From: Actinomycetota bacterium | GTDB lineage: Bacteria > Actinomycetota > Acidimicrobiia > Acidimicrobiales > CAIXPF01 | Direction: 5' to 3' | Length of the DNA stretch: 44,631 bases | Assembly (NCBI GenBank): GCA_016870475.1 | Contig: VGBO01000001.1 | Coordinates: 67,515-112,145, forward strand | Shown here: positions 1 to 44,631 of the stretch, in pieces | Position numbering within the stretch: position 1 is the stretch's first letter | How the letters are laid out: each line of letters starts with the position of its first letter | Made by a program: the position numbers and the translations under genes | Notes under the pieces: generated by a model | The model's input: the letters and a program-made list of their open reading frames with translations, nothing else | Told to the model about the DNA's origin: nothing | The model's database searches: none

Positions 1-305
1 GTGCCGCGGTCGCCGGGGCGGTCGTGAACGCCCGGCTCGGCAGCGAGCTCGCCGAGCGCGTCGAGGCCGAACGGCTCGCGTCCTTCGGCGGCGCCGAAGG
101 TCTCCTGCGATCCCCGAAGGTGGTGCGTGACCTGCCGACCGATCTGCACGACGCCGTCGGCGAATCGGTCACCGTGGCGGTGACCTCCACGTTCCGGTGG
201 GCGGTCCCCGTCATGCTGCTGCTCATCGTGCTCGCGCTCCTCGTCCGCGAGGCGCCGCTGCGCACCATGTCCGCCATGCAGTCCCAGCAGGCCCCGCCGG
301 AGTAG
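1..305 (+). CDS. MFS drug exporter, C-terminal fragment (EmrB/QacA type)
   Basis: This is the 3' end of a gene that begins before the window; the reading frame is open from the left edge (codons from base 3). The visible ~100 residues start AAVAGAVVNARLGSEL, which resembles the conserved region before the last helix of 14-TM DHA2 exporters. A single hydrophobic helix (roughly AVPVMLLLIVLALLV) follows, then the family-typical cytoplasmic end EAPLRT. By family it would be a proton-driven exporter of small lipophilic compounds in the inner membrane; the substrate cannot be read from this fragment. It ends 23 bases before the convergent cysS stop. Confidence 0.6.
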   Translation, partial: AAVAGAVVNARLGSELAERVEAERLASFGGAEGLLRSPKVVRDLPTDLHDAVGESVTVAVTSTFRWAVPVMLLLIVLALLVREAPLRTMSAMQSQQAPPE

Positions 306-328
306 GCGACCCGCCGGCCGACCGTCCG

Positions 329-1690
329 CTACACCCGGCGGAGGGTTGCGCCGTCGGCACCGTCCTCGACGATCCAGCCGAGGGCACGCAGCTCGTCGCG
401 CAGACGGTCCGACTCGGCGAAGTCCTTCGCGGCACGAGCCGTGCGACGGGCTTCGGCGAGCGCCAGCACCCGGACGTCGGGCGGCGACACGTCACGCTCG
501 CGCAACTCGAGGCCGACCGCCGCGCACATCGACCGCACGGCGGCGGCGAGAGGACCGACAGTCGAGTCGTCCTCGAGGTCGAGCGCGGCGTTGGCCTGAC
601 GGATCGTGCGGAACATCACGTCGAGCCCACCGGGGGTGTTGAGATCGTCGTCCATCGCCGTGCGGAACGCGTCGAGCGTCGCCGGGTCGGCGGCCACACC
701 GTCATCCGCGAAGTCGGCGGTCCGCCGCGCGAACGCGTCGAGGCGGTCGAGCTGACGTTCCGCATCGGCCACGGTCGCCTCGGTCACCTCGAGCGGTGAC
801 CGGTAGTGCGAACGCAACACGAGCAGCCGATAGGCGCGGGCGTCGTGACGATCGATCAGGTCCAAGAGGTTCGTGAAGTTGCCGAGCGACTTCGACATCT
901 TCTCCCCGCCCACCTCGACGAACCCGTTGTGCATCCAGTGGTGCGCGAACTCTCGGCCGCAGGCGATGGCCTGGGCGCGCTCGTTCTCGTGATGCGGGAA
1001 CGCGAGGTCCTGCCCGCCGCCGTGGAGGTCGAAACCTTCGCCGAGCAGATCGAGCGACATGACGACGCACTCGGTGTGCCAGCCCGGGCGACCATCGCCC
1101 CACGGCGAGGGCCACGTCGGCTCACCGGGCTTCGCGAGCTTCCACAGCACGAAATCGGTCGGGTTCCGCTTGTCCTCGAGCGCCTCCACGCGGGCGCCCG
1201 CCTGCAGCGAGTCGAGGGACTGCCGGGCGAGCAGGCCGTAGCCCTCGACCTGGTGGGTGTCGAGGTACACGCCGTCGGCCAGCACGTAGGCCTTGCCGTC
1301 GGCCACGAGACCGTCGACGAGCTCGACCATCCGGTCGACGAACTCCGTCGCCCGGGGGGCGACCGTCGGCCGCTTCACGCCGATCGCGTCCATCGCCTTC
1401 CACCAGATCGCCTCGCACCGCACGGCGATCTGCGCAGGGTCGCGTCCCTCCTGCTGGCCGCGCTCGATGATCTTGTCGTCGATGTCGGTGATGTTCGACA
1501 CGTAACGCACGTCGAACCCCGACCACTCGAGGTAGCGGCGCAGCACGTCGAACACGAGCGAGAACCGGCCGTGGCCGAGGTGCGGCGGGCCGTACACCGT
1601 CGGCCCGCACACGTACATCGACACCTTCTGCGGTTCACGGGTCCGGAACGGGACCACCTGGCCAACGGCGGTGTCGAAGAGGTGCAGCAC
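329..1690 (-). CDS. cysS: cysteinyl-tRNA synthetase
   Basis: Class Ia aminoacyl-tRNA synthetase that charges tRNA-Cys with cysteine in the cytoplasm. The 453-residue length is normal for the family. Visible signatures are YVCGPTVY, the HIGH-type motif HLGH at 37-40, YVSNITDIDDKII at about 63-75, GRPGWHTEC and HGGGQDLAFPHHENE, and KMSKS at 264-268. The four zinc ligands of the family are present as C28, C208, H233 and E237. The GTG start at 1690 is chosen because protein similarity begins exactly there (VLHLFDTA) and a TAGCCT box ends 7 nt upstream. The usual ECSAMS is ECVVMS here, a minor deviation. MshC, the mycothiol ligase paralog, is less likely because of the full length and CysS-specific motifs. 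Divergent from valS with 64 bp between starts. Confidence 0.95.
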   Translation of the reverse strand: MLHLFDTAVGQVVPFRTREPQKVSMYVCGPTVYGPPHLGHGRFSLVFDVLRRYLEWSGFDVRYVSNITDIDDKIIERGQQEGRDPAQIAVRCEAIWWKAMDAIGVKRPTVAPRATEFVDRMVELVDGLVADGKAYVLADGVYLDTHQVEGYGLLARQSLDSLQAGARVEALEDKRNPTDFVLWKLAKPGEPTWPSPWGDGRPGWHTECVVMSLDLLGEGFDLHGGGQDLAFPHHENERAQAIACGREFAHHWMHNGFVEVGGEKMSKSLGNFTNLLDLIDRHDARAYRLLVLRSHYRSPLEVTEATVADAERQLDRLDAFARRTADFADDGVAADPATLDAFRTAMDDDLNTPGGLDVMFRTIRQANAALDLEDDSTVGPLAAAVRSMCAAVGLELRERDVSPPDVRVLALAEARRTARAAKDFAESDRLRDELRALGWIVEDGADGATLRRV

Positions 1691-1697
1691 GGCCCGA

Positions 1698-1703
1698 AGG
1701 CTA
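1698..1703 (-). promoter_or_regulatory. -10 box TAGCCT for cysS
   Basis: TAGCCT on the minus strand ends 7 nt before the GTG at 1690, so the predicted transcript starts at or next to the start codon (leaderless). No consistent -35 element is visible. Confidence 0.6.
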
Positions 1704-1738
1704 CCCGCACCGGTTCTGGCATCGGGCCGGTCGGCGGG

Positions 1739-1744
1739 TACCCT
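1739..1744 (+). promoter_or_regulatory. -10 box TACCCT for valS
   Basis: TACCCT lies 10 nt before the ATG at 1755, which predicts a 5' leader of only a few bases. It lies back to back with the cysS box. Confidence 0.5.
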
Positions 1745-1754
1745 CTGGCCCACT

Positions 1755-4331
1755 ATGGCTACTGCCGGACGCCCCCGATCGGTCCCCGACAAGCCGTCCC
1801 TCGACGGCCTCGAAGCCCGCTGGGACGAGACCTGGGAGCGCGACGGCACGTACCGGTTCGCCGGCGCGTCGACCCGGGACGACGTGTACGCCATCGACAC
1901 CCCGCCCCCGACGGTGTCCGGGTCGCTGCACGTCGGCCACGTGTTCAGCTACACCCACACCGACACGATCGCCCGCTATCAGCGGATGCGCGGCAAGACC
2001 GTCTTCTATCCGATGGGCTGGGACGACAACGGGCTGCCGACCGAGCGTCGGGTGCAGAACCACTTCGGTGTGCGCTGCGACCCCTCCCTCCCCTACGACC
2101 CCACCTTCGAGCCGCCGACCGAGCCGCCGAAGGACCAGATCCCGGTCTCGCGGCCGAACTTCATCGAACTGTGCGAACGGCTCACCACCGAGGACGAGCG
2201 GGCCTTCGAAGCGTTGTTCCGCCGGCTCGGCCTCTCCGTCGACTGGCACCACCTCTACGCCACCATCGACGAGCGCAGCCGTCGGGCCTCGCAGCGGGCG
2301 TTCCTGCGCAACCTCGCCCGGGGCGAGGCCTACCAGCAGGAAGCCCCCACGCTGTGGGACGTCGACTTCCGCACCGCCGTCGCGCAGGCCGAGCTCGAGG
2401 ATCGCGACCAGCCCGGCGCCTACCACACCCTCGCGTTCGCCCGGACCGACGGCAGCGGGGACATCCGGATCGACACGACCCGCCCCGAGCTGCTGCCCGC
2501 CTGCGTCGCCCTCGTCGCCCACCCCGACGACGCCCGCTACCAGCCGCTCTTCGGCACGAGTGTGCGCACCCCCGTGTTCGGCGTCGACGTGCCCGTGCTC
2601 GCCCACCCCCTCGCCGACCCCGAGAAGGGCACCGGCATTGCGATGATCTGCACGTTCGGTGACACCACCGACGTGATCTGGTGGCGTGAGCTCGCGCTGC
2701 CGGCCCGGCCCGTCGTCGGTCACGACGGTCGCATCCTCGCCGAGGTCCCGACGTGGATCACCGACGAGGCGGGCCGTGCGGCGTACTCGGCGCTCGCCGG
2801 CAAGACCGTGAAGTCGGCGCAGACGGCCGTCGTGGAAGCGGCACGCGACTCGGGAGCCCTCATCGGCGACCCGCGACCGATCACCCACCCGGTGAAGTTC
2901 TTCGAGAAGGGAAGCCGCCCGCTCGAGATCGTGACGACCCGCCAGTGGTACATCCGCAACGGCGGCCGCGACGCGGATCTTCGCGACGCGCTCATCGACC
3001 GGGGTCGCTCGCTGCGCTGGCACCCCGACCACATGCGTCACCGCTACGAGAACTGGGTCGCCGGCCTCAACGGCGACTGGCTGATCTCCCGGCAGCGGTT
3101 CTTCGGCGTGCCCGTCCCCTTGTGGTACCCCCTCCACGCCGACGGCAGCGTCGACCACGACCACCCGATCGCCCCCGCCGAGGCGGACCTCCCCATCGAC
3201 CCCTCGACCGACGTGCCGCCCGGCTACGTCGCCGACCAGCGGGGCGTCCCCGGCGGGTTCGCCGGCGACCCCGACGTGATGGACACCTGGGCAACGTCGT
3301 CGCTCACCCCCCAGATCGCCGGCCGATGGGAGGACGACCCCGACCTGTTCGCCCTCGTGTTCCCGATGGACCTGCGTCCCCAGGGGCACGACATCATCCG
3401 CACGTGGCTCTTCTCCACCGTGGTGCGCGCCCACGCGGAGCACAGCAGCCTCCCCTGGACCGACGCCGCGCTGTCGGGCTGGATCCTCGATCCCGACCGC
3501 AAGAAGATGTCGAAGTCGAAGGGCAACGTCGTCACGCCGATGCACCTGTTCGACCAGTACGGCGCCGACGCCGTGCGCTACTGGTCGGCCTCCGCCCGTC
3601 CCGGCACCGACACCGCCTTCGACGAAGGCCAGATGAAGATCGGCCGTCGGCTCGCCATCAAGCTGCTGAACGCGTCGAAGTTCGCGCTCGGCCTCGGCGG
3701 CGCCGACGCCCCGCCCACGAGCCTCGACGACATCACCGCCCCGCTCGACAAGGCGCTCCTCGTCCGTCTCGCCGCTCTCGTCGACGATGCCACCGCGGCA
3801 TTCGACGGCTACGACTACGCCCGAGCGCTCGAACGCACCGAAGCGTTCTTCTGGGACTTCTGCGACAACTACCTCGAGCTCGTCAAGGGTCGCGCCTACG
3901 CCACGCAGGGGCCCGACGCGGCTGCGTCGGCCCGCGCCGCGCTCGAGGTCGCCCTCGACACGTTGCTCCGCCTGTTCGCCCCGTTCCTCCCCTTCGCCAC
4001 CGAAGAGGTGTGGTCGTGGTGGAAGGACGGGTCCGTGCACCGGGCGGCGTGGCCGTCGGGGACCGACGTGCGTGCCGCCGCCGGCGCAGACGCCGACCCC
4101 GACGTCTACCGCACGGCGTGCGAGGTCACCTCGGCGATCCGTCGCACGAAGACCGAGGCGAAGAAGTCGATGCGGGCACCCGCCGCACTCGTCGTCGTCC
4201 TGGCCACCGCCACCGAGATCGCCGCGGTCGAGGCCGCCCGCTCCGACCTCATGGAGTCCTCCGGCATCGCCGAGCTGCGCACGGGCGCTGCCGAGGAGCT
4301 CGCCGTCGCCGTCACCCTCGCCGAGGACTGA
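1755..4331 (+). CDS. valS: valyl-tRNA synthetase, archaeal-type
   Basis: Class Ia synthetase charging tRNA-Val, 858 residues. HIGH appears as HVGH at 59-62 within PPPTVSGSLHVGH, and KMSKS is at 584-588. The N-terminal block (PPPTVSG, FSYTHTDTIARY, PMGWDDNGLPTERRVQ) matches the archaeal/rickettsial form of ValRS. The usual bacterial form reads PPPNVTGSLHMGHA and PGTDHAGIATQ. The protein ends soon after the anticodon-binding domain with no long C-terminal coiled coil, as expected for that form. An editing (CP1) domain is present between the halves of the Rossmann fold (about 210-430). The ATG at 1755 is chosen by the -10 box and by where homology begins; an earlier in-frame ATG at 1671 lies inside cysS. 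The gene ends 15 bp before mscS, convergently. Confidence 0.93.
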   Translation: MATAGRPRSVPDKPSLDGLEARWDETWERDGTYRFAGASTRDDVYAIDTPPPTVSGSLHVGHVFSYTHTDTIARYQRMRGKTVFYPMGWDDNGLPTERRVQNHFGVRCDPSLPYDPTFEPPTEPPKDQIPVSRPNFIELCERLTTEDERAFEALFRRLGLSVDWHHLYATIDERSRRASQRAFLRNLARGEAYQQEAPTLWDVDFRTAVAQAELEDRDQPGAYHTLAFARTDGSGDIRIDTTRPELLPACVALVAHPDDARYQPLFGTSVRTPVFGVDVPVLAHPLADPEKGTGIAMICTFGDTTDVIWWRELALPARPVVGHDGRILAEVPTWITDEAGRAAYSALAGKTVKSAQTAVVEAARDSGALIGDPRPITHPVKFFEKGSRPLEIVTTRQWYIRNGGRDADLRDALIDRGRSLRWHPDHMRHRYENWVAGLNGDWLISRQRFFGVPVPLWYPLHADGSVDHDHPIAPAEADLPIDPSTDVPPGYVADQRGVPGGFAGDPDVMDTWATSSLTPQIAGRWEDDPDLFALVFPMDLRPQGHDIIRTWLFSTVVRAHAEHSSLPWTDAALSGWILDPDRKKMSKSKGNVVTPMHLFDQYGADAVRYWSASARPGTDTAFDEGQMKIGRRLAIKLLNASKFALGLGGADAPPTSLDDITAPLDKALLVRLAALVDDATAAFDGYDYARALERTEAFFWDFCDNYLELVKGRAYATQGPDAAASARAALEVALDTLLRLFAPFLPFATEEVWSWWKDGSVHRAAWPSGTDVRAAAGADADPDVYRTACEVTSAIRRTKTEAKKSMRAPAALVVVLATATEIAAVEAARSDLMESSGIAELRTGAAEELAVAVTLAED

Positions 4332-4346
4332 CCGGCCCGGCCGCTC

Positions 4347-4988
4347 TCAGCGGTTCGCCTGCGAACGGTTGCCGACCCGGCGGATCTCGCTGTTCGGCAC
4401 GTGCCACACGGTGCCGTCCTCGTCGCGGATCCGCACGCGACGCAGCGACATCGCCTCGACGACCCCCGTCGCCGCACCGACGTCGACAAGGTCGCCGACC
4501 CCGAGCTGGTCCTCGAGCAGCAGGAACGCACCGGACACGTAGTCCTTCACGAGCGTCTGCGCGCCGAAGCCGATCGCGAGACCGACGACACCGGCCGAGG
4601 CGAGCAGCGGCGCCAGGTTCACCCCGAGCTCACCGAGCGCGGCGAAGGAGGCGAAGAGCACGACGAACCCGGTGACCGCGCCGACGGCAACCTGCGCGAG
4701 CGTGCCCTTCCGGCTCACGAGGCGCTGCCGCTGCGCCGCCGCGTCCGCTCCCGTCACCTCCTCGGACTGGGCGGCCTCCCACCGGCCGAGCGCCCGACCG
4801 AGGACACCTCGCAGCACTCGCTGTGCCACGAAGGCGACGACCACGATCACCGCCACGCGCAACGGGGTGCCCATCGCCCAGTCGACGAGGCCCGCCACGC
4901 TGTCGCTCGCTCCGGCGTCGACGAGCGCCGAGCACAGCGCCGTCGGCCGGTTCACGCAGGTCACCGCCGCCATGATCCCCGTCGCCAT
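4347..4988 (-). CDS. short MscS-family mechanosensitive channel
   Basis: Small-conductance mechanosensitive channel homolog, 213 residues, in the inner membrane; the family releases solutes on hypo-osmotic shock. Hydrophobic segments lie at about 40-60, 105-130 and 135-155. The pore-helix region is recognisable (LLASAGVVGLAIGFGAQ, then VKDYVSGAFLLLEDQ), followed by the beta-domain segment GDLVDV and WHVPNSEIRRVGN. The protein stops a few residues after that, so the C-terminal alpha/beta cage domain (usually another 80-100 residues) is missing. No continuation is available because the convergent valS ends only 15 bp away. The ATG at 4988 is preferred over the GTG at 5009 because TAGCGT ends exactly 7 nt upstream. 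Expression and function are uncertain. Confidence 0.85.
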   Translation of the reverse strand: MATGIMAAVTCVNRPTALCSALVDAGASDSVAGLVDWAMGTPLRVAVIVVVAFVAQRVLRGVLGRALGRWEAAQSEEVTGADAAAQRQRLVSRKGTLAQVAVGAVTGFVVLFASFAALGELGVNLAPLLASAGVVGLAIGFGAQTLVKDYVSGAFLLLEDQLGVGDLVDVGAATGVVEAMSLRRVRIRDEDGTVWHVPNSEIRRVGNRSQANR

Positions 4989-4995
4989 AGCGCCG

Positions 4996-5001
4996 ACGCT
5001 A
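4996..5001 (-). promoter_or_regulatory. -10 box TAGCGT for mscS
   Basis: TAGCGT on the minus strand, 7 nt before the ATG at 4988. It fits a leaderless transcript and selects that start. Confidence 0.6.
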
Positions 5002-5031
5002 CCGCCCACCGCCGCACCCCGGGCGACCAGC

Positions 5032-5070
5032 TAGCGTTCCCCGGGCACCGCAGGACGACACCCGGGGGGA
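5032..5070 (+). promoter_or_regulatory. -10 box and Shine-Dalgarno leader of crotonase gene
   Basis: TAGCGT at 5032-5037 is followed by a leader of about 30 nt and a strong purine run GGGGGGA at 5064-5070, 3-4 nt before the ATG at 5074. This is one of the few genes here with a conventional leadered arrangement. Confidence 0.5.
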
Positions 5071-5073
5071 ACG

Positions 5074-5847
5074 ATGTCCACGCCCAGCTTCACCGATCTC
5101 GAGTTCAGCATCGGCGACGACTACGTCGCCACCGTCGAGATCGCCCGACCGCCGCACAACTACTTCGACCATGCCCTCATCGGGTCGCTCGCCGACGCGT
5201 TCACCTTCTGCGACGGCGACGACCGCGTGCGTGCCATCGTGCTGTGCGCGCAGGGCAAGTCGTTCTGCGCAGGGGCGAACTTCAACGCCCCCCGGGACGG
5301 CCAGACCCAACCCGGCAACCTCTACCGCGAGGCCGTGAAGCTCTTCGAGACGAAGACCCCCGTCGTGGCTGCCGTGCAAGGCGCAGCGATCGGTGGTGGC
5401 CTCGGCGTGGCCCTCATGCCGGACTTCCGCATCGCGAGCCCCGAGGCCCGCTTCGCAGCGAACTTCGCCCGCCTCGGGTTCCACCAGGGGTTCGGCCTGT
5501 CGGTCACCCTGCCGGGCATCGTCGGCCAGCAGGTCGCCCTCGACATGCTCTACACCGGGCGTCGTCTCAACGGTGAGGAAGCCCTCCAGGTGGGCCTGTG
5601 CGACCGGCTCGTCCCCGCCGAGGACCTGCGCGCCGAGGCGCACGCGTTCGCCCTCGAGATCGCCCGCTCCGCCCCGCTTGCGGTGCGCTCGATCCGCCAG
5701 ACCATGCGCGGCGACCTCGCCGCCAAGGTGAAGGCGGCCACCGATCATGAACTCGCCGAGCAGGACCGTCTCCGGTCGACGGAGGACTTCAAGGAAGGCG
5801 TGAAGGCGACGGCAGAGCGTCGCCTTCCCGACTTCAAGGGGCGCTAG
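5074..5847 (+). CDS. enoyl-CoA hydratase/isomerase-family protein
   Basis: Crotonase-fold protein of 257 residues, which would act on acyl-CoA thioesters in the cytoplasm. Oxyanion-hole segments are visible: SFCAGANF and AAIGGGLGVALMPDFRIAS. The two glutamates used by true enoyl-CoA hydratases are not in place: the GGGxE position is Gly (GGGLGVAL) and the later PE position reads AANFARLG. It is therefore more likely an isomerase, a thioesterase/hydrolase-type crotonase or an uncharacterised member. The C-terminus (EDFKEGVKATAERRLPDFKGR) is typical of the family. The ATG at 5074 has a strong Shine-Dalgarno sequence. Monocistronic between divergent mscS and convergent rpmE. Confidence 0.85.
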   Translation: MSTPSFTDLEFSIGDDYVATVEIARPPHNYFDHALIGSLADAFTFCDGDDRVRAIVLCAQGKSFCAGANFNAPRDGQTQPGNLYREAVKLFETKTPVVAAVQGAAIGGGLGVALMPDFRIASPEARFAANFARLGFHQGFGLSVTLPGIVGQQVALDMLYTGRRLNGEEALQVGLCDRLVPAEDLRAEAHAFALEIARSAPLAVRSIRQTMRGDLAAKVKAATDHELAEQDRLRSTEDFKEGVKATAERRLPDFKGR

Positions 5848-5854
5848 GCCCGAA

Positions 5855-5869
5855 CGGCGCAGGGCGCCG
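5855..5869. terminator. small GC hairpin between convergent genes
   Basis: CGGCGC and GCGCCG form a 6-bp stem with an AGG loop, between the crotonase stop at 5847 and the rpmE stop at 5875. There is no T-run, so this is only a weak candidate for a bidirectional terminator. Confidence 0.25.
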
Positions 5870-5874
5870 GGCGG

Positions 5875-6126
5875 TCAGCCCTTGCGGCGGCCGTACCGGC
5901 GCTCGAAGCGCTCGACACGACCTGCGGTGTCGACGATCGTCATCGTGCCCGTGAAGAACGGGTGGCTGCGATGGCTGATCTCGACCTTGGCGAGAGGGTA
6001 CGTGTTGCCGTCCTCCCACACCGTCGTGTCGTTGGTCTGCACCGTCGAGCGGGTGATGAAGGAGTAGTTGGCCTGCGTGTCGAGAAACACGACCGGGCGG
6101 TACTCGGGATGGATGTCCTTCTTCAT
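5875..6126 (-). CDS. rpmE: 50S ribosomal protein L31, zinc-free (type B-like)
   Basis: Ribosomal protein L31, 83 residues, at the intersubunit bridge of the large subunit. It begins MKKDIHPEYRPVVF and has the conserved SHPFFTG followed by DTAGRVERFERRYG. The protein has no cysteine at all, so the zinc-binding CxxC of type A L31 is absent. This is the zinc-independent C-minus form, which in many bacteria replaces the zinc form during zinc starvation; whether a second copy exists elsewhere cannot be seen here. The ATG at 6126 has a GAGGG Shine-Dalgarno sequence 5 nt upstream and a leader, unlike the leaderless genes around it. Divergent from the DUF3039 gene. Confidence 0.95.
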   Translation of the reverse strand: MKKDIHPEYRPVVFLDTQANYSFITRSTVQTNDTTVWEDGNTYPLAKVEISHRSHPFFTGTMTIVDTAGRVERFERRYGRRKG

Positions 6127-6131
6127 GGCGA

Positions 6132-6166
6132 CCCTCGCACTTCAGCTGCAGCGGCCTATCAGTATG
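6132..6166 (-). promoter_or_regulatory. rpmE leader: SD GAGGG and -10 candidate CATACT
   Basis: Minus-strand GAGGG at 6132-6136 lies 5 nt before the rpmE ATG. A -10 candidate CATACT at 6161-6166 would give a leader of roughly 28 nt. I saw no clear palindromic Zur-like operator. Confidence 0.4.
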
Positions 6167-6203
6167 CCCGGTCCACCGGCGCGATCCGAAACCGCGGGCC
6201 GGG

Positions 6204-6209
6204 TAGCGT
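6204..6209 (+). promoter_or_regulatory. -10 box TAGCGT for DUF3039-serB
   Basis: TAGCGT ends 7 nt before the GTG at 6217. It overlaps the alternative GTG at 6208, which rules that start out if the box is real. Confidence 0.6.
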
Positions 6210-6216
6210 GTCCGAC

Positions 6217-6459
6217 GTGACGGACACCCTCACCCCGACCCCGGTGCAGGACCCCGAGCTCACCGACGGTGAGGAGGGCGACCACGACCGGTACTCGCAC
6301 TACGTGCGCAAGTCCGACATGATGCGCGCGGCGGTCGAGGGCGTCCCGGCGACGGCGTTGTGCGGCAAGAAGTGGATCCCCAACCGCGACCCGGAGCGCT
6401 ACCCCGTGTGCGCCACGTGCAAGGAGATCTACGACGCACTCAAGGCCGCCGGCCGCTGA
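6217..6459 (+). CDS. DUF3039-domain protein, small zinc-binding
   Basis: Small protein of 80 residues of the actinobacterial DUF3039 family, function unknown. It has a conserved His region (SHYVRKSDMM), an ALCGKKWIPNRDPERYPVC core and a CATC motif. Together these suggest a single zinc site with one His and three or four Cys ligands. The N-terminal ~25 residues are acidic and probably unstructured. The GTG at 6217 is selected by the -10 box 7 nt upstream; the GTG at 6208 would add three residues. serB starts 13 nt after the stop with its own Shine-Dalgarno sequence, so the two genes probably form an operon. Divergent from zinc-free rpmE. Confidence 0.85.
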   Translation: MTDTLTPTPVQDPELTDGEEGDHDRYSHYVRKSDMMRAAVEGVPATALCGKKWIPNRDPERYPVCATCKEIYDALKAAGR

Positions 6460-6472
6460 GCGGGAGTCCGAC

Positions 6473-7663
6473 GTGCACCGCACCGCCATCGCGCACATCT
6501 CGGGTCCGGACCGCCCCGGCGTGCTCGCCGCACTCATGGACGTACTCGGCCGCCAAGGCGCCGACGTCCTCGACGTCGAACAGATCACGATCCGCGGGCG
6601 GCTGCTCCTCAGCGTCGCCCTCCGCATCCCCGATGCCCAGGACCCCTTCAAGGAGCTCCTCTACTACGGCTGGGAACACGGGCTCCAGGTCGACTTCCAA
6701 CTCGTGGACGACGGTGGCGACGTCACCCTCGTCGGCGGCCAGCGCCATGCCATCACCCTTCTCGGCGCCGAGCTCGGACCGGCGGCGTTCGGCGCCGCGG
6801 CCGGTGCGGTCGCCGCCTGTGGCGCCAACATCGACCGCATCACCTGCCTCGCCCACTACCCCGTCGAGGCCTACGAGCTGATCGTCTCCTCCACCGACAT
6901 CGCCCCGATCCGGGCCGGACTCGTCGCCGCGTCACGCACCCACCGCTTCGACGTGGCCGTGCAGCGCGAAGGCCTCGGGCGGCGGGCGCTGCGCCTCGTC
7001 GCGCTCGACGTCGACTCGACGCTCATCCAGGACGAGGTCATCGAGCTCCTCGCCGACGCGTGCGGCTGTCGCGAGGAGGTCGCGGCGGTGACCGCCCGGG
7101 CGATGGCCGGGGAGCTCGACTTCGAGGAATCGCTCCGTGCCCGGGTCGCGCTCCTCGCCGGACTCGATGCAGGGGTCATCGAGGAGGCACGCGCCCGCCT
7201 GCGTCTCACGCCGGGGGCGCGCACCTTCGTGCGCACGCTGCAGCGACTCGGGTTCCGCACGATGATCGTGTCCGGTGGGTTCACCCCCTTCACCGACCAC
7301 CTGCGCAACGAGCTCGGCATCGACCACGCGTACGCGAACGAGCTCGAGATCCTCGACGGCCGTCTCACCGGGCGGGTCGTCGGACCCGTCGTCGACCGCC
7401 GCCGCAAGGCCGCGATCCTGCGGGAGGTCGCCGCGGCCGAGGGCATCGATCTCGCCCAGACCGTCGCCGTCGGCGACGGCGCCAACGACCTCGAGATGCT
7501 CGCCGCCGCCGGGCTCGGCATCGCGTTCAACGCGAAGCCGGTCGTGCAGGACGCCGCCGACACAAGCGTGAGCGTCCCCTACCTCGACGCGATCCTGTTC
7601 GTGCTCGGCATCCGTCGTGGCGACGTCGTCGCCGCCGACCTCGCGGAACCCACCGGCAACTAG
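6473..7663 (+). CDS. serB: phosphoserine phosphatase with N-terminal ACT domains
   Basis: Hydrolyses O-phospho-L-serine to serine, the last step of serine synthesis. 396 residues, close to mycobacterial SerB2. The N-terminal ~165 residues form ACT-type regulatory sequence (IAHISGPDRPGVLAAL at about 7-22; second unit from about 84), usually used for amino-acid feedback. The HAD domain follows, with nucleophile D179 and acid D181 in LDVDST, motif II S267 in VSGGF, K312, and motif III GDGANDLEM with D335 and D339. The GTG at 6473 has GGGAG 6 nt upstream. The UAG stop at 7661-7663 doubles as the start of the -10 box of the next gene. Confidence 0.95.
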   Translation: MHRTAIAHISGPDRPGVLAALMDVLGRQGADVLDVEQITIRGRLLLSVALRIPDAQDPFKELLYYGWEHGLQVDFQLVDDGGDVTLVGGQRHAITLLGAELGPAAFGAAAGAVAACGANIDRITCLAHYPVEAYELIVSSTDIAPIRAGLVAASRTHRFDVAVQREGLGRRALRLVALDVDSTLIQDEVIELLADACGCREEVAAVTARAMAGELDFEESLRARVALLAGLDAGVIEEARARLRLTPGARTFVRTLQRLGFRTMIVSGGFTPFTDHLRNELGIDHAYANELEILDGRLTGRVVGPVVDRRRKAAILREVAAAEGIDLAQTVAVGDGANDLEMLAAAGLGIAFNAKPVVQDAADTSVSVPYLDAILFVLGIRRGDVVAADLAEPTGN

Positions 7664-7666
7664 GGT
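7661..7666 (+). promoter_or_regulatory. -10 box TAGGGT overlapping serB stop codon
   Basis: TAGGGT ends 8 nt before the ATG at 7675. Its first three bases are the UAG stop codon of serB. Confidence 0.6.
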
Positions 7667-7674
7667 CCGCGCCC

Positions 7675-8457
7675 ATGGCGGGACGCATCACCACCGAGGT
7701 CGACGGCCACATCGGCTGGCTCGTCGTCGATCAGCCCGAACGGCGCAACGCCGTCTCCCTCGAGATGTGGCAGCAGCTCCCCGACGCCGCCGCCCGCCTC
7801 GACGCGGACGACGCCGTGCGGGTCGTCGTGGTGCGCGGCGCCGGCGAGGAGGCGTTCGTCGCCGGCGCCGACATCAGCCAGTTCGAGGCCCGTCGCACCG
7901 GGGACGGCGCCGCCGCCTACGAGGCCGCCACCACCGCCGGGTACGGCGCGCTCGCCGCGATCACAAAGCCGACGATCGCGATGATCCACGGGCCCTGCGT
8001 CGGCGGCGGCCTCGCCATCGCCCTCACCGCCGACCTTCGGATCACCGCCGACGACGGTCGGTTCGCGATCCCCGCCGCCAAACTCGGACTCGGGTACGGC
8101 ATCAACGGCATCGAGACGCTCGAACGCCTCGTCGGCCCGTCGCGCACCAAGGAGATCTTCTTCACCGCCCGGCTCTTCGACGCCGTCGAGGCGCACGCCA
8201 TGGGGCTCGTGAACGCCGTGCACCCCAAGGCCGACCTCGAGGACGCCGTGCGCGGCATCGCCGCGCAGATCGCCCGGAACGCCCCCCTCACCGTCCGCTC
8301 GGTGAAGTACCTCACCGGGCAGGTGCTCCGACCACGCGCCGAACGCGACGACGCCGGGATCCGGGCGTCCGTCGACGGGTGCTTCGCGAGCGAGGACTAC
8401 CGGGAAGGGGTGCGTGCCTTCCTCGAGAAGCGCCGCCCCGAGTTCCGGGGACGCTGA
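7675..8457 (+). CDS. enoyl-CoA hydratase/isomerase-family protein
   Basis: Crotonase-fold protein, 260 residues. Oxyanion-hole motifs are FVAGADISQF and GPCVGGGLAIALTADLRI. Both hydratase glutamate positions are replaced (GGGLAIAL, and IPAAKLGLGYG in place of a PE motif). It is a family member whose reaction cannot be assigned as simple hydration. The C-terminus has EDYREGVRAFLEKRRPEFRGR, the standard crotonase ending. The ATG at 7675 is supported by a -10 box 8 nt upstream. The racemase gene follows 26 bp later with its own -10 box. Confidence 0.87.
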   Translation: MAGRITTEVDGHIGWLVVDQPERRNAVSLEMWQQLPDAAARLDADDAVRVVVVRGAGEEAFVAGADISQFEARRTGDGAAAYEAATTAGYGALAAITKPTIAMIHGPCVGGGLAIALTADLRITADDGRFAIPAAKLGLGYGINGIETLERLVGPSRTKEIFFTARLFDAVEAHAMGLVNAVHPKADLEDAVRGIAAQIARNAPLTVRSVKYLTGQVLRPRAERDDAGIRASVDGCFASEDYREGVRAFLEKRRPEFRGR

Positions 8458-8470
8458 CCGAACGGCCGGT

Positions 8471-8476
8471 TAGGGT
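8471..8476 (+). promoter_or_regulatory. -10 box TAGGGT for mcr
   Basis: TAGGGT ends 7 nt before the ATG at 8484, giving a predicted leaderless start. Confidence 0.6.
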
Positions 8477-8483
8477 GCCCGAC

Positions 8484-9623
8484 ATGGCATCAGGACCCCT
8501 CGCAGGAATCAAGGTCGTCGAACTCGCCGGCATCGGCCCCGGCCCCATGTGCGCGATGTTGCTCGCCGACCTCGGCGCCGAGGTGATCCGGGTCGACCGC
8601 ACCGAGTCGGTCGACCTCGGCATCAGCCACGCACGGCAGTTCAACGTATTGAACCGCGGACGCCGGTCCGCAGCGGTCGACCTGAAGAACCCCGAAGGCG
8701 TGCAGACCGTGCTCCGCCTCGTCGAGGGCGCCGACGCGCTCATCGAAGGGTTCCGTCCCGGCGTGATGGAGAAGCTCGGTCTCGGACCCGACGTCTGCCT
8801 CGCCCGCAACCCGCGCCTCGTCTACGGCCGCATGACCGGATGGGGTCAGGACGGCCCCTACGCGAAGACCGCCGGCCACGACATCAACTACATCGCCCTC
8901 ACCGGCGCACTCGCCGCGATCGGCACCCACGGCGGCCCGCCCGTCCCGCCGCTCAACCTCGTCGGGGACTTCGGCGGTGGCGCCCTCTACCTGGCGTTCG
9001 GCCTGTGCGCGGGCATCATCAACGCCCGCGCCACCGGCACCGGCCAGGTCGTCGATGCGGCGATGGTCGACGGTGCCGCCTCGCTGATGACCGCGATCTA
9101 CGGCATGTACGCCGCCGGCGGGTGGACGCTCGAGCGAGGCACCAACATCCTCGACAGCGGCGCCCACTACTACGGCACCTTCGAATGCTCGGACGGCAAG
9201 TTCGTGTCCATCGGCTCGATCGAGGGCAAGTTCTACGAGGAGCTCGAGCAGACGCTCGGCGTGACCCTCGAGGGCCGTCTCGACCCGGCCGACTGGCCGG
9301 CCCACCGCGACGTCGTCGCCGCCCGGTTCCGCACCCGCACCCGCGACGAGTGGTGCGCGGTGATGGAGGGAACCGACATCTGCTTCGCCCCTGTGCTCGA
9401 CATGGACGAGGCACCGAAGCACGCGCACATGGCGGCACGTGGCACCTTCGTCGAGATCGACGGGGTCGTGCAGCCGGGCCCGGCACCGCGGTTCAGCGCC
9501 ACCCCCGGTGGCGTGCAGCGTGGCCCCTCCGACCCGGGGCAGCACACCGACGAGGTGCTCGGCGACTGGGGGTTCAGCGCTGCGGAACTCGCCGGACTGC
9601 GCTCGTCCGGCGCGATCGCCTGA
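8484..9623 (+). CDS. mcr: alpha-methylacyl-CoA racemase (Mcr/AMACR, CaiB fold)
   Basis: Interconverts 2R- and 2S-methylacyl-CoA so that branched fatty or sterol side chains can enter beta-oxidation. 379 residues, type III CoA-transferase fold. The start GIKVVELAGIGPGPMCAM is diagnostic of the racemase branch. The active-site bases are in place: H132 in AGHDINYIALTG, D162 in GDFGGG, and E247 in GSIEGKFY, matching the His/Asp/Glu known for mycobacterial MCR. The ATG at 8484 lies 7 nt after a TAGGGT box. The preceding crotonase and this gene are adjacent on the same strand, consistent with a branched-chain acyl-CoA pathway; the physiological substrate is inferred from the family. Confidence 0.92.
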   Translation: MASGPLAGIKVVELAGIGPGPMCAMLLADLGAEVIRVDRTESVDLGISHARQFNVLNRGRRSAAVDLKNPEGVQTVLRLVEGADALIEGFRPGVMEKLGLGPDVCLARNPRLVYGRMTGWGQDGPYAKTAGHDINYIALTGALAAIGTHGGPPVPPLNLVGDFGGGALYLAFGLCAGIINARATGTGQVVDAAMVDGAASLMTAIYGMYAAGGWTLERGTNILDSGAHYYGTFECSDGKFVSIGSIEGKFYEELEQTLGVTLEGRLDPADWPAHRDVVAARFRTRTRDEWCAVMEGTDICFAPVLDMDEAPKHAHMAARGTFVEIDGVVQPGPAPRFSATPGGVQRGPSDPGQHTDEVLGDWGFSAAELAGLRSSGAIA

Positions 9624-9627
9624 CGAA

Positions 9628-9993
9628 CTAGCGGGACAGCGGTTCGTTCAACTCGATGAGGTTCCCGGCGGGGTCGCGCAGGAACGACTGCCGGCCGCCG
9701 TCGGGGACCTGGATCGGGTCGCTGACCTTCACCCCGGCGGCACCGAGCTCGGCGCGCGCCGCGTCGAGGTCGGCGACCCTGAACGCGAAGTGCTGCCCCT
9801 TCGGGGCGACCCAGTCCTCGACCTCGAGCAGGTGGATCTCGCGGTCGTCGGGCGTGCGCAGCCAGTGCCCGGGGAACCCGAGGTCGGGCCGGGGGATCTC
9901 GGCGAGCCCGAGCACGTCGACGTAGAACCGGCACGCCGCCGCGGCGTCGCGCACGTTGAGGGAGATGTGGTGCACACCACCGAGCTCGACCAT
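9628..9993 (-). CDS. VOC/glyoxalase-family protein
   Basis: Single vicinal-oxygen-chelate module pair, 121 residues. Candidate metal ligands of the fold are H9, E57, H68 and E114 (VHHISLNVRD, LLEVED, QHFAFRV, NLIELNEP). The family includes glyoxalase I, dioxygenases, epimerases and resistance proteins; the reaction here is unknown. Downstream of and close to the dimethylformamidase-like gene (9 bp gap), so possibly the same pathway, but it has its own -10 box overlapping that gene's stop. Convergent with mcr, with stops 4 bp apart. Confidence 0.85.
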   Translation of the reverse strand: MVELGGVHHISLNVRDAAAACRFYVDVLGLAEIPRPDLGFPGHWLRTPDDREIHLLEVEDWVAPKGQHFAFRVADLDAARAELGAAGVKVSDPIQVPDGGRQSFLRDPAGNLIELNEPLSR

Positions 9994-9999
9994 GCGCGG

Positions 10000-10005
10000 A
10001 GGCTA
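10000..10005 (-). promoter_or_regulatory. -10 box TAGCCT overlapping DMFase-like stop codon
   Basis: Minus-strand TAGCCT ends 6 nt before the ATG at 9993. Its TAG is the stop codon of the upstream dimethylformamidase-like gene (10003-10005). Confidence 0.55.
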
Positions 10006-12198
10006 CCCCGGAGGGGGCGGGATCGGGGTCGGGTCGACGAACCGGCGCACGACGTTCGCGGTGATCCGGGCGATGTCGTTGTCGTAGAGCTCCCCCGATC
10101 GTCCACGCGTCGCGAGTGCCCCGAACCACGAGATCGACCCGGTGGAGAACACCGCACCACCGTTCGGCGTCTCGAAGAACACCAGATCGGCGCGCACCGC
10201 CGGGTCCTCGGGGCCGGGCACCACGGTCGCGTGGTACTCCTCCTTCGTGCGCAGCATCGCCGCGCTGTGGTCCTCCGACGACGCGAGCACGACGACGTGG
10301 TGGGGTGATCCGAGCGCGAGGTCGAAGCGGTCGATCTCCTGACCGGCCGCACCGCCGCCGACGCCGTGGTCGCCGACGATCTCCTGGTCCTCCACGCCCT
10401 CGAAGATCCACGCCGCCCGACCGTCGTGGCTCTCCGCGCTGCGGCGGTAGTGGCTCGCCCGGTCGAAGCCCTGCGCCGCGAACCCGATGCCGACGAGACG
10501 GTTCGGCGCCCGGCCGAGCCGACGCCAGAGCCCGCCGTACTCCCCGCCGTGGGCGTGGTAGTACTCGCCGGGTTCAGCGATCCACGCCCGCGTGCCGTCC
10601 TCCGCCCGACGGATCTCCATGATCCAGGGCTCCTCCTCGCTCCAGGAGACCCGCCAGTAGAAGCCGTTGCCGCCGAGGTACACGAACCGCCCACCGGTTG
10701 CGGTGAACGCCTCGAACGCATCGAGCATCGCCGTCGACGTGTACTCCGGATGGCTCCCGGTGACCACGCACCGGTACCGGCCGAGCAGCGCGACACCCTC
10801 GCGGTGCACGTCGTCGTCGGTGATGACGTCGTAGGGGATCCCGAGGTGTTCGAGGAACGCGACGATGTTCGTGTCGGCGGTGAACGCCCACCCGTCCGCC
10901 CCGGGCTTCATGTTCATGACCGGGCGACGCCGCGACGACAGCATCACCCCGGACCCGTCGTCGTGGTACTCGTACATCGAGTGCCCGCACTCCGGGTGTT
11001 GCTTCAGGTACTCGATCTCGGGCCGGTGGTGGTCACGCGGGGCGAAGAAGTCCGACCCGTCGATCGTCATTCGGTGGTTCGCGTAGGCGTAGTAGGTGGC
11101 CGTCGGGACCAGGAACGCGAGCGCCGCGTGCGGACCGTCCGCAGGCGGGCGCACGAAGAACGGCGTGCGGTCCACGTTCCCGTCCGGGCCGGTCGTCTCG
11201 AACACGTAGACACCCGACCGGGCGTTCCGGGGCACCGTCACCGTGGCGTCGGGCTCCCAACCGGCGTCGACGAGGTCGTCACGGTGGAAGTGGATCGCGG
11301 CGTACTGCTCCGGCTTGTCGGACCAACGTTGCGTCGAGCCGTCCCAGGACGACGACGTGACGGCCCGGGCCGGGCCGCCGACCGTGCGACCGTGCAGGCC
11401 GTGCGGACCGACGTCGACGACCCGCGTCGACCCGATGCCGACGGCGAAGTCCCAGCGCGCCTGCACCCTCGACCCGTCGGCGCAGGTCACCGACAGCGCA
11501 GGGGCCTCGATCCGACCGTCGTAGGGGGCGGCGTGGTGGCCGTCGGCCGCCCAGGCCGCCATGCGCAACACGTCCGGACTCCCAATCGATCCCGGTGGCG
11601 GAGCGACCGTCGCGGTCGCCGACCCGGCATGCACCGACAGCGCATCGCCCGGCGCACGGGTCGGCAGCGGGGTCTGCACCACCGTGACCGTGCCGGTCGC
11701 ACCGTCCCAGCGGGCGGTCACGTCGAACCAGCGGCGCGGCACCACCAGCACACCCGTCGACACGACCGTGGCGCCGATACGCAACGCGCACGCGCCCGCG
11801 TCGTCGAGCTGCAGGGCGAACCCCGTGCCGGAGGACGCATCGAAGGATCCGAGCAACGCCTGGGCACCGTCGCCGGGACGGGTCGCGTAGATCCGCGCGG
11901 TGACCTCGAAGCCGGTGGCGGTCGCCATGCGGTCGGCGAGCGCGGCAGGCACGTCGACGACAACGAAGGAACCGGGGCGCAGCGGCTGGTCCCGGCCTTG
12001 GAACGGCGGCGGGACCTCGAAGGTCGTGTCCTCCGTCCGGTAGCCCGGTCCCTTCGAGGACGGGTCGCCGCACAGGAGCCGGGCGACCCGGACCGTGCAC
12101 GTCCCCGGCACGTGGGACCGGATCATGAGCGCGACCCGGTCCCCCGATTCGACGACGAGCGGATCGCAGTACCCGACGATGGTGGTGGCGTTGCTCAC
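10003..12198 (-). CDS. N,N-dimethylformamidase large-subunit-like hydrolase
   Basis: 731 residues, similar in size and layout to the large subunit of N,N-dimethylformamidase, which splits dimethylformamide to dimethylamine and formate. Residues ~110-290 resemble a LamG/concanavalin-like beta sandwich (LLGSFDASSGTGFALQLD); the C-terminal part (~330-731) is the DMFA2-type catalytic region. Candidate iron ligands are Y486 in GSHPEYTS and E553 in HGGEYGGLWR, the kind of Tyr/Glu site known for this family; the exact correspondence is my inference. No gene for the ~130-residue small subunit lies next to it. The substrate may be another amide. The GTG at 12198 is preceded 6 nt upstream by an imperfect box, TAGAAC. 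Confidence 0.8.
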   Translation of the reverse strand: MSNATTIVGYCDPLVVESGDRVALMIRSHVPGTCTVRVARLLCGDPSSKGPGYRTEDTTFEVPPPFQGRDQPLRPGSFVVVDVPAALADRMATATGFEVTARIYATRPGDGAQALLGSFDASSGTGFALQLDDAGACALRIGATVVSTGVLVVPRRWFDVTARWDGATGTVTVVQTPLPTRAPGDALSVHAGSATATVAPPPGSIGSPDVLRMAAWAADGHHAAPYDGRIEAPALSVTCADGSRVQARWDFAVGIGSTRVVDVGPHGLHGRTVGGPARAVTSSSWDGSTQRWSDKPEQYAAIHFHRDDLVDAGWEPDATVTVPRNARSGVYVFETTGPDGNVDRTPFFVRPPADGPHAALAFLVPTATYYAYANHRMTIDGSDFFAPRDHHRPEIEYLKQHPECGHSMYEYHDDGSGVMLSSRRRPVMNMKPGADGWAFTADTNIVAFLEHLGIPYDVITDDDVHREGVALLGRYRCVVTGSHPEYTSTAMLDAFEAFTATGGRFVYLGGNGFYWRVSWSEEEPWIMEIRRAEDGTRAWIAEPGEYYHAHGGEYGGLWRRLGRAPNRLVGIGFAAQGFDRASHYRRSAESHDGRAAWIFEGVEDQEIVGDHGVGGGAAGQEIDRFDLALGSPHHVVVLASSEDHSAAMLRTKEEYHATVVPGPEDPAVRADLVFFETPNGGAVFSTGSISWFGALATRGRSGELYDNDIARITANVVRRFVDPTPIPPPPG

Positions 12199-12204
12199 CC
12201 CGCG

Positions 12205-12210
12205 GTTCTA
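12205..12210 (-). promoter_or_regulatory. imperfect -10 box TAGAAC for DMFase-like gene
   Basis: Minus-strand TAGAAC, 6 nt before the GTG at 12198. The position fits the window-wide pattern but the last base is not T. Confidence 0.3.
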
Positions 12211-12245
12211 CCGCACCCCCCGGTCACGCGCAGCGGCATGGTCGC

Positions 12246-12251
12246 TACCGT
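12246..12251 (+). promoter_or_regulatory. -10 box TACCGT for alpha/beta hydrolase
   Basis: TACCGT ends 7 nt before the ATG at 12259 and favours that start over the in-frame ATG at 12238. Confidence 0.55.
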
Positions 12252-12258
12252 GGCGGAG

Positions 12259-13128
12259 ATGTCCGCGAGCACCCCCGACGAACCGACCCCGCTCGAGGTG
12301 CGCCTCGACGGACGCCGACACACCGGCCTCGACTGGGGCGGCAGTGGGCGGGACCTCGTGCTGCTCCACCCGAACGGGTTCGGCGCCGGCGTGTTCGACC
12401 CGCTCGCCCGGCTGCTGCGCACCCGTCACCGGGTGGTCGGCCTCGACCTCGGCGGGCAGGGACAAGCCGACCCGCCGCCCGACCTCGCCGCCTTCCGCAT
12501 GCTCGACACCGCCGACGAGGTCCTCGCCGTGCTCGACGCGCTCGACGTCCGACCGCCATACCTGCTCCTCGGCCACTCCCTCGGCGGGGTGATCGCGACC
12601 CTCGTCGACCGCGCCGCCCCGGGCGCCGTCGAACGGCTCGTGCTCTGCGAACCGGTGATCTTCCCCCGCGACCTCGATCGGCCCCCTTCCACGATGGCCG
12701 ACGGCGCACGACGTCGTCGCGCGATCTGGCCCTCGATCGACGCGATGCGGGAGCGCTACCGCGAGGCCGGCCCGCTCGCGGATCTCGACCCGCGTGCGCT
12801 CGACGGCTACCTGCGGCACGGCACGGTGACGCTGCCGACCGGCGAGATCGCGCTCGCCACACCACCCGAGATCGAGGCGTTGATCTTCGAGATCACCCAG
12901 AGCGAGCGGGGCGGGTACCCGGCATGGGACCACCTGCCCGCCCTCGAAGGGCGGGCGACGATCATCTCCGGCACCACCACGAACCTCCCCGACGACCTGT
13001 TCGCACGACAGGCCGAACGCGCCCGGGTCCCGCACCTGCGCGTCGACGGCGGGCACCTGTTCCCCGCCCAGTACCCCGAGGCGACCGCCGCGCTGGTGGC
13101 CGACCTGCTCGCTCCGTCCGGCGGCTAG
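12259..13128 (+). CDS. alpha/beta hydrolase
   Basis: Cytoplasmic alpha/beta-hydrolase-fold protein, 289 residues. The oxyanion region is LLHPNGFGAGVF, the nucleophile elbow GHSLGG has S107, and the catalytic histidine is H266 in DGGHLFPAQYP. The sequence belongs to the broad proline-iminopeptidase/esterase/haloperoxidase-like group, and the natural ester or amide substrate cannot be told. The ATG at 12259 is selected by the -10 box 7 nt upstream. Its stop codon overlaps that of the convergent photolyase-like gene in a shared CTAG. Divergent from the dimethylformamidase-like gene, with 60 bp between starts. Confidence 0.88.
   Translation: MSASTPDEPTPLEVRLDGRRHTGLDWGGSGRDLVLLHPNGFGAGVFDPLARLLRTRHRVVGLDLGGQGQADPPPDLAAFRMLDTADEVLAVLDALDVRPPYLLLGHSLGGVIATLVDRAAPGAVERLVLCEPVIFPRDLDRPPSTMADGARRRRAIWPSIDAMRERYREAGPLADLDPRALDGYLRHGTVTLPTGEIALATPPEIEALIFEITQSERGGYPAWDHLPALEGRATIISGTTTNLPDDLFARQAERARVPHLRVDGGHLFPAQYPEATAALVADLLAPSGG
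13125..13128. other. CTAG palindrome giving both convergent stop codons
   Basis: The four bases CTAG supply TAG to the hydrolase on the plus strand (13126-13128) and TAG to the photolyase-like gene on the minus strand (13127-13125). Confidence 0.9.
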
Positions 13129-14618
13129 AGGGTGCCGGCGGCAAGACGCCCGCGCACCTCCACCGCACGCTCCCGCAGCTCGGGCAGGTCGACGAGACGG
13201 TCGAGACCGCGCACCTGCTGCGCCATGCGCGGGTTGCGGGCGAAGCGGTCACGGTGCCGGTCGATCACGTCCCAGTAGAGCGTCGTGAACGGGCACGCCC
13301 GCTCGCCCACCCGGAGCTTCGGGTCGAACGCGCACCCGCGGCAGTAGTCGCTCATCCGGTTCAGGTAGGCCCCACCCGAGACGTACGGCTTGGTCGCCAT
13401 CCGGCCGCCGTCGGCGAAGGTCGCCATGCCCATCACGTTCGGGATCATCACCCAGTCGGCGGCGTCCACGAACGACGCCGTCATCCAGTCGAGCAGCGCC
13501 CGCGGGTCGACCCCGGCGGAGGTAGCCAGGTTCGCGAGCACCATCAACCGTTGGATGTGGTGCAGCCACCCGTGATCGTGCAGCTCGCCGACCGTGGTCG
13601 CGACGCAGCGCATCGCCGTCGGCGCGGCACCGGTGAACGCGGGCGGCAACGGTTCATGCGCGTCGAGCGCGTTCTGGTCGGCGTGGTCGGGCCACGCCCA
13701 GTAGAGCCCCCAGACGTACTCCCGCCAGCCGATGACCTGGCGGAGGAACCCCTCCGCGGACGACAACGGCACCCGACCGGCCCGGAACGCCGCCTCCACG
13801 CGGTCGCACACCTCACCGGGGAGCAGGAGCCCGAGGTTCAGCGCCGGCGACAGCAACGAATGACCGAGGTGCCAGTTGCCGGCGAGCATCGCATCCTCGT
13901 AGGGACCGAAGCCGGCGAGTGCCACCTCGACGAACTCGTCGAGTCGCTCGAGCGCCTGCGTGCGCGAGGTCGGCCACCACCCGACCGGGTCGGCGCCGAC
14001 CACGCTCCCCGGAAGGGAGGCGAGCACCTGCCGATCGACGTCGTCGAGCGGGAAGGTCGTCGGCGCCGGCCAACCGTCGGCGGCGCCCGGACCCTTCGGC
14101 GGCGGCTTCCGGTTCTCGTGGTCGAGGTTCCACACCCCGCCCACGGGTCCGCCGTCGTCCATCAGGTACCCGAGCCTGGCGCGCTGCCAGCGGTAGAAGT
14201 CCTCGAGCCGCACGGTTCGTCGCCCGGCCGCCCACGCGGCGAACTCCTCCGGATGACAGAGGAACTGGTTCGACCGCACGAGCCCGACCCCGGCGGTGGT
14301 CAGCCGGTCGTACAGCCCCCTCGACAGCGGCTCGGTCGCAACGACGGACGGATCGCCGAACCGGCGCCGGTGGTCGGCGAGACCGGCGAGCATCGACGGC
14401 GCGTCGACCTCGTCGACCTCGAACCCCTCGGCCCGCAACTCCGCTGCGAACCGTCGCATCGCCGTGAGCACCAGGTGCAGCCGCTGGCGGTGGTAGGGAC
14501 GCGACCCGACCTTGTGCGCGCTCCGCACGAGCAGCACCCGATCGGTCCCCGGCGTCGCGTCGGCGAGCGCGCCGATGCCCCGGTGCAGCTGATCGCCGAA
14601 CACCCAGACCGTGCGCAC
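13125..14618 (-). CDS. iron-sulfur photolyase/cryptochrome (FeS-BCP, (6-4) type)
   Basis: Flavoprotein of the DPRP / FeS-BCP group of photolyases, 497 residues; characterised members repair (6-4) UV photoproducts using FAD and a [4Fe-4S] cluster. The N-terminal Rossmann-like part begins VRTVWVFGDQLH. Four cysteines, C338, C426, C429 and C442, have spacings of 88, 3 and 13 residues, the same as the cluster ligands recalled for Agrobacterium PhrB. The FAD-binding helical region contains GWREYVWGLYWAWPD (~297-311) and NVMGMATFADGGRMATKPYVSGGAYL (split here by conserved GG). The GTG at 14618 is where homology starts; a GAGCGT hexamer sits 6 nt upstream. Confidence 0.9.
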   Translation of the reverse strand: MRTVWVFGDQLHRGIGALADATPGTDRVLLVRSAHKVGSRPYHRQRLHLVLTAMRRFAAELRAEGFEVDEVDAPSMLAGLADHRRRFGDPSVVATEPLSRGLYDRLTTAGVGLVRSNQFLCHPEEFAAWAAGRRTVRLEDFYRWQRARLGYLMDDGGPVGGVWNLDHENRKPPPKGPGAADGWPAPTTFPLDDVDRQVLASLPGSVVGADPVGWWPTSRTQALERLDEFVEVALAGFGPYEDAMLAGNWHLGHSLLSPALNLGLLLPGEVCDRVEAAFRAGRVPLSSAEGFLRQVIGWREYVWGLYWAWPDHADQNALDAHEPLPPAFTGAAPTAMRCVATTVGELHDHGWLHHIQRLMVLANLATSAGVDPRALLDWMTASFVDAADWVMIPNVMGMATFADGGRMATKPYVSGGAYLNRMSDYCRGCAFDPKLRVGERACPFTTLYWDVIDRHRDRFARNPRMAQQVRGLDRLVDLPELRERAVEVRGRLAAGTL

Positions 14619-14687
14619 GGCTCCACGCTCGCAGCGTCGGGCGTGCTGCGCCGAATCGGCCACGGAGGAGGCGACCCGCCCGCCGAC

Positions 14688-14693
14688 TAACCT
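14688..14693 (+). promoter_or_regulatory. -10 box TAACCT for ychF
   Basis: TAACCT ends 11 nt before the ATG at 14705, predicting a very short 5' leader of about 4-5 nt. Confidence 0.5.
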
Positions 14694-14704
14694 GGCACCC
14701 CGGC

Positions 14705-15784
14705 ATGGAACGTTTCGGCATCGTCGGTCTGCCCAACGCAGGCAAGTCCGCTCTCTTCAACGCACTCACCGGTGGCGACGCCACGGTCGCCGCGCACCCC
14801 TTCTCGACCACCGAGACGAACGTGGGTGTGGCGAAGGTCGCCGACGTGCGCCTCGCCCGGCTCGCCGTCATGTCGCAGTCCCGCAAGGTCGTGCCGGCCA
14901 CCGCGGAGTTCGTCGACATCGCCGGTCTGCAGAAGGGCTCGTCGTCGGGCGAGGGTCTCGGGAACCGGTTCCTGCACGGCATCCGCGAGGTCGACGCCGT
15001 CCTGTTCGTGCTCCGGGCCTTCGAGGACCCCAACGTCGTCGGCGGCAACGACCCCCTCGACGACCTCGCGACCCTAGAGCTCGAACTCGTGCTCGCCGAC
15101 GCAGCATCGGCCGAGGGCCAGATCGAACGACGACGCAAGGCCGCCCGGTCCGACAAGAGCCAGCAACCCGCCGTCGACGCGCTCGAGGCGGCGTACGCAC
15201 ACCTCCAGCAGGCGACACCGCTGTACCGCGCCGGGCTCGGGGTCGAGCAGCTCGCACTGCTGCAGCCGTTCTTCTTCCTCACCGCCAAGCGGGTGATGGC
15301 CGTCGTCAACCTCGGCGAGGACCAGCTCGCCGACGCCGAGGCCATCGTGGCGCCGGTCGCCGCCGAGCTCGCCGGCGCCGGAGGCGAGGTGCTCGGGGTG
15401 TGCGTGCAGCTCGAGGCTGAAGCCGCCGCGCTCGACGACGCCGAGCGCGCCGAGCTCCTCGAGGGGCTCGGGCTCGGCGAAGGGGCGCTCCCCCGGGTCG
15501 CGCGGGCCGCCTACCACCTGCTCGGGCTGCGGACGTTCTTCACGACCGGCGACAAGGAGTCCCGGGCCTGGACGTTCCGCGCCGGGGCGAAGGCACCCGA
15601 GTGCGCGGGCGTGATCCACTCCGACCTGCAACGCGGGTTCATCCGTGCCGAAGTCATCCACTGGGACGAACTGCTCGACATCGGCAGCTGGTCCAAGGCG
15701 AAGGCCGAGGGTCGCCTGCGGGTGGAGGGCAAGGAGTACGAGGTCCTCGACGGCGACGTGCTCGAGATCCGCTTCAACGTCTGA
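14705..15784 (+). CDS. ychF: Obg-family ribosome-associated ATPase YchF/OLA1
   Basis: Universal P-loop NTPase that binds ribosomes and prefers ATP over GTP; involved in translation and stress control. 359 residues, full length. The G1 motif is GLPNAGKSALFNAL with NAGKS at 11-15; switch regions include FSTTETNVGVAKV and the DIAGL motif (VDIAGLQKG). A central coiled-coil hairpin spans about 130-200. The G4 position is VVNLGED rather than NKxD, in line with the relaxed nucleotide choice of this family. The C-terminal TGS domain runs from about 275 (LRTFFTTGDKESRAWTF) to the end. A -10 box lies 11 nt upstream. Confidence 0.95.
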   Translation: MERFGIVGLPNAGKSALFNALTGGDATVAAHPFSTTETNVGVAKVADVRLARLAVMSQSRKVVPATAEFVDIAGLQKGSSSGEGLGNRFLHGIREVDAVLFVLRAFEDPNVVGGNDPLDDLATLELELVLADAASAEGQIERRRKAARSDKSQQPAVDALEAAYAHLQQATPLYRAGLGVEQLALLQPFFFLTAKRVMAVVNLGEDQLADAEAIVAPVAAELAGAGGEVLGVCVQLEAEAAALDDAERAELLEGLGLGEGALPRVARAAYHLLGLRTFFTTGDKESRAWTFRAGAKAPECAGVIHSDLQRGFIRAEVIHWDELLDIGSWSKAKAEGRLRVEGKEYEVLDGDVLEIRFNV

Positions 15785-15837
15785 TCGTTCACCGACTGTT
15801 CGCCATCTACGACATCGGTCACGGATCCTCCTTACGG

Positions 15838-15843
15838 TACCCT
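15838..15843 (+). promoter_or_regulatory. -10 box TACCCT for beta-propeller lipoprotein
   Basis: TACCCT ends 5 nt before the GTG at 15849; the overlapping TACGGT at 15833-15838 is an alternative ending 10 nt before it. Confidence 0.45.
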
Positions 15844-15848
15844 TTTGC

Positions 15849-17006
15849 GTGTCGCTCGGAACGGTTGCCATCCTCGTCGTCGGCGCCGCACTCGCCGCCG
15901 TGACCGCGTGCTCCACGGCAGCCGACGAGGTCGCCGTGGAGATCCCGACCACGACCGTCGAGGTCACCACGACAGTCGAGCCGACCACCACGGCCCCCGC
16001 GCCGACGACGCCGGAACCGCTGAACATCTACCGTTTCACGACCTCCGACCGGGTCGAGGAGCGTCTCCTCGACGTCGCACCCCGCGTCTACGTGCCGAAC
16101 TCCGACGAGCACACGGTGTCGGTGATCGACCCGGTGACGATGACGGTCGTCGCCAAGTACTCCACGGGCCAGGTGCCCCACCACGTGACCCCGTCGTGGG
16201 ACATGAGCACGCTCTACGTCCTCGACACCTCGGGAAACTCCCTCACACCGATCGACCCACGCACGGCGAAGCTCGGTACCCCCATCCCCGTGCCCGACCC
16301 CTACAACCTGTACTTCACCCCTGACGGAAAGCTCGCGCTCGTCATCGCCGAGCGGTACATGCGCATCGACGTGCGCAACCCGAGAACGTGGGAGCTCGTC
16401 TACTCGGTGCCCGTCCCGCACCCGGGCGTGAACCACGGTGACTTCTCCGCCGACGGCCGCTACTTCTACGCGACGTGCGAGTGGTCCGGTTGGTTCGTGA
16501 AGCTCGACCTGCTCGAGAGGCGCGTCGTGGCCGAGCGCAAGATCGGGCAGCTCCCCATCGACGTGAAGCTCGCCCCCGACGCATCGGTCCTCTACGTCGC
16601 CGACCAGGGCCGCAACGGCGTGATCGTCGTCGACCCCCAGACGCTCGCGGAGGTTGCGTTCATCCCCGCAGGCCGGGGCACGCACGGGCTGTACGTCTCA
16701 CGCGACGGGCGCCAGCTCTACGCCACGAACCGGCTCGGTGGTTCGGTGAGCGTGATCGACTTCGCCACCCGGGCCGTCGTCGCCACCTGGACGATTCCCG
16801 GCGGCGGTTCGCCCGACATGGGCTCGGTCTCACCGGACGGTCGGCAGTTCTGGGTGTCCGGTCGGAACCACGGTGAGATCTACGTCATCGACACCACCAA
16901 GGGTGAGCTGATCAAGCGGATCCGCACCGGGGCCGGCCCCCACGGCCTGTCCTATTTCCCCCAGCCCGGGCGCTACAGCACCGGGCACACGGGCAACTAC
17001 CGCTGA
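15849..17006 (+). CDS. YVTN-type beta-propeller lipoprotein
   Basis: Secreted lipid-anchored protein, 385 residues. The N-terminal hydrophobic stretch ends in a lipobox-like VTAC, giving an N-terminal lipid-modified Cys at about residue 18. A Thr/Pro-rich linker (TTTVEVTTTVEPTTTAPAPTTP) follows, then a beta-propeller made of 40-45-residue repeats such as VYVPNSDEHTVSVIDPVT, VLYVADQGRNGVIVVDPQT and LYATNRLGGSVSVID. Such propellers bind proteins or polymers at the cell surface; the function here is unknown. The GTG at 15849 is the only usable start after ychF, and the signal lacks the usual positive N-terminal residues. The 3' end overlaps the convergent MFS gene by 10 bp. Confidence 0.85.
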   Translation: MSLGTVAILVVGAALAAVTACSTAADEVAVEIPTTTVEVTTTVEPTTTAPAPTTPEPLNIYRFTTSDRVEERLLDVAPRVYVPNSDEHTVSVIDPVTMTVVAKYSTGQVPHHVTPSWDMSTLYVLDTSGNSLTPIDPRTAKLGTPIPVPDPYNLYFTPDGKLALVIAERYMRIDVRNPRTWELVYSVPVPHPGVNHGDFSADGRYFYATCEWSGWFVKLDLLERRVVAERKIGQLPIDVKLAPDASVLYVADQGRNGVIVVDPQTLAEVAFIPAGRGTHGLYVSRDGRQLYATNRLGGSVSVIDFATRAVVATWTIPGGGSPDMGSVSPDGRQFWVSGRNHGEIYVIDTTKGELIKRIRTGAGPHGLSYFPQPGRYSTGHTGNYR

Positions 17007-18298
17007 TCCGCCGCCGCTCGCAGCGGACGGGCCGCGAGCACGACCACCGCAGCGAGCACGTCGAGCACTGCGAACACCGTGAACGGCGTGCCGTAGCCAC
17101 CGGTCCGGTCGTGCAACCAGCCGATCACCACGAGACCGACGCCGCTGCCGAGCTGGCCGGCGAGGGACACCACGCCGAACACCGTGCCGAAGGAGACCAG
17201 CCCAAACAGCTCCCCGACGAGGAGCGACTGCATCAGGTAGACGTTGCCGATCGTGAACCCGAACAGCAACGCGACGGCGTAGAGCCCCACCGGCGAAGAC
17301 ACCTGCACGTAGGCGAACACCGCCACCGCCTGGAGCGCGAACAGCCCGCTCGTCATGCGGCGCTTGTCGAGGCCGTCCGCGACGAGACCCACCACGAGCC
17401 GGGCGACGATCGACCCGATCGCCGTCGTCGTCACCGCCAGCGCCGCAGCGTTCCTCGAGCCGAGTCGTCCCGGTTCCTGGAGGAAGCTGAGCTGGTGGAT
17501 CAGCACGGCCGTCTGCGCCGCGAGCGTCAGCGCGAACCCGCCGAGCAGCGCCCAGAACGTGACGGTCCGCGCCGCTGCGGCACGGGTCCAGATCCGGTAC
17601 TGCGCCCGGTGGCGCGCCGAGGAGGTGTCGACGTCGTCAGTGGTTCGTCCGTCGGGACGCAGCCCAAGGTGCGCCGGATCCGTCGCCACGACGAGCAACA
17701 GCACCGGCAGCGCGACGACCGACACCAACAACCCGAGGATCGGCGCCGCCAACTCCAAGCCCCCTCGACCGACGAGCGCGGTGCCGACCGGCACCAGCAC
17801 GGAACCGCCGAGCGACACCCCTGTCGACGAGATCGTCATCGCCTTGGAGCGGTGCTCGATGAACCAGCGGGACAGCATCGAGGAGACGCTCACCGCCGAA
17901 CCCATCCCGAACGCCACGGCCATCAGGGCGTAGGCGGCGTAGAGGTGCCAGACCTCCGCCACCCAGCCGATCGCCGCCGTACCGACCGTGGTGAGCAGGA
18001 TGCCCGCGATCATGAACCGACGGGGTCCCAACCGGTCGATGAACGGCCCGGCGACGAACGCCGACACACCCGACAGCACGAAGTACATGCCCGTGGCGCC
18101 GCTCACCACGATGTTCGACCAGCCGTGCTCGACCTGCAGGGGACGCAGGAACACCGAAAGGCCGTAATAGCCCACCCCGACCGTCACGAACATCATGACG
18201 GTGCAGGCGCCGGCCACGTACCAGCCGTAGAAGTACCGGTCCGGGAGGATCCTGCTCGCCGGCGGACGGTGCACGGCGAGCGGACCCGTCACGGTCAC
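16997..18298 (-). CDS. MFS transporter (monocarboxylate-like)
   Basis: Inner-membrane major facilitator, 433 residues with about 12 hydrophobic segments. The N-terminus has RYFYGWYVAGACTVMMF and the cytoplasmic loop motif DRLGPRRFM between TM2 and TM3. A second loop signature, ADGLDKRRMT, occurs in the C-terminal half. It resembles the oxalate/formate-monocarboxylate antiporter branch; the substrate is unknown. The GTG at 18298 overlaps the TGA of the upstream desaturase as GTGA, which implies translational coupling and a shared transcript with the lipid desaturase gene. No separate promoter is seen. Confidence 0.88.
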   Translation of the reverse strand: MTVTGPLAVHRPPASRILPDRYFYGWYVAGACTVMMFVTVGVGYYGLSVFLRPLQVEHGWSNIVVSGATGMYFVLSGVSAFVAGPFIDRLGPRRFMIAGILLTTVGTAAIGWVAEVWHLYAAYALMAVAFGMGSAVSVSSMLSRWFIEHRSKAMTISSTGVSLGGSVLVPVGTALVGRGGLELAAPILGLLVSVVALPVLLLVVATDPAHLGLRPDGRTTDDVDTSSARHRAQYRIWTRAAAARTVTFWALLGGFALTLAAQTAVLIHQLSFLQEPGRLGSRNAAALAVTTTAIGSIVARLVVGLVADGLDKRRMTSGLFALQAVAVFAYVQVSSPVGLYAVALLFGFTIGNVYLMQSLLVGELFGLVSFGTVFGVVSLAGQLGSGVGLVVIGWLHDRTGGYGTPFTVFAVLDVLAAVVVLAARPLRAAADQR

Positions 18299-19362
18299 GA
18301 CTGAAGGTCGCGGAATCGGTACCAGGTGTGGGTGTCGAAGTCGTGCACCTTGCACTGACGGAAGATCCCCGCCACGGTCCGCCAGCGGAACCGGTAGCTG
18401 AGCACGTCCTGGCCGTAGGTCGGCTGGAGCTCCGACCATCCACGGCGCAGGCCGTAGAAGGGGATGCGTGCGTCGACGTGGTGCGGGGTGTGCACGAGGA
18501 TGTAGTGCGAGACCCACTCGAAGAACCGGGAGCCTCGGATCACCGTCGAACAACCGATCTGGCCGATCGTGGCGCTCCACTCCTTGCGGTCGTCGAAGAA
18601 CGGCAGCGTCGGGTGCGTGTGGTGCAGATACACGAACAGGGCGATGTGGTAGTTGAACACCACCCACGGGATCACCACTGCGGCCAGCACACCGACCCAC
18701 CCGGCGACGAGCGCCGACAGGGTGATCATCACGACCGCGAAGGTCGCCGTGGCGATCTTCGACCGGGTGAAGTGGTAGCGCTTGCGCACCTCCGCCCCGG
18801 GTCGGAACGTGATCATCCCCGGCCACCACACCCGGAGGATGTAGTGCAGGGCGCACCCGGGCAGGCTCCGCTCGACCCGGTACACGAGCTTCGCGAACGA
18901 GCTTCGGGCGGCGTACTCGGCACGGGTGTCGGGCTTCCAGATCCAGTCGATTGGGCTGTAGCTCGTGTACCCGTGGTGCACCTTGTTGTGGCCGTACACC
19001 CACAACCGGTACAGGTTGAACGACGGCAGCATGGCCAGGGTGCCGAACACCTCCTCCACGCCCTCCGACCGGAAGAGCGCACCGTGCGCTGCGTCGTGCG
19101 CCCACACGAACAGCGACGCCACCGCGACGCCGGCGAGCACACCCGAGGCGAGCTGCAGCAACGGATGGGGTGCGAGCAGCGCACCGGCGACGAACAGCGC
19201 GTAGACCGCCACGTCGATGGCCAGGACGCCGAACGTCTTCACCGCCGATCTGCGATACGTCTCCTCGGAGAAGGATCGACGAACCTCACCGAGCTTCACC
19301 GGCCGCAGCCGGTCGAACTTGTCGCGCTGCTCGGGCGCTTCCATCACCGGGGTTTCAGCCAC
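18295..19362 (-). CDS. membrane fatty-acid desaturase
   Basis: Integral membrane di-iron desaturase or hydroxylase, 355 residues, inserting a double bond or hydroxyl into acyl chains using O2. All His boxes are present: HDAAH at 89-93, HNKVHH at 125-130, HHTH at 247-250 and HTPHH at 291-295. Hydrophobic pairs lie at about 45-85 and 205-250. The GTG at 19362 has TAAGGT 6 nt upstream. Downstream and overlapping is an MFS transporter, which suggests the pair handles a common substrate or lipid precursor (inference). Divergent orientation is not involved; acnA lies upstream on the same strand after 58 bp. Confidence 0.9.
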   Translation of the reverse strand: MAETPVMEAPEQRDKFDRLRPVKLGEVRRSFSEETYRRSAVKTFGVLAIDVAVYALFVAGALLAPHPLLQLASGVLAGVAVASLFVWAHDAAHGALFRSEGVEEVFGTLAMLPSFNLYRLWVYGHNKVHHGYTSYSPIDWIWKPDTRAEYAARSSFAKLVYRVERSLPGCALHYILRVWWPGMITFRPGAEVRKRYHFTRSKIATATFAVVMITLSALVAGWVGVLAAVVIPWVVFNYHIALFVYLHHTHPTLPFFDDRKEWSATIGQIGCSTVIRGSRFFEWVSHYILVHTPHHVDARIPFYGLRRGWSELQPTYGQDVLSYRFRWRTVAGIFRQCKVHDFDTHTWYRFRDLQS

Positions 19363-19368
19363 ACCCCA

Positions 19369-19374
19369 ACCTTA
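19369..19374 (-). promoter_or_regulatory. -10 box TAAGGT for desaturase-MFS operon
   Basis: Minus-strand TAAGGT, 6 nt before the GTG at 19362, fitting a leaderless transcript. Confidence 0.55.
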
Positions 19375-19420
19375 GGGAACCGGGAGCCCGACTGCGAGGT
19401 TCGACCCACCGTGGCCTCCG

Positions 19421-22081
19421 TCATCGCTGGAGGAGCTGCCGCAGCACGTACAGCAGCACGCCCCCGTGGCGGTAGTAGGCCGCCTCGGTCGGCGTGTCGA
19501 CCCGCACCTGGACCGTGAAGGTCCGGTCGTCGGCCTGCACCTCGAGACGGGTCGGGAACGGGGCGTCGTGCGCCGCCGCCGCCGCGAGACCGCCGATCGT
19601 GATCGTCTCCGAGCCGGTGAGACCGAGCGAGGCGACCGACTCGTCGGGCAGGAACTGCAGGGGCAGGACACCCATGCCGATCAGGTTCGAGCGGTGGATC
19701 CGCTCGAACGACTCGGCGATCACCGCGCGCACGCCGAGCAACGCCGTGCCCTTCGCCGCCCAGTCACGGGACGACCCCGAGCCGTACTCCTTGCCGGCGA
19801 GCACGACCAGCGGCGTGCCCTCCGTCGTGTACACCTGCGCCGCGTCGTAGATCGACACCGCCTCGCCGCCCTCGGGCAGCTTCACCGTCACGCCACCCTC
19901 GACACCGGGAACCATGGCGTTGCGGATGCGGATGTTCGCGAACGTGCCGCGGATCATCACCTCGTGGTGTCCGCGTCGGGCGCCGTACTGGTTGAAGTCG
20001 GCCGGCACGACGCCGCGACCCTGCAGGTACAGGCCCGCCGGGGCGGTCGCCCGGATGTTGCCCGCGGGTGAGATGTGATCGGTGGTGACCGAGTCGCCGA
20101 GCACCGCCATGACGCGTGCGCCCACGATGTCGGTGATCGGACCGGGCTGCGCCGGCATGCCGTCGAAGTACGGCGCCCGGGCGATGTAGGTCGACGCGTC
20201 GTCCCAGGCGAACCGGTCACCGGACGGGGCGTCGATCGCCTGCCAGCGGGCGTCCCCCTCGAACACGGCGCCGTACTCGCGGCGGAACTGCTCCACCGTC
20301 ACGCTCGACGCGACAGCGTCGGCCACCTCCGCCGTCGTCGGCCAGATGTCCCGCAGGTACACGGGACCGTCGGTCCCCTCGCCGATCGGGTCGTTGTAGG
20401 GATCCCAGTCGAGCGTGCCGGCGATGGCGTAGGCGACGACGAGCGGCGGCGACGCCAGGTAGTTGAGACGGACGTCGGGGTTCACCCGGCCCTCGAAGTT
20501 CCGGTTGCCCGAGAGCACACCCGCCACGGCGAGGTCGTGTTCGTTGACGGCGGCGGAGATCTCCGCCGGCAGCGGCCCGGAGTTCCCGATGCAGGTCGTG
20601 CACCCGAAGCCGACGAGGTTGAAGCCGAGCTTCTCGAGGTGCGGGAGCACCCCTGCGCGCTCGTAGTAGTCCATGACGACCTTCGACCCGGGAGCGAGCG
20701 AGGTCTTCACCCACGGCTTGCGATCGAGGCCCTTCTCGACGGCCTTCCGTGCGAGCAGTCCGGCGGCGAGCATCACCGAGGGGTTCGACGTGTTCGTGCA
20801 CGACGTGATCGCCGCGATCACCACGGCTGCGTGGTCGAGGGTGACCTGCTCGCCCGATGCGAGCGTCACCGACACCGGGGTGGACGCGGCGCCCATGCCG
20901 GCGAGGTGCTGCACCGTCGACTGCTTCATCACGTCGAGGGACACCCGGTCCTGGGGACGCGACGGACCGGCCAGCGACGGCACGACCGTCGACAGGTCGA
21001 GCTCGACGTACTCGGAGAACACCGGCTCCTGCGACGGGTCGTGCCACATGCCCTGCGCCTTGGCGTACGCCTCGACGAGGGCCACCTCGGCGTCGGTCCG
21101 ACCCGACAACCGCAGGTATCCGAGCGTGATGTCGTCGATCGGGAACACGGTGATCGTCGAGCCGTACTCGGGGCTCATGTTGCCGATCGCTGCGCGGGAC
21201 TCGGCACCGACCGCGGCGACGCCGGGCCCGTACGCCTCGACGAACTTGCCGACCACCCCGTGGCGCCGCAGCGTCTCGGTCACCGTGAGCAACAGGTCGG
21301 TCGCCGTGACCCCTTCACGGAGCTCGCCGACGAGCTTCAGGCCCACGACACGGGGGATCAGCATCGGGATCGGCTGGCCGAGCATGGCCGCCTCCGCCTC
21401 GATACCGCCCACGCCCCACCCGACGATGCCCACACCGTTCACCGTGGGCGTGTGCGAATCGGTGCCGACCAACGTGTCCGGGAACGCGAGCCCGTCGCGG
21501 GCGATGACGACCTTCGACAGGTACTCGAGGTTCACCTGGTGGCAGATGCCCGTGTTCGGCGGCACGACCGAGAAGTTGTCGAACGCCTGCTGTCCCCACT
21601 TGAGGAACTCGTAGCGCTCCTTGTTGCGGGAGTACTCGAGCGAGGCGTTCAGATCGAACGCGTTGTTCACCGCAAAGTGGTCGACCTGGATCGAGTGGTC
21701 GATCACGAGGTCGACGGGAACCAGCGGGTTGATCCGCGACGGGTCGCCACCGAGCGACGCCATCGCATCGCGCATGGCGGCGAGATCGACCACGGCGGGC
21801 ACGCCCGTGAAGTCCTGCATCAACACCCGGGCGGGCGTGAAGCTGATCTCCTTGTCGGGCTCCGACGTGGGGTCCCACGAGGCGAGCGCCTCCACGTCGG
21901 CCCGGGTCACGGCCACCCCGTCCTCGAAGCGCAGGAGGTTCTCGAGGAGCACCTTGAGCGAGTAGGGGAGCCGCACCACGTCGAAGCCTCCAGCGGCGAC
22001 GGCGTCGAGGCGGAAGATGTCGTAGGAGACGGACCCGACCGAGAGCGCGGAGCGGGCACCGAAGCTGTTCGCAGCGGCCAT
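19421..22081 (-). CDS. acnA: aconitate hydratase A
   Basis: TCA-cycle enzyme isomerising citrate and isocitrate via a [4Fe-4S] cluster; members also act as iron-responsive RNA-binding proteins when the cluster is lost. 886 residues, normal for AcnA/IRP1. Cluster ligands are C428 in [12 protein letters not shown] and C494 and C497 in [12 protein letters not shown]. Other signatures are [37 protein letters not shown] and, in the swivel domain, [13 protein letters not shown]. The ATG at 22081 is supported by TAGCGT 8 nt upstream. Probably monocistronic. Confidence 0.96.
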
Positions 22082-22089
22082 GGACCGGC

Positions 22090-22095
22090 ACGCTA
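22090..22095 (-). promoter_or_regulatory. -10 box TAGCGT for acnA
   Basis: Minus-strand TAGCGT, 8 nt before the ATG at 22081. Confidence 0.55.
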
Positions 22096-22124
22096 CCGCG
22101 CCGCCGGGCCCGCCGACGAAGCCC

Positions 22125-23360
22125 CTACCGGTCCTTGTCGAAGATCAGACCGGTGTCGGTCCAGGTGCGCAACGCGTCGGCGTCGTAGCCGAGCAACTCC
22201 GACAGCACGTAGCCGTTCGCCTCCCCCAGATCGGGGGCGACGAGGTCGGCCTCGGGCGGGGCGTCGGAGAACTTGATGGGGAACCCGGGGATGTCGAACG
22301 TGCCGACGAGCCGGTCGGTCACCGTGCGCACGGTGCGACGCTGCCGGAAGTGTTCGATCGTGCCGAGGTCCTGCGGGCGCAGCACCGGGCCACACGGGAT
22401 CCGGTGCGCCTCGAGCACGGCGAGCACCTCGGCGTCGGTCGCGAACGTCGCCATCCACGACTCGATCACCTCGGTGAGGGCGTCACGGTTCGCCACCCGC
22501 GCGTTCGGCGTGCGGAACCGCTCGTCCTCGATCAGCTCGGGACGGCCCATCGCCTGGAACAACGCCGCCGTCTGCGGCTGGGTGCACATCACCACGATCC
22601 ACCCCTCGGGCGATCGGTGGCTGCCCGCCGGCGCCATGGCCGCGTAGTGGCGGCCGTTGCGCATCGCCACGTACTCGCCGTCCGTCATCGACGGCGCATG
22701 CACCGCCATCTCCTGCATGTGGTAGAGGGTGTCGACCATGGCGATGTCGAGATGCGCTCCCCTGCCCGTGCGGTCACGGCGGTACAGGGCGTACCCGATC
22801 GCCGCGAAGGCGTGCACTCCCGACCCGACGTCGGTGATCGCGGTCCCCACGAACATCGGCGGGCCGTCGGCCTCGCCGGTCATGTGCATCACCCCGGCGT
22901 ACGCCTGACCGATGAAGTCGAACGCCGTCTTCGACGACAGCGGTCCCGTCTGCCCGAACCCGGAGATCGACGCCATGATGATGCGCGGGTTGATCGCCGC
23001 GAGGTCCTCGTAGGACAGCCCGCGCCGGGCCATCACACCCGGGGCGGAGTTCTCCACGACGACGTCGACCGTGGGGATCAGTTCCTTGATGAGCGCGATC
23101 GCCTCCGGCTTGGTGAGGTCGAGGCACAGCGAGCGCTTCCCGCGGTTCTGCTGCACGTGGTAGCCGGCCCGCTTGTTGCGACGCGGCTCGTTCGACCGCG
23201 TCGGGTCGCCGTAGGGCGCCATCTCCACCTTGATTACCTCGGCACCCATCTCGGTGAGCAGGCGGGTGCACGCGGGCCCGGCGAGGTACTGGGTGAAGTC
23301 GAGGACACGGACCCCCTCGAGGTAGGGCGTCTCGTTGGGCACGGCGGTTGCGTCGGTCAC
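22125..23360 (-). CDS. CaiB/BaiF family CoA-transferase
   Basis: Class III CoA-transferase, 411 residues, moving CoA between carboxylic acids through an aspartyl-CoA anhydride. Motifs are [24 protein letters not shown] at about 39-46, [25 protein letters not shown] and [12 protein letters not shown]. The catalytic aspartate is D177 in [10 protein letters not shown]. The closest relative in the window is the CaiB at 41639-42868, which shares most of these blocks. The GTG at 23360 is adopted; the GATGAT hexamer 6 nt upstream is a weak match to the local -10 pattern. Divergent from the tandem CoA-transferase (67 bp between starts). The substrate is unknown. Confidence 0.9.
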
Positions 23361-23412
23361 CCCGCCATCATCGCACCGAGACGAACGGCGGGGCGGCGGC
23401 GACGCGCACGGC

Positions 23413-23418
23413 TACGCT
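23413..23418 (+). promoter_or_regulatory. -10 box TACGCT for tandem CoA-transferase
   Basis: TACGCT ends 9 nt before the ATG at 23428, predicting a leader of about 2-3 nt. Confidence 0.5.
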
Positions 23419-23427
23419 GCGCGGCCG

Positions 23428-25470
23428 ATGGGGGACATCTTCTCGGGGGTCCGTATCGTCGAGTTCGGGACCGGAATCAGCGCGCCGTACGCGACGATGT
23501 TCCTTGCCGACCACGGCGCGGACGTGATCAAGGTCGAACCACCGAACGGCGACCCGTACCGTGCCGAAGCGGGGTTCCAGACGCTGAACCGCGGCAAGCG
23601 GTCGGTCGTCGTGCCCGATGCCGACGAGCTCGCCCGCCTGCTCGCGGGCGCCGACGTCGTCGTCGTCGACCGCCCCGGCGAGGCCGAGCGGGTCCGGGCC
23701 CTCGCCCCCGGCGCCGTCGTGGTCGCCATGCCACCGTGGGGCGAGCACGGACCCCGGGTGAACGACCCGGCGACCAACGACCTCGTCGCAGCGGCGACGG
23801 GGTTGCTTTGGCAGCAGCAGTCCTACGCGGAGGTCCCCGTCCACCTCGTCGTGCCGATGGTGGCCTACGCCACCGGGATCCTCGGGGCCGTCGTCATCGC
23901 CGCCGGGCTCTACGCCCGGGAACGACACGGCTGGACCCCGACGTACGAGGTGTCCCAGGTCGCCGGCTCGGCGGCGCTCCAGCTCGAACAGTTCCGCGTC
24001 GGCGACGCCGTCGAGGAACGCGACGGGTCCTCACCCATGGGCTCCCTCGGCCGGGTGCCGATCTACCGCCTGTTCCGTGCCGGCGACGACCGTTGGTTCT
24101 TCCTCGCCTGCGGAACCCCCCGGTTCTACGAGCGCATGCTCGACGTCATCGGGCGTCCCGAGTTGCGCGACGACCCGCGCCTCGTCGCCCCGCCGTGGGG
24201 GCTCGTCGCCCTCGACGCCGTCGCGTTCATCGCCCCGTTGCTCGAGGAGGTCTTCGCGACTCGACCCCGGGCTGAGTGGCTCGCCGCGTTCCGGGCCGCC
24301 GACGTCCCCGCCCAGCCGGTGCAGTCCCGCGAGGAGTTCGTCGAGTCGGAGCTCTGCCGGGCGAACGACATGGACGTCACCGTCGACCACCCCGAACTCG
24401 GCCCGGTTCGCATGATGGGCGTACCGCTCGTCTGCGAGGACGCGCCCGGACGGGTGCGCGGCCGGGCGCCGCTGCTCGCTGAACACACGGCGGAACTGCT
24501 CGCCGAGGAAGCCCGGCCGCTGCGGCCCGCCGGCGGTCCCGGCGACGGGCGCGGACCCCTCCACGACGTGCGGGCCGTCGACCTCGCCTCCTTCATCGCC
24601 GGCCCGGTCGCCACCCGCCACCTCGCCATGCTCGGTGCCGACGTGATCAAGGTCGAAGCCCCCGCCGGTGACGCGTTCCGTGCATTCGGCCCGCCGTTCG
24701 CCGCGTGGAACCAGGGCAAGCGGTCGGTGGTGCTCGATCTCGGCACTGCGGAGGGCCAGGCGGCGCTGCACCGCATCGCCCGCACGGTCGACGTGGTCGT
24801 GGAGAACTTCCGGCCCGGGGTCGCCACGCGCCTCGGCGCCGACGCCCCCGCGCTCCACGCCGTGAACCCCGACCTCGTGCTGCTGTCGTCGCCCGGCTAC
24901 GGCGACGACGCCTCCATGGCCGACGCCCCGGCCTTCGATCCCCTGCTGCAGGCGCTCGGCGGGATCATGCAGGCGCAGGGCGGCGACGACGACCCGGTGT
25001 TCCTCACCATCGCGATCCACGACGTGATGACCCCGACGATCAGCGCCTTCGGGCTCGTCGCCGCGCTCTTCCACCGGGCTCGAACCGGGCGGGCGCAACG
25101 CGTGCGGACCTCGCTCGCCCGCACGACGATGGCGGTGCAGGTCGCGGAGTACACCCGGTTCGCCGGCGCACCCCCGACCGCACGGGGAGGCTGGGACCAC
25201 CCCGGACCGCTACCCGAGCGCGGCTGCATCGAGACGGACGCCGGGTGGGAGTTCGTCGACGGCGAGCACCGGGTGCCCATCGTGCGCACGGGGATCGTCA
25301 ACGAGGCGATCGCCGTCGACAACGGCCTCCTCGTCACCCACGACCACCCCGAGTGGGGCTCGCTGACCGCTCCCGGACAGCTCGTCGTCGGTGCCGGGGA
25401 CGCACCCGGACGCGGCCCCCGACTCGGCGAGCACACCGACGACGTGCTCCGCGAGATCGGCGCGCCGTGA
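23428..25470 (+). CDS. tandem two-domain CaiB/BaiF CoA-transferase
   Basis: 680-residue fusion of two class III CoA-transferase units. Unit 1 is about 1-365 (VRIVEFGTGISAPYATMFLADHGADVIKVE); unit 2 is about 378-680 (VRAVDLASFIAGPVATRHLAMLGADVIKVE). In unit 2 the catalytic aspartate is D532 in IAIHDVMTP. In unit 1 the aligned position is A146 in VPMVAYATG, so unit 1 probably lacks transferase chemistry. Unit 2 is itself short in its C-terminal half and goes from ~580 fairly directly to the usual end (HDHPEWG, GEHTDDVLREIG). Tandem fusions of this family are known (for example DddD and mycobacterial proteins). The ATG at 23428 is supported by the -10 box. The stop overlaps the next gene's GTG as GTGA. 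Confidence 0.88.
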   Translation: MGDIFSGVRIVEFGTGISAPYATMFLADHGADVIKVEPPNGDPYRAEAGFQTLNRGKRSVVVPDADELARLLAGADVVVVDRPGEAERVRALAPGAVVVAMPPWGEHGPRVNDPATNDLVAAATGLLWQQQSYAEVPVHLVVPMVAYATGILGAVVIAAGLYARERHGWTPTYEVSQVAGSAALQLEQFRVGDAVEERDGSSPMGSLGRVPIYRLFRAGDDRWFFLACGTPRFYERMLDVIGRPELRDDPRLVAPPWGLVALDAVAFIAPLLEEVFATRPRAEWLAAFRAADVPAQPVQSREEFVESELCRANDMDVTVDHPELGPVRMMGVPLVCEDAPGRVRGRAPLLAEHTAELLAEEARPLRPAGGPGDGRGPLHDVRAVDLASFIAGPVATRHLAMLGADVIKVEAPAGDAFRAFGPPFAAWNQGKRSVVLDLGTAEGQAALHRIARTVDVVVENFRPGVATRLGADAPALHAVNPDLVLLSSPGYGDDASMADAPAFDPLLQALGGIMQAQGGDDDPVFLTIAIHDVMTPTISAFGLVAALFHRARTGRAQRVRTSLARTTMAVQVAEYTRFAGAPPTARGGWDHPGPLPERGCIETDAGWEFVDGEHRVPIVRTGIVNEAIAVDNGLLVTHDHPEWGSLTAPGQLVVGAGDAPGRGPRLGEHTDDVLREIGAP

Positions 25471-26729
25471 CGACTGCGACGACACCGTCCCCGCCGGCAC
25501 GGTTCGTGCGCGGCTGGGTGATCGTGTTCGCCGCGTTCACGGTGCTCTTCACCGCCTACGGGCTGCAGTTCAGCTTCGGGGTGTTCGTGAAGGCGATCCA
25601 GGACGACCTCGGATGGACCCGCGCGCAGCTCTCGATCCCCTACGCGCTGTACGTGTTCCTCTACTCGGCACTCTCCGCCGTGTCGGGCATCGTCACCGAC
25701 CGCAAGGGGCCGCGCGTCGCGATCCTCGTCGGTGGCATCCTCCTTGGGTCCGGCTACGTGCTGTTCGGACTCGCGCAGGAGCTGTGGCAGGTGTACCTCG
25801 TCTTCGGGGTGGTCGCAGCGTGCGGCATGAGTTCGGCCTGGGTGCCCTGCAGCGCGACCGTCGTGCGCTGGTTCGTCCGGCGCCGCGGCCTCGCCTACGG
25901 CATCGCGTCGACGGGCGGAGCGTTCGGCAACATCGTCGTCCCGCTGATCACCGCGTCGCTGATCGCCTCGATCGGCTGGCGGTCCACGCTCGTCGTCTCG
26001 GGGATCGCCGGCGCAGCCGTGCTCGTCGCAATGTCGGTGCTCATGATCCGAGATCCCGAACAGGTGGGCCTGCACCCCGACGGCGACGCAGCCCCGATCG
26101 TGGTGAGCGGCGCGGTCGACTCCGGCCCGGCCTACACCGCCGCCGAGGCACGCCACACTGCGGCGTTCTGGGCGATCTTCGGGATCTTCCTGCTCAACTG
26201 GCTCGTCGTGTTCGTCCCCTTCGTCCACGGCGCATCGTTCGCCCAGGATCTCGGGGCGACGACGCAGCGGAGCGCCTTCGTCATCAGCGCGATCGGGTTC
26301 GGCGGCGTCATCGGACGGCTGACGGCGGGTGCGGCGTCGGACCGCCTCGGTCGGCGCACCACGCTCGCCGTGATGATGGCGCTGCAGGTCGTGTCGTTCC
26401 TCGGGTGGGCGGCCGGTGGGTCGTGGACGTTCCTGCTCCCGGTCGCCGCGCTGTTCGGGCTGTCCTATGGCGGTGGCACCACCCTGTTCCCCGCGATCAT
26501 CGGTGACCTCTTCGGCCGTGCCCACGCCGGGGCGATCGTCGGGTCGATCTTCGCCACGGCCGGGGCGCTCGCGGCGATCGGCCCGTTCCTCGCCGGCCTG
26601 CTCTACGACGCGACCCAGAGCTACCGCCTCGCCTTCGTGCTGTGTGCGGCGTGCAACCTCGGGGCGCTCGTGCTCGTGTTCACGCTGCGCACCCCCCGGC
26701 CCGTTACCGCCGCAACGGTGGCGCCGTAG
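25467..26729 (+). CDS. MFS transporter (monocarboxylate/OxlT-like)
   Basis: Inner-membrane facilitator, 420 residues, about 12 hydrophobic segments. Loop motifs are TDRKGPRVAIL after TM2 and SDRLGRRTTL after TM8. The N-terminal helix YGLQFSFGVFVKAIQ is typical of monocarboxylate-porter-like MFS members. The GTG at 25467 overlaps the TGA of the tandem CoA-transferase (GTGA), so the two are translationally coupled; the likely role is uptake of the carboxylate that the transferase then activates (inference from coupling). The UAG stop at 26727-26729 is also the start of the next gene's -10 box. Confidence 0.88.
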   Translation: MTTATTPSPPARFVRGWVIVFAAFTVLFTAYGLQFSFGVFVKAIQDDLGWTRAQLSIPYALYVFLYSALSAVSGIVTDRKGPRVAILVGGILLGSGYVLFGLAQELWQVYLVFGVVAACGMSSAWVPCSATVVRWFVRRRGLAYGIASTGGAFGNIVVPLITASLIASIGWRSTLVVSGIAGAAVLVAMSVLMIRDPEQVGLHPDGDAAPIVVSGAVDSGPAYTAAEARHTAAFWAIFGIFLLNWLVVFVPFVHGASFAQDLGATTQRSAFVISAIGFGGVIGRLTAGAASDRLGRRTTLAVMMALQVVSFLGWAAGGSWTFLLPVAALFGLSYGGGTTLFPAIIGDLFGRAHAGAIVGSIFATAGALAAIGPFLAGLLYDATQSYRLAFVLCAACNLGALVLVFTLRTPRPVTAATVAP

Positions 26730-26732
26730 CAT
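26727..26732 (+). promoter_or_regulatory. -10 box TAGCAT overlapping MFS stop codon
   Basis: TAGCAT ends 8 nt before the GTG at 26741. Its TAG is the stop codon of the MFS gene. Confidence 0.55.
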
Positions 26733-26740
26733 CGGTCGCT

Positions 26741-27289
26741 GTGACCCGGCCCACCGCCCAGGAACTCCGCACCCTGCTCGTGCTCGCCCCGCTTCCCGTC
26801 GAGGGCGGGCTCTTCCGGGAGACCTGGAGGTCGCACCGGCACTGGCCCGGCAATGACCGACCGGCCGGGACGGCGATCTTCGCGCTCATCACCGACGCGG
26901 ACGACGGGTTCTCGGCGCTCCACCGACTCCCGACCGACGAGGTGTACCACTTCTACCTCGGCGACCCGCTCGAGATGCTGCTGCTGCACCCCGACGGCGG
27001 CAGCGAACGGGTCGTCCTCGGGCACGACGTGCTCGCCGGTCAGCACCTGCAGTTCACGGTCCCCGCCCGGACCTGGATGGGTTCACGCGTCCTGCCCGGC
27101 GCGGGGGTCGACCGGTACGCGCTCGTGGGGACGACGATGGCGCCGGGCTTCGCGCCGGAGGACTACGAGGGCGGTTCGGTCGAGGAGCTCGTCGCCCGGT
27201 ACCCCGCCGAGGCCGACCTGATCCGGCGACTCGTCCGCCCCCACCAGCCGCTGCGGATGCCGGACGAGCTCACCGGCGACCCGGAGTAG
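26741..27289 (+). CDS. cupin-5 (DUF985) family protein
   Basis: 182-residue protein of the DUF985/Cupin_5 family, a single beta-barrel cupin of uncertain activity; relatives are annotated as predicted sugar-binding or epimerase-like. Conserved blocks are GGLFRETWRS, TAIFALIT, HRLPTDEVYHFYLGDPLEML and the final barrel strand YALVGTTMAPGFAPEDYEGG. The metal-type histidine pattern is partly present (EVYHFY, GQHLQFTVP). The GTG at 26741 is selected by the -10 box 8 nt upstream. Its own UAG stop forms the -10 box of the following HxlR gene. Confidence 0.87.
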   Translation: MTRPTAQELRTLLVLAPLPVEGGLFRETWRSHRHWPGNDRPAGTAIFALITDADDGFSALHRLPTDEVYHFYLGDPLEMLLLHPDGGSERVVLGHDVLAGQHLQFTVPARTWMGSRVLPGAGVDRYALVGTTMAPGFAPEDYEGGSVEELVARYPAEADLIRRLVRPHQPLRMPDELTGDPE

Positions 27290-27292
27290 TCT
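27287..27292 (+). promoter_or_regulatory. -10 box TAGTCT overlapping DUF985 stop codon
   Basis: TAGTCT ends 6 nt before the ATG at 27299. Its TAG is the stop codon of the DUF985 gene. Confidence 0.55.
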
Positions 27293-27298
27293 CGCCGC

Positions 27299-27763
27299 AT
27301 GAAGCGGTCGAGCGTCGGGCACATGCAGTGTTCCATTGCACGATCACTCGACATCGTCGGCGAGTGGTGGACGCCGCTCATCATGCGGGACGTCTTCCGG
27401 GGCATGCGCCGCTTCGAGGAGATCCAGGGCAGCCTCGGCATCGGCCGTGCCGTGCTGTCGGACCGTCTCGGCACCCTGGTCGAGGCCGGCCTGCTCGAAC
27501 GTCGTCCCTACCAGGACAACCCCGTCCGCTACGAGTACCGGCTGACCGACATGGGCCGGGACTTCTCCTCGGTGCTCATCTCCCTCAAGCAGTGGGGCGA
27601 CCGGTGGCTCGCGGAGGAGGACGGGCCGCCCGTGACCCTCATCCACGAGCGGTGCGGTCACGAGGTCGAACCGATCCTCACGTGCTCGCACTGCCACGAG
27701 CCGATCCTGCCGACGGAGATCCGCTCCCCCGGCCGACTCGGCGCCGACCCGGACGACCTCTGA
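27299..27763 (+). CDS. HxlR-family winged-helix regulator
   Basis: DNA-binding transcription regulator, 154 residues. The HxlR/MarR-like winged helix covers about 8-105: C11 SIARSLDIVGEWW, LIMRDVFRGMRRFEEIQ, then the recognition helix region LSDRLGTLVEAGLLERR and the wing YEYRLTDMG. C11 occupies the conserved N-terminal cysteine used as a redox/electrophile sensor in several members. An extra C-terminal part carries CGHEVEPILTCSHCHE, which looks like a small zinc knuckle. Neighbours are DUF985 upstream and the molybdopterin enzyme gene 121 bp downstream, either of which may be its target (inference). Confidence 0.9.
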   Translation: MKRSSVGHMQCSIARSLDIVGEWWTPLIMRDVFRGMRRFEEIQGSLGIGRAVLSDRLGTLVEAGLLERRPYQDNPVRYEYRLTDMGRDFSSVLISLKQWGDRWLAEEDGPPVTLIHERCGHEVEPILTCSHCHEPILPTEIRSPGRLGADPDDL

Positions 27764-27884
27764 CGCACCCCGGCTGGGAACCGTCGGTCCTCGTGGCCGA
27801 TGTCACCACGGGCGGCTAGCGTCACCGATGTCACACCCACCGCCGAAGGGGTCCGACCCCGGCGGCGTCCACAGGGAGCACGGC
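27764..27884 (+). promoter_or_regulatory. leader of molybdopterin enzyme gene with -10 TAGCGT
   Basis: Intergenic stretch of 121 bp after hxlR. TAGCGT at 27817-27822 is a -10 candidate. GGGAG at 27874-27878 lies 6 nt before the ATG at 27885. This gives a leader of about 55 nt, or alternatively a near-leaderless start at the ATG at 27828. Confidence 0.45.
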
Positions 27885-30185
27885 ATGGCTGCGTCCGGTT
27901 CGATCCTCGGCAACTCGGTGCTGCGTCGGGAGGACCCCGACCTCGTGCGGGGTGCGGGCAAGTACTTCGATGATCTGCGCTTCGACGGCATGCTCCACGT
28001 GCACTTCGTGCGCTCGACCGTGGCGCACGGCACGATCACCTCGATCGACACCTCCGATGCGGCCGCCATGCCGGGCGTGCGGGCGGTCTACACCCACGAG
28101 AACATCGACCTCGCGGACTTCCAGGCCTTCCCGATGATGCCCGCCGTCCTCAACCGGCCGACCCTCGCCCGCGACCGGGTGCGCTTCGTCGGCGACATCG
28201 TCGCGGCGATCGTCGCCGAGACGAAGGCGCAGGCCGTCGACGCGGCCGAGGCCGTCGTCGTCGACTACGACATCCTCCCCGCCGTCACCAACCCGGTCGA
28301 CGCGCTCGCCCCGGGCGCACCGCTGCTGTTCCCCGAGCACGGCTCGAACGTGTGCTTCGCCACCGAACTCGCCCCCGACAGCGACCCCTTCGTCGGCGCC
28401 GACGCCGTCGCCAAGGTGCACATGGTCTCCCAGCGGCTCGCCGGCGTGCCCATGGAGAACAACGGCATCGTCTGCGTGCCGGGTGAGCCCGCCGCGGGTG
28501 GTCTCACCGCCTGGGTCAGCCACCAGACGCCCCACGGCCTGCACGGCGCGATGGCCCCGTTCCTCGGTCTCGATCCCGAAGGCCTGCGGGTCGTGTGCCC
28601 CTGGGTCGGCGGCGGCTTCGGACCGAAGGCGGCGAACTACGTCGAGTACATGGTCGCCGGCAAGGCGGCTCTCGACCTCGGCGTTCCGGTCAAGTGGACC
28701 GAGACTCGCTCGGAGGACATGGTCTCCCTCGTGCACGGCCGCGACTTCGTGGTCGACGCCGAGCTCGGCATCCGCAAGGACGGCACGTTCACCGGCCTCA
28801 AGACCCGGGTCACCGCCGCCGCGGGCGCCTACCCGGCGATCGGCGCGATCCTGCCGATGCTCACCCAGCTCCTCTCCCAGGCCGTCTACGACATCCCGGT
28901 CATCAACTACCAGGCGACCACGGCGCTCACGAACAACACCACCATCGGTGCCTACCGGGGCGCCGGTCGGCCCGAGGCCACCCAGATCATCGAGCGGCTC
29001 ATCGACATCGCCGCCCACGAGGTCGGCCTCGACCCCGTCGACGTCCGCATGACGAACTTCATCAAGCCGTTCAGCGAGCCGATGACCACGCTCACCGGCG
29101 CCAACTACGACTCGGGCAACTACGCGCTGCCCATGGTCGAGGTGCGCAAGCTCGCCGGCTACGACGCACTGCGTGCCGAGCAGGCCCGTCGCCGGGCCGC
29201 CGGCGACACCAAGCTCCTCGGCATCGGGTCCTCCGCCTACGTCGAGGTCACCGCACCGGTCGGCCTGCACTCCGAGTACGGCAAGGTCGAGATCCACGAC
29301 GACGGCAGCGCCACCATGTACGTCGGCACGTCGGTGCACGGCCAGGGCCACGCCACGGCGTTCTCGATGATCGCCTCGGAGATCCTCGGCATTCCGATGG
29401 ACAAGATCCACTTCGTGAACTCCGACACCTCGACGGTGCCCCAGGGAGCCGGCACGCTCGGGTCGCGCTCGCTCCAGACCGCCGGGTCGGCGATCCACGT
29501 CGCCTCCACCGAGGTCCTCGCCAAGGCTCGTCAGCTCGCGGCGCACCTGCTCGAGGCCGACGTCGACGACGTGGTCCGCACCGACGACGGTGCCGGCCTG
29601 CAGGTCGCCGGTGTGCCCGCCCGGATGCTGTCCTGGGGTGAGCTCGCCACCGCGGCCAACGACACCGGCAAGCTGCCGGAAGGCATGGAGGCCGGCCTCG
29701 CCCACGAGCTCGTCTTCAACGGCGGGGACTCGACCTACCCCTTCGGTGCACACATCGCCGTCGTCGAGGTCGACCGGGAGACCGGCAAGGTCACGCTGCT
29801 CCGCCACGTCGCCGTCGACGACTGCGGGCGCATCCTCAACCCGATGCTCGTGAACGGTCAGCAGCACGGCGGCATCGCCCAGGGCGCGGCGCAGGCGCTG
29901 TACGAGTGGGTGCAGTACGACGACGACGGCAACCCCGTCACCGCCAACCTGATGGACTACGCGATCCCCTCGGCCGCCGAGCTGCCGAGCTTCGAGATCG
30001 CCAACACCGAGACCCCCTCGCCGCGCAACCCGCTCGGCGCAAAGGGAATCGGCGAATCGGGGACCATCGGGTCGACCCCGGCGATCCACAACGCCGTGTG
30101 CGACGCCCTCGTGCACCTCGGCGTCCACCACGTGGACATGCCCTGCACCGCCCAGCGCGTGTGGGAAGCACTGCAGTCCGCCTGA
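27885..30185 (+). CDS. xanthine dehydrogenase-family molybdopterin subunit (orphan)
   Basis: Large catalytic subunit of the xanthine oxidase superfamily, 766 residues, hydroxylating a heterocycle, aldehyde or similar substrate at a molybdopterin-cytosine centre. It starts SILGNSVLRREDPDLVRGAGKYFDDL. Mo-cofactor motifs are GGGFGPKA (242-249), GAYRGAGRPEA (355-365), VHGQGHA (484-490) and the catalytic glutamate E724 in KGIGESGTIG. AYRGAGR rather than AYxCSFR rules out a form I CO dehydrogenase. The 2Fe-2S and FAD subunits normally encoded next to it are not adjacent here. The ATG at 27885 has a good Shine-Dalgarno sequence; the ATG at 27828 would add 19 residues outside the usual family start. 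Confidence 0.9.
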   Translation: MAASGSILGNSVLRREDPDLVRGAGKYFDDLRFDGMLHVHFVRSTVAHGTITSIDTSDAAAMPGVRAVYTHENIDLADFQAFPMMPAVLNRPTLARDRVRFVGDIVAAIVAETKAQAVDAAEAVVVDYDILPAVTNPVDALAPGAPLLFPEHGSNVCFATELAPDSDPFVGADAVAKVHMVSQRLAGVPMENNGIVCVPGEPAAGGLTAWVSHQTPHGLHGAMAPFLGLDPEGLRVVCPWVGGGFGPKAANYVEYMVAGKAALDLGVPVKWTETRSEDMVSLVHGRDFVVDAELGIRKDGTFTGLKTRVTAAAGAYPAIGAILPMLTQLLSQAVYDIPVINYQATTALTNNTTIGAYRGAGRPEATQIIERLIDIAAHEVGLDPVDVRMTNFIKPFSEPMTTLTGANYDSGNYALPMVEVRKLAGYDALRAEQARRRAAGDTKLLGIGSSAYVEVTAPVGLHSEYGKVEIHDDGSATMYVGTSVHGQGHATAFSMIASEILGIPMDKIHFVNSDTSTVPQGAGTLGSRSLQTAGSAIHVASTEVLAKARQLAAHLLEADVDDVVRTDDGAGLQVAGVPARMLSWGELATAANDTGKLPEGMEAGLAHELVFNGGDSTYPFGAHIAVVEVDRETGKVTLLRHVAVDDCGRILNPMLVNGQQHGGIAQGAAQALYEWVQYDDDGNPVTANLMDYAIPSAAELPSFEIANTETPSPRNPLGAKGIGESGTIGSTPAIHNAVCDALVHLGVHHVDMPCTAQRVWEALQSA

Positions 30186-30204
30186 TCGGAACCACAGGAC
30201 AACG

Positions 30205-30233
30205 CACCGCCGCCGGTCACCCTGGCGGCGGTG
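30205..30233. terminator. 10-bp perfect hairpin between convergent stops
   Basis: CACCGCCGCC at 30205-30214 and GGCGGCGGTG at 30224-30233 form a perfect 10-bp stem with a 9-nt loop that contains the stop codon of the helicase gene. It lies just after the molybdopterin subunit stop. There is no T-run, so it is a candidate bidirectional terminator or mRNA 3'-end stabiliser. Confidence 0.5.
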
Positions 30234-32142
30234 TCGCGAGCGAACGCAGGAATTCCTCCGCCTCGGCGCGGTGCCGCGTCCGCCGGAACGGCGGGAGCGC
30301 CCGGATTACGTCCCAGCGATAGCGCGCCGACCCGAGCCGAGGGTCGAGCACGGCGACCACGCCACGGTCGTCCGCCGAACGGACGAGCCGACCGGCCGCC
30401 TGCGCAAGCAGCGTCGCCGCCCGGGCGACGTCGATCGTGCGGAACGCCGCCGCACCGGCCCGCTCGCGCCGCGCCTGGAGCAGCGGGTCGTCGGGGCGGG
30501 GGAACGGCAGGCGATCGACGACGACGAGCGAGAGCGCGGCGCCGGGCACGTCGATGCCCTGGAACAGCCCCATGGTCCCGAACAGACACGACGCCTCCTC
30601 GGCCCGGAACGCCTCGATCAACCGGGGCAACGGCTGCTCACCCTGTGCCAGCACGGTGAAGGGCAGGCGAGGCCGAAGCGCCTCGACCGCATCGGTCAAC
30701 GCTCGCCACGACGTGAAAAGCGCCAGCGTCCGGCCACCGGCGGCGGTGATCAACGCGGCCAGCTCGTCGTGCACCGCCGCACGGAAGCCCTCCGAGCGCG
30801 GATCGGGGAGGTGCATGGCGCAGTAGAGGAGCGCGTTCTGCTCGTAGTCGAACGGGCTGCCGACGTCGAGGGGCTCCACGCCGGCGGGCAGCCCCACCCG
30901 GGCGGCGAAGTGCGGCGGGATCGTGGCGGAGGTCAGCACGGCCGTCCGTCGCGCCCACACCGTGGCGCCGAGCACCGGGCCGATCTCGACCGGCGCAGCC
31001 ACCACCCGGGCGTCGTCACGCCCGTCCGGCACCCATGCGACCCAGTCGCCGTCGAGCCCGGCGAAGGTGTCGAGGTCACCGACGAGGGACTGCACGATCC
31101 GCTGGGCCCGTGCCCGCCGCTGATCGGCGTCCTCGACGTCGGTGGAGATCGACCGCAGCGACTCGAGCGCCCGCTCGAGACGTCCCCGGAGCAAGGTGAC
31201 GGCGTCGACCACCGCGACGGGCAGGGGCAGCGACAGCCGCTCCCCCGCATGGGGCGCCAGCGAACCCACGAGCGTCTCCCCCGCCCGCACCAGGTCGAGG
31301 GGCAGGTCCCGGTCCGCGATCACCGCGCGGACCCTGCGGGCCACCACCTCGACCCGGCCGGCGCTCAGCTCGAACCCCAGCGCCGAGGACAGCAGGTCCT
31401 CGAGCTGGTGGGCCTCGTCGAACACGACCACGTCGTGGGTGGGAAGGACGCGTTCCTCCGACGCGAGGTGCGCGGCGTACAGCGCCAGGTTCACGACGAC
31501 CACGTCGGCGGCTTCGGCTGCGGCACGCGCCTGCTCGGCGAAGCAGTCGAGACCCCTCGGACACCGGGCCGCACCGGGACACTCCTCCCCCGACACGCTC
31601 ACCGCCGCCCACGCCCGCGGTGACGGTTCCACGGGCAACTCGGCCCGGTCGCCGGTCGTCGTGCCCTCCGCCCACGCCGCCAATGCCTCGAGTTCGGGCG
31701 CGATGCTCCCGCCAACGTCGAACTCGGCCTGCCCGAGCCCGGCCGCCACCTCGTCGAGACGCTGCCGGCACACGTAGTTCGACCGACCCTTGAGCACCGC
31801 GGCGCGCACCGGGACCCCGAGCGGCTCGAGTCGATCGGCGAGCGCCGGGAGGTCGTTCTCGGCGAGCTGGTCCTGCAATGCCTTCGACGCCGTCGCCACC
31901 ACGACCCGTCGCTCCCGGCCCACGGCGTCGAGCACGGACGGCACCAGGTAGCCGAACGACTTGCCCGTACCCGTACCCGCCTGCACGACGAGGTGGCCGC
32001 CCGCCGCAAGCACGTCCGCGACGGCCCGGGCCATGCGGAGCTGTCCCGGTCGCTCCTCGCCGCCGCCGGGTACTCCGGCGACCACCGCCCGCAACGCCGC
32101 CTCCACCTCGGGCCCGGGGTGGAGCACGTCGGCCGATTGCAC
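30217..32142 (-). CDS. dinG: DinG/XPD-like ATP-dependent DNA helicase
   Basis: Superfamily 2 helicase with an iron-sulfur domain, 641 residues, 5'-3' polarity in characterised members; resolves R-loops and other structures in DNA repair. Walker A is AGTGTGKS at 55-62 and the DEAH box is at 242-245 (VVFDEAHQ). Four cysteines between them, C125, C188, C194 and C200, form the [4Fe-4S] pattern of DinG/XPD. Motifs V/VI are in LFQGIDVPG and QAAGRLVRS. The GTG at 32142 is chosen because TACGGT lies 6 nt upstream; longer in-frame starts would run into the divergent oxidoreductase promoter. Divergent from the F420 oxidoreductase with 66 bp between starts. Confidence 0.93.
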   Translation of the reverse strand: MQSADVLHPGPEVEAALRAVVAGVPGGGEERPGQLRMARAVADVLAAGGHLVVQAGTGTGKSFGYLVPSVLDAVGRERRVVVATASKALQDQLAENDLPALADRLEPLGVPVRAAVLKGRSNYVCRQRLDEVAAGLGQAEFDVGGSIAPELEALAAWAEGTTTGDRAELPVEPSPRAWAAVSVSGEECPGAARCPRGLDCFAEQARAAAEAADVVVVNLALYAAHLASEERVLPTHDVVVFDEAHQLEDLLSSALGFELSAGRVEVVARRVRAVIADRDLPLDLVRAGETLVGSLAPHAGERLSLPLPVAVVDAVTLLRGRLERALESLRSISTDVEDADQRRARAQRIVQSLVGDLDTFAGLDGDWVAWVPDGRDDARVVAAPVEIGPVLGATVWARRTAVLTSATIPPHFAARVGLPAGVEPLDVGSPFDYEQNALLYCAMHLPDPRSEGFRAAVHDELAALITAAGGRTLALFTSWRALTDAVEALRPRLPFTVLAQGEQPLPRLIEAFRAEEASCLFGTMGLFQGIDVPGAALSLVVVDRLPFPRPDDPLLQARRERAGAAAFRTIDVARAATLLAQAAGRLVRSADDRGVVAVLDPRLGSARYRWDVIRALPPFRRTRHRAEAEEFLRSLATPPPG

Positions 32143-32148
32143 CCGGCA

Positions 32149-32154
32149 ACCGTA
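32149..32154 (-). promoter_or_regulatory. -10 box TACGGT for dinG
   Basis: Minus-strand TACGGT, 6 nt before the GTG at 32142. Confidence 0.55.
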
Positions 32155-32196
32155 CCGACCGACGGCGTTCCGCACGCGCGATGCGCCCCGACCGAC

Positions 32197-32202
32197 TAGG
32201 AA
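32197..32202 (+). promoter_or_regulatory. imperfect -10 box TAGGAA for LLM oxidoreductase
   Basis: TAGGAA ends 6 nt before the ATG at 32209. The position is right but the final T is missing. Confidence 0.35.
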
Positions 32203-32208
32203 GACGCC

Positions 32209-33123
32209 ATGGACTGGGGACTGCACCTACCGCACCTGGGTCGTCAGGCGACCCGCGAGAACCTGATCGCGTTCGCGACGACGGCCGACCGGCTCGGTGT
32301 CCACTCGCTGTGGACCTCCGATCACGTCGCCTGGCCCCGGGAGGTCGAGTCCAAGTACCCCTACACCGAGGACGGTTCCTTCCCCGGTGGCTACGACATG
32401 CCGTGGCTCGACCCGCTCGGCGTGCTGTTCATGGTCGCCGGGTGCACCGAGCACGCCCGACTCGGCACGACCGTCCTGATCCTCGGCTACCGACCGCCGC
32501 TGCTGACGGCGAAGGCGTGGGCCTCGCTCGACGTCGTCTCCGGGGGACGGGCCATCGTCGGGGTCGGCGTCGGCTGGATGAAGGAGGAGTTCGACGCCCT
32601 CCAGATGCCCTACGACCATCGCGGCGCACGGGCCGACGAACAGCTCGACGTCTACCGCACCGTCTGGTCGGAGCAGGACCCGTCGTTCTCCGGTCGGTTC
32701 TACGAGTTCCCCCCGATCGGGTTCAGCCCGCGCCCGTTGCAGGACCCGCTGCCGATCTGGGTCGGCGGCGACTCCGAGCCCGCCTACCGCCGGACCGTGC
32801 GGTACGGCAATGCGTTCCATGCCGCGTTCCAGAAGCGCGACACCGTGGAGAAGGCGTGGGCCCGCGTCCGGGAGCTCGCCGCCGAGGCCGGCCGCGATCC
32901 CGACGAGATCACCCTGTCGATCCGGCTCTACCTCGACCCCGACGCCACCCAGGCGCCCGAGAAGTCGATCGCAGGTTCCGCCCAGCAGATGGCGGACACC
33001 GTGGGGGCCTGGGCCTCCATCGGCGTGACCCACATCCTCCTCGACCCCGTCGCACGGGGCGGCCCGGCCCGGCGCCTCGAGGTGATCGAGGAATTCCTCA
33101 CGGGCGTCGGCGCGCAGGCCTGA
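32209..33123 (+). CDS. LLM-class F420-dependent oxidoreductase
   Basis: Luciferase-like monooxygenase-fold enzyme, 304 residues, TIM barrel; actinobacterial members commonly use F420H2 rather than FMN. The N-terminus is MDWGLHLPHLG. The characteristic segments SLWTSDHVAWP, LGTTVLILGYRPPLLTAKAWASLD, GWMKEEFDALQMPYDHRGARADEQ and PLPIWVGGDSEPAYRR are present. This matches the branch that includes many uncharacterised Rv-type oxidoreductases; the substrate is not known. Cofactor use is inferred from the family. Next to it on the same strand is a TauE/SafE permease with its own -10 box. Confidence 0.88.
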   Translation: MDWGLHLPHLGRQATRENLIAFATTADRLGVHSLWTSDHVAWPREVESKYPYTEDGSFPGGYDMPWLDPLGVLFMVAGCTEHARLGTTVLILGYRPPLLTAKAWASLDVVSGGRAIVGVGVGWMKEEFDALQMPYDHRGARADEQLDVYRTVWSEQDPSFSGRFYEFPPIGFSPRPLQDPLPIWVGGDSEPAYRRTVRYGNAFHAAFQKRDTVEKAWARVRELAAEAGRDPDEITLSIRLYLDPDATQAPEKSIAGSAQQMADTVGAWASIGVTHILLDPVARGGPARRLEVIEEFLTGVGAQA

Positions 33124-33164
33124 CCCGCCAGGTCGGCGTCGAGAGCGGTCGCGGCGGCGACCGC

Positions 33165-33170
33165 TAGCCT
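33165..33170 (+). promoter_or_regulatory. -10 box TAGCCT for TauE/SafE gene
   Basis: TAGCCT ends 6 nt before the GTG at 33177, in line with a leaderless mRNA. Confidence 0.6.
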
Positions 33171-33176
33171 GCCGCC

Positions 33177-33938
33177 GTGGACCTGTCGGCCGTCGACCAC
33201 GTGCTCGCCGCCGGGGCGGCCCTCGTCGCCGGGTCGGTCAACGCGATCGCCGGCGGCGGGACGCTCGTCACCTTCCCGACCCTCGTCGCCGTCGGCGTCC
33301 CCGCAGTCGCGTCGAACATCACGAGCACGGTCGCTCTCTGCCCCGGCTACACGGGCGGGACGTGGGCGCAACGCCAGGACCTCGCCCACCAACGCGTGCG
33401 GCTCCTGCCCGTCGGGCTCGTGGCCGTCGTCGGTGGGCTCGCCGGTTCGTGGCTGCTCGTGATCTCGCCCGAGCGTCTCTTCCGGCAACTGATCCCCTTC
33501 CTCATGCTCGGCGCGTGCGCGGTGTTCGCCGGCCAGGACCGGATCAAGGCCAGGCTTCCCACCCGTGACCCGGACGCCCCGATTCGCCGGCCCGGCATCG
33601 CAACCCTCGCCGCGTGCGGCGTGGCGGCCACCTACGGCGGCTACTTCGGTGCCGGCCTCGGGATCATCTCGCTCGCCATCCTCGGCGTGGCACTCCCGGA
33701 CCGGCTCGTGCACGTGAACGCTCTCAAGCAGTGGCTGGCGTTCTGCTCGAACATCGTCGCCGCGGCGTTCTTCGCCGCCAGCGGCAGGGTCGTGTGGACG
33801 CTCGTGCTCGTCATGGCCCCGGCGAGCCTCCTCGGCGGGGCGCTCGGCGGCCGACTCGCCCGGACGCTCGACCCGCGCATCGTGCGCTGGACCGTGATCG
33901 TGCTCGGCGTGGCCGTGGCCGTCCGCTTCTGGATCTGA
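33177..33938 (+). CDS. TauE/SafE (DUF81) family membrane permease
   Basis: Polytopic inner-membrane protein, 253 residues, with about eight hydrophobic segments. The first helix contains the family repeat signature AGSVNAIAGGGTLVTFPTL, mirrored in the second half by GGYFGAGLGIISLAIL. The family exports or imports sulfite, sulfoacetate and related organic sulfur anions; the specific substrate here cannot be assigned. The GTG at 33177 is selected by the -10 box. The stop lies in a perfect palindrome shared with the stop of the convergent hydrolase. Confidence 0.88.
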   Translation: MDLSAVDHVLAAGAALVAGSVNAIAGGGTLVTFPTLVAVGVPAVASNITSTVALCPGYTGGTWAQRQDLAHQRVRLLPVGLVAVVGGLAGSWLLVISPERLFRQLIPFLMLGACAVFAGQDRIKARLPTRDPDAPIRRPGIATLAACGVAATYGGYFGAGLGIISLAILGVALPDRLVHVNALKQWLAFCSNIVAAAFFAASGRVVWTLVLVMAPASLLGGALGGRLARTLDPRIVRWTVIVLGVAVAVRFWI

Positions 33939-33945
33939 GCGCTCA
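33936..33945. repeat. palindrome TGAGCGCTCA holding two convergent stops
   Basis: The perfect 10-bp palindrome TGAGCGCTCA contains the TGA of the permease gene (33936-33938) and, on the other strand, the TGA of the hydrolase gene (33945-33943). Confidence 0.85.
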
Positions 33946-34788
33946 GCCGTTCGAGACGCCGACGGAGAGGCCGCCCGCGGCGAGCTCCGCCTCGTGGAAG
34001 AAGTCGCCCAACGCGTCGACGAGCGCCAGCGGGTTGTCGAGGGGGATGTCGTGCCCGCTGTCGGGCACCGTGCACCGGTGGGCGGTCGGCAACGCGTCGG
34101 CCATCTCGGCGAACGTCGCCGACGACAGCACCTCGCTCGACTGGGCCCGCACGAGCAACGTCGGCACGGTCACGCAGCACAGGTCGTTCCACGCCGAGTC
34201 GGCGCGGAACGGCACCGCATCGGAGAAGAACGGGTCGTGTTTCCGGGCGAGACCCCCGCCCGCAGCGGGCCGGGTCGCATGCGCCACCACGTGCTCGAGG
34301 AGTCCCTCGGATGCACGGGGGTGCGCCTGCCGCTCCCAGGCCACCGCCGACGTGTGATCCCCGAATGCATAGGGGACCGACGGCGGGAACGGGAGCGCCT
34401 CCTCGAAGGACGGGGGCGTGTCCACGAGCACCAGGCGCCGCACGAGATCGGGGGCACCTGCCGCCACCCGGAGGCCGACCAGCGCGCCCCAGCCGTGGCC
34501 GACCACGTCGACCGGCTCGTCGGACACGGCCTGCACGACCCGCCAGAGGTCGTCCGCAAGGTCGTTCGTGCCGTACCGCTGCTCCGCCGACCACTGGCTG
34601 TCGCCGTGACCGCGGAGATCGGCGGCGATCACCCGGCCCCACAGCGACAGCGGGGCGGCGACGTCGCGCCAGGACCAGGCGCTCGCGCCGAGGTCGTGCA
34701 GCAGCACGATCGGGCGCCCGGAACCACCGTGGTCGAGCGTGTGCAGGCGGAGACGGTCCGCAGCGAAGAACCGATGTTCGACGCGCAT
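33943..34788 (-). CDS. alpha/beta hydrolase lacking the nucleophile (GHGWG)
   Basis: Alpha/beta-hydrolase-fold protein, 281 residues, closest in layout to epoxide hydrolases and haloalkane dehalogenases. It has an HDLGASAWSWRD oxyanion loop, ADLRGHGDS, and a catalytic-type histidine H246 in DSGHDIPLDNP. The nucleophile elbow reads VVGHGWGA, with glycine G99 where epoxide hydrolases have Asp (GHDWG) and esterases have Ser (GHSxG). The GGC codon is one base away from GAC (Asp). It is either a catalytically silent member (binding or sensing) or a recently damaged enzyme; the rest of the gene is intact. The ATG at 34788 has TACCGT 7 nt upstream. Confidence 0.87.
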   Translation of the reverse strand: MRVEHRFFAADRLRLHTLDHGGSGRPIVLLHDLGASAWSWRDVAAPLSLWGRVIAADLRGHGDSQWSAEQRYGTNDLADDLWRVVQAVSDEPVDVVGHGWGALVGLRVAAGAPDLVRRLVLVDTPPSFEEALPFPPSVPYAFGDHTSAVAWERQAHPRASEGLLEHVVAHATRPAAGGGLARKHDPFFSDAVPFRADSAWNDLCCVTVPTLLVRAQSSEVLSSATFAEMADALPTAHRCTVPDSGHDIPLDNPLALVDALGDFFHEAELAAGGLSVGVSNG

Positions 34789-34795
34789 GGCGGCA

Positions 34796-34801
34796 ACGGT
34801 A
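34796..34801 (-). promoter_or_regulatory. -10 box TACCGT for hydrolase 33943-34788
   Basis: Minus-strand TACCGT, 7 nt before the ATG at 34788. Confidence 0.55.
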
Positions 34802-34861
34802 GCGCCGAATCCCGGGAAATCCGCCCGGTCCGCCGATCGCGGTTCGCGAAGCTCCGCTGCC

Positions 34862-34867
34862 TACGCT
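34862..34867 (+). promoter_or_regulatory. -10 box TACGCT for NYN-LOTUS transcript
   Basis: TACGCT ends 6 nt before an ATG at 34874, placing the predicted transcription start at the short upstream ORF and about 38 nt before the NYN gene start. Confidence 0.55.
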
Positions 34868-34873
34868 GCGGCC

Positions 34874-34915
34874 ATGACAGAAGCACGCGACACCGCCATC
34901 GGGAGCCGGGCGTGA
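34874..34915 (+). CDS. 13-codon upstream ORF overlapping the NYN gene start
   Basis: A short frame, MTEARDTAIGSRA then TGA, starts at an ATG 6 nt after the -10 box. It ends in TGA at 34913-34915, overlapping the GTG start of the NYN-LOTUS gene (34912-34914) as GTGA. The geometry is that of a leaderless leader peptide translationally coupled to the downstream gene. Whether it is translated is inference; it could simply be the 5' UTR. The same stretch holds GGGAG at 34901-34905, 6 nt before the GTG, so the main gene also has its own ribosome binding site. Confidence 0.4.
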   Translation: MTEARDTAIGSRA

Positions 34916-36474
34916 ACGACGACGAGGAACGGATCGCCCTCTTCCTCGACTACGAGAACCTCGCCATCGGCGCCCGCGAGAACCTCGGCGGGATGGCCTT
35001 CGACCTCAAGCCCCTCTCCGACGCGATCGCGGAGCGCGGGCGGGCGATCGTGCGCCGGGCCTACGCCGACTGGCTCAAGTTCGGCGAGGACGGGCGCATG
35101 CTCACCCGCCACCACGTCGAACTCATCGAGATCCCGCAGCGAATGGGCACGATCCGCAAGAACGCCGCCGACATCAAGATGGCGGTCGACGCAATCGAGC
35201 TGGCGTTCGCCCGGCCGTACATCACCACCTACGTGCTCGGCACCGGCGACTCGGACTTCACCCCGCTCGTGCACAAGCTGCGCGAGCTCAACAAGCGGGT
35301 CATCGGCGTCGGCATCGAGTCCTCGACGTCGCTGCTGCTGCCCCCCGCGTGCGACGAGTTCCTCTTCTACGAACGACTCGAAGGCGTGGAGGTGCCGGAA
35401 CGCCGCGCCGGAGCGAGCCGTCGGCGAAGCGGCCGCGGGCGCCGCACCGACGGTGCCGATTCGACCGAGACGGCCGCAGCGAAAGCGGGCGCCGGAACGT
35501 CCGACGACGGCGCGAGCGACGAGGGCGAAGCCTCTCCCGTCGTCGCGCCGGCGTCCATCGGCGACCTCGAGCGATTGCTGGCGCAGACGCTGTCCGGCCT
35601 CGAACGTTCGAGCGGGGGGCACGTACGCGCCTCGGCGCTCAAGCGTGCGGTGCTCCGCAAGGTGTCGACCTTCGACGAGTCGCAGTACGGGTTCCGAGGG
35701 TTCACCGAGCTGCTCCGGAACCTCGCCGACCGGGGCATCGTCGAACTCGTCGACAGCGCCGGGCTCGGTGACCCCGAGGTGCACTTCCCGGCCGAGCAGG
35801 GCCACGACGAGCCGGTGTTCGAACTGCTGCGCCGAGTCGTGGACGAACAGGCGACGCCCGACCGCCCGACGCCGCTGTCGGGACTCAAGAACAAGCTCCG
35901 CCGTCACGACCCGGAGTTCTCCGAGAAGCGGTTCGGGTTCGGCGGGTTCCTGCAGTTCGCGAAGGCCGCCGCAGCGCGCAACGTGATCGAGATGGCGTGG
36001 GACGACGACGCCGACGACTACATGATCCGACCGGTACCCGGCAGCCGGACCGCCGCGCCCGCCGACGTCGCCACCGCGACCGAGACGACAGCGCCGGCGA
36101 CGGTCGAGACCGAGCCGGCCACCGGCGTCGAGGAGACCGCCACCGCGCGGACCCCGGCGCGCCGACGCCGGACGACGACCGCTGCGGCAACCGCAGCGGT
36201 GCCCGAGACGGAGCCGGCGGAGGAGCCACCCGCCGAGGCACCGAAGCGGCGGACGCGCGCGACCCGCGCCACGACCGAGGCGTCGGTCGGTGACACCGGG
36301 GAGGCCGCGCCCGCGGCACCGAAGCGGCGGACGACCCGACGCAGTTCGACCGCTACGCCCGCCGCCGACGGCGAGGCCCCCGCCGATACCGCACCGGCAT
36401 CCGACACCGCGCCGGCTCCCCGGCGACGCACGACTCAGCGCAAGCCCGCGAAGACCGCCGAACCGTCGGCGTAG
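34912..36474 (+). CDS. NYN (PIN-like) RNase-type protein with two OST-HTH/LOTUS domains
   Basis: 520-residue probable RNA-binding or RNA-cleaving protein. The NYN domain covers about 7-155 with the acidic site residues D13 and N16 (FLDYEN), D87 (ADIKM), D93, and D113/D115 (GTGDSDF). A basic/acidic low-complexity linker spans ~163-215. Two OST-HTH/LOTUS domains follow at about 219-293 and 299-373, each with the xYGFRGF or FGFGGF core. The tail from 374 is disordered, rich in Ala/Thr/Pro/Glu, with four basic repeats of the RRRTT type (near 417, 445, 471 and 504). The domain order recalls eukaryotic MARF1-type proteins. The GTG at 34912 has a Shine-Dalgarno sequence and overlaps a 13-codon ORF. 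The 3' end overlaps the MBL gene by 40 bp. Confidence 0.9.
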   Translation: MNDDEERIALFLDYENLAIGARENLGGMAFDLKPLSDAIAERGRAIVRRAYADWLKFGEDGRMLTRHHVELIEIPQRMGTIRKNAADIKMAVDAIELAFARPYITTYVLGTGDSDFTPLVHKLRELNKRVIGVGIESSTSLLLPPACDEFLFYERLEGVEVPERRAGASRRRSGRGRRTDGADSTETAAAKAGAGTSDDGASDEGEASPVVAPASIGDLERLLAQTLSGLERSSGGHVRASALKRAVLRKVSTFDESQYGFRGFTELLRNLADRGIVELVDSAGLGDPEVHFPAEQGHDEPVFELLRRVVDEQATPDRPTPLSGLKNKLRRHDPEFSEKRFGFGGFLQFAKAAAARNVIEMAWDDDADDYMIRPVPGSRTAAPADVATATETTAPATVETEPATGVEETATARTPARRRRTTTAAATAAVPETEPAEEPPAEAPKRRTRATRATTEASVGDTGEAAPAAPKRRTTRRSSTATPAADGEAPADTAPASDTAPAPRRRTTQRKPAKTAEPSA

Positions 36475-37376
36475 CCGAGCTCCACGAGCTCGGTGCGCGG
36501 CGCCCAACGTCCGAGCGCCGAACGGATCGGCGCGACGTCGGTCGCGATCGAGAACCCGGGCAACCAGTCGTCGTGGTGCGACAGGATCACGCGACGCGGG
36601 GAGAGCAACGCGGTCTGGCGGGCGACGAAATCGGCGAGCGATCCCTGCACCGGTTCGCCGTCGACGTTGCCCCGCCCGGCCGCCGCCACGATCGCCACGT
36701 CGGGCCGCAGGTCGCGGACGATGCCCGTCCAGTGACCGGACGTGTCCTGGAACAGGAGCGACCCCTCGGGCGTCTCGAACAGGAACAGCAGCGTGTGCCC
36801 GTCGCCGCGGGGCTGCTGCCCGTCGGCGCGCAGATGCAGGAGCGTCTCCTCACCGAGTCCGCCGATCCACTCGGCGAGCGCGCCGAACCGCTCCCGCCGG
36901 TCCTGATGGGTGACGAAGAGGTCCCCGAGGCACACCTCGTCGGCCGCCGGCATCTCCCGGTGCGACCAGACGCAGGAGTGCAGGCTCGGGTACACGCAGC
37001 AGTCCACCCCGGGGGCGAGGCGCACCCGCTCGCCGCCCGCGACCGGCAGGAGGTTGCCGAGCGGCACGCCGGCGGCCTCGAGCACCCGCACCGTCTCGTG
37101 CGACCCGATCACGGTCGCCCCGGTGCGTTCGACGGTGCGTTCCGCCCCCCACAGGTGGTCGAAGTGCGAGTGCCCGACGACGATCCAGTCACACCGGTCG
37201 ACGTCGTCGGGGCGCACCCGCGGTTGCGGTCCTGCCGCCCCCTCGACCCGGTCGAGGTAAGCGTCGAGGAACACCACCGTGTCGTCGGTCGCCCGCGGTC
37301 CGGGGACCGGGAGCGTGAGCCGGAACGTCGAGCAGCCGAACCAGTCGAGCCGCGCCGTGGAGGTGGAGGCGGCCAT
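36435..37376 (-). CDS. metallo-beta-lactamase-fold hydrolase
   Basis: 313-residue MBL-fold enzyme. The metal motif HSHFDH is at 69-74 (VVGHSHFDHLWG), with further ligand candidates H155-type in LHSCVWSH, D235-type in LFQDTSGHW, and SHHDDW near the C-terminus. It resembles the UlaG/RomA-like branch that hydrolyses phosphodiester, lactone or amide bonds; the substrate is unknown. The ATG at 37376 is preferred as the point where similarity starts (LDWFGCSTFRL); a GAAGGT hexamer lies 7 nt upstream. Its last 40 bp lie antisense to the end of the NYN-LOTUS gene. Divergent from the RidA-like gene with 49 bp between starts. Confidence 0.85.
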   Translation of the reverse strand: MAASTSTARLDWFGCSTFRLTLPVPGPRATDDTVVFLDAYLDRVEGAAGPQPRVRPDDVDRCDWIVVGHSHFDHLWGAERTVERTGATVIGSHETVRVLEAAGVPLGNLLPVAGGERVRLAPGVDCCVYPSLHSCVWSHREMPAADEVCLGDLFVTHQDRRERFGALAEWIGGLGEETLLHLRADGQQPRGDGHTLLFLFETPEGSLLFQDTSGHWTGIVRDLRPDVAIVAAAGRGNVDGEPVQGSLADFVARQTALLSPRRVILSHHDDWLPGFSIATDVAPIRSALGRWAPRTELVELGYADGSAVFAGLR

Positions 37377-37412
37377 GGCCGCCACCTTCCCACACCTCGA
37401 CGTCCCGGCGGG

Positions 37413-37418
37413 TAGCGT
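37413..37418 (+). promoter_or_regulatory. -10 box TAGCGT for RidA-like gene
   Basis: TAGCGT ends 7 nt before the GTG at 37426. Confidence 0.6.
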
Positions 37419-37425
37419 CCGCGCC

Positions 37426-37824
37426 GTGGCCAACCACGTCGTCGCACCCCCCGGCATCGCTCCACCCGCGGCGCGCTACGCGCACGCCGTCGTCTCCGAG
37501 CACGCCGGACGGATCCTGCACACCTCCGGTGTGGTCCCCGCGGCACCGGACGGCACCGTGCCGGACGACGTCGCCTCACAGGCGGCCACGGTCTGGGCGA
37601 CGATCGGTGCACTCCTCGACGACGCCGGGTTCCGACCCGCCGACGTCGTGTCGGTCACGACCTACGTCGTCGACGCCCACGCAGACGAGCTCACCACCGT
37701 CATGGCCGCGCGTGACGCCTTCCTCGACGGCCACCTCGCCGCGTCGACGCTCGTGGTCGTCCCCCGGCTCGCGCAACCGGCATGGAAGCTCGAGATCGCC
37801 GTCGTCGCCGTTCAGGGACGGTAG
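37426..37824 (+). CDS. RidA/YjgF/UK114-family protein without the catalytic Arg
   Basis: 132-residue member of the Rid superfamily; canonical RidA hydrolyses reactive enamines/imines released by PLP enzymes. Family features are the segment GRILHTSGVVPAAPDG near the N-terminus, a central helix QAATVWATIGALLDDAG and the C-terminal LEIAVVAVQGR strand. In RidA the key arginine sits in a PARS motif before the last strands; here the aligned segment is LAAS (A106), so imine deaminase activity of the RidA type is doubtful. The gene probably belongs to another Rid subgroup. The GTG at 37426 is selected by its -10 box. The 3' end overlaps the convergent carboxyltransferase gene by 13 bp. Confidence 0.87.
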   Translation: MANHVVAPPGIAPPAARYAHAVVSEHAGRILHTSGVVPAAPDGTVPDDVASQAATVWATIGALLDDAGFRPADVVSVTTYVVDAHADELTTVMAARDAFLDGHLAASTLVVVPRLAQPAWKLEIAVVAVQGR

Positions 37825-39368
37825 GTCCACGCCATCGCGCCCGGGCGGCGCATCGGCGCGACGAGATTCGCCCAGCGGCACAGCAGCGGCCGCGTGTCCC
37901 GGGGGTCGATGACCTCTTCGATCTCGAACACCTCCGCCGCACGGAACGGACTGCGGTAGCGGTTGAGGTGTTCGCGGATCTTGTCGATCTCCGCGGCGCG
38001 GGCGTCACCCTCGAAGTCGGCGAGCTCCGCCTTGTAGGCGACCTCGAGGCCGCCCTCGATGGGGAGCGAACCCCAGTCGCCCGACGGCCAGGAGTACCGG
38101 AAGTGGGTGGTGCCCGGCTTCCGGTTCGCCGCACCGGCGACCCCGAACGCCTTGCGGATCACGACACAGGCGAACGGCGACGTCGACTGTCCGAGCGCGG
38201 CGAGCGCCACCGACCCGTAACGGATCGTGCACTCCTCCTCGGACTGCTTACCGATGAGGAACCCCGGGCAGTCTTCGAGGTGGATCAGCGGCAGGTGGAA
38301 TGTCGACGCGAGGTCGATGAAGCGGGTGACCTTGCGGGAGGCGTCCGCCGTCCAGGCTCCGCCGTAGACGTAGGGGTCCTCCGCGAAGATCGCCACCGGC
38401 CAGCCGTCGAGACGAGCGAATCCGGTGATGATCGACTTGCCCCAGCCCCGCCCCATCTCGAAGAAGCTGTCCGTGTCGACGACCGCGGCGATCACGTCGC
38501 GCATCTTGTAGACGCGACGTTGCTCGCGGGGCACGATCGACAGCAGCTTCTCCTCACGGCGCTGCGGGTCGTCGACGACGGGGCCACGCGGCGGGAGCTC
38601 GTTCACGTTCGCCGGGAGGTACGACAGGAACCGGCGAGCCCGTTCGAACGCCTCCTCCTCGGTGGCGACCACGTCGTCGATCGCACCGTTGGAGGTGTGG
38701 ATCCGGGCGTGGCCCAGCTCCTCCTTCGACACGTCACCGAGCGACGCCTGATCGACGAGGGCAGGACCGGCGATCATCATCTGCGCGGTCTCCGCGACGA
38801 TCACCGAGTAGTGCGAGGTCGTGACCCGGGCCGCTCCGATGCCCGCGACCGATCCGAGGGCGAGTGCGACCGACGGCGCTACGCCGAGGTGGCCGACGAC
38901 GGTCTCCCACCCCGCGACCTGCGGGATGAGGGTGCGCCCCTTGATCTCGATCGACTTCACGGACCCGCCGCCGCCCATGCCGTCGACGAGCCGGACGTGC
39001 GGCAGGCCGAGTTCGATCGCGATGCTCTCGGCGAAGTCGCGCTTCGCCGGGATCGTCGCCTCCGCCGAACCGCCACGCACGGTGAAGTCGTCACCGGAGA
39101 TGACGACCGGACGACCGTCGATCTCGGCGACGCCGCACACGAGGTTCGCCGGCATGAAGGAGAGGAGACGCCCCCCATCGTCGTAGGTGCCCACGCCCGA
39201 GGTCGAGCCGATCTCGTGGAACGACCCGTCGTCGCAGACGGCGTCGAGCCGCTCACGGATCGTCATCTTCCCGGCGGCGCGCTGACGCTCCACCCGTTCG
39301 GCGCCGCCCATCTCGGCGGCGAGACGGCGTCGTTCGTGCAGCTCGTCGACCTCTGCCTGCCAGCTCAT
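37812..39368 (-). CDS. acyl-CoA carboxylase, carboxyltransferase (beta) subunit
   Basis: 518-residue carboxyltransferase that moves CO2 from carboxybiotin to an acyl-CoA such as propionyl-, acetyl- or methylcrotonyl-CoA. The N-terminal half includes RAAGKMTIRERLDAVCDDGSF and VISGDDFTVRGGSAEATIPAKRDF; the C-terminal half has FVDLASTF-like FIDLASTFHLPLIHLEDCPGFLIG and the acyl-CoA region AFGVAGAANRKPG. No biotin carboxylase or biotin carrier gene is nearby, so it must pair with a partner encoded elsewhere. The ATG at 39368 has a strong GGGGGAG sequence just upstream. It lies 32 nt after the crotonase on the same strand, so it is probably co-transcribed. Confidence 0.9.
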   Translation of the reverse strand: MSWQAEVDELHERRRLAAEMGGAERVERQRAAGKMTIRERLDAVCDDGSFHEIGSTSGVGTYDDGGRLLSFMPANLVCGVAEIDGRPVVISGDDFTVRGGSAEATIPAKRDFAESIAIELGLPHVRLVDGMGGGGSVKSIEIKGRTLIPQVAGWETVVGHLGVAPSVALALGSVAGIGAARVTTSHYSVIVAETAQMMIAGPALVDQASLGDVSKEELGHARIHTSNGAIDDVVATEEEAFERARRFLSYLPANVNELPPRGPVVDDPQRREEKLLSIVPREQRRVYKMRDVIAAVVDTDSFFEMGRGWGKSIITGFARLDGWPVAIFAEDPYVYGGAWTADASRKVTRFIDLASTFHLPLIHLEDCPGFLIGKQSEEECTIRYGSVALAALGQSTSPFACVVIRKAFGVAGAANRKPGTTHFRYSWPSGDWGSLPIEGGLEVAYKAELADFEGDARAAEIDKIREHLNRYRSPFRAAEVFEIEEVIDPRDTRPLLCRWANLVAPMRRPGAMAWTYRP

Positions 39369-39400
39369 CGCACTCCCCCCGGTACGGCGATCAGTCGAAC

Positions 39401-40171
39401 TCAGCGACCCTGCCAGTTCGGCGAGCGCTTCTCGGCGAAGGCGGAGGCACCCTCGCGGGCGTCCTCGCTGCTGAACACCGAATCGAGCAGCGTGTCCTGG
39501 AACGCCCAGAACTCCGCCTCGGTGCGGCCCCAGCACTCGCGGATGATCTCCTTCGAGGCGGCCATGCCGAGCGGCGCGTTGCGGGTCATCCGCTCGGCGA
39601 GCTCCATGGCGGCGTCGACCGCACCGCCCGGCTCGGTGAGACGGTTGACCATGCCGAGCTCGTAGGCGCGCTCCGCGGTGATCGGATCGGCGGTGAGCGC
39701 CATCTCCATCGCGAGGCTGTAGGGGAGCTGGCGGGGCAGGCGCAGCAGGGCGCCGGCGCCGGCGAACAGGCCCACGCCGACCTCGGGCACGCCGAGCCTC
39801 GCACCCTTCGCGGCGACGACGAGGTCGCACGACAGCGCGATCTCGAGCCCACCGGCGAGGGCGAACCCCTCAACCGCGGCGATGAGCGGCTTGCGGGCGC
39901 CGCGCTCGACGATGCCGGCGAAGCCGCGGCCCGGGAGGTTCGGCATGCCGCCGTCGAGGAACGCCTTGAGGTCCATGCCGGCGGAGAAGCCCTTGCCGTT
40001 CCCGGTGAGGACACCGACGACAAGACCGGGATCGGCGTCGAGCCGGTCGAGCGCGGCGGCGAGCGCCTCGGCGAGGTCGCGGTTCACCGAGTTGCGCTGC
40101 TCGGGCCGGTTGAGGGTGATGAGCAGGACCTTGCCGCGCTGCTCGGTCAGGACAGGAGTCTCTTCAGCCAT
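39401..40171 (-). CDS. enoyl-CoA hydratase (both catalytic Glu present)
   Basis: Crotonase-fold hydratase, 256 residues, adding water across the 2,3-double bond of enoyl-CoA. Oxyanion-hole motifs are GFSAGMDLKAF and FALAGGLEIALSCD. The two catalytic glutamates are E110 (GGLEIAL) and E130 (GVPEVGVGL), so hydratase activity is plausible. The ending EDAREGASAFAEKRSPNWQGR is typical. The ATG at 40171 has TAGGTT 7 nt upstream. It is first in a likely two-gene unit with the carboxyltransferase, consistent with oxidation or carboxylation of an acyl-CoA in one pathway. Confidence 0.92.
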   Translation of the reverse strand: MAEETPVLTEQRGKVLLITLNRPEQRNSVNRDLAEALAAALDRLDADPGLVVGVLTGNGKGFSAGMDLKAFLDGGMPNLPGRGFAGIVERGARKPLIAAVEGFALAGGLEIALSCDLVVAAKGARLGVPEVGVGLFAGAGALLRLPRQLPYSLAMEMALTADPITAERAYELGMVNRLTEPGGAVDAAMELAERMTRNAPLGMAASKEIIRECWGRTEAEFWAFQDTLLDSVFSSEDAREGASAFAEKRSPNWQGR

Positions 40172-40178
40172 GGGAGGG

Positions 40179-40184
40179 AACCTA
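40179..40184 (-). promoter_or_regulatory. -10 box TAGGTT for hydratase-carboxyltransferase unit
   Basis: Minus-strand TAGGTT, 7 nt before the ATG at 40171. Confidence 0.55.
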
Positions 40185-40195
40185 GCCGTCCGCGC

Positions 40196-41245
40196 TCACT
40201 CGGCCCAGGCCTTCACCTGCTCGACGACCTTCAAGGGGTCGTCGCCGACCGGCTCGATGTTCAGGTAGGTCACGCCGACCTCCTTGTAGACGGCGAGCCG
40301 CTCGCGAACGAACCCGGGGTCCCCGCACAGCGTCGCCATGTCCAGGTACTCCTCCGGCACCTTCCCGAACGCCTCGGCACGCTTGCCCGACAGGAACAAG
40401 TCCTGGATCTCCTTCGCCTCGGCCTCCCAGCCGTAGCGGCAGAACAGGTCGTTGTAGAAGTTCTTCGACCGGGCGCCCATGCCACCCACGTAGAACCCGG
40501 CGTTGCCGCGGGCACGGTCGCGCGCGTCACGCACGTGCTTGTCGTCCTTGCCCCCGATCGCGACGGGGCCGCCGCCCATGATCTGCAGCGGCGCCAGCCC
40601 GGCGGCCCGACGGGCCGAGCCGGCGGCGAGCGAGTCGCCCCACACGTCACGGAACTTGTCCGGCACGAAGAAGATCGGCTGCCAGCCGTCCGCCACCTCG
40701 GCGGCGAGCTCGACGTTCTTCGGCCCGATCGCCGCGATCCACACGGGGATATCGGAGCGGAACGGTCGACCCATGAACTTGAGCGGCTTGCCGAGCCCCG
40801 ACCCGCCGTGGTCGGCGTCGAGGGGCAGGTGGTAGTTCGGCCCGTCGTGCACGAGGGCCTCACCGCTCCACACCTTGCGGCAGATGTCGACGACCTCGCG
40901 GGTGCGCTGCAGCGGCTTGTCGTAGCGCACCCCATGCCAACCCTCGATCACCTGCGGACCGGACGTGCCGAGCCCGAGGTGGAACCGACCCTGGGACAGC
41001 GAGTCGATCGTCGCCGCCACCTGGGCGATCAGCGCCGGGGTGCGGCTGTAGACGGGGAAGATTCCCGACATCAGCTCGACGCGCAAGGTACGGGCGGCGA
41101 GGTAGGCGAGCGACGACCCGAGGTCGAACCCGTAGATCTCGCCGCCCCACAGCAGGTCGACACCGGCCGACTCGAGGTCGGCTGCGTTGCGGGCGAACTT
41201 CTCCGGGTCGCCCTCGTAGAAGCCCATGCTCATGGAGATCTTCAT
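40196..41245 (-). CDS. LLM-class F420-dependent oxidoreductase
   Basis: Luciferase-like TIM-barrel oxidoreductase, 349 residues. It has the start MKISMSMGFYEGDPEKFA, the segment GVDLLWGGEIYGFD, LAARTLRVELMSGIFPVYSRTPALIAQ, and SQGRFHLGLGTSGPQVIEGWHG, which is strongly typical of actinobacterial F420-binding members. Substrate unknown. ATG choice: AGGAG at 41253-41257 lies 7 nt before the ATG at 41245 but only 1 nt before the ATG at 41251, so 41245 is preferred; the latter would overlap the EthD stop as ATGA. It follows the EthD-like gene with a 2-nt gap, so the two are almost certainly one transcript. Confidence 0.9.
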   Translation of the reverse strand: MKISMSMGFYEGDPEKFARNAADLESAGVDLLWGGEIYGFDLGSSLAYLAARTLRVELMSGIFPVYSRTPALIAQVAATIDSLSQGRFHLGLGTSGPQVIEGWHGVRYDKPLQRTREVVDICRKVWSGEALVHDGPNYHLPLDADHGGSGLGKPLKFMGRPFRSDIPVWIAAIGPKNVELAAEVADGWQPIFFVPDKFRDVWGDSLAAGSARRAAGLAPLQIMGGGPVAIGGKDDKHVRDARDRARGNAGFYVGGMGARSKNFYNDLFCRYGWEAEAKEIQDLFLSGKRAEAFGKVPEEYLDMATLCGDPGFVRERLAVYKEVGVTYLNIEPVGDDPLKVVEQVKAWAE

Positions 41246-41247
41246 CG

Positions 41248-41628
41248 TCATGCTCCTGTCCGGTCGACGAAGACGTGCGTCTCGCCGAGCCACATCGGTG
41301 AATTGGGGAGGTCGATGAACCGACGCTCGTCCTCGAGCAGCTCGGCGGCCGCCCGCCGTGCCTCAGGGGTCCCGGCGGTGAAGTCCTCGAGCGAGTCGAT
41401 CCAGATCTCGGCGATGCCGTCGAAGGGTGCGGGCGCACCGCCGTTGCGGGCCTGCAGCGCCTCGTGCAGGCCGGCGACGTCGAGGGTGTGCACCTGCTGG
41501 TACCGACGGACGCCGAGCGCCGCCGCACGTTCCGCCACCAACGGACCGTGGACGTCCTTCCAGTAGCGGTGGAACTCCTCGACCGACAGGTCGGGCCGGC
41601 GCCGCAGACAGAACGTGAGCTTGATCAC
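41248..41628 (-). CDS. EthD-domain protein
   Basis: 126-residue dimeric alpha-beta barrel of the EthD family, found beside oxygenases, dehydratases and other catabolic enzymes; specific activity is unknown. Family motifs: KLTFCLRRRPDLSVEEFHRYWKDVHGPLV at the start (with the conserved HGPLV) and YQQVHTLD. The GTG at 41628 has a -10 box TAGGGT 7 nt upstream whose TAG is the stop codon of the preceding CoA-transferase gene. It is followed by the F420 oxidoreductase in the same transcript, suggesting a shared catabolic task. Confidence 0.88.
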   Translation of the reverse strand: MIKLTFCLRRRPDLSVEEFHRYWKDVHGPLVAERAAALGVRRYQQVHTLDVAGLHEALQARNGGAPAPFDGIAEIWIDSLEDFTAGTPEARRAAAELLEDERRFIDLPNSPMWLGETHVFVDRTGA

Positions 41629-41635
41629 GGGCCGG

Positions 41636-41641
41636 ACCCTA
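41636..41641 (-). promoter_or_regulatory. -10 box TAGGGT overlapping CaiB stop codon
   Basis: Minus-strand TAGGGT, 7 nt before the GTG at 41628. Its TAG (41641-41639) is the stop codon of the upstream CoA-transferase. Confidence 0.6.
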
Positions 41642-42868
41642 GTGGTCGGCGTGCTGCAGCACGCCCCGTTCCTCGAGGCGCGCGATCTCCGCTCGGTCGA
41701 GGCCGAGGAGCTCCCCGAGCACTTCGGCGTTGTGCTGGCCGAGCATCGGCGCCCACAGCTCCGGGTTCGTCCCGGGACCGTCAGGCCGGTCGGTGAACCG
41801 GAACGGGAACCCCGGTGCGACGAAGTCGCCGACGATCGGGTCGGAGATCGTGCGCACCATCCCGCGCTCCACGAAGTACGGGTCCGTCAGGGTCGCCTTC
41901 GGCGTGAGCACGGGCGAGTTCGGCACCCGACAGCGGTCGAGGACCTCGAGGATCTCGGCGTCGGTACGGAACGTGGCCATCCAAGCCTCGATCAGCGCGT
42001 TCAGCGCCGGACGGTTCGCCACACGCTCCGCCGGGGTCGCGAAGTCGGGATCGGTGACCAGGTCCGGTCGACCAAGCGCCTCGCAGAGCGCCGGCCACTG
42101 CCGTTCAAGGCAGAGCACGACGATCCACCCCTCCGGGCTGCGGAACGTGCCGGCCGGGGAGACGGCCGGATGGTCCCGACCGGCCCGCACCGGGTCGCTG
42201 CCGTCGACCGACGCCGCCTGCACGTTCACCTCGTGCATCCAGTAGAGCGAGTCGACGAGGGACAGCTCGATGTGCTGACCCCGACCGGTGCGGGACCGGG
42301 AGAAGAGCGCGGTCGAGATCGCCGCGAACGCGTGGAGGCCCGTCGTCTGGTCGGCGATCGCCGCGGAGACGAAGTACGGCGGCCCGTCCCGGTCACCGGT
42401 CATGTGCATGAGTCCGGCGTACGCCTGGCCGACGAGGTCGAACGCGACCTTGTCGGACCGGCAGCCCTCGCGGCCGAACCCGGTGATCGACACGACGATC
42501 AGGTCCGGGCGGTCGGCGGCGAGCACGTCGTAGGTGAGCCCCTTCCGCTCGACGACCCCCGGCCCGAAGTTCTCCACCACGACGTCGACCTCTCCGGCGA
42601 GCCGGCGGATCAGGTCGAGCGCCGTGGGGTCGGAGAGGTCCACGCACAGGCTGCGCTTCCCACGGTTCTGCTGCACGAAGTACGCACTGCGCCCGTTCCG
42701 GATCGCCGGGAGCCCGCGTGCCGGGTCGCCACCCGGGGCAAGCTCGACCTTGATCACGTCGGCACCGAGCTCCGCCATCATGCGGGTGCAGCACGGCCCC
42801 GACAGGTACTGCGTCAGGTCGAGCACCCGGATGCCGCTCAACAGGTCGTTGCGATCGTGATCCCCCAT
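41639..42868 (-). CDS. CaiB/BaiF family CoA-transferase
   Basis: Class III CoA-transferase, 409 residues, paralog of the 22125-23360 gene. Shared blocks: [62 protein letters not shown] and [10 protein letters not shown]. Catalytic aspartate D173 in SAAIADQTTG. The ATG at 42868 is chosen over the earlier in-frame start because TACGAT lies 8 nt upstream and similarity begins there. The UAG stop is reused in the EthD promoter. Divergent from the crotonase at 42937 with 68 bp between starts. Confidence 0.9.
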   Translation of the reverse strand: MGDHDRNDLLSGIRVLDLTQYLSGPCCTRMMAELGADVIKVELAPGGDPARGLPAIRNGRSAYFVQQNRGKRSLCVDLSDPTALDLIRRLAGEVDVVVENFGPGVVERKGLTYDVLAADRPDLIVVSITGFGREGCRSDKVAFDLVGQAYAGLMHMTGDRDGPPYFVSAAIADQTTGLHAFAAISTALFSRSRTGRGQHIELSLVDSLYWMHEVNVQAASVDGSDPVRAGRDHPAVSPAGTFRSPEGWIVVLCLERQWPALCEALGRPDLVTDPDFATPAERVANRPALNALIEAWMATFRTDAEILEVLDRCRVPNSPVLTPKATLTDPYFVERGMVRTISDPIVGDFVAPGFPFRFTDRPDGPGTNPELWAPMLGQHNAEVLGELLGLDRAEIARLEERGVLQHADH

Positions 42869-42876
42869 GGCGGCGC

Positions 42877-42882
42877 ATCGTA
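42877..42882 (-). promoter_or_regulatory. -10 box TACGAT for CaiB 41639-42868
   Basis: Minus-strand TACGAT, 8 nt before the ATG at 42868. Confidence 0.55.
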
Positions 42883-42924
42883 GGGGGTGCCCCCGCCGCC
42901 CGTCGGCGGTCACGCCGGTCGCGG

Positions 42925-42930
42925 TAGCGT
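42925..42930 (+). promoter_or_regulatory. -10 box TAGCGT for crotonase 42937-43764
   Basis: TAGCGT ends 6 nt before the GTG at 42937. Confidence 0.6.
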
Positions 42931-42936
42931 CCCGGC

Positions 42937-43764
42937 GTGGCCGACTACCGATCGCTCGACCTGCTGCACGTGACCGTCGCGGAGGGGGTGGCGACCGTCG
43001 TGATCGACCATCCGCCCGTGAACCTCTTCGATGCCGCCCAGATGCGTGAGTTCGCCCAGCTCGCCCGCCTGCTCGAGGCGGACGACGACGTCCGGGTCGT
43101 CGTGTTCCGCTCCGCGAACCCCGACTTCTTCATCGCGCACGCCGACGTCGCCGGGATCCTCGACATCCCCGCCGACCAGCCGCCCGCGACCAAGCTCGGC
43201 GGGTTCAGCGGCATGGTGGACCGGTTCCGCACCATGCCGAAGGCGACCATCGCCGTGATCGAGGGGCGGGTCGGCGGCGGCGGCAGCGAGTTCACGCTGT
43301 CCTGCGACATGCGGTTCGCCGCCTTCGGCCGAGCCGTGTTCAACCAGCCGGAGGTCGCGCTCGGGATCCTCCCGGGGGGCACGGGCACACAGCGACTCGC
43401 CCGTCTCGCCGGCCGGAGCCGCGCGCTCGAGATCATCCTCGGCAGCGACGACTTCGATGCGGCCACCGCCGAGCGGTACGGGTGGGTGAACCGGGCGCTG
43501 CCCCCCGAGGAGCTCTGGCCCTTCGTCGACCGGCTCGCCCGACGCATCGCGTCGTTCCCGCCGCAGGCCGTCGCGGAGTCGAAGGCGCTCGTGAACCTCG
43601 CCGACGGGGCGATCGTCGAGGCGATCCTCACGGAACAGGACGGGTTCAACCGCCTGCACCCGCTGCCGGAGGTCCGCGCCCGCATGCAGCGCTTCCTCGC
43701 TCAGGGCGGACAGACGCCCGAGGGTGAGGCCCGCCTCGGCGACCTCGTCACCGAGATCGGCTGA
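42937..43764 (+). CDS. enoyl-CoA hydratase/isomerase (both catalytic Glu present)
   Basis: Crotonase-fold enzyme, 275 residues. The oxyanion region reads FFIAHADVAGI in place of the more usual AGAD, so the first part of the hole is unusual (H at the Gly position). The second part, GGGGSEFTLSCD, contains E118, and NQPEVALGILPGGTGTQRL contains E139; both hydratase glutamates are therefore present. The C-terminus is slightly longer than typical and has no FKEGxxAFxEKR ending. The GTG at 42937 has TAGCGT 6 nt upstream. Convergent with the last gene of the window. Confidence 0.88.
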   Translation: MADYRSLDLLHVTVAEGVATVVIDHPPVNLFDAAQMREFAQLARLLEADDDVRVVVFRSANPDFFIAHADVAGILDIPADQPPATKLGGFSGMVDRFRTMPKATIAVIEGRVGGGGSEFTLSCDMRFAAFGRAVFNQPEVALGILPGGTGTQRLARLAGRSRALEIILGSDDFDAATAERYGWVNRALPPEELWPFVDRLARRIASFPPQAVAESKALVNLADGAIVEAILTEQDGFNRLHPLPEVRARMQRFLAQGGQTPEGEARLGDLVTEIG

Positions 43765-43776
43765 ACCGCCCGGCGC

Positions 43777-44628
43777 TCAGTCCTCGAGCCAGGCGTTGAA
43801 GCGCGGCGTCCGCTTCTCCCGGAAGGACATCTCGCCCTCCTTCGCGTCGGGGTGCCAGTCGGTGATCGCCGTCTTCGACGCGATCTCGTCGCAGGCCTGC
43901 GCCCAGCCGAGCTCCGCTGCCGCGTAGAGGGAGCGCTTCAGCAGGCGCATGGCGACCTGCGGACCCGAGGCGAGTTCGGCGGCGAGTGCCGCGGTCCGGT
44001 CGGCGAGCTCGGCCGGCGGGCACACCTCGTGCACGAGTCCGAGCGCGAGGGCTTCCTCGGCCGGGACGATCCGCTTGCGCATCGTGAAGTCGAGCGCCTT
44101 GGCGAGACCGAGGTGCTGGACGAGCAGGTACTGGCCGCCCTCGTCGGGCAGGAGGCCGAATCGGAGCGTCGCGGAACCGAGCCGGGCGTCGGTCGACGCG
44201 ATCCGGAAGTCGCAGGAGAGCGCGAGGGAGAACCCGGTCTGGATCGCGAACCCGTTCAAAGCCGCGATCGTCAGCTTGTCGAGCTCGCGGACCGCACGGT
44301 TCACCGCCTGGGAGACGGTGCGCAGACCGTTGTAGGTACCGAGAGCGTTCGTGTGCCCCGGGTGCACCATCGGCACCGAGGTCGGCGCGTTGGCGTCGGA
44401 TCCATAGCCGCCGGTGAGGTCGTCGCCGGCGCAGAACGCCCGCCCCTCGCCGGTGAAGACGACGACGCGGACCTTCTCGTCGAGCTGGATCTGCGTGCAC
44501 AGCTCGATGAGGTCGCGCTTCATGCCGACCGTCATGCCGTTCATCCGCTCCGGACGGTCGAACGTGACGGTGACGACACCGAGCTCGCCGACCTCAACCC
44601 GAAACCCCTGGTACGCACGCTGCAACAT
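43777..44628 (-). CDS. enoyl-CoA hydratase/isomerase-family protein
   Basis: Crotonase-fold protein, 283 residues. Motifs are AFCAGDDLTGGYGSD, then NGFAIQTGFSLALSCDFRIAS and SATLRFGLLPDEGGQYLL. The first hydratase glutamate is replaced by Ser (TGFSLAL) and the second by Thr (SATLRFG), while the nearby PDEGG is of the type seen in isomerase and phenylacetate-pathway crotonases, so an isomerase-like role is more likely. The ending REKRTPRFNAWLED is family-typical. The ATG at 44628 lies 3 bp from the window edge, so a longer N-terminus and the promoter cannot be excluded. Confidence 0.85.
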   Translation of the reverse strand: MLQRAYQGFRVEVGELGVVTVTFDRPERMNGMTVGMKRDLIELCTQIQLDEKVRVVVFTGEGRAFCAGDDLTGGYGSDANAPTSVPMVHPGHTNALGTYNGLRTVSQAVNRAVRELDKLTIAALNGFAIQTGFSLALSCDFRIASTDARLGSATLRFGLLPDEGGQYLLVQHLGLAKALDFTMRKRIVPAEEALALGLVHEVCPPAELADRTAALAAELASGPQVAMRLLKRSLYAAAELGWAQACDEIASKTAITDWHPDAKEGEMSFREKRTPRFNAWLED

Positions 44629-44631
44629 GCA

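Follow-up and report, generated by a model that had tools for sequence, protein, structure and literature searches.

The gene at 34912-36474 on the forward strand of the window (the whole 44,631-nucleotide stretch of DNA analyzed) encodes a chromosomal, stand-alone protein of 520 amino acids in which an NYN nuclease domain is followed by two OST-HTH/LOTUS domains and a long basic tail. With moderate confidence, we consider it most likely to be an endoribonuclease that depends on metal and is guided by its two minimal LOTUS domains. It is a further member of the known bacterial family that joins an LK-nuclease (DUF88/NYN) domain to duplicated OST-HTH, and its layout is not new: Anantharaman, Zhang and Aravind reported in 2010 that DUF88 nucleases of bacteria occur as fusions with one or two copies of OST-HTH, and predicted an RNA-degrading role for them (PMC2848206). 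The long arginine-rich tail is unusual and occurs mainly in the closest relatives of the window protein.

Domain architecture and structural relatives

The reading frame opens with GTG at 34912 and closes with a stop codon at 36472-36474, in the frame given by the initial annotation. The start site agrees with the starts of relatives in the alignment, most of which begin at the same place and show stretches such as DEERIALFL near their N-terminus. Pfam matched the protein to NYN (1.1e-29, residues 7-153) and, over two stretches, to OST-HTH (3.7e-12), and AlphaFold, using the 81-row alignment, returned a confident NYN domain and two winged-helix domains (pLDDT mostly about 90 or above), with pLDDT falling to 38-48 in most of the linker (171-210) and 42-59 in the tail (381-520). 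Each domain passes its Pfam cut-off, and the order of NYN, two OST-HTH/LOTUS units and disordered tail proposed earlier is thus confirmed. The features are as follows.

34912-36474 (+): complete gene, 520 aa, NYN plus two OST-HTH/LOTUS domains plus basic tail (open reading frame, Pfam, alignment)
34930-35370 (+): NYN domain (DUF88/LK-nuclease), residues 7-153, with acidic D13, D87, D113 and D115 (PF01936, 1.1e-29; structure match to 2qip and MARF1 NYN; conservation)
35389-35553 (+): disordered linker, residues 160-214, a basic patch and then acidic (pLDDT 38-48 over 171-210)
35554-35799 (+): first OST-HTH/LOTUS domain, residues 215-296 (Pfam, 28.7 bits alone; match to Tejas 8wxs)
35806-36036 (+): second OST-HTH/LOTUS domain, residues 299-375 (Pfam, 26.1 bits alone; match to TDRD7 3rco)
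36037-36471 (+): disordered Ala/Thr/Pro/Arg tail, residues 376-520, with four basic repeats (pLDDT 42-59 over 381-520)

A genome scan gave 151 relatives. The best 80 were kept and, going by their record titles, are mostly Actinomycetota; Oerskovia flava and Micromonospora chaiyaphumensis are cultured actinomycetes with homologues. The 81 rows or loci counted below are these best 80 of 151 plus the window. An NYN match was present in 81/81 rows and an OST-HTH match in 79/81 at E 0.01 (best 80 of 151 plus the window). The best structure match of the NYN model was VPA0982 (2qip, Z 20.3), the structure used in the 2010 paper, followed by mouse Marf1 NYN (5yaa, Z 18.0, rmsd 2.6 over 146) and human MARF1 NYN (6fdl, Z 17.2), after which the rows fall to Z 9. 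D87, D113 and D115 are identical in all 81 aligned rows and D13 in 80 of them (best 80 of 151 plus the window), the remaining row being N-terminally truncated; the acidic site at D13, D87 and D113 named in the initial annotation is therefore present and conserved, as is D115, with no loss in any aligned row that reaches these positions. The endoribonuclease activity of human MARF1 is stimulated by Mn or Mg, and the active site of the enzyme contains Asp358, 426, 427 and 452 (PMC6294520). Judged by order and spacing, D13, D87 and D113 probably occupy the positions of Asp358, 426 and 452, the spacing of 26 between residues 87 and 113 being the same as that between 426 and 452 in MARF1. By the same spacing, the position of Asp427 holds the non-acidic I88, and D115 is an extra acidic residue here.

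Scored singly, the two OST-HTH units reached 28.7 and 26.1 bits against a Pfam cut-off of 23.8, and the first aligned with the second at an hhalign probability of 97.7. At the place of the OST-HTH motif Ghxph they read GFRGF (260-264) and GFGGF (342-346), but with glycine at the polar position in both copies, and G260 and G342 are kept in 81/81 rows (best 80 of 151 relatives plus the window). Sequence searches of structures by phmmer and by profile gave 2qip as the sole convincing match and none to eukaryotic LOTUS or MARF1 structures; with the LOTUS profile, the OST-HTH structures 2kpm and 2kzv from bacteria came up without significance (E 0.57 and 0.74), and unrelated chains ranked higher. 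Structure comparison was needed for the link to LOTUS domains and MARF1 because only 2qip was convincing by sequence. For a LOTUS-only model (residues 212-376, mean pLDDT 79.9, medium confidence), Foldseek found nothing at an E value of 0.001 or below. When the model was given a second look by VIA, the LOTUS domains of TDRD7, Tejas and TDRD5 ranked first (Z 10.1-10.7), with the first domain matching the Drosophila Tejas LOTUS 8wxs (Z 10.6, rmsd 1.9 over 72) and the second the human TDRD7 LOTUS 3rco (Z 10.7, rmsd 1.9 over 75). Further VIA matches were TDRD5 3s93 (Z 10.1), TDRD7 2lh9 (Z 9.7) and Oskar 5cd7 (Z 8.7), and the bacterial 2kpm and 2kzv (Z 8.6 and 8.2) lay among generic winged helices at Z 8-9. 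Structure prediction, the check put forward with the initial annotation, thus supported two LOTUS folds, with LOTUS structures at the top of the VIA list.

Neither domain in the AlphaFold model carries the extra C-terminal helix of eLOTUS, the Vasa-binding subclass: none lies between the strand at 289-291 and the helix at 300-313, and none follows the second domain past the strand at 369-374. Both domains are therefore predicted to be minimal LOTUS domains, in line with what Jeske et al. inferred for bacterial LOTUS domains (PMC5458760). The same authors detected no RNA binding by the Oskar eLOTUS domain, so it cannot be assumed that all LOTUS domains bind RNA.

The window protein shares with the LK-nuclease and OST-HTH family its N-terminal DUF88/NYN and duplicated C-terminal OST-HTH, and differs from it in the long arginine-rich C-terminal tail, of which the accessible text of PMC2848206 makes no mention. 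The nearest eukaryotic layout is that of plant DNE1 rather than the larger MARF1. Arabidopsis DNE1 likewise consists of an NYN domain and two LOTUS domains, a likeness by layout only, and is tied to decapping and nonsense-mediated decay, partners that would be unexpected in bacteria (PMC10226599). The MARF1-type layout suggested at first stands for the NYN fold (5yaa and 6fdl, above) but not for the whole protein: human and mouse MARF1 (Limkain b1), an endoribonuclease, has in common with the window protein the NYN fold, probably three of the four positions of its acidic cluster, and minimal LOTUS domains, but is larger, with RRMs and eight LOTUS domains, against no RRM match and two OST-HTH units here in Pfam. 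Rae1/YacP of Bacillus subtilis, a bacterial NYN endoribonuclease called a structural relative of the MARF1 NYN (PMC6294520), is absent among the Pfam and NCBIfam matches of the window protein.

The arginine-rich tail

The tail (residues 376-520) has no Pfam match and contains four basic repeats, RRRRTTT at 417, KRRT at 445, KRRTT at 471 and RRRTT at 504, so that the count of four reported earlier is right but the exact RRRTT occurs in only two. As a DNA pattern in any frame, RRRTT is found 58 times on the forward and 56 times on the reverse strand of the whole genome, and by our own arithmetic about 0.01 occurrences would be expected in the + strand of the 435-nt tail, compared with the two seen; composition accounts for part of this excess. 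A tail of this kind lies outside the general family layout: 71/81 rows end within 15 aa of the second LOTUS domain, 3 extend for 16-40 aa and 7 for more than 40 aa (best 80 of 151 plus the window), with a few rows stopping at a contig edge where tails are possibly cut. The short basic patch directly after NYN is common among relatives when linker sequences are compared by eye.

The tail is lineage-restricted. In a quick tree, the window protein and loci L002-L005 form one clade (5/81 rows, best 80 of 151 plus the window; SH-aLRT 99), and all five members carry arginine-rich long tails of 148-308 aa. R/G-rich (RGG-like) boxes such as RRGRGGRGRGRGGR occur in the tails of L002-L005 and are absent from that of the window protein. 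Across 4 of the 6 possible pairs of L002-L005, dN/dS was 0.07-0.23 in the core, which is under purifying selection, versus 0.36-0.42 in the tails, which evolve fast, yet as coding sequence. We rejected the idea that the tail is a chance open frame for L002-L005 on the basis of these tail values and a frame kept through indels (same 4/6 pairs). In the accessible text of the literature on NYN-LOTUS proteins we did not find the tail of this clade described, unlike every other part of the protein.

An RNase E/G gene of the same genome (L134:1402-3189, -) encodes an R/G-rich low-complexity stretch near its N-terminus that recalls the RGG-like boxes of L002-L005. R/G-rich stretches may perhaps be a general habit of RNA enzymes in this genome.

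Neighborhood, distribution and G-quadruplex content

Flanking genes in the window encode a DinG-like helicase, a TauE-type transporter, an acyl-CoA carboxylase subunit and an enoyl-CoA hydratase, a set found again in part in L002, L003 and L005 but not across the family at large. All-against-all comparison of the 81 loci (best 80 of 151 plus the window) found no neighbor common across the family; this agrees with PMC2848206, whose accessible text reports no conserved link between the bacterial versions and known RNA-processing genes. The DinG/XPD-like helicase (Helicase_C_2; 30217-32226, -) is encoded some 2.7 kb upstream on the opposite strand, with no operon link, and L002, L003 and L005 have its cluster as well. 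Some DinG helicases unwind G4. On the downstream side, a convergent gene for a metallo-beta-lactamase fold (36435-37457, -) overlaps the end of the NYN-LOTUS gene at its own stop end by 40 bases (36435-36474). In one clade (for example L061:2825-6979), the NYN-LOTUS gene belongs to a compact cluster, all on one strand, together with genes for an alpha/beta hydrolase, an acyltransferase, an uncharacterized 138-aa protein without a Pfam match and a HAD-like protein; over the 81 loci (best 80 of 151 plus the window) the acyltransferase was counted 10 times, always within 600 bp upstream, and the small protein and the HAD-like protein 17 times each.

The NYN-LOTUS family is strongly conserved and widespread in Actinomycetota. 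Within the phylum sample, 83/198 genomes gave a match at E 0.001, many over NYN only and at low identity. The sample of the order (59 genomes, own and relatives) contained 11 with a match at this threshold: 5 of the 6 genomes of the own family had a strong match (G000 included), and the 53 genomes of other families added 4 strong matches over both halves and 2 weak partial ones. This patchiness points to loss or transfer, and because most genomes sampled from the order showed no match, many of them can do without the gene. Redundancy by NYN paralogues in the own genome was considered and rejected, since a Pfam scan finds a single NYN gene.

The initial annotation had also suggested a possible G4-processing or RNA-quality factor in a very GC-rich genome. 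The window holds 1 G4 motif on the + strand and 8 on the - strand, none within the gene, compared with shuffled means of 2.0 (+, sd 1.3) and 5.0 (-, sd 2.0) over 30 shuffles. A special G4 burden is not supported by this comparison of 9 motifs with about 7, which, coming from one window, is weak evidence. Window GC is 71%; among loci carrying the gene GC runs from 53 to 74%, with 8/81 rows below 60% (best 80 of 151 plus the window). Neither the motif counts nor this range supports a special need in GC-rich genomes, and the link to GC-rich genomes is further undercut by the rarity of the gene in the rest of the order (4/53, above). G-rich or G4 RNA is nevertheless a possible substrate from the literature on LOTUS domains.

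Proposed mechanism and alternatives

By analogy with characterized relatives, from which we infer RNase activity, metal use and LOTUS-RNA binding, the NYN domain would most likely cut single-stranded RNA internally, with a divalent metal predicted to be held by D13, D87, D113 and D115. Selection of the RNA would fall to the two minimal LOTUS domains, probably through stretches that are G-rich or structured, and non-specific RNA affinity or contacts with partners may come from the linker and tail, which are basic and flexible. The binding tests of a 2020 LOTUS paper reportedly took in bacterial LOTUS domains too. Minimal LOTUS domains have been reported to bind G-rich RNA and RNA G-quadruplexes, a property conserved across kingdoms (PMC8331183, PMC12247748), and DNE1 cleaves close to a G-rich motif, YGGWG, without predicted G4s (PMC10226599). 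Both reports speak against the tentative alternative that the LOTUS pair recognizes double-stranded or stem-structured RNA instead, the enzyme trimming or cutting beside folded RNA. Recognition of such RNA is what was first predicted for OST-HTH, after it had been superposed on the winged helix of CDC6 (PMC2848206); winged helices of ORC/CDC6 are also among the high-ranking matches of our models, and the lack of G4 enrichment in the window is consistent with this alternative. Counting against the main reading itself are I88 at the Asp427 position, the undetected RNA binding of the Oskar eLOTUS, window neighbors that are mostly metabolic rather than RNA-processing, and the lack of a match in most of the order's sampled genomes.

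LabA, of the cyanobacterial clock, is an NYN/DUF88-type protein. A LabA-like regulator that binds mostly RNA or protein, with catalysis minor or absent, would fit the regulatory phenotype of LabA (references in PMC4287336), but we find this doubtful for the window protein, as none of the four acidic residues is missing from any row covering them, which is unexpected for a lost active site. The least probable reading we considered is an RNase of defense or toxin type that acts on phage or mobile elements. The gene is patchily present in the order and its product weakly matches PADLOC PDLC01154, a LabA-like NYN nuclease (E 3.3e-4, 18.1 bits); however, its mostly metabolic neighbors are partly common to the nearest relatives, no antitoxin-like partner or defense gene occurs among the neighbors scanned, the core is under purifying selection, and another clade keeps the gene in a conserved cluster with lipid-type genes.

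For the tailed clade, we also put forward, as a rather improbable elaboration, a granule-type enzyme whose arginine-rich tails (with RGG-like boxes in 4/5) would drive RNA-rich condensates in which the LOTUS domains gather G-rich transcripts that are cut there; RNase E/G, with its own R/G-rich stretch, could share one body with the NYN-LOTUS enzyme.

Our search of mostly open-access literature found no experimental study of a bacterial NYN-LOTUS member, and the role of these proteins in the literature searched is so far a prediction. LOTUS domains are mainly known from the germ granules of animals and from RNA decay in plants, and a bacterial origin has been proposed for them (PMC2848206). The tailed clade sets up a natural contrast between enzymes with and without a tail, and its granules, if real, would be a bacterial counterpart of eukaryotic LOTUS granules.
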